Shown: positions 1 to 34,787 of the stretch, one piece after another
Layout of the letters: every line of letters starts with the position of its first letter
Numbering within the stretch: position 1 is the stretch's first letter
NCBI GenBank assembly: GCA_024653205.1
Contig: JANLFO010000023.1
Coordinates: forward strand, 1 to 34,787
DNA from: Clostridia bacterium
GTDB lineage: Bacteria; Bacillota; DSM-521; Neomoorellales; SLTJ01
DNA length: 34,787 nucleotides
Direction of reading: 5' to 3'
Position numbers and translations under genes: made by a program
The notes under the pieces: generated by a model
Database searches by the model: none
What the model was told of the DNA's origin: nothing
Seen by the model: only the letters and a program-made list of their open reading frames with translations

Positions 1-54
1 CTCCCGCGGCATGGTCTCCAGCACCGGGTTCCAGTAGATTTGGTCGGACAGCAT
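1..54 (-). CDS. Phenylacetate-CoA ligase-like protein (N-terminal fragment)
   Basis: Only the first 18 codons lie in the window; the gene runs off the left edge. The peptide starts MLSDQIYWNPVLETMPRE, which resembles the N-terminus of phenylacetate/aryl-CoA ligases (IYWNP..ETMPRE-like). An excellent ribosome binding site, AAGGAGG, sits about 9 bases before the ATG at 54. It follows the TRAP transporter genes on the same strand, 73 bases after dctM, so it is probably their last or next co-transcribed gene. The context suggests activation of an imported aryl or carboxylic acid to its CoA ester; that is inference. The assignment rests on a very short peptide. Confidence 0.6.
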   Translation of the reverse strand, partial: MLSDQIYWNPVLETMPRE

Positions 55-127
55 GGAGAGAAAACCTCCTTGAATGGGTTTGTAGAAGGCCCCACCCCGC
101 CGTGCCCACGCGGTGCCGACCGGGCCC

Positions 128-1429
128 CTACTTCATGAGCGCTGGCAGGATGAGGGCCAGCTTGGGATAGGCAATCAGCACGGCAATGCAGGCCACAATG
201 GCCACCATAAAGGGATAGGTGCCCCGGAAGATCTCGCCCAGCGGGACGTCCCGGGCAATCCCTTTGATCACGTACACGTTAACCCCCACCGGCGGGGTGA
301 GCACTCCCATCTGCGAGACCAGCACGGTAACGACCCCGAACCAGATGGGGTCGTAGCCCAGCCGGAGCACCACCGGAAAGAGCACCGGGGTGAGCAGGGT
401 GATGAGGGGTATGGCGTCCACGAACATGCCGCCGATGAAGTAGATTATAATGATGATCGCCATGATCGCCGGGGGAGAAAGCGGCAGGCTCTCCACCCAG
501 TCGGCCAGGACGAAGGGGAGGGTGGTGATGGTCAGGAAATGGCCGAAGACCGTGGCCCCGGCCACCACGGTGAGGATCATGGTGGCGGTGAGCAGGCCGT
601 CCTTCGTGCCCTCGAAGAGATTGCCCAGCCTGACGTTTCGCCGGCAAACCCCGATTACCAGGGCGGCCACCGCGCCGATTGCTCCCGCCTGGGTGGGGCT
701 GAACCAGCCCAGGAACATCCCGCCGATCACCAGCAGGAAAAGGCCCAGGGCCTCCACCGCGCCCCCGGAGGCACGGACCCGCTCGCCCCAGCGGGAAGGC
801 GGGCTGGGCGGCCCGGCGCTGGGATCAATAAGGCAGGTAAGGTAGCAGGTCACGGCGAAGAATCCGGTCAGCACCAGGCCGGGCAGCACGCCGGCCACGA
901 AGAGCTTGCCTATGGACTGCTCGGTGAGGAGGCCGTAGATGATGAAGACGGTGCTGGGGGGAATGAGTATGCCCAGGGTTCCCCCGGAGGCCACGCAGCC
1001 GGTGGCGAAGCGCTTATTGTAGCGGTACTTGGCCATCTCCGGCAGGGCAATCCGGCCCAGGGTGGCGGAGCTGGCGGTGGTGGAGCCGCAGATGGCGGCA
1101 AAGCTGGCGCTGGCCACGATGGTGGCCAGGGCAAGACCACCGCGGATGTGGCCCACCAGCACGTGCGCCGAACGGTAAAGACGCTCCCCGATGCCGGAGA
1201 TGAAGGCGTAGGCTCCCATGAGGGTGAACATGGTGATGGCGCTAAGCGAGTAGGAGGAGAACTGCTCGAAGAAATCCCGGGCGGCGAGCGCCACCGCCTT
1301 GTCCCAGGACGCGATGTAGGCGAAGCCCAGGAGCCCGGCGATACCCATGGCCAGGGCCACGGGCACCTGCAACAGGAAAAGCACCAGCATCAGGACGATG
1401 CCGAGTAGGCCGACTTCAATTGGGGTCAC
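128..1429 (-). CDS. dctM: TRAP transporter large permease subunit (DctM family)
   Basis: Large membrane subunit of a tripartite ATP-independent periplasmic transporter, which moves an organic anion inward using an ion gradient. About 433 residues, the usual family size, with about a dozen hydrophobic segments. Family features include the region around FISGIGERLYRSAHVLVGHI, the ASASFAAICGSTTASSATLG segment and the PPVGVNVYVIKGIARDVPLG stretch near the C-terminus. A hydrophilic proline-rich loop (PSAGPPSPPSRWGERVRASG) lies in the middle. I prefer the GTG at 1429, since the GGGAGG site abuts the in-frame GTG at 1438 and is well spaced for 1429. It overlaps the end of dctQ by 14 bases, as is typical of coupled TRAP operons. 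Substrate cannot be read from sequence. Confidence 0.93.
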   Translation of the reverse strand: MTPIEVGLLGIVLMLVLFLLQVPVALAMGIAGLLGFAYIASWDKAVALAARDFFEQFSSYSLSAITMFTLMGAYAFISGIGERLYRSAHVLVGHIRGGLALATIVASASFAAICGSTTASSATLGRIALPEMAKYRYNKRFATGCVASGGTLGILIPPSTVFIIYGLLTEQSIGKLFVAGVLPGLVLTGFFAVTCYLTCLIDPSAGPPSPPSRWGERVRASGGAVEALGLFLLVIGGMFLGWFSPTQAGAIGAVAALVIGVCRRNVRLGNLFEGTKDGLLTATMILTVVAGATVFGHFLTITTLPFVLADWVESLPLSPPAIMAIIIIIYFIGGMFVDAIPLITLLTPVLFPVVLRLGYDPIWFGVVTVLVSQMGVLTPPVGVNVYVIKGIARDVPLGEIFRGTYPFMVAIVACIAVLIAYPKLALILPALMK

Positions 1430-1904
1430 GGCCTTCACCTCCCTGCCGGGTCAGCCGACTCATGAAGTACAGGGACACCGAGGCAAAACACGCCGCCAGA
1501 ATGTAGGCAAAGGGGTAATAGGGAATGTGCGCGGAGGGGGTGATTTCGCCCGAACGGGCCAGGGCCACTCCGTAAAGGTAACTCTGCCAGATCAGGATGA
1601 CGCAGAAGATCAGGCTCAGGATCGCGGCCAGGGCTTTCACCGCCTCCCCGGCCTTCCGGGGCAGCCAGGTTTCCAGGAATTCCACCGTCACCTGGCGTCC
1701 GGCCACAAAGCTGGCGGTCAGGGCGCAGCCCACGGCCACCAGCTGCCCGAAACCTACCAGTTCGGTAGACGCCTTCAGCGGGCTCAGGAAGAGCTTGGCG
1801 CCGATGACGTCCACCATGGTTACCGCCAGGATAAAGAGGAGGGTGAAAACCGCCACCCACTCAAACCAGGACCCGATGTTTTCGGCCCACCGCCTCAGCG
1901 GCAT
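1416..1904 (-). CDS. dctQ: TRAP transporter small permease subunit (DctQ family)
   Basis: Small membrane subunit that pairs with DctM. It has 162 residues and four hydrophobic segments, starting with WFEWVAVFTLLFILAVTMVD, then LVAVGCALTASFVAGRQVTV, then a third after the KAGEAVKALAAI stretch, and a last one near PFAYILAACFASVSLYF. The VAGRQVTVEFLETWLP motif is typical of DctQ proteins. The gene sits between dctP and dctM and overlaps dctM. It is separated from dctP by about 100 bases that hold a strong hairpin, which could lower expression of the membrane subunits relative to the binding protein. Confidence 0.9.
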   Translation of the reverse strand: MPLRRWAENIGSWFEWVAVFTLLFILAVTMVDVIGAKLFLSPLKASTELVGFGQLVAVGCALTASFVAGRQVTVEFLETWLPRKAGEAVKALAAILSLIFCVILIWQSYLYGVALARSGEITPSAHIPYYPFAYILAACFASVSLYFMSRLTRQGGEGRDPN

Positions 1905-1943
1905 GGGTTGCCAGGCCTCCTTTCCGCCTTGCCTGAACCGGCG

Positions 1944-1983
1944 CAGGGGCGGGCCGGGACCAAGCCGTCCCGGCCCGCCCCTG
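1944..1983 (-). terminator. Strong intercistronic hairpin between dctP and dctQ
   Basis: A perfect 17-bp GC-rich inverted repeat (arms 1944-1960 and 1967-1983) with a 6-base loop lies just after the dctP stop codon. No run of T follows it on the minus strand, so it is more likely a mRNA stabiliser, a partial attenuator or a processing site than a full terminator. Such elements after the binding-protein gene of a transport operon are known to raise its share of the transcript; that role here is inferred. Confidence 0.6.
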
Positions 1984-2005
1984 TGACCGATGGCCTAAGT
2001 TGAAA

Positions 2006-3157
2006 CTACTTCGAGACGCGCACCTCGTCCGGTCCGGTGTCGGACTTCACACCCAGCTCGATCTGCTTCTGGGTCCAGTAGTCGATGCGCTGGCGCGCGA
2101 AGTCGATCCAGCCGCGCACCTCGGACTCCTGGTGACCGGCGGCCACCATGGACTGCACGTATTCGTCGACCACTTTCTCGGCCGCCTGCTTCCAGCGATC
2201 CACCTCTTCCGGCGGCAGCTCGATGATTTCTATCCCGGACTGCTTGACGTACTCGATGCCCTTGATGCCCAGCTCGTTCCACATGTTGGTCATCTTCTCG
2301 TGGAATTCCTCATCCACGTACTTGGTGATGGCCTCCTGGATGTCCGCCGGCAGCTTGTCCCAGGTATCCTTGTTCATGGTCACGTAGAAGGTGTACACCT
2401 GTCCCATCGGCCAGGCCTCGGTGAAGTACTTGGTAACCTCGCCGAGCTTGAAGACGATCATGGTCTCGTAGTTGACCATGCACCCTTCGATCACTTTCTT
2501 GCTCAGGTTGTCGTAGGCCTCGGCCATGGCCACCGGCCTGGGCGTGGCACCCAGGGCCTCCACCAGCTTGCCGATGTAGCCGGTGCCCCGCAGGACAAGC
2601 CCCTTCATGTCCTCGAGCTTGCGCACGGGACGGGTAGCGGTAGCCACGCCGTTCACCGGGGTGCTGGTCAGCACCAGAACGTGCGTCTCGTCAAATTCCT
2701 TGGGCTGGAACTGCTTCAGGAAGTCTTGGGCCACGTGGCTGGCCACCCAGGCGTTGGGGAAGCCCAGCGGAAGGTCCAGCACCTCGGTCTGCTTGAAGCG
2801 ACCGAAGGTGTAGGAGAGGTTGGCCAGGCCGATGTCGGCGATACCCTGGGCCACGCCGTCGTACATCTTGGGGGCCGTCAGGAGGGTGCCGCCGGGGTAG
2901 TATTCGATCTTGACCCGGCCGTTGGTGACGCGCTCGATGTCCTGGCAAAACTCCTGTCCGAGCTTGCCCGGTCCGCTCTCCGGGGCGTAGTAGTTGGCAA
3001 AGCGCAGGGTTATAGTTTCCTGAGAGGCGGAGGAACCCTGGGAGCCTTCCTGGGAGGGCGTCTGCCCACCACCGCCCCCACAGCCGGCGAGGGCGGTGAC
3101 GATAAGACTGGCGGCGACCAACAGGGAAACCAGCCATAATCTTTTCCGTTTGGGCAT
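2006..3157 (-). CDS. dctP: TRAP transporter substrate-binding lipoprotein (DctP family)
   Basis: Extracytoplasmic solute receptor of 383 residues. The N-terminus is a lipoprotein signal: KRKR, a hydrophobic stretch, then the lipobox LAGC with the lipid-bearing Cys near residue 25, followed by a glycine-rich linker. The mature part carries DctP family features: LRFANYYAPESGPGKLGQEF near the start, LPLGFPNAW, GVATATRPVRKLEDMKGLVL, the conserved Arg region VLRGTG, and a C-terminal helical region. It is anchored outside the membrane, binds the substrate and hands it to DctQM. An AAAGGAGG ribosome binding site lies about 9 bases before the ATG. First gene of the transporter operon. The ligand is unknown; the adjacent CoA-ligase-like gene hints at a carboxylic or aromatic acid. 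Confidence 0.94.
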   Translation of the reverse strand: MPKRKRLWLVSLLVAASLIVTALAGCGGGGGQTPSQEGSQGSSASQETITLRFANYYAPESGPGKLGQEFCQDIERVTNGRVKIEYYPGGTLLTAPKMYDGVAQGIADIGLANLSYTFGRFKQTEVLDLPLGFPNAWVASHVAQDFLKQFQPKEFDETHVLVLTSTPVNGVATATRPVRKLEDMKGLVLRGTGYIGKLVEALGATPRPVAMAEAYDNLSKKVIEGCMVNYETMIVFKLGEVTKYFTEAWPMGQVYTFYVTMNKDTWDKLPADIQEAITKYVDEEFHEKMTNMWNELGIKGIEYVKQSGIEIIELPPEEVDRWKQAAEKVVDEYVQSMVAAGHQESEVRGWIDFARQRIDYWTQKQIELGVKSDTGPDEVRVSK

Positions 3158-3331
3158 AGCAACTCCTCCTTTAAAATAGTTTGACCTCCGAGCAGTTTCG
3201 TACCTACCTTACCTTCAATCATACTGTATATATCTGTAAATTTAATCCTTTATCCGGACGCGCCTTCACCCCCTTCGCTTCGGTTTCTTCCCGCTGCCCA
3301 CTCTCCCCGGCCTATCGGCCTCCGACCACCA

Positions 3332-3379
3332 GACAAAAGCAAAAGGCCTGGCCTACCATGAAAAATGGTTGCCAAGCCT
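3332..3379 (-). terminator. Rho-independent terminator-like hairpin upstream of dctP
   Basis: Read on the minus strand, AGGCTTGGCAACCAT and ATGGTAGGCCAGGCCT form an imperfect stem of about 15 bp around a TTTTC loop, followed by TTTTGCTTTTG. This fits an intrinsic terminator. It could end the Moco operon that runs in from higher coordinates, or act as an attenuator in the dctP leader, which starts about 175 bases downstream. Confidence 0.5.
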
Positions 3380-3615
3380 ATAATCCTCGATTGACCGGGC
3401 TACGCGATTCCCCTCTGCCTCGCCCGGCCAGGTCAACACCTGCCCCGCGATTCGGCCGCCGCCCGTCCTGCACGAAACCCTTGCTGCAGTGAAGTCCTGG
3501 GTCGAAAGCTTCTGGCGCACCTTTCCACTATTTTCCGGCGGTTTAAAGGGCACCGTTTAAGCTCCTCCGCAGTAATCTGCTTGAAACTTATTGGGTTGTC
3601 TATCGGCCGGACCAC

Positions 3616-3631
3616 TGGCACAGTTGATGCA
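3616..3631 (+). promoter_or_regulatory. Orphan sigma-54 (-24/-12) promoter-like site
   Basis: TGGCAC followed by six bases and TGCA, with the invariant GG (3617) and GC (3629) exactly 12 bases apart, matches the sigma-54 consensus. It points to the plus strand, but no plus-strand gene follows: transcription would run antisense to the Moco operon end. It may be chance. Confidence 0.3.
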
Positions 3632-3767
3632 AAACGCACCTACCCCTTTGCCACGGTGATTCTAGTGGATGCCCGTCTTTGATTCGTTATAATACGCTAC
3701 ATTCGTGCGGTTGGTTTTTATCCATCTGAATGTAGCCCAAACTACCTACTGCCTCAAAATAAGGAAA

Positions 3768-4436
3768 CTAGGCCGGGGGCTCGAGCCGCAGAGAGGCGCC
3801 GTAATCGGTCAGCTGTACGGTGAAGGTGGCCCGCGCCTGCGGATTCGTGCGACTCCGCGCCTCCACAAATACCTTCTGCAACCGACGAGTGCGGCAGTCT
3901 ATCCAGACCCGATAGCTGAACTCCTCAAACCAGGTGGTAAGGAAGGGGTTGGCCGGCACGGCCGTGAACTCCAGGACGTGCTGCCGTTTCTCCCGGCCGC
4001 GGTAGAGGGCCGGGCCCCGGCTTTCAAATTCCAGCGCCGATAGAGGATCGATTTCGGCCATAAGCATGTTCTGGCGCTTCAGCTCGTTTTGCGGTATGAC
4101 CAGCCATTTGCCGCTCCGGGAATCCAGCAGGTAGGCGGTATCCCCGACCTGGTATACTTCCACGTGGTCTCCGGCCAGCGTACCTCGGAAATGGAAATTC
4201 CCCTCCCGGTCCCGCTCGCCGACCACCTCGCTCAGCACCCGGCGCTCCCCCTCCACCACCAATTCGGCCTGAACCTGATAGCGAAAGCTGGGAGCGGCAA
4301 AGGCATCCCGCAAAGCCCGCGCCAGCAACTCCTCCGGTTCCACCTTGTAGTACAGCAGGTAATAGCCGTAAGCCCAGCGGCCGGCGAGTACGACCACCAG
4401 ACCGGCCAGCACCACCAGGAGCCACCGACGCCTCAC
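3768..4436 (-). CDS. Membrane-anchored protein of unknown function, LolA/LppX-like
   Basis: 222 residues; I do not recognise a named family. Residues 1-30 form a basic start (MRRRW) and one hydrophobic segment without a clear lipobox, so the protein is probably anchored in the membrane with the rest outside. The body reads like a beta-rich lipid-carrier or outer-lipoprotein fold: alternating strands such as FRYQVQAELVVEGERRVLSE, NFHFRGTLAGDHVEVYQVGD and YLLDSRSGKWLVIP, similar in style to LolA/LppX/LprG proteins (inference). GTG start at 4436 behind GGGAGG. Last gene of the Moco run, 78 bases after mogA, with a hairpin in the gap; it may not be functionally linked to Moco. Confidence 0.75.
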   Translation of the reverse strand: MRRRWLLVVLAGLVVVLAGRWAYGYYLLYYKVEPEELLARALRDAFAAPSFRYQVQAELVVEGERRVLSEVVGERDREGNFHFRGTLAGDHVEVYQVGDTAYLLDSRSGKWLVIPQNELKRQNMLMAEIDPLSALEFESRGPALYRGREKRQHVLEFTAVPANPFLTTWFEEFSYRVWIDCRTRRLQKVFVEARSRTNPQARATFTVQLTDYGASLRLEPPA

Positions 4437-4455
4437 GTCTTTCGGCCTCCCGCCC

Positions 4456-4481
4456 GTAGGAATCCCGCCCTAGATTCCTAC
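4456..4481 (-). repeat. 9-bp perfect stem-loop in the mogA to 3768-4436 gap
   Basis: GTAGGAATC (4456-4464) and GATTCCTAC (4473-4481) pair perfectly around an 8-base loop. The hairpin lies between the mogA stop codon and the ribosome binding site of the next gene. No T-run follows, so a processing or mRNA-stability role is likelier than termination. Confidence 0.45.
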
Positions 4482-4514
4482 TGGCCGGCCGGAGGAATAA
4501 TGCCAGGATAATCC

Positions 4515-5036
4515 TTACAGCGCCGGGCCGGGTTCTTCTCCTTCCGGGCGGGCGCACTCCGCCGCCTCCCCCCTCAGCACTTCCAGGCCGTGGGGGAGGG
4601 CGGGCAGGATGGCCTCCAGGTTCTCGCGCACCCCCCGAGGCCCGCCGGGGAGATTTATGATCAGGGTGCGGCCCCGGATAACCGCCGTGGCCCGGGAGAG
4701 CATGGCCCGGGGAGTGGCCTTCAGCCCCGCCAGGCGCATGGCCTCGGCAATGCCCGGAACCAGGCGATCGGCCACGGCCAGGGTGGCTTCCGGGGTAACG
4801 TCGCGGGGTCCGAAGCCCGTGCCTCCGGTGGTCAGAATCAGGTCTAAGCCCTTTTCGTCCGCCCACCGGCGCATCTGCTCGGCCAGGAGTTCCTTTTCGT
4901 CGGGGAGGACCGCCCGCTCCACCACCCGGCCGCCGATCCGGCCGATTACCTCTGCCGCCACCAGGGCGCTGGTGTCCTCGCGCTCGCCGCGCGAACCCTT
5001 GTCGCTGGCGGTAAGTATACCCACGGTAAACTCCAT
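4515..5036 (-). CDS. mogA: Molybdopterin adenylyltransferase (MogA/MoaB family)
   Basis: Activates molybdopterin by adenylation before metal insertion, a late step in Moco (or tungsten cofactor) synthesis. From the ATG at 5036 the protein has 173 residues, normal for MogA/MoaB. Visible motifs are VGILTASDKGSRG at the start, the substrate-binding LILTTGGTGFGPRDVTPEAT, and LIINLPGGPRGVRENLEAI toward the end. A longer frame reaching 5132 has no better start and would overlap the MOSC gene, so I use the internal ATG, which follows GGAGGAGG at a rather long distance. Five bases separate it from the MOSC stop codon. Confidence 0.92.
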   Translation of the reverse strand: MEFTVGILTASDKGSRGEREDTSALVAAEVIGRIGGRVVERAVLPDEKELLAEQMRRWADEKGLDLILTTGGTGFGPRDVTPEATLAVADRLVPGIAEAMRLAGLKATPRAMLSRATAVIRGRTLIINLPGGPRGVRENLEAILPALPHGLEVLRGEAAECARPEGEEPGPAL

Positions 5037-5041
5037 GACGG

Positions 5042-5488
5042 TCAGGTTTCCTCCTCCACGATGTCGTCCCCGGCCTGGACCCATCCGCCCTTCAAGACCC
5101 GGGCAAAGATGCCTTCTTTGGGCATGATGCACTTTCCGGTCTTCTGAAAGATGGCGCAGCCGGTATGGCAGGTCTTGCCGATCTGGGTCACCTCGACCAG
5201 CACTTCAGGACCCAGCCGCAGCCGGGTGCCTATCGGCAGAGCCCAGAGATCCAACCCCTCGGTGGTAATATTCTCGGCAAAATCTCCCGGCCCTACTTCC
5301 AGGCCCAGGGCCCGCATTTTGGCAATGCTCTCTACCCCCAGAAGGCTGACCTGGCGGTGCCAATCCCCGGCGTGGGCATCTCCTTCTAACCCGTGCTCGC
5401 GCACCAGGTAGGCCCGCCCCACGTCCTGCTTGGGCACCCCGGTTTCCCTGCTGGTGCACACCGCCACCACCTTACCTCTCACTGCCAT
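5042..5488 (-). CDS. MOSC domain-containing protein
   Basis: 148 residues covering a single stand-alone MOSC domain, the C-terminal part of Moco sulfurases, thought to bind or carry sulfur and Moco. Features: [20 protein letters not shown] near the start, [34 protein letters not shown] and a cysteine-rich [15 protein letters not shown] segment followed by [14 protein letters not shown]. Stand-alone MOSC genes between moaC and mogA are common in acetogenic and sulfate-reducing Firmicutes (family knowledge). ATG at 5488 behind GGAGGAG, overlapping the end of moaC by 17 bases. It may sulfurate the formate dehydrogenase cofactor or tune the Moco pool; the exact role is not established. Confidence 0.9.
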
Positions 5489-5996
5489 CCGGCTCGTCTC
5501 CTCCTTCCGGCCAGGGCTCTCCCGGCCGCAGATAGGTGCCGCTCCGGCCTCCGCGCTTGGCCACCAGGCGCACCGCTTCGATTACCATTTCTCGGTCTAC
5601 CGCCTTGGCCATGTCGTAGACGGTAAGGGCGGCCACGGCCACCGCGGTCAGGGCTTCCATCTCCACGCCGGTGCGGGCGGCAGTGCGCACCCGGGCCTCG
5701 ATCTCCACCGTGGAAGCTTCCTCGTCCAGACTAAAATCCACCGCGCAGGAGCCCAGGGGCAGGGGATGGCACAGGGGTATTAGCCGCCCCGTTTCCTTGG
5801 CGGCCATTATCCCCGCCACCCGGGCCACGGCCAGCACGTCCCCCTTGGCCAGGGCGTTCTCGCGAATGAGCCTCAGGGTTTCCGGCCGCATCCGTACCCG
5901 GCCCCGGGCCACCGCCTCCCGCACCGTTTCCGCCTTGGGAGTGACGTCCACCATACGGGCGGCGCCCTGTTGGTCTACGTGAGTAAGCGTGGCCAT
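5472..5996 (-). CDS. moaC: Cyclic pyranopterin monophosphate synthase MoaC
   Basis: With MoaA it converts GTP to cyclic pyranopterin monophosphate, the first step of Moco synthesis. 174 residues. Family signatures: an N-terminal [20 protein letters not shown], the [12 protein letters not shown] segment, and [20 protein letters not shown] with AKAVD, which carries the catalytic Asp and Lys. The C-terminus [14 protein letters not shown] is slightly longer than usual. AGGAGGATAGGAT precedes the ATG at 5996. It starts 3 bases after the moaA stop codon, so it is surely co-transcribed and probably translated together with it. Confidence 0.96.
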
Positions 5997-5999
5997 ATC

Positions 6000-6971
6000 C
6001 TATCCTCCTATCTGCCACATGCCGGCTTCCTCGGCCTTTCCCGCCCGGCAGCCGAACCGGTGCTGGCGGGGCTTGGCCGCCACCGCCTGTCGGAACAACC
6101 CGGCCAGTTCCGCCTCGCCCGCCCCGGCCCGCAGGGGCCCGCGCAGGTCGATCTGAAAATCGCTTTCCAGACAGGGCCGCAACTGGCCGTCGGCGGTAAG
6201 CCGCAGCCGGTTACAGGTGGCGCAGAAGGGGCGGGTCAGGGCGGCGATGACTCCCAGCGTGCCCTTTCCGCCGGGGAGACGGTAGTATTCGGCCGGGCCG
6301 TTGCCCGCCACCCGCACCGGCTCCAGCCGGGCTACCCGGCCGAGGCGGGCCAGCACCTCGGTGGCAGGGAGAAAGGGGTAGTCGCCGTTGGCCGCCCCCA
6401 GGGGCATGAGCTCTATGAAACGCACGTGCAGCGGCCGCTCTTGGGTCAGCCGGGCGAAGCCCTCGATTTCCTCTTCGTTGAACCCCCGGAAGATAACCAC
6501 GTTGATCTTCACCGGATCGAAGCCGACCGCCAGGGCGGCCTCGATGCCCGCCCACACCCGGGTTAGTTCTCCTCCCCGGGTGATGAAGGCGTACTTCTCG
6601 GGGTCAAGTGTGTCCAGGCTGATGTTGACCCGCCTGAGCCCCGCCCGCCGCAGGTCCGCCGCCTGCTCGGCCAGCAGTATGCCGTTGGTGGTGAGGGCCA
6701 GATCCTCTATGCCCGCCAGCTCGGCCGTACGGGCCACCAGGTAGGGGAAGTTGCGCCGCACCAGGGGTTCCCCGCCGGTGAAGCGGATGCGGGTGAGCCC
6801 CAGGCCCACCGCCACCTCCAGGAGGCGGACCATCTCCTCGAGCCGCAGGATTTCCTCGTGCGACTTGCGCTCCACTCCTTCCTCCGGCATGCAGTAGCGA
6901 CAGCGGAGGTTACAGCGGTCGGTAACCGAAACCCGCAGGTAGTTGATGTTGCGTCCCCACCGGTCGCGCAT
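6000..6971 (-). CDS. moaA: GTP 3',8-cyclase MoaA (radical SAM)
   Basis: Radical SAM enzyme that rearranges GTP in the first committed step of Moco synthesis, in the cytoplasm. 323 residues, typical. The SAM-binding [4Fe-4S] motif is TDRCNLRCRYCMPEEG at about residue 20; the GGEP motif follows (RIRFTGGEPLVRR). The second, GTP-binding cluster is seen in FCATCNRLRLTADGQLRPC. The C-terminus ends in MWQIGG, the glycine-rich tail needed for activity. ATG at 6971 follows GGAGGAGGG at good spacing, 3 bases after the upstream gene. Confidence 0.97.
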   Translation of the reverse strand: MRDRWGRNINYLRVSVTDRCNLRCRYCMPEEGVERKSHEEILRLEEMVRLLEVAVGLGLTRIRFTGGEPLVRRNFPYLVARTAELAGIEDLALTTNGILLAEQAADLRRAGLRRVNISLDTLDPEKYAFITRGGELTRVWAGIEAALAVGFDPVKINVVIFRGFNEEEIEGFARLTQERPLHVRFIELMPLGAANGDYPFLPATEVLARLGRVARLEPVRVAGNGPAEYYRLPGGKGTLGVIAALTRPFCATCNRLRLTADGQLRPCLESDFQIDLRGPLRAGAGEAELAGLFRQAVAAKPRQHRFGCRAGKAEEAGMWQIGG

Positions 6972-6973
6972 GT

Positions 6974-8908
6974 TTAGCCCTCCTCCGGCCGCACCACCCT
7001 GACCTCCCCACAGGAGGCCAGACTGTACCCGCCCAGGGCCGTCACCGCCGCCCGGAATTCCGGGTCGGCCAGCACGGCCAACAGGTGCTGCATCCTTTCC
7101 TCTTCCCAGAGTTCGGCCGGCACCGCCAGGTCGAACTCCTCGTCGCCCAGGGGAATAAAGTCCAGACCGAAGGCCTGGGCCGCGGCCAGGATGCCCGGGC
7201 CCACGTCGGCCGTCCCGCTGGCCACGGCCACGCCCACCGCCAGGTGGGTGTATACCTCCCGACCGTAGCCCTCGATGCTCCCGGGGTCAATGCCCTCCCG
7301 TCCCAGGAGCCAGTCCAGGAAGATGCGGGTGCCGGCACCCGGCTGCCGGTTGACGAAACGGATCCCCGGCCGGGCCAGGTCGGCCACCCCGGTGATCCCC
7401 AGGGGGTTATCCCGGGCCACCATCAGACCCTGCTGCCGCCGCACCAGGTGCACCAGAACTACGGACCGGCCGGGAAGGTAGCGCCGGACGTAGGGGAGGT
7501 TGTAGGTGCCGGTCTCGGGGTCCAGAAGGTGTATACCGGCGCAGTGGGCCTCCCCCCGCGCCAGGCTGAGCAGCCCGCCGATGCTTCCCAGGTTGCCCAC
7601 CGCCAGGCCCTCCCCGGGGAAGAGCCGGCGCCAGAAGCTGTCCACCAGGTCCAGGGCCAGGTCGTGGCTGCCCAGGCAGAGCACCGTCTTCTCCATGGCC
7701 TTTGGCTCCCGCAAGAGCTCCACTTCTACCTCGGCGCCGGCGGGATAGCCCTCGCTCAACCTGGGCACCCGGAGGATGGCGTCGGCCTGGGCCAGGGTGC
7801 GGGTAAGGCCGGCTCCCCGCTCCAGCGGCACCGCCACCCAGGAGTCCTTGGCCCGACCCAGGCGCAGGCGCACGAACTCCTCCACGCCCAAGGGAGAGTA
7901 CAGCTTGCGGGCCAGGCGGGCCGACACCCGCGGCCGGGAGGGAAGGTCCTGGCGAAGCCAGGCGCACAGAATCGGACGCAGGAATAATTCCATGGCCAGG
8001 GCCGCCGAAACCGGGTAACCGGGTATGCCCAGCACGGGCTTTTTGCCCACCAGGCCCAGGATCACCGGCTTGCCGGGGCGGATGGCCACCCCGTGCACCA
8101 GAACCCGTCCCAGTTCGGCTATGATCGCGGCGGTGAAGTCCTCCCTTCCGGCAGAGGAGCCGGCGTTGACTATCACCGCATCTGCCTCCTCAAGGGCCGC
8201 CTCCACCGCCTGTTTGATTTGCGAGTAGTCGTCGGGCACGATGGGCCAGCGCCGGGCCTGTCCACCCCATTCCCGCACCAGGGCGGAAAGCACGAAGCTG
8301 TTGAACTCCGGCAGTTCTCCCGGTCCCAGGGGATGGCCTGCGGGTACGAGCTCGGTGCCGGTGGGAATCACCGCCACCCGGGGCCGCCGCAAGACCCGCA
8401 CCCGGGTGACGCCCCCGGCCAGGAGCAGGGCCAAATCGTAGGGTGTGATCCGCCGGCAGGCGGGCAACAGCACCTCCCCCGCGGTGACGTCCTCGCCCAC
8501 CATGCGCACGTGCTGCCAGGGAGCGGCGGCGGCGGTGATCTCCACCTCGCCCGGGCCGGGGTAATGCAGGTCCTCGGCCATGATCACCGCGTCGGTTCCC
8601 GGAGGCAGGGGATCGCCGGTATCCACTTCCACGGCCTCCTCGCCCAGGCGGAGCCGACGGGGGTCGGTTTCCCGGGCGCCGTAGGTGGTGGCCGCCTTAA
8701 CCGCCACCCCGTCCATGCCGGCAGCGGGATAGGGCGGAGCCGAGATGAGCGCACGCACCGGCTCGGCGGTAACCCTCCCTACCGCCTCCTCGGCCGCCAC
8801 CTCCTCCGCCTCGGGCGGTACCAGCCCTCCGGCGGCCTCCAGGGCGGCCATGTACTCTTGCAGGGCTTCTTCCCACGGTTTGTTCTCCAGATAAACCCTC
8901 CGGCCCAT
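6974..8908 (-). CDS. MoeA fused to a periplasmic-binding-protein-like domain
   Basis: 644 residues with two parts. Residues 1 to about 410 are a molybdopterin molybdenumtransferase (MoeA): YPAAGMDGVAVKA, DTGDPLPPGTDAVIMAEDLH, PTGTELV, NAGSSAGREDFT and LGIPGYPVSAALAMELFL. From about 415, after KAMEKTVLCLGSHDLALDLV, comes a second domain of about 230 residues resembling the ModA/LysR-type substrate-binding domain: LSLARGEAHCAGIHLLDPET, RQQGLMVARDNPLGI, RFVNRQPGAGTRIFLDWLL and GTADVGPGILAAAQAFGLDF. The same fusion is known in other anaerobes (MoeA with PBP-like domain). The second domain may bind molybdate, tungstate or a Moco precursor in the cytoplasm; no signal peptide is present. It lies beside a second, plain moeA, which suggests division of labour, for example between Mo and W. 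Confidence 0.93.
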   Translation of the reverse strand: MGRRVYLENKPWEEALQEYMAALEAAGGLVPPEAEEVAAEEAVGRVTAEPVRALISAPPYPAAGMDGVAVKAATTYGARETDPRRLRLGEEAVEVDTGDPLPPGTDAVIMAEDLHYPGPGEVEITAAAAPWQHVRMVGEDVTAGEVLLPACRRITPYDLALLLAGGVTRVRVLRRPRVAVIPTGTELVPAGHPLGPGELPEFNSFVLSALVREWGGQARRWPIVPDDYSQIKQAVEAALEEADAVIVNAGSSAGREDFTAAIIAELGRVLVHGVAIRPGKPVILGLVGKKPVLGIPGYPVSAALAMELFLRPILCAWLRQDLPSRPRVSARLARKLYSPLGVEEFVRLRLGRAKDSWVAVPLERGAGLTRTLAQADAILRVPRLSEGYPAGAEVEVELLREPKAMEKTVLCLGSHDLALDLVDSFWRRLFPGEGLAVGNLGSIGGLLSLARGEAHCAGIHLLDPETGTYNLPYVRRYLPGRSVVLVHLVRRQQGLMVARDNPLGITGVADLARPGIRFVNRQPGAGTRIFLDWLLGREGIDPGSIEGYGREVYTHLAVGVAVASGTADVGPGILAAAQAFGLDFIPLGDEEFDLAVPAELWEEERMQHLLAVLADPEFRAAVTALGGYSLASCGEVRVVRPEEG

Positions 8909-8922
8909 AGCGCCGTCCCCTT

Positions 8923-10140
8923 TCAGAAAAGCATTACCTCCACCGGATCCCCCCAGGCCTTACCTTCCTCTTCCAGGGGTATCCTGGCCAGCCCCTGGGC
9001 CTGGGTAAGCAAGGCTATCAGACCCGATTTTCCCAGCAGGGGCTCCGCCCAGGTCTCTCCCTCGCGGCCTGCCAGCCGCACCGGTACGTAGTCCTCCCGG
9101 CCGGTGCGCGAGGCCAGGCTGCGGTCCAGCCGGGCGCTGATCACCGGCCGGTCCGGGTCCGGGTAGCTCCCGCGGATCACCAGCGGGCTCAGCAGCACGG
9201 TATAGACAACCAGCGCCGAGGCCGGGTGTCCGGGAAGCCCTACCAGCAGGCGCCCGGGCAGGGAGGCGGCCAGGGTGGGCTTGCCCGGACCCACTGCCAC
9301 ACCGTGGAAGAGGATCCGGCCGCCCAGTTCCTCCAAAACGGTAAGGGTATAATCCCGCACCCCGACCGAACTGCCGCCGGAAAGCAGGACCAACTGGTTG
9401 ACGGCCAGAGCTTCCTCCACGGTCTGCCGCAGCCGGGCCAGGTCGTCCTCCACCGGGCCGTAGAGGGTGGGCAGGCCGCCGTCGGCGCTTACCAGGCCGA
9501 ACAGGGAATACGAATTGCTGTCGTAGATGCAGCCCGGCGGGAGCGGGGCACCCGGTACCACCAACTCGTCCCCGGTGGATACTATCCCCACCCGCAGGGG
9601 AAGGCGCACCCGGACCTCCCGGAAGCCGCAGGCGGCCAAGAGGGCCAGGTCGGCCGGCCGCAGGCGCCGCCCGGCGGGCAGCACCGCCTGCCCCGAACGG
9701 AGGTCCTCTCCCTGAAGGATCAGATTCTCACCCGGCGCCGCCGGCCGGAGCACGGCCACGGTACGCTCGTCCACAGGCTCGGTGTTTTCGATCATTACCG
9801 CCGCGTCCGCGCCTTCGGGCAGTTGCCCTCCGGTGGGTATCGTCACGGCCTCGCCGGACTGCACCCGGCCGGCAAAGGGATGACCGATGCGCACCTCGCC
9901 CGCCAAAGACAGGTAGGCCGGCAGGGAGGCCGAGGCGCCGAAGGTATCGGCGGCTCTCACGGCAAATCCGTCCACCGTGGAGCGGGTAAAGGGCGGCAGA
10001 TCTAGGGGGCTGGCCGGCGACTCGGCCAGGACCCGTCCGGCAGCCCTTTCCAGAGATACGGTTTCTTCCCCGCAGGTCGGCCAGCCGGCGGCCAGCCGCC
10101 GCTTGGCCTCCCCCACGGTTACCGCCTGAAACAGTTCCAC
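8923..10140 (-). CDS. moeA: Molybdopterin molybdenumtransferase MoeA
   Basis: Inserts molybdate (or tungstate) into adenylated molybdopterin. 405 residues, the normal MoeA length. Motifs: LPPFTRSTVDGFAVRAADTF (MoeA domain 1), PTGGQLPEGADAAVMIENTE, RVGIVSTGDELVVPG, LLSGGSSVGVRDYTLTVLEE and VGLPGHPASALVVYTVLLSP. GTG start at 10140 after AAGGAG. It precedes the fused moeA by 14 bases in the same operon. Confidence 0.96.
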   Translation of the reverse strand: MELFQAVTVGEAKRRLAAGWPTCGEETVSLERAAGRVLAESPASPLDLPPFTRSTVDGFAVRAADTFGASASLPAYLSLAGEVRIGHPFAGRVQSGEAVTIPTGGQLPEGADAAVMIENTEPVDERTVAVLRPAAPGENLILQGEDLRSGQAVLPAGRRLRPADLALLAACGFREVRVRLPLRVGIVSTGDELVVPGAPLPPGCIYDSNSYSLFGLVSADGGLPTLYGPVEDDLARLRQTVEEALAVNQLVLLSGGSSVGVRDYTLTVLEELGGRILFHGVAVGPGKPTLAASLPGRLLVGLPGHPASALVVYTVLLSPLVIRGSYPDPDRPVISARLDRSLASRTGREDYVPVRLAGREGETWAEPLLGKSGLIALLTQAQGLARIPLEEEGKAWGDPVEVMLF

Positions 10141-10167
10141 CCGACCCTCTCCTTATAACCGGTCGGC

Positions 10168-10374
10168 CTAGAAGCAGCCGAGCTGGCAGGAAACAAGCTT
10201 TATCCCCAAGGCATCGGCGGCCTGGCCCACCACCAGGGGAGAAACCTTCAGCTCCTCCGCCAGCCGATGCGCCTCGGCACAGGCCAGGCGGCCCTCCCGG
10301 GCGGTGGCTTCTATGGCCCGCCTGATTTCCGGGGCTATGTCTTCCGGGTTTAGGCGCGTCCTCTTGGCTTGCAT
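10168..10374 (-). CDS. Small conserved-looking CQLGCF protein leading the Moco operon
   Basis: 68 residues from the ATG at 10374, which follows GGAGGGAGG; the longer frame from 10404 has no such site. The N-terminus is MQAKRTRLNPEDIAPEIRRA, then a helical region (REGRLACAEAHRLAEELKVS), then PLVVGQAADALGIKLVSCQL and a terminal GCF. The middle looks like a small helix-turn-helix or winged-helix core (ELKVSPLVVGQAADALGIKL), and the C-terminal pair of cysteines in CQLGC could bind metal or a thiol. It is the first gene after the operon promoter, 27 bases before moeA. I cannot name a family. A regulatory or metal-sensing role is a guess from position and motif. Confidence 0.8.
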   Translation of the reverse strand: MQAKRTRLNPEDIAPEIRRAIEATAREGRLACAEAHRLAEELKVSPLVVGQAADALGIKLVSCQLGCF

Positions 10375-10405
10375 GGTCTGCCCTCCCTCCGAATTCAGGA
10401 ACACT

Positions 10406-10419
10406 TGCCAGTGCTGGCA
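10406..10419. promoter_or_regulatory. Palindromic candidate operator in the Moco operon leader
   Basis: TGCCAGTGCTGGCA is a perfect 6-bp inverted repeat with a 2-base centre. It lies between the predicted start of transcription (about 10447) and the ribosome binding site of the first gene, a place where a bound repressor or RNA fold could control the operon. No regulator is identified. Confidence 0.35.
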
Positions 10420-10453
10420 CCTCCGGCCTCTCTCTCCGCCGACCTACAGGCCC

Positions 10454-10483
10454 ATTGTATTGCAAGCACCGACGCTATGTCAA
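10454..10483 (-). promoter_or_regulatory. Sigma-A promoter of the Moco operon
   Basis: On the minus strand: TTGACA (10478-10483), 18 bases, TACAAT (10454-10459). The -35 is a perfect match and the -10 has one mismatch. It lies about 80 bases upstream of the small CQLGCF gene, with nothing else between, and probably drives all genes down to 3768. Confidence 0.8.
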
Positions 10484-10533
10484 CCGGGACACAGCGCCGG
10501 AAACGTCTCGGTCTTCCGCCTGCCGCGACCGCG

Positions 10534-10561
10534 CCGGCTCCCGGGCGGGGTGAGCCGGGAG
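10534..10561 (-). terminator. GC hairpin after the glycosyltransferase gene
   Basis: Two alternative 7-bp stems (CCGGCTC 10534-10540 with GAGCCGG 10552-10558; CTCCCGG 10538-10544 with CCGGGAG 10555-10561) lie between the stop codon of the glycosyltransferase and the promoter of the next operon. Position suits a terminator but there is no T-run. Confidence 0.3.
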
Positions 10562-10593
10562 TTCGGGAGTCTTCGCCCCCGGTTCTCTCCCGG

Positions 10594-11619
10594 CTACCGG
10601 TCCAGCACCGCCCGATAGGCGGCCAGGTACCCCTGGACCATGGCCTCGGCGCTGAAGTTCTCCTCCACCCACCGGCGGCAGCGGCGCCGGTCCAGACGGT
10701 GCACTTCGGCCACCGCCGCTTCGGCCTCGGCCAGGGTATTCACCACGAAGCCGGTAACCCCGTGGCAGACCACTTCCGGAACCGAGCCCCGGCCGAAACC
10801 GACAACCGGCGTCCCGCAGGCCTGGGCTTCGGCCAGCACCAGGCCGAAGGGCTCGGGAACGGTAACCAGGTGCAAAAGGGCCAGGGCCCCTCCCAGTACG
10901 CGGTTGCGCTGCTCCGGCCCCACCGGGCCGATGTAGGTGATCTGCCGGTCGTCGAGCTGCGGCCGGATCTGCTGCTCAAAGTAGTCGGTTTCGTCCGGAG
11001 GCACGTAGCCGGCAATGACCAGGGGCAGCCCGGTACGGCGGGCGAGTTCGACGGCCAGGTGGGTTCCCTTCTTGGGAGAGATGCGCCCCAGGAACAGGAG
11101 GTATTCCCCCGGCTTCTCCACCGGGGTAAAGCCGGTAAGATCCAAACCGTTGTACACGTTGGCCACGTAGTTCAGTTCCGGCAGGCCCTCCCGCTCGGCA
11201 AGGCTGATGGAAACGTAGGGGTGGTGCCGGTACCGCCGGTAGATGAGACGGGTTTCCGGCTCCAGCAGGGCCGAGCCGTGCAGGGTGGTGATGATGGGAG
11301 TCCTTATCAGGGGGCTGAATACCAGCGGGTAGCAGTTGAGGTGATTGTGGAGTATGTCGAACTCAGCCGCCTGCTCCAGGCAGAACCCCAGGTGCAGAAA
11401 CTCGTATATCTTGGGGTTGAGCGAGGGGTCTTCACCCAGAGGGCGGGGACATATCCAGCGCACCTCGGCGGCGAGTTGGGAATCCCCGGTGGCGAATACC
11501 GTGACCTCGATCCCCTTCTTCACCAGCCCCTCGGCCAGGGTGGCCACCACCTGCTCCCAGGGTCCGTAGTGGCGCGGCGGCGTGCGCCAGGTAATGGGGC
11601 CCATGATGCCGACCCGCAA
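10594..11619 (-). CDS. Glycosyltransferase family 4 protein
   Basis: GT-B fold glycosyltransferase of 341 residues, likely cytoplasmic, using a nucleotide sugar; acceptor unknown. N-terminal domain: RVGIMGPITWRTPPRHYGPW with the glycine loop, then FDILHNHLNCYPL and ITTLHGSALL. C-terminal GT4 features: YLLFLGRISPKKGTHLAVEL, and VTVPEPFGLVLAEAQACGTP with the EPFGLVxxEA motif, then VVGFGRGSVPEVVCHGVTGF. I place the start at the TTG at 11619 because AGGAGGTG lies 7 bases upstream and the next residues RVGIMGP match the family start; the frame is open to 11688 without a better site. The start lies inside the histidine kinase frame. No sugar-pathway neighbours are present. Confidence 0.9.
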   Translation of the reverse strand: MRVGIMGPITWRTPPRHYGPWEQVVATLAEGLVKKGIEVTVFATGDSQLAAEVRWICPRPLGEDPSLNPKIYEFLHLGFCLEQAAEFDILHNHLNCYPLVFSPLIRTPIITTLHGSALLEPETRLIYRRYRHHPYVSISLAEREGLPELNYVANVYNGLDLTGFTPVEKPGEYLLFLGRISPKKGTHLAVELARRTGLPLVIAGYVPPDETDYFEQQIRPQLDDRQITYIGPVGPEQRNRVLGGALALLHLVTVPEPFGLVLAEAQACGTPVVGFGRGSVPEVVCHGVTGFVVNTLAEAEAAVAEVHRLDRRRCRRWVEENFSAEAMVQGYLAAYRAVLDR

Positions 11620-12631
11620 GTCCGACACCTCCTGGGGTAGTCCGGATTTCCGCCCGGGATACCGCCACCTTTCCCGGCAGCACCGCACTCACGGAAGGTC
11701 TGAAGCCTCGCCGGAGTAAGACCGGTCTGCCTGCCTTTTCCCGATCGGAGTCAGCGGGCAGACTGAGGCGAAATACCGTTCCCTCGCCGGGACGGCTCGC
11801 CACCTCCACCTTTCCGCCGTGGGCCCGGATTATCTGGAGGCTCAGGGCCACTCCCAACCCCGTACCGTCGGGTTTGGTGGTGAAGAACGGTTCGCCCAGG
11901 CGGGACAAGGTTTTTTCGTCCATGCCGCAACCGTCATCCCGAATAATCACGCTCAACCGGCCCTCGGCCAGTTCGTAGCCGATCCAAACCCTGCCCCCCG
12001 CGGAAACCGCGGCCAGGGCGTTGAGGAGCAAGTTGAGGAAAACCTGCTTCAGCTGCTCCGGGTCCGCCGGTACCGGCGCCAGCCCCTCCCGGTAGCAGTG
12101 GTAGATGCGCACGCCCCTTCTAAAAGCTTCTCCTTCCAGAAGGGTTACTACCCCCTCCACTATTCGCCCCAAGTCGCTCGGCACCCGCCGGGTCTCCGAA
12201 CGCCGGGCCAGCCGCAGGAAGTCCTCCAGGATGGCCGTTGCCCGGTCGATCTCGGCCAGAACCGGGGCCAGGTAGCGCTCTGCCTCGCGGTGGGCAGGCA
12301 GCCGCCGGGCCATGAGCTGCAGGAACCCGCGTACGGCGGCCAGGGGGTTCCGCAGTTCGTGCGCGAGACCCAGGGCCACCTGCCCCGCCGCCTGCGATGC
12401 TTCCAGGCTCCGCAGTTCTTCGGCCCGCAGGCAGATCAGGGCCAGGGTCCGGTAAAACTCGCCCCGCAGCCAGGCCCCGGAGGCCAGACCCAGCCCCACC
12501 AGTACCAGTGTGCCCCCGACATTACCCAAATGGGAAAAGGCCATCGGGCCCAGCCAGGCGGCCATTCCGCCTACCGCGCCGGTGACCAGCAGCAGCTTGC
12601 GGATGAAATGACGGGACAGCGGCTCAACCAT
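11432..12631 (-). CDS. Sensor histidine kinase, C-terminus runs into the next gene
   Basis: Two hydrophobic segments in residues 12-56, then a HisKA domain with the phosphoacceptor in GLAHELRNPLAAVRGFLQLM (His91), and a HATPase domain with QVFLNLLLNALAAV (N box), IIRDDGCGMD (G1), PFFTTKPDGTGLGVALSLQI (F and G2 boxes) and GEGTVFRLSLPA at its end. The kinase fold thus ends near 11,755, yet the frame stays open for about 320 more bases and overlaps the glycosyltransferase by 188 bases; the last hundred residues are low-complexity and look like out-of-frame translation. Stops in other frames at 11751-11753 and 11689-11691 suggest that a small insertion or deletion removed the original end. No response regulator is nearby, so it is an orphan kinase. 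The ATG at 12631 has a weak ribosome binding site. Confidence 0.88.
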   Translation of the reverse strand: MVEPLSRHFIRKLLLVTGAVGGMAAWLGPMAFSHLGNVGGTLVLVGLGLASGAWLRGEFYRTLALICLRAEELRSLEASQAAGQVALGLAHELRNPLAAVRGFLQLMARRLPAHREAERYLAPVLAEIDRATAILEDFLRLARRSETRRVPSDLGRIVEGVVTLLEGEAFRRGVRIYHCYREGLAPVPADPEQLKQVFLNLLLNALAAVSAGGRVWIGYELAEGRLSVIIRDDGCGMDEKTLSRLGEPFFTTKPDGTGLGVALSLQIIRAHGGKVEVASRPGEGTVFRLSLPADSDREKAGRPVLLRRGFRPSVSAVLPGKVAVSRAEIRTTPGGVGLAGRHHGPHYLAHAAAPLRTLGAGGGHPGRGAGEEGDRGHGIRHRGFPTRRRGALDMSPPSG

Positions 12632-12661
12632 ACCTCGACCGGTCCGGTATCCGACCGATCC

Positions 12662-15421
12662 CTACTCCTCTCTGCCGGCGGCCCTGGCTCCGGCCGCCGG
12701 CGCAAGTACCCCCAAGGAACGTTCAGTGCCGGGCACTCCGCTTCGTTCCAGACGCACGGCACAGACCTTGAGCTCCGGAATTCTGGCCCGGGCGTCACGG
12801 GCCGGATTGGTGAGCCGGTTTACGGGCACCTCCCGGAAGTGGAAAGAGGCAAACACCAGGCCGGGAGGGACGGTCTCGTCGGCCCGCACCCGTACCCGGA
12901 TCGCGCCCCGGCGCGAGCGCAATACCGCTTCCTCGCCGTCACTCAAGCCGGCGGCGGCCAGATCCCCCGGATTCACCTCTACCCGTTCCTCGGGCAGCAA
13001 CTCCTCCAGGCCGCCGACCCGGCGGCTCATGGTTCCTGTATGATAATGGAATAAACGCCTGCCGGTGGTCAAGAGCAGAGGATAGTCGTCATCCGGCTCC
13101 TCGGCCGGCGGCAGGTATTCTGCGGCGTGAAACTTACCCCGGCCTCGTGCAAAGTCCCGGGCGTGCAGGTAGGGGGTACCGGGATGCCCGGGGTCGGGGC
13201 AGGGCCACTGTAGACCACCGGCGGCGAGCCGCCGGTGAGAGATGCCGCCGTAGGGAGGGGTGAGTCGGGCGATCTCCTCCATGACCGCCGCCGCGTCCGG
13301 GTAATTCAGGGGATAACCCATGGCCGAGGCCAGACGGCAGACTATCTGCCAGTCGGGCAGCGCCCGGCCCGGCGGGTCCACCGCTTTGCGCACCAGCTGG
13401 ACCCTTCTTTCCGTATTGGTGAAGGTGCCGTCCTTCTCGGCGAAGCAGGCGGCGGGCAGCACCACGTCCGCCAGGGCGGCGGTTTCGGAGAGAAAGATGT
13501 CCTGCACCACCAGGAAATCCAGCCTTTCGAGAGCCCGGCGCACGTGGTCGGCGTCGGGGTCGGAAAGCGCCGGATTCTCCCCCACTATATACATGGCCCG
13601 CAGCCGGCCCGCGAGCGCGGCCTCGAACATTTCTCCCACGGTCAGACCGGGGGCCTCCGGTACCCGGCGCCCCCAGGCGGCGGAGAATTTCTCCCTCGCC
13701 GCCGGATCGGTCACCCGCTGGTACCCGGGCAGCAGGTCCGGGAGGCAGCCCATGTCGCAGGCACCCTGCACGTTGTTCTGGCCCCGGAGGGGGTTGACCC
13801 CTGTGCCCGGCCGGCCGATATGACCGGTAAGCAGGGCCAGGTTGGCCACGGCCAGCACGTTGTCGGTGCCGGTCACGTGCTGGGTTATGCCCATGGTGTA
13901 GAGGATCGTGGCCTTGCCCGCCCGCGCGTACCCCCTGGCCACCCGGCGAATGGCCTCGGCCGGAACCCCGGTGATCTTCTCCACCCTTTCCGGAGTGTAA
14001 TCGAGCACGGCGGCCTCCAGCTCCTCGAATCCTTCGGTTCGTTGCTCGACGAATTCCCGGTTGTAAAGCCCTTCGCAGATGATCACGTGGGCCAGGGCGT
14101 TCAGCAGGGCCAGGTCCGTACCGGCGCGGTGCTGCAGGTGCACGGCGGCCATTTCGGCCAGCTCCGTTCGCCGCGGGTCGGCCACCACCAGGGCGGCGCC
14201 GCGGGCCAGAGCCCGGCGTATGAAAAGGCTTATTACCGGGTGCGTCTCGGTAGTATTCGTGCCCAGGGCCAGGATGAAGTCCGCCTCGGCAATATCGGAA
14301 ATGGAGTTGGTCATGGCCCCGCTACCAAAGGCTGCCGCCAGACCGGCGACCGTAGCCGAGTGTCAGAGGCGGGCGCAGTGGTCGAGGTTGTTGGTCCCCA
14401 GCACCGCCCGGGCGAACTTGTTTATGAGATAGTTCTCCTCGTTAGTGCACCGGGCCGAGGCCAGCACCCCCACCGCCTCAGGGCCCGACTCTTCCAGGAT
14501 GCGGCCCAGCCTTTCCGCCACCAGGGCCACGGCCTCTTCCCAGTCGGCCTCCAGGAAGCCCCCGTCTTTCTTTATAAGGGGGCGGGTCAGCCGCTCGGGA
14601 TGGTGGATGAAGCCGTAGCCGAACCGCCCCTTAACGCACAGGTGGCGGCCGTTGACCTCTCCATCCGGGGCGGAGGTGACCCCCACCACCCGGCCGTCCT
14701 TGACGTTGAGCTCAATGGTGCAGCCGGTGCCGCAGTAGGGGCAAACCGTGCGCACCTTCTTCAGCTCCCAGGTTCTGCCCCTGCCCTTCATTTCCCTGGG
14801 CATGAGCGCTCCCACCGGGCAGACGGCCACGCAGCTGCCGCAGGATACGCAGCCGGATTCCTGAAGGGGCAGGTCAAAGGCGGGAATAACGCGCGTGGCA
14901 AAGCCCCGGTAGGCGTAGTCGATGACGCTTCGCCCCTGGATTTCCGCGCAGACCCGCACGCACCTGCCGCAGAGGATGCACTTGCCGGCATCTCTGAGGA
15001 TAAAGGGATGGGAGTCGTCCGGAGGGTAATCCCGCTTTTCGCCCCCAAAGGAGGGCCTGCGTACTCCGTACAGGTAGGCATAGTCCTGCAGGCGGCAGTC
15101 CCCGGCTTTCTCGCAGGTAAGGCAGTCTTCGGGGTGGCCGGCCAGCAGAAGCTCCAGGATGGTACGCCGTGCCTCGATTACCGCCGGTGAGGAGGTATGG
15201 ACTTCCATTCCCGGCGTCACCTGGGTAACACAGGCCGCCGGGAGGTTGCGCATCCCGGGAATCTCCACCACACAAAGCCGGCAGGCGCCCACGGCGGAGA
15301 GCTCCGGATCGTGACAGAGGGTGGGTATGAACACCCCCGCCCCGGCGGCGGCCTCCAGAACCGTGCTCCCTGCCGGGACCTCAACTTCCATTCCGTCGAT
15401 GGTTAGCCTGACCGTCTCCAT
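12662..15421 (-). CDS. fdhA: Formate dehydrogenase alpha subunit, selenocysteine-containing (FdhA)
   Basis: Catalytic subunit that interconverts formate and CO2 at a Mo or W bis-pterin site. It reads as two open frames (14363-15421 and 12662-14314) joined by an in-frame TGA at 14363-14365; the context HCARL-TGA-HSATVAGLA is the classic selenocysteine site of FdhA, giving 919 residues with Sec at 353. Domains: N-terminal [2Fe-2S] ferredoxin (Cys 36, 47, 50, 64); a His/Cys cluster region (LLAGHPEDCLTCEKAGDC); two [4Fe-4S] sets (Cys 148-158 and 191-201); the catalytic domain's own cluster (CPYCGTGC, Cys 262); then the molybdopterin domains to the end. I start at the ATG at 15421 (METVRLTIDG), where the ferredoxin fold begins. 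It follows the NuoF-like gene by 16 bases. Layout matches the NAD(P)-linked enzymes of acetogens such as Moorella. Confidence 0.96.
14322..14365 (-). promoter_or_regulatory. SECIS element at the fdhA selenocysteine codon
   Basis: Directly after the TGA (14363-14365) the mRNA can fold an apical hairpin: GTCGCC (14345-14350), loop GGTCT (14340-14344), GGCGGC (14334-14339), six pairs with one G-U. The GGUCU loop and its distance from the TGA match the E. coli fdhF SECIS that recruits SelB. This supports reading the TGA as selenocysteine and implies selABCD and a Sec tRNA elsewhere in the genome. Confidence 0.85.
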
Positions 15422-15437
15422 GCCCCATCCCGCCCCC

Positions 15438-17291
15438 CTACTCCTTGATGACCGCCTGGCGGCGGCACTTCTCCAGGCACGTACCGCAGCGGGTACACTT
15501 TTGAGGATCGATAGCATGAACCTGCTTGGGCTCTCCGGTGATGGCCTGCGCCGGGCAATTGCGCCGGCAGCGGCCGCAGCCGTCGCAGCGCTCCGGGTCG
15601 ATCCGGAAGGTGATGAGGGCCCGGCAGGCCCGCGCCGGGCATTTCTTTTCCCGGATGTGGGCCTCGTACTCGTGCCGGAAGTAGCGCAGGGTGGAAAGTA
15701 CCGGATTGGGCGCGGTCTGGCCCAAGCCGCACAGGGCGGTATTCTTCACCACCCGGGCCAGGCGCTCCAGGCGCTCCAGGTCTTCCTCTTCCCCCAGGCC
15801 CCGGGTGATGCGCTCCAGAATCTCCAGCATGCGCTTGGTTCCTTCCCGGCAGGGAGTGCACTTGCCGCAGGACTCGCTCTGGGTGAAGTTCAGGAAAAAG
15901 CGGGCCACATCCACCATGCAGGTATCCTCGTCCATCACCACCAGCCCGCCCGAGCCCATCATGGCCCCGGCCTGGGTGAGGGAGTCGTAGTCGACAGCCA
16001 GGTCAAGCTGGGAGTCGGGCAGGCAGCCTCCTGAAGGACCACCGATCTGCACCGCCTTGAAGGCCTTTCCGTTCTGGATGCCCCCGGCTATGTCGAAGAC
16101 TATCTCCCGCAGGCTGATGCCCATAGGCACTTCGGCCAGGCCGGTGCGGTTCACCTTGCCGGTCACGGCGAACACCTTGGTGCCCTTGCTCCTGTCGGTA
16201 CCTACGGAGGCGTAGGTCTCGGACCCGCTCTCGAAGATGAGGGGGATGTTGGCGTAGGTCTCCACATTGTTGATGTTGGTGGGCCGGCCCCACAGGCCCT
16301 TTTGGGCCGGGAAGGGAGGCCGGATGCGCGGCATGCCCCGCTCCCCTTCGATGGACTTGAGCAGGGCCGTCTCTTCCCCGCAGACAAAGGCGCCCGCGCC
16401 CTGCTTGATGTGCAGGCGGAAGCTGAACGGGCGCCCGAGTATTCCTTCACCCAGGAAGCCGAACCTTTCGGCCTCGGCCAGAGCCCGGTACAGCCTCTTT
16501 ACCGCCAGGGGATACTCGGCCCGCACGTAGATGTAGCCCTCGTCGGCGCCGATGGCGTAGGCGGCAATAATCATTCCCTCGATGACCGCATGGGGGTCGC
16601 CTTCCAGCACCGACCGGTCCATAAAGGCTCCGGGATCGCCCTCGTCGGCGTTACAGACCACGTACTTCTTGTCCCCGGGGGCCAGGCGGGTGAACTCCCA
16701 TTTCTGGCCGGTGGGGAAACCCGCACCGCCCCGTCCCCGCAGGCCCGAGCGCTTGACCTCTTCGATCACCTGTTCGGGAGTGAACCCGGCCAGGATTCTC
16801 TCCAGGGCGGCATACCCACCGGTGGCCAGGTAATCCTCGAGGCGGTCGGGATTGATCTTGCCGCAGCGCCGCAATACCCGCCGCCTCTGCTTGCGGTAAA
16901 AGGGCAGGTCCTCCAGTTCCGGAAGACCGGGGACAGGCTTCGAGCCCTCGCTCTCCTGGGCTATGGCCCACTCCATGACCGGCTCTCCCCGGACCACGTG
17001 CTCTTCTACCAGCCGGGCCACCATCTGCGGCCGGACGTTGCCGTAATATACCCGCGGCCCGCCCGGGAAGGTGATGTCCACCAGGACCTCCTGGTGGCAC
17101 ATCCCCAGGCAGCTGGTGTAGTCCAGGACGGCTTCTTGACCCCGGTCTGCCAGTTGCCGGCCGAATTCCTCCTGTACCCCGGCGGCCCCGGCGGCGATGC
17201 CGCAGGAGCCCATGCCGATGACGATGCGCGGCCGGTCAGGAAGGCGCCGATATTGTTTCTCCGGTTGCTGCCGGGCAGCCGGGCTTTCCAC
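15438..17291 (-). CDS. NuoF-like diaphorase subunit of formate dehydrogenase/hydrogenase type
   Basis: About 617 residues, combining four parts: an N-terminal thioredoxin-like [2Fe-2S] domain (MGSCGIAAGA to DYTSCLGMCHQEVLVD); the FMN and NAD(P)H site (RGRGGAGFPTGQKWEF, VCNADEGDPGAFMDRSVLEG); a SLBB region; the NuoF [4Fe-4S] site (SCGKCTPCREGTKRM with a later Cys in NTALCGLG); and a C-terminal two-cluster ferredoxin (CDGCGRCRRNC and CTRCGTCLEKC). It passes electrons between NAD(P)(H) and FdhA. It resembles HymB/HytB/FdhB proteins; whether it bifurcates electrons with ferredoxin cannot be told. Start: AGGAGG touches the GTG at 17300 and suits the in-frame GTG at 17291 better. Confidence 0.93.
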   Translation of the reverse strand: MESPAARQQPEKQYRRLPDRPRIVIGMGSCGIAAGAAGVQEEFGRQLADRGQEAVLDYTSCLGMCHQEVLVDITFPGGPRVYYGNVRPQMVARLVEEHVVRGEPVMEWAIAQESEGSKPVPGLPELEDLPFYRKQRRRVLRRCGKINPDRLEDYLATGGYAALERILAGFTPEQVIEEVKRSGLRGRGGAGFPTGQKWEFTRLAPGDKKYVVCNADEGDPGAFMDRSVLEGDPHAVIEGMIIAAYAIGADEGYIYVRAEYPLAVKRLYRALAEAERFGFLGEGILGRPFSFRLHIKQGAGAFVCGEETALLKSIEGERGMPRIRPPFPAQKGLWGRPTNINNVETYANIPLIFESGSETYASVGTDRSKGTKVFAVTGKVNRTGLAEVPMGISLREIVFDIAGGIQNGKAFKAVQIGGPSGGCLPDSQLDLAVDYDSLTQAGAMMGSGGLVVMDEDTCMVDVARFFLNFTQSESCGKCTPCREGTKRMLEILERITRGLGEEEDLERLERLARVVKNTALCGLGQTAPNPVLSTLRYFRHEYEAHIREKKCPARACRALITFRIDPERCDGCGRCRRNCPAQAITGEPKQVHAIDPQKCTRCGTCLEKCRRQAVIKE

Positions 17292-17303
17292 CGTCCGCAC
17301 CTC

Positions 17304-17774
17304 CTACGCGTATCGGGCCAGGATCCGCGGCACCTGGTCCTTGGTGAGGCGGCCGTGCGTATCCTCGTCCACCATCATCACCGGCGCCAGCCCGCAGCAC
17401 CCCAGGCAGGCAACGGGTTCAATGGTAAACCGCAGGTCGCCGGTAGTCTCTCCCCGCCGGATTCCCAACTCCTCTTCCACCGCCTCAAGAACGTTTGCCG
17501 ACCCTTTGACGTGGCAGGCCGTACCCTGGCAAACCCGGATGACGTGTCGGCCTCTGGGCCGGAGATGGAACTGGGCGTAGAAGGTGGCCACCCCGAAAAC
17601 TCTGCTCACGGGCTGGCGCAACTCCCGAGCTATGCGACGGATCACTTCTTGGGGCAGGTAACCGTAAATTTCCTGCGCTTCCTGCAACAGGGGAATGGTA
17701 GCCCCCGGACGGTCCCGATACTTGGCCAGCACACCCTCGAAGGCCCTTTCCCTTTCCTCTTCCGGACACGCCAC
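17304..17774 (-). CDS. NuoE-like [2Fe-2S] thioredoxin-fold subunit
   Basis: 156 residues from the GTG at 17774. The N-terminal helices (IPLLQEAQEIYGYLPQEVIR) and RVFGVATFYAQFHLRPRGRH lead into the [2Fe-2S] site, formed by Cys residues in VCQGTACHVKG and VACLGCCGLAPVMMV. This is the 24-kDa NuoE/HymA-type partner of the NuoF-like subunit encoded next. An in-frame GTG at 17783 overlaps the upstream stop codon (GTGA) but touches the GGGAGG site, so I favour 17774, which is 9 bases from it. The frame is open far upstream to 18287 only because it shadows the folate ligase gene. Confidence 0.92.
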   Translation of the reverse strand: MACPEEERERAFEGVLAKYRDRPGATIPLLQEAQEIYGYLPQEVIRRIARELRQPVSRVFGVATFYAQFHLRPRGRHVIRVCQGTACHVKGSANVLEAVEEELGIRRGETTGDLRFTIEPVACLGCCGLAPVMMVDEDTHGRLTKDQVPRILARYA

Positions 17775-17779
17775 CTGCT

Positions 17780-18379
17780 TCACCCTCCCGCGCCGCAGGC
17801 TCTGACCCCGCGGATCAGTTCTTGTTCCGTAGCTACAAAGTGTACCGGTACGTCCGTAGGCTCGACGGCCAGCGACAGCGAGTCGGCTATCTGAAAGCCG
17901 TAGGCCAGGCCCACGCTGACCGCCTCCGACCGCAGGAGAGGGAGAAAGCGGTCGTAGTAGCCACCCCCGTAGCCCAGCCGGTAACCACGCCGGTCGAAGG
18001 CCACCCCGGGCACCAGGGCCAGGTCTATCTCCTCCGGCGCCACCACCCGCCCTTCCGGGCCGGGCTCCAGAATACCCCAGGTGCCGGGACTGAGATCCTC
18101 CCAGCCCCTGATCTCCACCGCCACCAGCCGCCTCCCCTGCCTGTCCACCCGGGGCACGGCCACGCGCTTGCCCTCCTCCCAGGCAACCGCCATCAGGCCG
18201 GCCGGATCCACCTCCTGGCGAAAGGCCACGTAGGTAAACAGGAGGCCCGCCCCCCGAAAATAGGGCAGGTCCCGCACCCGGGCACAAATTGCCTCGCTCA
18301 GGACCCTGACCTCCTCGGGGTTGAGCGACCGCCGCCGGGCGAGAAAGCGGCGGCGGAGTCCCTCTTTATCAAGAGCCAC
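17780..18379 (-). CDS. 5-formyltetrahydrofolate cyclo-ligase
   Basis: Converts 5-formyl-THF to 5,10-methenyl-THF with ATP, returning folate to the active one-carbon pool. 199 residues from the GTG at 18379, the normal size, starting with LDKEGLRRRFLARRRSLNPE, the basic N-terminal helix of the family. The ligase core is seen in LLFTYVAFRQEVDPAGLM, KRVAVPRV, IDLALVPGVAFDRRGYRLGY and GGGYYDRFLPLL. An ATG at 18433 would add 18 residues but has no ribosome binding site. The GGAGG before 18379 lies 14 bases away and inside a hairpin (18393-18419). It leads into the formate dehydrogenase genes, fitting formate/folate metabolism. Confidence 0.93.
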   Translation of the reverse strand: MALDKEGLRRRFLARRRSLNPEEVRVLSEAICARVRDLPYFRGAGLLFTYVAFRQEVDPAGLMAVAWEEGKRVAVPRVDRQGRRLVAVEIRGWEDLSPGTWGILEPGPEGRVVAPEEIDLALVPGVAFDRRGYRLGYGGGYYDRFLPLLRSEAVSVGLAYGFQIADSLSLAVEPTDVPVHFVATEQELIRGVRACGAGG

Positions 18380-18392
18380 AGGGCTTTGCTTA

Positions 18393-18419
18393 ACCTCCGC
18401 AGTTTGCTTTGGCGGAAGT
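18393..18419 (-). promoter_or_regulatory. Hairpin covering the folate ligase ribosome binding site
   Basis: On the minus strand ACTTCCGC and GCGGAGGT form an 8-bp stem (one G-U) around an 11-base loop, and the 3' arm holds the GGAGG (18394-18398) used for the GTG at 18379. This would hide the site, suggesting translational control, coupling to upstream translation, or that the ATG at 18433 is the real start. Confidence 0.35.
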
Positions 18420-18491
18420 GCCGCAATAATCATTTGACGTTGACCCCAAAAATCCTCCCCGGCCCCCACTCCGCTCTCCTTGCGACGGCGC

Positions 18492-18555
18492 TTATTCACA
18501 GTTTTATCCCCATTATCCACAAGGCGGGCACCGCCCTCCGTACACCTTATCCACA
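18492..18555 (+). promoter_or_regulatory. Cluster of DnaA boxes between tsaD and the folate ligase gene
   Basis: Three exact TTATNCACA boxes lie in 64 bases: TTATTCACA (18492-18500), TTATCCACA (18513-18521) and TTATCCACA (18547-18555), plus TTATCCCCA (18504-18512) with one mismatch. All point the same way; the first and third starts are 21 bases apart, two helical turns. The last box overlaps the tsaD stop codon. In a GC-rich genome this is very unlikely by chance. Possible roles are DnaA titration, DnaA-controlled transcription of the folate ligase/formate dehydrogenase genes, or part of a replication site; no dnaA or oriC genes are nearby. Confidence 0.75.
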
Positions 18556-19569
18556 TAGAAAAGCCTCCAGGCCGAGACCGGGAATCGCCTCTAGATAAAG
18601 ATCGGCGGTGCGTCCCTGTTGATACAGGAAGTGGGCGGCGGCGGCAACCATGGCGCCGTTGTCCGTGCAGAGGTCCCGAGGAGGGAGGGTGAGTTCCCAG
18701 CCCTCCAGGCGGGCTTTTTCCTCCAGGGCGCGGCGCAAGGCGCCGTTCGCCGCCACCCCGCCGGCGACGGTCAGACTCTCCAGATCGAACCGGTGCATGG
18801 CCCGGGAGACTTTTTCCACCAGCACCTCTACCACCGCCGCCTGAAAGGAGGCGGCCACATCCTCCAGAACCGGAGAATCTCCTGCCTCCTGACGCCGGCG
18901 GTAGAAATTCACCACCGCCGTCTTCAGGCCGCTGAAACTGAAGTCCAGGCTGTCCGGGGCCAGCAGGACCCGGGGAAAGGAAAAGGCCCCGGGGTCACCC
19001 TTTGCGGCCAGCTTTTCCAGCGCCGGGCCTCCCGGGTAACCCAGGCCGAGAAAACGGGCCACCTTGTCGAAGGCCTCTCCGGCCGCATCGTCCAGCGTGC
19101 GGCCGACCACCCGGACCCGGACGTGGTCCTCCCAGTAGAGCAGCAGGGTGTGCCCGCCGGAGGCCAAAAGGCACAGAGCCGGAAGCCGGAGGCCCGGACG
19201 GGCCAGCCAGCAGGAGTAAACGTGCCCCAGCACATGGTGCACCGGAATCAGGGGAAGTTTCAAGGCGTAGGCCAGCGCCTTGGCCGCCGCCACCCCCACC
19301 AGCAGAGCCCCCACCAGGCCCGGCCCCTGGGTAACGGCTATGGCGTCCAGTTCGGAGAGGCTGACGCCCGCCTCCTCCACCGCCCGGGCCAGGATCCGGG
19401 GAAGGCTGATCAGGTGGGCCCGGGAGGCCATCTCCGGTACCACTCCTCCGTACGCCCGGTGTATCTCCGCCTGGGAGGCTACCAGGTTGCTCCTCAGTAT
19501 CCGTCCGTCGCCGACGATGCCCACGCCGCTGTCGTCGCAGGAGGTGTCTATTCCCAGGATGTGAAGCAA
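18547..19569 (-). CDS. tsaD: tRNA N6-adenosine threonylcarbamoyltransferase TsaD
   Basis: Transfers the threonylcarbamoyl group to A37 of ANN-decoding tRNAs, with TsaB and TsaE. 340 residues. Motifs: ILGIDTSCDDSGVGIV (ATP site), the metal-binding HxxxH in VHHVLGHVYSCW, LLASGGHTLLLYW, LDDAAGEAFDKVARFLGLGY, DFSFSGLKTAVVNF and VAGGVAANGALRRAL. The start is a TTG at 19569 behind GAGGAGG. It follows rimI by 5 bases and closes the tsaE-tsaB-rimI-tsaD run, a standard bacterial order. Its stop codon overlaps a DnaA box. Confidence 0.97.
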   Translation of the reverse strand: MLHILGIDTSCDDSGVGIVGDGRILRSNLVASQAEIHRAYGGVVPEMASRAHLISLPRILARAVEEAGVSLSELDAIAVTQGPGLVGALLVGVAAAKALAYALKLPLIPVHHVLGHVYSCWLARPGLRLPALCLLASGGHTLLLYWEDHVRVRVVGRTLDDAAGEAFDKVARFLGLGYPGGPALEKLAAKGDPGAFSFPRVLLAPDSLDFSFSGLKTAVVNFYRRRQEAGDSPVLEDVAASFQAAVVEVLVEKVSRAMHRFDLESLTVAGGVAANGALRRALEEKARLEGWELTLPPRDLCTDNGAMVAAAAHFLYQQGRTADLYLEAIPGLGLEAFLCG

Positions 19570-19574
19570 GGTTT

Positions 19575-20084
19575 TCAGCCTCCTCGCGGCTCCGTTACCC
19601 GGTCCGGTCCGAGTGCGCGGTCCCCCGGGCGCAGCGAACGTCGCATGATGATGGCGTCCTCACCGGTGTCCTCGTAGTAACCCGGCCGCACCCCTACCGG
19701 CGCGAAACCCAGCTGCCGGTAAAGTCCCTGGGCGACGGCGTTGGAAACCCGGACTTCCAGGCTGACCTCCTGCGTTCCCCGGTCCCGCGCCTGGCGGAGG
19801 AGGTGGGCCAGCAGTCTCCTGCCTATGCCCCGGCCGCGGAAGGCCGGGTGAACGGCCAGGGTGGTTATATGCGCTTCGTCCAGTATGATCCACATGCCGG
19901 CGTACCCTACCACCCGGTGGTTCCACAGAGCCACTATGTAGTAGGCCAGATCGTTCTGGTGGATCTCGCTCAGGAAGGCCTGGCGGCGCCAGGGGGTAGG
20001 GAAGGAGCTCCGTTCGATCTCCAGCACCCCGTCCAGATGGTAGGCCTGCATCCTCTCGATGTGCAGCGGAAGCAGAGAGCTCAT
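19575..20084 (-). CDS. rimI: Ribosomal protein alanine acetyltransferase RimI (GNAT)
   Basis: GNAT N-acetyltransferase of 169 residues; family members acetylate the N-terminus of ribosomal protein S18. Motifs: IERMQAYHLDGVLEIERSSF at the start, PWRRQAFLSEI, the acetyl-CoA loop AVHPAFRGRGIGRRLLAHLL (R/QxxGxG/A) and LEVRVSNAVAQGLYRQLGF with the conserved Asn and Tyr. The ATG at 20084 overlaps the tsaB stop (ATGA), a sign of translational coupling. The last 20 residues (DRALGPDRVTEPRGG) go beyond the fold. Confidence 0.93.
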   Translation of the reverse strand: MSSLLPLHIERMQAYHLDGVLEIERSSFPTPWRRQAFLSEIHQNDLAYYIVALWNHRVVGYAGMWIILDEAHITTLAVHPAFRGRGIGRRLLAHLLRQARDRGTQEVSLEVRVSNAVAQGLYRQLGFAPVGVRPGYYEDTGEDAIIMRRSLRPGDRALGPDRVTEPRGG

Positions 20085-20773
20085 CCTTTCTGCCGGGTGA
20101 TGCCCGGCGGCCGCAAGTAAAGGGGCTGGAGGCGGAAGGGATCGTCACGGCGGCCGGCGGCCAGCTTTCTGAGGCCCAGGTAGGCCACCTGGGAGGCCGT
20201 AAGCCGACGGTTGACCGGCGAAGCCAGCTTCAGCAGGGCGCCGGCCGAAGCGGCCGCCTCCACCACCGCCCGGGCCGCTTCTCCGGTGACCAGGACCTCT
20301 TCACCGTACTGCGCCAGCCTGGCCGCCAGAACCGCCGGGTCCAGGGCCGAGGTGGGCAACAAGTACTCCCACTCGTCCTCCCCGTCCCCGGCCGCCAGCA
20401 GGGCGGCGTAGACCTCGCCCGGCCGGGACCAGACCGCCGCGCAGATCGGGCCGGGAAAGGGTCCGGCAGCAGCGGCCACCGCTTCCAGGCTGGGTACGCC
20501 CACCACCGGGACGCCGGTGGCCAGGCTCAGGGCCTTGGCCGTGGCCAGCCCGATGCGCAGCCCGGTAAACGAACCCGGGCCCAGGGATACGGCCAGGCCT
20601 TCGATGCCTTCCGGCCCCATCCCCGCCTTCCCCAGGCACCAATCGATCAGGGATACCAGCTCGCGGCAGTGCTGCTGCTCCGCTCCCAGCCAGGCCTCGG
20701 CCAGCACCGCGTCTTCGGTGACCACCGCAGCTCCCACCGCGGTGCCCCCGGTTTCTATACCTAGGACCCGCAC
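20081..20773 (-). CDS. tsaB: tRNA threonylcarbamoyladenosine biosynthesis protein TsaB
   Basis: Partner of TsaD in t6A formation, with an actin-like fold but no catalysis of its own. 230 residues: VLGIETGGTAVGAAVV at the start, VSLGPGSFTGLRIGLATAKA (family hallmark), then VPVVGVPSLEAVAAAAGPFP and AAVWSRPGEVYAALLA. GTG start at 20773, overlapping the end of tsaE by 13 bases. Flanked by tsaE and rimI in the usual order. Confidence 0.95.
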   Translation of the reverse strand: MRVLGIETGGTAVGAAVVTEDAVLAEAWLGAEQQHCRELVSLIDWCLGKAGMGPEGIEGLAVSLGPGSFTGLRIGLATAKALSLATGVPVVGVPSLEAVAAAAGPFPGPICAAVWSRPGEVYAALLAAGDGEDEWEYLLPTSALDPAVLAARLAQYGEEVLVTGEAARAVVEAAASAGALLKLASPVNRRLTASQVAYLGLRKLAAGRRDDPFRLQPLYLRPPGITRQKG

Positions 20774-21231
20774 CGGCGTTTCAGCTCCTCCAGGAGCCGG
20801 GTGGGCCCTTCGCCCCGGGCCTCGAACCGCAGCACCCGCCGGCTTTCTTCCGAACCCGGCTCAATGTCCACCCACAGGTATTGGGGCGGAAGCAGGGGGC
20901 CCAGCTTTTCCGGCCATTCTACCAGAGTTACCCCCCGACCCAGGTACTCGGTCAGGCCGAGATCCCAAACCGCTTCCGGCTCGAGGCGGTACAGATCCAG
21001 ATGGTAGACGGCCAGCCGGCCCCGGTATTCGTGCACCAGGGTAAAGCTGGGGCTGGTCACCGGCTCGCCGACGCCTAGCCCCCGGGCGATCCCCTGGGCC
21101 AGGGTAGTCTTGCCGGCACCCAGGTCCCCGCGCAGGCAGATAACCAGGCCCTCCTGGGCCACCTCGCCCAGGCACCGGCCGACCCGGCGCGTCTCTTCCG
21201 GGCTAGAAACCGTTACTCCCCACAAGTGCAC
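20761..21231 (-). CDS. tsaE: tRNA threonylcarbamoyladenosine biosynthesis ATPase TsaE
   Basis: P-loop ATPase that resets the TsaBD complex. About 156 residues. Motifs: TVSSPEETRRVGRCLG, the Walker A LRGDLGAGKTTLAQGIARGL, SPSFTLVHEYRGRLAVYHLD and LTEYLGRGVTLVEWPEKLGP. The start is uncertain: GTG at 21231 or TTG at 21225, the latter better spaced from GGGAG. The frame is open far upstream to 22656, but that part is an out-of-frame copy of thiC. The 116-base gap to thiC holds no clear promoter, so it may be read from the thi transcript. Confidence 0.93.
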   Translation of the reverse strand: MHLWGVTVSSPEETRRVGRCLGEVAQEGLVICLRGDLGAGKTTLAQGIARGLGVGEPVTSPSFTLVHEYRGRLAVYHLDLYRLEPEAVWDLGLTEYLGRGVTLVEWPEKLGPLLPPQYLWVDIEPGSEESRRVLRFEARGEGPTRLLEELKRRCGS

Positions 21232-21347
21232 CGCTCCCGTCAAGATTGTAGCCGTCTGGGTTATCCCCGGGGCAGTGCAGGCGCCGGAAGCGCCGACCCT
21301 TACCCCCCGGCATGGTTCGTCGCCCCCGACCGGAATCCTCCTGCTTC

Positions 21348-22646
21348 TCAGGAGCAACGGCCCACGGGCGCGCCCAGGTGCTCGGAGATCAGCTGCATGG
21401 CGCAGTAGTCCCCGCACATGGAACAGGTTCTTACCTCTTCCCGGTTGTACGCCCGGCGGCCGGTCCGGGCCGCCTCGGGGTCGATGGCCAGGCGGCACTG
21501 CTCCTCCCAATCCAGAGCCTTGCGCGCCCGGGACATGGCCCGGTCCCACTCCCAGGCCCCGGGCAATCCCTTGGCCAGATCGGCGGCGTGGGCGGCGATG
21601 CGCGCCGCTATTACCCCCTGCCGCACCTCTTCCGGGCCGGGCAGACCCAGGTGCTCGGAGGGAGTGACGTAGCAGAGGAAGTCCGCTCCGGCGGCTGCCG
21701 CCAGGGCTCCGCCGATAGCGGCGGCAATGTGGTCGTAACCCGCAGCCACGTCGGTGACCAGCGGCCCCAGTACGTAGAAAGGAGCCTCGCGGCAGAGTTT
21801 CTTTTCGAGCTTCACGTTGGCCGCGATGTCCGGCAGGGGCACGTGTCCCGGGCCTTCTACCATTACCTGTACCCCCGCCTCCCGGGCGCGGTCCACCAAC
21901 TCGCCCAAGACCAGCAGCTCCTGCACCTGAGCCCGATCGGTGGCGTCGGCCACGCTTCCCGGCCGCAGGCCGTCCCCCAGGCTTAAGGTCACGTCGTGGC
22001 GGCGGGCGATTTCCAGCAGCCGGTCGTAATGGGCGTAAAGGGGGTTCTCCGCCTGGTGGTGCAGCATCCAGGCCGCCGTGAAGGCCCCGCCCCGGCTGAC
22101 GATATCTATCAGCCGCCCCTGCCGCGTGAGCCGCTCCAGGCCGGCGGCGGTCAGGCCGCAGTGCACGGTCATGAAGTCCACCCCGTCTGCCGCCTGTTCC
22201 TCGATGACGGCGAACAGCTCCTCCACCGTGAGCTTGATCATGGCGCCGTGCTCCTCGCGCGCCCGCACCATGGCCTGGTAAACGGGAACCGTACCCAGGG
22301 GCACGGGACAGGCGGCAAGCATCTCCTGCCGGCACCGCACCAGATCCGGGCCGGTGCTGAGATCCATCACCGTGTCCGCGCCTGAGGCCAGCGCCACGGC
22401 CAGCTTCTGCTTCTCCTCCTCCAGGGAGCCGGCCAGGGAGGAGGTGCCGAGGTTGGCATTGACCTTGATCCTCACTCCGGCCCCAATGGCGGTAGGCAAA
22501 GGCCGGTGCCGCGGGTTTAAAGGCAGTACCACCCGCCCCTCGGCCAGGTTGCGGGCCAGGGTTTCCGGCCCCACACCTTCCCTTTGGGCCGCCTGCTCTA
22601 CTTCCGGGCTGACCTCGCCCCGCCGGGCCTTTTCCAGCTGGGTCAA
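21348..22646 (-). CDS. thiC: Phosphomethylpyrimidine synthase ThiC
   Basis: Radical SAM enzyme turning aminoimidazole ribotide into the pyrimidine part of thiamine. 432 residues. Motifs: [66 protein letters not shown] and [20 protein letters not shown]. The cluster-binding cysteines are at the C-terminus ([11 protein letters not shown]). TTG start at 22646 following GGAGGTG at 9 bases; the TTGA overlaps the thiE stop codon. Second gene behind the TPP riboswitch. Confidence 0.97.
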
Positions 22647-23278
22647 GCCGATTCACCTCCCTGTGTAAGCACCGACCGCAGCGCCGCGGTCGCCTCCCTT
22701 ACGTTATCCGCACCTACCACGGCGCCGATCACGGCCACCGTGTCCGCGCCGGCGGCCAGTACCCGGGCGGCGTTATCCGCGTTGATCCCCCCGATGGCCA
22801 CCAGGGGCAGGCTCACCCCGGCCCTGACCCGCGCCAAACCCTCCAGGCCCACCACCGGGCCGGCATCCGGCTTGGTGGCGGTGGGAAAAATCGGGCCCAG
22901 AGAGACGTAATCGGCTCCGGCTGCCTCGGCCGCCAGGGCCTCCTCAAGAGTATCCACCGAGAGCCCGATGATCCTGCCCGGGCCCAGAAGCCGGCGGGCG
23001 GCCTCCAGGGGGAGGTCATCCTGGCCCAGGTGAACGCCGTCGGCGCCCAGGGCCCGGGCTATGTCTGCCCGGTCGTTGACCAGGAAAGGCACCCCCCGGC
23101 GGCGGCAGAGTTCCAGCATGTTCCGGCCCACCTCCAGCAGGCGGCGGGCCGGCCAGGTCTTGGCCCGCAGCTGTATGACTTCCGCTCCGCCCGCCAAGAC
23201 CTCCCCGGTTACCTCCTCCAGGGGCCGCCGACCGGCCACCTCGGCATCCACGATCACGTAAAGCCTACCCAACTTCAT
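22643..23278 (-). CDS. thiE: Thiamine-phosphate synthase ThiE
   Basis: Joins the pyrimidine and thiazole parts to give thiamine phosphate. 211 residues from the ATG at 23278 ([14 protein letters not shown]); a longer frame to 23308 would begin inside the riboswitch terminator. Motifs: [76 protein letters not shown] and [20 protein letters not shown]. First gene under the TPP riboswitch; overlaps thiC by 4 bases. Confidence 0.95.
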
Positions 23279-23296
23279 GCTCTCACTTCCCGGAAT

Positions 23297-23323
23297 AAAA
23301 AATCCCACCTGCCCTCGGTGGGA
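23297..23323 (-). terminator. Intrinsic terminator of the TPP riboswitch
   Basis: TCCCACC (minus) pairs with GGTGGGA across a 7-base loop (23303-23309 with 23317-23323) and is followed by TTTTTT. It lies between the TPP aptamer and thiE, 19 bases before the ATG, so it is the expression platform: when TPP is bound transcription should stop here. Confidence 0.88.
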
Positions 23324-23337
23324 AAACCGGCGATTCT

Positions 23338-23417
23338 CCCCGTCCCTCCGCTGGCATTACCCAGATCAGGTTCCAAGGGTTGGCGTCAAGCCTCTCAGCC
23401 TTTCGGCACCCCCGGGG
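23338..23417 (-). promoter_or_regulatory. TPP riboswitch (THI element)
   Basis: The minus strand carries the conserved core in order: GGGGGTGCC, GGCTGAGAGG, CCAACCCTTGGAACCTGATC, TGGGTAATGCCAGCGGAGGG. The closing helix P1 can form between CCCCG (23413-23417) and CGGGG (23338-23342). It controls thiE and thiC through the downstream terminator. No clear promoter is visible in the 210 bases upstream. Confidence 0.96.
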
Positions 23418-23523
23418 TCGTAACCCTGTTCGGCTGGCGTATCCCCACTTTGCCCTGGCCGTCCTCGTTCCCCCGGCACCGGTCGCCTCGCCGGACGGAA
23501 GGCCCTTGCGCCCTGCCTTGCGG

Positions 23524-23544
23524 CGGGTACCGCACCGGCACCCG
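23524..23544 (-). terminator. Hairpin between the C26-type hydrolase and the riboswitch
   Basis: CGGGTGCC and GGTACCCG (minus strand) pair over 8 bp with one G-U and a 5-base loop. It sits about 90 bases after the hydrolase gene, without a T-run. It may mark the end of the upstream operon. The rest of the gap 23418-23630 shows nothing I can assign. Confidence 0.25.
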
Positions 23545-23630
23545 TCCGCAGCCGGTCCGTACCCGGCAGAACTCTGGGCACCCGGTGAAACCGGAACTGT
23601 GGCCAAAACGGGGATATCTCAGCCCGTTAC

Positions 23631-24344
23631 CTATTCGGTTCCTCGCCGCCCGGTGCAGGCGGCAACAAAGGCCCTGAAAAGCCTCAGCTGCCTATCGTCC
23701 CGCTCCCACATCCTCTCCGGGTGCCACTGTACCCCCACCACGAAGCCCCGGTCTACCGCCTCTACCGCCTCCACCACCCCGTCCGCCGCGTGCGCACTTG
23801 CTCTGAAACCCGGGGCCACCCGCCGCAGCGCCTGGTGATGGAAGGTGTTTACCCGCAGTTCTTCGCAACCGTAGATCCGGGCCACCAGACTGCCCGGCAC
23901 GAGCCTCACCTTATGCGTACCGTACCAGTCCGGCGCCTCCTGCTCGTGCTGCAGAGCCCGTGGATATTCCCGGTTCAGGTCCTGATACAGGTCACCGCCG
24001 GCGAATACGTTCAGCACCTGTACCCCCCGACAGATGGCCAGGATCGGCTTGTCGCGTCCCACCACCTGCTCCAGCAATGCCAGCTCAAAACGGTCTCGTT
24101 CCGGGCAGATGGTCCGCGAGCCCCGTGGTTCGGCCCCGAAGTACACCGGGTCCAGGTCCGGCCCGCCGGAAAGCATGAGTCCGTCGATCGCTTCCGCCGC
24201 CCCCGGAGCCAGGACCGGATCGAGAGGAGGGAGCACCACCGGCAGGCCTCCGGCGGCCGCTATTGCCGCCGGGTAACCCCGGTGCAACACCGCCCGGGTA
24301 CGGTCCGGGTCGAACCCGGCGGTTATGCCCACTACCGGCCTCAT
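23631..24344 (-). CDS. Gamma-glutamyl-gamma-aminobutyrate hydrolase-like class I amidotransferase (peptidase C26)
   Basis: 237 residues. The catalytic triad pattern of C26 hydrolases is visible: the nucleophile in ILAICRGVQVLNVFAGGDLY, and His/Glu in VVGVQWHPERMW. Other family motifs: PVVGITAGFDPD at the start, GLMLSGGPDLDPVYFGAEPR and LRVNTFHHQALRRVAPGFRA. Related to PuuD, which removes gamma-glutamyl groups in polyamine breakdown, but no puu genes are nearby, so the substrate is open. ATG at 24344 with a weak site; it follows ndoA by 11 bases. Confidence 0.9.
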   Translation of the reverse strand: MRPVVGITAGFDPDRTRAVLHRGYPAAIAAAGGLPVVLPPLDPVLAPGAAEAIDGLMLSGGPDLDPVYFGAEPRGSRTICPERDRFELALLEQVVGRDKPILAICRGVQVLNVFAGGDLYQDLNREYPRALQHEQEAPDWYGTHKVRLVPGSLVARIYGCEELRVNTFHHQALRRVAPGFRASAHAADGVVEAVEAVDRGFVVGVQWHPERMWERDDRQLRLFRAFVAACTGRRGTE

Positions 24345-24355
24345 GACGCCGCCAC

Positions 24356-24706
24356 CTAGAGCTCCACCAGACCCAGGCTCACCTCGATGGCGTGGTTTAC
24401 CTTAAGCATGGTCTCCTCGTCCAAGAAGGAGACTTTCTGCTTAAGCCGGCTCTTGTCGATGGTCCTTATCTGTTCCAGCAGGATGACCGAATCCCTCTCT
24501 AACCCGCTCCGGTCGGCGGCAATCTCCACGTGAGTGGGGAGCTTGGCTTTGTTTATCTGGGAGGTAATGGCAGCCACAATGGTGGTGGGACTGTACTGGT
24601 TACCGATGTCGTTCTGAATGACAAGCACGGGCCGGGTGCCACCCTGCTCGGAGCCCACTACCGGATTCAGTTGGGCGTAAAATATGTCCCCGCGACGCAC
24701 CAGCAT
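24356..24706 (-). CDS. ndoA: Endoribonuclease toxin NdoA/MazF (PemK family)
   Basis: mRNA interferase toxin of 116 residues. Family motifs: [20 protein letters not shown] at the start, [34 protein letters not shown] and the late [18 protein letters not shown]. It cuts free mRNA and is held in check by the antitoxin encoded just upstream. ATG at 24706 behind AAGGA. The pair downstream of alr is the standard Firmicute arrangement. Confidence 0.96.
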
Positions 24707-24725
24707 GTTCGTTCCTTGCGGCCGG

Positions 24726-24998
24726 CTACAGAGAGGCGAAGTCGGCCTCGTAGCGGCCTTGCGCCTCTTCCTCCAACACGTAGTGCTCCTGGGCCAGGGC
24801 CAGGTTCAGGGAGGCCATTTCCTGGTAACCGCGTTTCATCTGCTCGCGCACGCTGCGCTTCTTCCTCTCCGCTATATATACTCTCATGGCCTCGCGAATG
24901 AATTCGCTGCGGTTCCGCCGGTCCACGGCTGCCAGGCCGTCCACTTCCTCCAGAAGGCTTTGCGGCAGGCTGATCATGATACGCCGAACCCCTGGCAC
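24726..24998 (-). CDS. ndoAI: Ribbon-helix-helix antitoxin NdoAI (MazE-type)
   Basis: 90 residues from the GTG at 24998. The N-terminal ribbon-helix-helix DNA-binding part is [20 protein letters not shown] followed by [19 protein letters not shown]; the C-terminal part ([20 protein letters not shown]) should wrap the NdoA toxin. A longer frame to 25145 runs through the promoter and is not used. It starts a two-gene unit with ndoA, 19 bases apart, with its own promoter and a likely autoregulatory operator. Confidence 0.93.
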
Positions 24999-25041
24999 AA
25001 AAGCACCCCCCGGCCGGGTTAAAGGTAAAAGTCTATACCAG

Positions 25042-25070
25042 ATTATATACGCTGGAGCCAGCATAGGCAA
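25042..25070 (-). promoter_or_regulatory. Sigma-A promoter of ndoAI-ndoA with a palindrome in its spacer
   Basis: Minus strand: TTGCCT (25065-25070), 17 bases, TATAAT (25042-25047). The spacer holds the palindrome GCTGGAGCCAGC (25051-25062), well placed for repression by the antitoxin complex. About 35 bases from the start of transcription to the ndoAI GTG. Confidence 0.75.
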
Positions 25071-25087
25071 GCAAAACCAACACCGAC

Positions 25088-25300
25088 TTATTTGCTTCGT
25101 GCAGTTATTGCGGTTAAGGAGTACGTCTGGCGCGGCAGTTGCCATTGGTGGGGTCCCCGTCCGAACAGATCGTAGACGGCGTTGAGGATGACCCTGGCCG
25201 ACCTACCCAGTTCGAGCTCACTGCGGTACAATGCACGAATTACGTCCTTCCACTTAGTCGCCTCTCGAGGTCCAACTAGTAGGCCTTGATCACCCTTAGT
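25088..25300 (-). pseudogene. Unrecognised coding-like remnant between the PIN gene and ndoAI
   Basis: A 70-codon open frame with protein-like sequence (EATKWKDVIRALYRSELELG, then RSARVILNAVYDLFGRGPHQ) but no start codon near its beginning and no ribosome binding site. It overlaps the end of the PIN gene by 25 bases. It may be the tail of a gene truncated when the PIN module arrived, or chance. I cannot name a family. Confidence 0.35.
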
Positions 25301-25716
25301 TTAGGGTGGGGAACATACTGGAAATCGTCGGGGTTGGTAGTGTAAAGCGGCAGGTCCCTGACTATCGCCGTAGCGGCTATGTAGCAGTCCTCAATGTGGT
25401 GCGTCCGGTATTCCGCCGACATCCGGCTGAGATAGCCGGCAACCGCGGCGATCCGTCGCGTAGTGGCTATGAAGTGGCAAATTCGCGGCAGGTACGTTGT
25501 GATCCGATGCTCTTCCTGAAGCGACTGAGGATATTGCAGCAACTCCTTAAACGTATGGACCGATATGTAGAGATCGATATTAGACCGTAAGGCGCCCTCG
25601 ATGAGTGCTACCGCTATAGCCGATTGAACGGCCTGATGACCCTTCAGGCGGCTCTTGCGCCTGGCGCGGAAGTAATCCACCAACACGCCGGTATCGAGAA
25701 GGATCCGATCATGCAT
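25276..25716 (-). CDS. PIN-domain ribonuclease, VapC-like toxin
   Basis: 146 residues from the ATG at 25716. PIN acidic residues are visible: Asp in ILLDTGVLVDYFRARRKS, Glu in SVHTFKELLQYP, Asp in HHIEDCYIAATAI and Asp in YTTNPDDFQYVP. Such proteins are usually toxins of type II pairs that cut specific tRNA or rRNA. The start overlaps the stop of a 51-residue gene by 8 bases (translational coupling), which is the expected antitoxin. The local GC is clearly lower than in alr on one side, suggesting recent arrival. An in-frame start at 25764 is possible but less likely. Confidence 0.87.
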   Translation of the reverse strand: MHDRILLDTGVLVDYFRARRKSRLKGHQAVQSAIAVALIEGALRSNIDLYISVHTFKELLQYPQSLQEEHRITTYLPRICHFIATTRRIAAVAGYLSRMSAEYRTHHIEDCYIAATAIVRDLPLYTTNPDDFQYVPHPKLRVIKAY

Positions 25717-25864
25717 ACTCCCGGCGGTCGAAGAAAGAAGTGTCCTTGTTTGCCCACATCCCACGAAGCTTCCGGGCCGCCTTTAATCTGTCCCTGGGAG
25801 TCAAGCGCGCAACTACTCGGGTTACTCGCACATAGCCTCTTCTCCTTGCCTTACGGGTTTTCAT
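25709..25864 (-). CDS. Small basic protein, putative antitoxin partner of the PIN toxin
   Basis: 51 residues, too short for most gene callers. It has the strongest ribosome binding site of the area, GAGGAGGAGG, 4 bases before the ATG at 25864. The N-terminus is very basic (MKTRKARRRGYVRVTRVVAR), as in a DNA-binding arm, followed by LTPRDRLKAARKLRGMWANK and an aromatic/acidic tail (DTSFFDRREYA) of the sort that docks in a PIN active site. Its stop codon overlaps the PIN start. Function is inferred from this arrangement; no family recognised. Confidence 0.7.
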   Translation of the reverse strand: MKTRKARRRGYVRVTRVVARLTPRDRLKAARKLRGMWANKDTSFFDRREYA

Positions 25865-25999
25865 TTTCCTCCTCCTCGATGGCCTTGATCAGCCTGGGCC
25901 ATATTAAGCCAGTTGCAATATCGCCTAGACGCCCATGCCGCGGTGCGGCGCCAGCAGAAGAATGAAAATGGCACTGCCCGGCCTATTGCTACATTGAAG

Positions 26000-27133
26000 C
26001 TAGGGCTTGTATAACCGGGGAACCCGGGGGCCTACCTGGCAGAGTACCTCGTAGCTGATGGTGCCCATCTTCTCCGCCAGTTCTTCCACGGGCAAACTAG
26101 TCTCACCCTGGCGGCCGAAAAGCACTGCCTCGTCTCCTTCGGCCGCCTCCGGCACGTCGGTCACGTCCACCAGGATGTGGTCCATGCACACCCGCCCTAC
26201 CACCGGTGCCCGGCGGCCCCGGACCAGGACTTCCGCCCGGTTGGAGAGCAGGCGGCCGTAGCCGTCGGCGTAGCCCACGGGCAGGGTGGCGATGCGGCTG
26301 GGGCGGGAGGTAACAAAGGTGCGGCCGTAGCTCAGGGGGGTGCCTCCGGGCACCTCCTTGAGGAAGACTATGCGCGCCTTGAAGGACATGGCGGGTACCA
26401 GGCGTACCGGAAGCCTGCGGCCGCCTTCTCCGGGGTAGAGGCCGTAAAGGGCCAGTCCGGGTCTGACCAGGTCGAGGTGGGTCTGGGGGAAAAGCAGGGT
26501 GGCAGCACTGTTGGCGGCGTGCCGAAAGGCAAAACGCAGGCCCCCCTTCTCCAGTTCCCTCAACACCTCGCGGAAACGCCCATGCTGCTCCAGCGTGAAG
26601 GAGGGGTCCGGCTCATCCGCGCAGGCAAAGTGGGTGAAGATGCCCTCGGGCTCCAACTCCGGGTGACCCAGGGCCTCGATGATCTCCTGCACCCCGCGGT
26701 TCTCCCAGGAGAAACCCAGGCGCCCCATACCGGTATCCACCTTGACGTGTACCTTGACCCGCCGGCCCGCCTCTCTGGCCGCCCGCACCAGATCGGGCAC
26801 CTGCCGGGGACTGTAGAGGGTAAGGCTTACCTCCCGGCGGATGGCCTCGGCCATCACCCGCGGCGGGGTGTGGCCCAAGACCAGTACCGGCAAATTCAAA
26901 CCCAGTTCTCTCAGCCGGAAAGCTTCTTCCGGCACGGCCACCGCCAGCCATTCGGCCCCGGCTGCGGCCACGGTACGGGCCACCTCGTCCAGACCGTGGC
27001 CGTAGGCGTTGGCCTTCACCACGGCCATTATTTTGACCGCCGGTCCGATCAGCCGGCGGATCTCGCCCAGATTATGGACTATGGTCTTCAGGTCCACTTC
27101 CGCCCATACCGGGCGGAAGGAAGCATCGGGCAT
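26000..27133 (-). CDS. alr: Alanine racemase
   Basis: PLP enzyme making D-alanine for peptidoglycan. 377 residues. The PLP lysine lies in IMAVVKANAYGHGLDEVART; other motifs are VHVKVDTGMGRLGF, GIFTHFACADEPD, LVRPGLALYGLYPG and the second catalytic region LPVGYADGYGRLLSNRAEVL, with VGRVCMDHILVDVTD. AAGGAG precedes the ATG at 27133, which abuts the nnr stop codon. In Bacillus the same gene is followed by ndoAI-ndoA; here the PIN pair lies between. Confidence 0.97.
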   Translation of the reverse strand: MPDASFRPVWAEVDLKTIVHNLGEIRRLIGPAVKIMAVVKANAYGHGLDEVARTVAAAGAEWLAVAVPEEAFRLRELGLNLPVLVLGHTPPRVMAEAIRREVSLTLYSPRQVPDLVRAAREAGRRVKVHVKVDTGMGRLGFSWENRGVQEIIEALGHPELEPEGIFTHFACADEPDPSFTLEQHGRFREVLRELEKGGLRFAFRHAANSAATLLFPQTHLDLVRPGLALYGLYPGEGGRRLPVRLVPAMSFKARIVFLKEVPGGTPLSYGRTFVTSRPSRIATLPVGYADGYGRLLSNRAEVLVRGRRAPVVGRVCMDHILVDVTDVPEAAEGDEAVLFGRQGETSLPVEELAEKMGTISYEVLCQVGPRVPRLYKP

Positions 27134-28690
27134 CTAGTCTACTCCTTCCGTTTGCTTGAGCACCCGCGGCAGGTAGGCCAGAAGGTCGCCGGCGGTAAGA
27201 GCCCGCTGGCCCCGTTCGGCGAGCGCGGCGTCGCCGGCGGCGCCGTGAAGGTGGGCGGCCGCGGCCGCCGCCTCTTCGGCCGGCATCCCCTGGGCCAGAA
27301 AACCGGAAATGATGCCGGTAAGTACGTCCCCGCTGCCACCGGTGGCCATGCCGGGGTTACCCGTGGCTATGAGGTAGGTGGCTCCGGAGGGCGAGGCCAC
27401 CACCGTACGGGCCCCCTTGAGCACCACCGTTACCCCCCAGTCGCGGGCCGCCCGCTCGGCGGTGCCGATACGGTCTTCCTGGACCCGGGCGGAACTGGTT
27501 TCCAGCAGCCGGGCCATTTCGCCCGGATGCGGGGTCAGTACCGCCGGCACCCGGACTTCGCGCAGCACGCCCAGGTGGCCGGCCAGGGCGTTGAGCCCGT
27601 CGGCATCCAGCACCAGGGGGCAGCGCAGGCGGGGGAGGAGCTGGCGGACCAGGCTCTGCGTGCCCGGGTGCCTGCCCAGGCCCGGACCGAGGGCCACGGC
27701 CTGGCAGCGCCGGGAGAACTCTTCTACGGCGGCCAGGGCCTCGGAACCCTGCAGTACCTCGCCCCCGGGTAAGGGCAGGGTCATGACCTCCAGCGTTTTC
27801 TCTTCCAGCACGGAATGGAGGGCGGCCGGAACCGCCGCCGTGACCAGGCCCGCCCCGCTGCGCAGCGCCCCCTCGGCGGCCATTACCACCGCCCCGGTCA
27901 GGCCGGGAGAGCCTCCCACCACCAGCACGTGGCCGTAGTCGCCCTTGTGGCTCCAGGGTCGGCGGGGCCGCAGTCTTTCCCGCACCCACTCCTCGGTGAC
28001 CAGTTCCCGGTTCAGCGGCTGGGCACCTACCAGAGCCTGCGGAATGCCTATGTCCGCCACCACCACCCGACCCACGTGCGCCGCTCCCGGATACAGGTAA
28101 AGACCCAGCTTGGGCAGGGCAAAGGTCACGGTATAGGTGGCGGAAACGCAGGGCCCGTTTACCCGCCCGGTGTCCGCCTCCAGGCCCGAAGGCAGGTCCA
28201 CGGCCGCCACCGGCACCCGCGACTGGGACAGCATCTCGATAACCCTGGCCGCCAGGCCCGAGGCCGCGCCCCTAAAGCCGGTTCCGTAGATGGCGTCTAC
28301 AGCCAGCTCGGCGTAAAGGAGCGACACGTCCACCCTCTGCAGATCCTTGTCCTCCAGCAGCGGGAAGAGCTTCCCCCCCATCTTCTGATAGATGGCCAGG
28401 TTTACCGCTGCGTCGCCCCGCACCTCCTCCGGCCGGGCCAGGAGGAAAACCTTCACCTCGGCTCCGGCATTGAGCAGGTGGCGCCCCACCACCAGCCCGT
28501 CCCCGCCGTTATTGCCCTTTCCGGCGAAGATCAGAACCCGTCTTCCCCGCAGATGCTCGGAGAAATGGCGGCGGATCACCTCCAGCACCCGCAGGCCGGC
28601 GTTTTCCATCAGGAGCAGGGTGGGTATCCCGTACTCGCTGCTGCTGAGCCGGTCCAATCGACCCATTTCCTCGGCCGTTACCAGTTTCAC
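27134..28690 (-). CDS. nnr: Bifunctional NAD(P)HX epimerase/dehydratase (NnrE-NnrD)
   Basis: Repairs damaged, hydrated NAD(P)H. 518 residues from the GTG at 28690 (VKLVTAEEMGRLDRLSSSEY), behind AGGGGG. The N-terminal half is the YjeF_N epimerase (VLIFAGKGNNGGDGLVVGRH, AIYGTGFRG, DLPSGLEADTG); the C-terminal half is the ADP/ATP-dependent dehydratase (HKGDYGHVLVVGGSPGLTGA, LGPGLGRH, LVLDADGLNAL, LTPHPGEMARLL and ATGGSGDVLTGIISGFLAQG). Lies between acpS and alr, as in many Firmicutes. Confidence 0.97.
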   Translation of the reverse strand: MKLVTAEEMGRLDRLSSSEYGIPTLLLMENAGLRVLEVIRRHFSEHLRGRRVLIFAGKGNNGGDGLVVGRHLLNAGAEVKVFLLARPEEVRGDAAVNLAIYQKMGGKLFPLLEDKDLQRVDVSLLYAELAVDAIYGTGFRGAASGLAARVIEMLSQSRVPVAAVDLPSGLEADTGRVNGPCVSATYTVTFALPKLGLYLYPGAAHVGRVVVADIGIPQALVGAQPLNRELVTEEWVRERLRPRRPWSHKGDYGHVLVVGGSPGLTGAVVMAAEGALRSGAGLVTAAVPAALHSVLEEKTLEVMTLPLPGGEVLQGSEALAAVEEFSRRCQAVALGPGLGRHPGTQSLVRQLLPRLRCPLVLDADGLNALAGHLGVLREVRVPAVLTPHPGEMARLLETSSARVQEDRIGTAERAARDWGVTVVLKGARTVVASPSGATYLIATGNPGMATGGSGDVLTGIISGFLAQGMPAEEAAAAAAHLHGAAGDAALAERGQRALTAGDLLAYLPRVLKQTEGVD

Positions 28691-28694
28691 GCTC

Positions 28695-29078
28695 TTACCC
28701 CCTCTCGGCCACCACCACGGCCAGGGCGTAGTCGCGGCCGTGGCTGAGCGACAGGTGCCAGGATGCGACGCCGAGTTCGGCCGCCCGCCGGCGCGCCGCA
28801 CCTTCCAGCCGCAGGATGGGCCTGCCCGCCGCATCGGTCCTGACCTCGATGTCCGACCAGCGACACGAGCCTAAACCTACGCCCAGGGCCTTGAGCACCG
28901 CCTCCTTGGCCGCCAGGCGCGCCGCCAGCGAGGCCGCCGGCCGGCCCCGGGCCAGGCAGTACTCCTGCTCGGCCGCAGTGAAAAGCCGGCGGAGAAAGCG
29001 GGCGCCGTACCGTCGCCAGGCCCGCTCCACGCGCTCGATCTCCACCAGGTCCACGCCCACGCCGCCTACCGGGGACAC
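28695..29078 (-). CDS. acpS: Holo-[acyl-carrier-protein] synthase AcpS
   Basis: Attaches 4'-phosphopantetheine from CoA to acyl carrier protein. 127 residues from the GTG at 29078, behind GGAGG at 7 bases; the longer frame to 29222 enters glmS and is not used. Motifs: VGVDLVEIERV at the start (metal-binding Asp), FTAAEQEYCLARG, and LAARLAAKEAVLKALG (Glu/Lys) with SWHLSLSHGRDYALAVVVAE at the end. Confidence 0.96.
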   Translation of the reverse strand: MSPVGGVGVDLVEIERVERAWRRYGARFLRRLFTAAEQEYCLARGRPAASLAARLAAKEAVLKALGVGLGSCRWSDIEVRTDAAGRPILRLEGAARRRAAELGVASWHLSLSHGRDYALAVVVAERG

Positions 29079-29092
29079 CGTTCTCCCTCCGG

Positions 29093-30925
29093 CTACTCCA
29101 CGGTAACGCTCTTGGCCAGGTTCCGGGGCTGGTCCACATCGCAGCCCCTGGCCACGGCGGCGTGGTAGGCCAGAAGCTGCAGGGGCACCACCGCCACCGC
29201 CGGTGCCAGCCAGCCCGGACATTCGGGCAGGGCCAAGACCGCGTCCGCCACTTCGGACCAGACTCCGCGGTCCGAACCGGGAGCCAGGGCCACCAGGTAG
29301 CCGCCCCGGGCCTTGACCTCCTTGGCGTTGCTTATGATCTTGTCCCGCAGCTCCGACTGCGTGGCCACCGCCACCACCGGCACTCCCTGCTCGATGAGTG
29401 CCAGAGGACCGTGCTTTAGTTCACCGGCAGCATAGGCTTCGGCGTGAAGGTAGGAAATCTCCTTCAGCTTGAGTGCTCCTTCCATGGCTACCGGATAGTC
29501 AAGCCCCCGGCCGATGAAAAAACAATTAGGGTGAAGGCCGAAGGCCGGGACCAACTCCTGCACCCGGCCGGACAGTTCCAGCACCTCTTCTATGCGGGCG
29601 GGCAAACCGTCCAACAGGCCCACCCGTTCCCCGTCGTCGGTCCGGTCCGGACGGCGGACCCGGCGGAGGTAAAGAGCCAGCAAGGTAAGCACCAGCAGCT
29701 GCGTTACGAAGGCCTTGGTGGAGGCCACGGCGATTTCCGGACCCGCGCGGGTATAGAGCACCGCCTCGGCCTCCCGGGCGATGGAACTGCCCACTACGTT
29801 CACCACGCCCAGAGTAAATGCACCCCGCCTGCGGGCTTCCCTCAGGGCCGCCAAAGTATCGGCCGTTTCACCCGACTGGCTCACCAACACCACCAGGGTC
29901 CGGGGCCCGATTAGGGGGTTACGGTAACGAAACTCCGAGGCCAGTTCGGCCTGTGCCGGCAGCCCGGCCAGGGCCTCGATCAGCCTCTGGCCCACCAGGC
30001 CGGCGTGGTAGGCGGTGCCGCAGGCCACTATGACCGCCTTATCCACTTCCGACAGCCGCCCGGAGTAGGAGCCCAGTTCCGGGAGCAGAACCTGCCCGGC
30101 CTGGTGGTCGAGCCGGCCTCGCAGAGCGTCCCGGGCCGCCTGCGGCTGCTCGTGGATCTCCTTCAGCATGAAGTGGGGGTAGCCGCCCTTTTCCGCCGCC
30201 TGAGGTTCCCAGTTTACGAAGAAGACCTCCTTTTCTGCCGGACGTCCCCGCAAGTCCAGCACCCGCACCTCGTCCCGGTGCAGGTCTGCCGCTTCGTAGT
30301 CGGAAAGCACCAGCGTCCGCCGGGTATGGGGGAGGAGGGCGGGAATGTCCGAGGCCAGGAAGTTCTCGCCGTCGCCCAACCCCACCACCAGGGGGCTGTC
30401 CTTGCGCAGGGCGACAATCCGGCCCGGTTCGGCCTGGCAGATTACCGCCAAGGCATACGACCCCTCCAGCCGTCCTGCCGCCTCCAGCACCGCTTCCAGC
30501 AGGTCGCCCTGATAATAATGCTCCACCAGGTGGGGAAGGACTTCGGTATCGGTATCGGAAACCAGGCGGTGACCTTCGGCGGCAAGCCACCGGCGCAGTT
30601 CACCGTAATTCTCGATGATGCCGTTATGCACCACCGCCACGCGCTGCCCGCAGTCGGTATGCGGATGGGCGTTGCAGTCCGTGGGCTCGCCGTGCGTGGC
30701 CCACCGGGTGTGTCCGATCCCCAGGCTTCCGCTCAGCCGGGGTAGCTGCTGCAGCGTCCGTCCCAAGCGTTCCAGCTTGCCCGCCGACTTTACCACCTTG
30801 ATGCCCTGGCCGTCAAGAACCGCCAGGCCTGCCGAATCGTATCCTCGGTATTCCAGGCGGCGCAGGCCGTCCAGCAAGATAGAAACCGCGTCCTGCCCGC
30901 CGACGTATCCCACAATACCGCACAT
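29093..30925 (-). CDS. glmS: Glutamine-fructose-6-phosphate aminotransferase GlmS
   Basis: Makes glucosamine-6-phosphate, the first step to UDP-GlcNAc. 610 residues from the ATG at 30925, behind AAGGAGG. The N-terminal glutaminase starts with the catalytic Cys (MCGIVGYVGGQDAV) and shows LEYRGYDSAGLAVL and GHTRWATHGEPTDCNAHPHT. The C-terminal part holds two SIS domains (IVACGTAYHAGLVGQRLIE, LVSQSGETADTLAALREARR, ICFFIGRG-like CFFIGRGLDYPVAMEGALKL) and ends in PRNLAKSVTVE, the normal GlmS tail. A ribozyme lies in its leader. Confidence 0.97.
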   Translation of the reverse strand: MCGIVGYVGGQDAVSILLDGLRRLEYRGYDSAGLAVLDGQGIKVVKSAGKLERLGRTLQQLPRLSGSLGIGHTRWATHGEPTDCNAHPHTDCGQRVAVVHNGIIENYGELRRWLAAEGHRLVSDTDTEVLPHLVEHYYQGDLLEAVLEAAGRLEGSYALAVICQAEPGRIVALRKDSPLVVGLGDGENFLASDIPALLPHTRRTLVLSDYEAADLHRDEVRVLDLRGRPAEKEVFFVNWEPQAAEKGGYPHFMLKEIHEQPQAARDALRGRLDHQAGQVLLPELGSYSGRLSEVDKAVIVACGTAYHAGLVGQRLIEALAGLPAQAELASEFRYRNPLIGPRTLVVLVSQSGETADTLAALREARRRGAFTLGVVNVVGSSIAREAEAVLYTRAGPEIAVASTKAFVTQLLVLTLLALYLRRVRRPDRTDDGERVGLLDGLPARIEEVLELSGRVQELVPAFGLHPNCFFIGRGLDYPVAMEGALKLKEISYLHAEAYAAGELKHGPLALIEQGVPVVAVATQSELRDKIISNAKEVKARGGYLVALAPGSDRGVWSEVADAVLALPECPGWLAPAVAVVPLQLLAYHAAVARGCDVDQPRNLAKSVTVE

Positions 30926-31033
30926 CGCCGGGTAATCCTCCTTCCTGTCCGCCCAAAGGGAGTCCTCGCCCTCGCCTTCGGGATTGCTTCTCCCCAGATC
31001 TCTCCAGAGCGTATCGGGATTCCCGGCCTCACC

Positions 31034-31160
31034 TGGTGCCCTTTGTTCCCCGATTGCTCGGGGGTTTTGTAGCACCGCTTACGGCCGTGAGCGGCCGAGG
31101 GGCATCCGCCGAATACTTCGATTAACCCCTTCCTCGTCAACCCGGGTCGGTTCCTGAGTT
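31034..31160 (-). ncRNA. glmS ribozyme (GlcN6P riboswitch)
   Basis: The leader of glmS, about 110 bases before the ATG, holds the conserved core in order on the minus strand: GGTTGACGAGG (to 31132), GGGGTTAATCGA, TTCGGCGGATGCCCC (31099-31114 region), a CGGCCG-CTCA-CGGCCG hairpin with GTAAG, the CCCCGA-GCAA-TCGGGG hairpin and AACAAAGGG, with GGTGC/GCACC closing the 3' domain. This is the self-cleaving ribozyme that lowers glmS expression when GlcN6P is high. The 5' strand, where cleavage normally falls before GCGCC, is not recognisable: the sequence before the core reads AACTCAGGAACCGACCCGGG. The 5' limit is thus approximate. Confidence 0.85.
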
Positions 31161-31207
31161 GTCCCCAGTTTCCGCCGACAGTCCTGGTTTCCCCGAGTAC
31201 CTAAAGC

Positions 31208-31358
31208 CTCGCCGGGCACCGAACTCGGCGAGAGCAAGGGTGGAGGCGGGCCGAAGGCCACGGATGGCCGAAGCCGCGCCGGCGCCACGGATGGCGCCTA
31301 AGCGGGGAGCCCGTCGGAGCCCGAAGCTCGAGCCCTAGTTCGGTCGGCGAAGCGACCG
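31208..31358. repeat. Run of hairpins between glmS and the ribosomal operon
   Basis: About 150 GC-rich bases without a gene hold several consecutive stem-loops: CTCGCCG/CGGCGAG (31208-31214 with 31226-31232), GGCC-ACGGAT-GGCC (31256-31269), GGCGCC-ACGGAT-GGCGCC (31281-31298) and CGGTCG-GCGAAG-CGACCG (31341-31358). Two of them share the loop ACGGAT but have different stems. This looks like an interspersed repeat element or a structured RNA; orientation and role are unknown. Confidence 0.5.
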
Positions 31359-31424
31359 GTACGAGGGGAAACAGGACTGCCGGCGAGGAAAAGGTGGGAT
31401 CCGGCGCGGGAACGGAGCCTGCGG

Positions 31425-31453
31425 TTGACAGCGTTGGGCCGAGGTGATAACAT
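31425..31453 (+). promoter_or_regulatory. Sigma-A promoter of the L7Ae-rpsL-rpsG-fusA-tuf operon
   Basis: TTGACA (31425-31430), 17 bases, TAACAT (31448-31453). A perfect -35 and the right spacing, about 30 bases before the first start codon. It implies that this ribosomal operon starts here and is not read through from rpoBC. Confidence 0.8.
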
Positions 31454-31482
31454 TTACAGGTGTGTGCCGGAGGGAGCCAGGA

Positions 31483-31749
31483 ATGGATTACGAAAGGCTT
31501 AGGCAGGCTCGCAAACGTATTGTGGGCACCAAGCAGACCACCAAGGCCGTCCAGCGCAATCAGGTCAAGGTGGTATACGTGGCGGCAGATGCCGAGGAGA
31601 AGGTCGTAGGTCCGCTCTTGGCCCTCTGCAAGGAGAAAAACGTGGAGGTAATAACCGTAGACTCCATGGCCGAGCTGGGCAAGGCCTGCGGTATACAGGT
31701 AGGCTCTGCAGCGGCAGCTATTTTGGAAGAGGCGGAGAGTCAGGCATAG
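31483..31749 (+). CDS. Ribosomal L7Ae-like protein (YbxF family)
   Basis: 88 residues, an RNA-binding L7Ae/L30e fold that recognises kink-turns. MDYERLRQARKRIVGTKQTT, then KAVQRNQVKVVYVAADAEEK and CKEKNVEVITVDSMAELGKA, and GIQVGSAAAAIL. In Bacillus this gene (ybxF, rplGB) lies between rpoC and rpsL. GGAGGG precedes the ATG at 31483; the frame extends upstream to 31444 but that lies at the promoter. First gene of the operon here. Confidence 0.93.
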   Translation: MDYERLRQARKRIVGTKQTTKAVQRNQVKVVYVAADAEEKVVGPLLALCKEKNVEVITVDSMAELGKACGIQVGSAAAAILEEAESQA

Positions 31750-31765
31750 ATAGGGGGTGCAGGGA

Positions 31766-32143
31766 TTGCCCACCATACAGCAACTGGTACGCGAGAGCCG
31801 GGAAAAGGTAGAGCGTAAGTCGTCTGCGCCGGCGCTGAAGGGTTCACCGCAGAAGCGCGGAGTGTGCACGCGGGTATATACCACCACGCCGAAGAAGCCC
31901 AATTCGGCACTCCGCAAGGTGGCGCGGGTGAGGCTCACCAATGGAGTAGAGGTGACCGCCTACATTCCCGGGATTGGACACAACCTGCAAGAGCACTCGG
32001 TGGTGCTGGTGCGGGGCGGACGGGTTAAGGATTTGCCCGGCGTGCGCTACCACATCATCCGGGGTACTTTGGATGCGGCGGGAGTGCAGAACCGTTTTCG
32101 CGGTCGCTCCAAGTACGGGGCCAAGCGTCCGAAGAAGAAATAG
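31766..32143 (+). CDS. rpsL: 30S ribosomal protein S12
   Basis: 125 residues, the usual length. The start is a TTG at 31766, giving [15 protein letters not shown], the conserved S12 N-terminus; GGGGGTG lies upstream, and the GTG at 31757 is probably part of that site. Decoding-centre motifs: [20 protein letters not shown] and [20 protein letters not shown], ending in [12 protein letters not shown]. Lys residues tied to streptomycin sensitivity are present. Confidence 0.97.
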
Positions 32144-32160
32144 GCAAGGAGGAAAAACCG

Positions 32161-32631
32161 ATGCCGCGTAGAGGTCCGGCACGCAGGCGAGAGGTAGAGC
32201 CAGATCCCAAATACAACAGCGTGAAAGTAGCCAAGCTCATCAACCAGGTAATGAAGGACGGCAAGAAGAGCCTGGCGCAGAAAATCTGCTATCGAGCCTT
32301 TGAGATTCTGGAGGCCAAGACCGGGCGTCACGCGCTGGAGGTGTTCGAGCAGGCTCTCAAGAACACCATGCCGGTTCTGGAGACCAAGTCGCGCCGGGTA
32401 GGCGGGGCTACCTACCAGGTACCGGTGGAGGTGCGGCCGGACCGGCGCCAGACGCTGGCCATTCGCTGGATCGTGAGTTACGCCCGTGAGCGTTCGGGAA
32501 AGAGCATGGAGGAGAAACTGGCTGCGGAATTGTTGGACGCCGCCAACGGTACCGGTGGGGCGGTGAAGAAGCGCGAGGACACCCACCGCATGGCCGAGGC
32601 CAACCGGGCCTTTGCCCATTACCGCTGGTAG
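32161..32631 (+). CDS. rpsG: 30S ribosomal protein S7
   Basis: 156 residues, standard length: [60 protein letters not shown] and ending in [15 protein letters not shown]. It nucleates the 30S head and often represses this operon. AAGGAGGAAAAACCG precedes the ATG; 17 bases after rpsL. Confidence 0.98.
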
Positions 32632-32671
32632 GACCCCAGGCTGCGGCCGGGGCAAAAGGAGGTGAGTATAG

Positions 32672-34741
32672 GTGCGTGAGTATCCCCTGGAGCGAATGCG
32701 GAACATAGGTATTATGGCCCATATAGACGCCGGGAAGACCACAACTACCGAGCGGATCCTGTACTACACCGGTCGGGTGCACAGAATGGGAGAAGTGCAC
32801 GACGGTGCGGCCACCATGGACTGGATGGTGCAGGAACAGGAGCGGGGCATCACTATTACTTCGGCCGCCACTACCTGTCTGTGGAAAGAATGCTGCATTA
32901 ATATCATTGATACGCCCGGGCACGTGGACTTTACCGTGGAGGTTGAACGCTCCCTGCGCGTGCTGGACGGGGCGGTGGCCATTTTTTGCGCCGTGGGTGG
33001 CGTGGAGCCGCAGTCGGAGACGGTATGGAGGCAGGCGGACCGTTACCGGGTTCCGCGGATAGCTTATATAAACAAGATGGATCGAGTAGGGGCGGACTTC
33101 TTCCGGGTGGTCACCATGATGGTCGGCCGCCTGGGAACCAATCCGGTACCCGTACAGCTTCCTCTCGGCAAGGAAGAAGGATTCCGGGGCGTAATCGATC
33201 TTATTCGGAGGCAGGCGGTGGTGTGGACGGACGAACTGGGCCTGGAGTATCATGAGGAGCCCGTTCCGGAAGAATACCGGGAACTGGTAGAGGAGTACCG
33301 CAATCGCCTGCTGGAGATCGTGGCCGAAAGTGAGGAGGGGTTGCTGGTCAAGTACCTGGAGGGCGAGGAATTAACCGAGGAGGAAATCAAGCGGGGCCTG
33401 CGTAAGGCCACCCTGGAGCTTAAGGCCGTGCCGGTCTTATGCGGTTCCTCCTTCAAGAACCGGGGCGTACAGCCGCTTCTGGACGCGGTGGTAAGCTATC
33501 TCCCGGCTCCCACGGACGTGGCCGCGGTTAGAGGTAGGGATCCCGAGACCGGAGAGGAAGAGGCGCGTTTGAGCAGCGACGACGAGCCTTTGAGCGCCCT
33601 GGCCTTCAAGATTATGGCCGACCCTTATGTGGGCAAGCTGACCTTCATTCGCGTGTACTCGGGAACCCTCAAGGCCGGATCCTATGTGTACAACTCCACC
33701 AAGGGCAGGCGCGAGCGGGTCGCCCGGGTGCTGCGCATGCATGCCAACCACCGGGAGGACGTGGGTCAGGCCTTTGCCGGAGACATCGTGGCCGTGGTGG
33801 GCCTCAAGGATACCACTACCGGCGATACCCTCTGCAGCCAGGAGGACCCCATTCTTCTGGAATCCATGCAGTTCCCGGAACCGGTTATCTCCGTGGCCAT
33901 CGAGCCCAAGACCAAGGCAGACCAGGAGAAGATGGGGCTGGCTCTGCAGAGGCTGGCCGAGGAGGATCCCACCTTTCGGGTCCATACCGATCCGGATACC
34001 GGCGAGACTCTCATCTCCGGCATGGGCGAGCTGCATCTCGAGATCCTGGTGGATCGACTTACCCGAGAGTTCAACGTCCAGGCCAGGGTGGGCCGGCCGC
34101 AGGTGGCCTACAAGGAAACTATCACCCGGCCGGCGCGGGCAGAAGGCAAGTTCATCCGGCAAACCGGTGGCAGGGGGCAGTACGGTCATATCTGGCTGGA
34201 AATCAGTCCCCAAGAACGAGGCCGGGGGTTCAGCTTCGAGAGTAAGATCGTGGGCGGCGTTGTACCCAGGGAATACCTGCCCGCCGTGGAAGTCGGGGTT
34301 CGAGAAGCCATGGACACCGGAGTACTGGCCGGTTTCCCGATGATAGATGTGGCAGTGAAGGCAGTGGACGGCTCCTATCACGAGGTAGACTCCTCGGAGA
34401 TGGCCTTTAAGATCGCCGGCTCTTTGGCCTTTAAGGAGGCAGCGCGCAAAGCCCATCCGGTACTCCTGGAACCGGTAATGCAAGTGGAGGTGGTGGTGCC
34501 GGAAGAATACATGGGCGACGTGCTTGGAGACCTGAATGCCCGGCGCGGGCAGATAGAGGGATTGGAAGAGCGGGGTAACGTCCAGGTTATTCGGGCCAGG
34601 GTGCCCCTGGCCGAGATGTTCGGCTACGCCACCGACCTGCGATCACTCACCCAGGGCCGGGCTACCTACGTGATGCAGTTCGATCGCTACGAGGAGGTTC
34701 CCGTGGCTCTGGCGGAAGAAATAATGGCCAAGAGGAGGTAA
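32672..34741 (+). CDS. fusA: Elongation factor G
   Basis: Translocation GTPase of 689 residues. G1 is [20 protein letters not shown], then [11 protein letters not shown] (switch I), [15 protein letters not shown] (switch II) and the NKMD motif in [13 protein letters not shown]. Domains II to V follow, with [20 protein letters not shown] and [17 protein letters not shown] start at 32672 behind AAAGGAGGTGAG. Followed by tuf. Confidence 0.98.
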
Positions 34742-34747
34742 GCGAAG

Positions 34748-34787
34748 ATGGGGAAGCAGAGATTTGAGCGGACGAAGCCGCATGTGA
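34748..34787 (+). CDS. tuf: Elongation factor Tu (N-terminal fragment)
   Basis: The first 13 codons read MGKQRFERTKPHV, the start of EF-Tu (usual form M-A-K-x-K-F-E-R-x-K-P-H-V), and then the window ends. GAGGAGG lies before the ATG, 6 bases after the fusA stop codon. The order rpsL-rpsG-fusA-tuf is the standard str operon. Confidence 0.93.
   Translation, partial: MGKQRFERTKPHV

Follow-up and report, generated by a model that had tools for sequence, protein, structure and literature searches.

What is the short, basic reading frame that lies directly ahead of a PIN-domain gene between alr and ndoAI, and could it be the antitoxin of that gene? The window (the whole stretch of DNA that was analyzed, 34,787 nucleotides) carries these genes on its minus strand in the order alr, a 135-bp gap, the small ORF, the PIN ORF, a 277-bp gap, ndoAI, and ndoA (Table 1). 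An earlier note on this DNA had described a 51-residue basic protein with a strong ribosome binding site and an 8-base overlap with the PIN gene, and these features were all found as described. The Shine-Dalgarno site is strong, the net charge of the protein (Lys and Arg minus Asp and Glu) is +14, and the PIN ATG sits 8 nt within the 3′ end of the small ORF, which suggests that the translation of the two frames may be coupled. A longer form of the PIN protein, from a GTG start (162 aa), is mechanically possible, but in the homologues the protein starts where the ATG lies. A search of the window ahead of the small gene found neither a promoter-like site for it nor any palindrome at least 12 nt long. 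The note had also spoken of two toxin pairs lying back to back, but the two pairs are actually in tandem, on the same strand.

Table 1. Features of the alr–ndoA region and other elements, with positions in the window.
Feature	Position	Strand	Basis or remark
glmS ribozyme	31024-31171	-	Rfam, 82.8 bits; ordinary regulatory element
alr (alanine racemase), upstream neighbour	26000..27133	-	Named in the earlier note, and synteny; orthologues aligned
Dispersed repeat of ~50-60 bp between alr and the small gene	25919..25987		Copies in this genome and in relatives
Purine-rich Shine-Dalgarno region of the small gene	25865..25877	-	GAGGAGGAGGAAA
Small gene, 51-aa basic protein, proposed antitoxin	25709..25864	-	ATG start
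Overlap of the small and PIN reading frames, 8 nt	25709..25716	-	ATGCATGA
PIN gene, 146-aa protein, proposed VapC-like ribonuclease toxin	25276..25716	-	Pfam PIN, alignments, AlphaFold2 model
ndoAI promoter-like site TTGCCT-17-TATAAT	25070-25042	-	Retained
ndoAI, RHH antitoxin of the resident MazF/NdoA pair	24726..24998	-	GTG start; RHH_1, E 2.3e-8
ndoA, resident MazF/PemK endoribonuclease toxin	24356..24706	-	PemK_toxin, E 1.3e-38
TPP riboswitch	23325-23423	-	Rfam, 66.5 bits; ordinary regulatory element

The 146-aa protein is matched by the Pfam PIN model PF01850 with an E value of 2.1e-6 and 28.8 bits, against a cut-off of 23.6. The NCBIfam VapC equivalog NF047959 gives 30.6 bits, under its cut-off of 80. 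An AlphaFold2 model built from 12 sequences has a pLDDT of 92.7, and its top Foldseek matches in the PDB are VapC toxins, with TM scores of 0.65–0.73; the nearest solved structures are the VapC proteins of Shigella, Rickettsia, Salmonella, and Klebsiella, and also FitB. The acidic residues D8, D14, E58, E109/D110, and D131, together with N128, are invariant across the 12 homologues, and they include the conserved active-site set (D8, E58, E109/D110, N128, D131). The same holds for a basic segment that follows the first helix (R17, R20, S22, R23, K25), which marks the subfamily. By its sequence and predicted fold, the protein is a member of the PIN/VapC toxin kind, and it would be expected to be toxic.

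A search with the PIN protein over 398 genomes of the same phylum gave close homologues (49–62% identity) in four other genomes, and upstream of each intact one we found a small basic ORF with the same terminal motif. With a profile search of 113 genomes from a class to which Desulfofundulus belongs, the count of intact loci rose to 15, spread over 10 genomes, the window included. At all 15 the small ORF lies directly upstream of the PIN gene, at a spacing of −8 to +14 nt, and encodes a protein of 51–65 aa (52–65 aa in the 14 relatives, all of the same phylum) with a net charge of +7 to +14. No intact PIN homologue lacking the small gene was found among the searched loci. The earlier note had let its case hang in part on whether the small frame recurs beside PIN genes elsewhere, and it does so at every intact locus. 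The two proteins also diverge in a correlated way: their distance matrices give r = 0.87 overall and 0.80 when near-duplicates are left out, and none of 5000 shuffles reached this.

The alignment of 16 small-protein members, which are uniformly 51–65 aa long, shows a variable, basic N-terminal half and a conserved C-terminal tail. In the tail, G35, W37, K40, D41, S43, F44, and F45 are invariant, within a signature L-x-G-x-W-x-x-K-D-x-S-F-F that can be extended to L-x-G-x-W-x-x-K-D-x-S-F-F-x-x-R. An AlphaFold2 model of low confidence (pLDDT 68, pTM 0.33) predicts a helix at residues 23–38, followed by a non-helical or unstructured tail. The small protein gave no match in Pfam, NCBIfam, PADLOC, or PHROGs and no credible relative among the PDB sequence profiles, and a scan of all 16 members against Pfam and NCBIfam at E values up to 10 returned no relevant match. 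Single-member Pfam matches (DUF1307, Med9, and others) were rejected as chance, as was a PDB profile match of the family to casein kinase II (E 0.01), which covers only a lysine-rich helix. Among the known VapB families, profiles of AbrB/MazE, RHH, Phd/YefM, MerR, DUF433, and UPF0175 identified no DNA-binding domain in the protein, and searches of the open-licence literature found no description of this family. The earlier view that the protein is unlike a standard VapB therefore holds for the AbrB, RHH, and Phd profiles and for all the models scanned. Since the partner could be placed in none of the known VapB families that were tested, an uncatalogued antitoxin family is the best name for it, and it is probably, as judged from these comparisons, an antitoxin of a new kind.

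We suggest that the small and PIN genes form a VapBC-like type II toxin–antitoxin pair, in which an uncatalogued minimal antitoxin would act through its C-terminal tail; we regard this as highly probable. In the proposed mechanism, the downstream gene would encode a PIN-domain ribonuclease toxin and the small gene its antitoxin, which would be produced first and be translationally coupled to the toxin. The antitoxin would be laid out as a variable, strongly basic N-terminus without a recognizable DNA-binding fold, a helix (residues ~23–38), and an extended tail (GMWANKDTSFFDRR). Helix and tail would wrap the PIN protein, with the Trp and the two Phe side chains in a hydrophobic groove of the toxin, and the terminal Arg or Lys would reach into its acidic active site. 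We thus read the tail as the putative toxin-binding element and the small protein as a candidate minimal antitoxin; toxicity, neutralization, the mode of binding, and any autoregulation are inferred. The more far-reaching proposal is that of a separate antitoxin family which has no DNA-binding domain at all and neutralizes a PIN ribonuclease by a tail of about 25 residues, and here we judge the chances to be evenly balanced. If it is true, the operon would have to be controlled by another route, for instance by a regulator from outside or by an action of the basic N-terminus on RNA.

Could the small protein instead belong to a known VapB type (AbrB, Phd, or RHH) from which it has diverged or been truncated, with its DNA-binding domain lost or disguised and only the toxin-binding tail left? 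This would be compatible with a working toxin–antitoxin module and opposes only the claim of a separate family; we consider it possible but somewhat doubtful. More distant PIN genes of the phylum, among them a second one in this genome (on C10), are paired with antitoxins of the AbrB type, and the tails of these have the sequence ETAGLWKNDDIDPDYV or DTAGIWPDVDPDYV. The TAGLW/TAGIW motif in these tails resembles the tail of the small protein, which has a G-L/I-W-x-x-x-D pattern in common with the AbrB-type tails in G129 and at the second PIN locus of this genome. A profile comparison of the small family with the AbrB type by hhalign aligns L-x-GMW-x-D-x-D, landing exactly on the shared motif, but it is weak (P 0.0027, probability 11%); the likeness rests on a few residues and, as homology, is not significant. 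Moreover, no family profile matches any of the 16 members, and their uniform length of 51–65 aa means that the truncated state would be ancient rather than local. The shared pattern does suggest that both types of antitoxin may use the same site on the PIN protein, and in this it also speaks, weakly, for the toxin–antitoxin reading proposed above.

A second alternative is that the small protein is no direct antitoxin but regulates the PIN gene in transcription or translation, or serves as its leader peptide, in which case something else would be the neutralizer or the PIN protein would not be a toxin. A strongly basic N-terminus could bind nucleic acid, and the overlap of the frames is suggestive of translational coupling. 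However, it is the C-terminal tail that is conserved while the basic N-terminus varies, as expected of a toxin-binding tail, and intact PIN genes were never found without the small gene. The small protein is also under purifying selection: dN/dS of the small gene is below 1 in six of six close pairs (0.13–0.73, with 3 to 34 differences per pair; in one of them, dN is 0.135 and dS 0.845), and where the pairs are more diverged, the differences cluster at the third position of codons. Between the window and G020, a member of the same family, dN is 0.18 and dS 2.5, giving a ratio of 0.07 with dS saturated. We therefore think a regulator or leader peptide improbable. That the small ORF is a chance frame next to a solitary PIN gene, as its 51 residues and want of a database match might suggest, is refuted beyond practically any doubt, since at 15 loci both its position and its sequence are conserved, with dN < dS; on these comparisons, the two genes are a conserved pair.

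Decayed copies of the proposed toxin–antitoxin pair were also found. Seven loci retain an intact small gene with a broken PIN gene (in G453, G412, G462, G455 on contig C119, G434 in the copy near 4210 kb, G502, and G414), and the reverse was seen at none. In G453 (L044), an insertion of about 275 bp interrupts the PIN gene soon after the first helix, leaving the small gene intact; several other loci hold remnants of both genes. The 7-to-0 pattern fits a toxin that could not be kept without its antitoxin, though weakly: the PIN gene offers a target 2.6-fold larger, and such an asymmetry has a chance of about 0.11 if hits scale with length. A scan of genome contigs with a single sequence yielded nothing beyond a decayed fragment of a PIN gene, in Desulfofundulus thermobenzoicus. 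Viral contigs scanned with both alignments, and phages searched by tblastn, gave no match, and the one distant PIN protein (34%) returned by plasmid tblastn has a Phd-type partner and was rejected as not of this family. The patchy and often decayed copies, spread over two or more classes of one phylum, illustrate how such modules move and die. Two further loci were noted in passing. At L098 (G472, 1516–2075), a remnant of the tail motif (GLWEDKDTSFFERG) stands directly before a PIN gene from another subfamily, and the two may be neighbours by chance within a toxin–antitoxin hot spot; partner swapping was considered here and rejected, since the remnant has no credible start. At L096 (G419, 1460–1795), remnants of two different small antitoxins lie in tandem and lack the PIN gene that belongs to them; after them come a further small gene and an apparent different PIN gene.

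How did the pair come to lie between alr and ndoAI? The earlier note had proposed comparing this gap in relatives, and the comparison, which covers the 18 relatives in which both neighbours could be placed, bears out an insertion: the distance is 1026 bp in the window and 47–405 bp in the relatives, none of which has a PIN or small gene between the two. The pair is thus a lineage-specific insertion. In the nearest relative, G020, the alr–ndoAI gap is empty and 123 bp long, and the pair occurs as a decayed copy on a different contig; the promoter region of ndoAI can be aligned between G020 and the window. The description of the alr–ndoAI link as split is therefore right in that the module sits between the two genes, but the link has been lengthened and ndoAI keeps its own start signal. 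The resident toxin gene ndoA was present in all 22 searched genomes of the window's class.

The lower GC content ascribed to the module is real. At 55%, against 66% for the window, the module falls within about the lowest 1.2% of 589-bp windows, but the resident ndoAI–ndoA region also has a GC of 55–61%, so that the contrast drawn with alr is due in part to the richness of that one gene in GC. The small genes of the relatives have a GC of 27–43%. This base composition is consistent with acquisition of the module from a lower-GC donor. Two repeats were observed near the module. An imperfect 26-nt direct repeat (20/26; core AGG[GC]TGATCAAGGCC) at 25271–25296 and 25870–25895 flanks the two genes exactly, and it could mark the insertion or be due to chance. 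The dispersed repeat just upstream of the small gene (GTGCCATTTTCATTCTTCTGCTGGCGCCGCACC...GGCATGGGCGTCT) has copies on C9, C21, and C1 of G000, and its matches number at least 42 for G008, 12 for G009, and 6 for G021; it has no match in Rfam, and a transposon end and an interspersed element are both candidates.

PIN toxins of the VapC type are among the commonest bacterial toxins, and some adjoin small genes that family models do not see. A conserved partner of only 51–65 residues, marked by its signature tail and matching no fold that is known, would constitute a new antitoxin family that can be searched for, and the pair offers a simple test of the minimal sequence needed to neutralize a PIN nuclease.

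Among known systems, the closest comparators are the VapBC pairs of Shigella flexneri (3tnd), Rickettsia felis (VapBC2, 3zvk), and Klebsiella (7by2), and FitAB of Neisseria (2h1c). Like VapBC, the pair described here combines a PIN toxin bearing the acidic active-site set with a small upstream partner in an adjoining or overlapping frame; the partner has a putative toxin-wrapping C-terminal tail, and VapC proteins are the best structural matches of the PIN model. Unlike the known VapB and FitA partners, which have DNA-binding domains of the AbrB, RHH, or Phd type, the small protein has none that is recognizable. The antitoxin families associated with PIN proteins by Makarova et al. (2009, PMC2701414) are RHH, AbrB, PHD, DUF433/COG2442, UPF0175/COG2886, COG2880, MerR-like, and COG1753. 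In that work, the conservation of a small gene next to an established toxin gene was argued to be a strong indication of an antitoxin, and several new PIN partners were found in this way. The present case rests on the same kind of neighbourhood argument, a small gene conserved directly beside a PIN gene, so the finding, although interesting, is of an expected sort. It differs from those families in that no Pfam or NCBIfam antitoxin model matches the small protein.

PaaA2 of the PaaA2–ParE2 system is an antitoxin without a DNA-binding domain. It is listed in PMC5086665, and archaeal aRelB, with its basic N-terminus (PMC4803016), is an antitoxin whose DNA-binding domain is unclear or absent. The small protein resembles both, by description rather than by sequence, as a short antitoxin that would consist essentially of a toxin-binding segment, and it shares the basic N-terminus with aRelB; these two, however, neutralize toxins of the RelE/ParE type and not PIN nucleases. 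Finally, the NdoAI–NdoA (MazEF) pair, which is located next to alr (PMC6562991), is like the small/PIN pair in being a toxin–antitoxin pair of adjacent genes on the same strand. The toxin and antitoxin families of the two are unrelated, and NdoAI–NdoA is found throughout the class, whereas the small/PIN pair is an insertion specific to this lineage.
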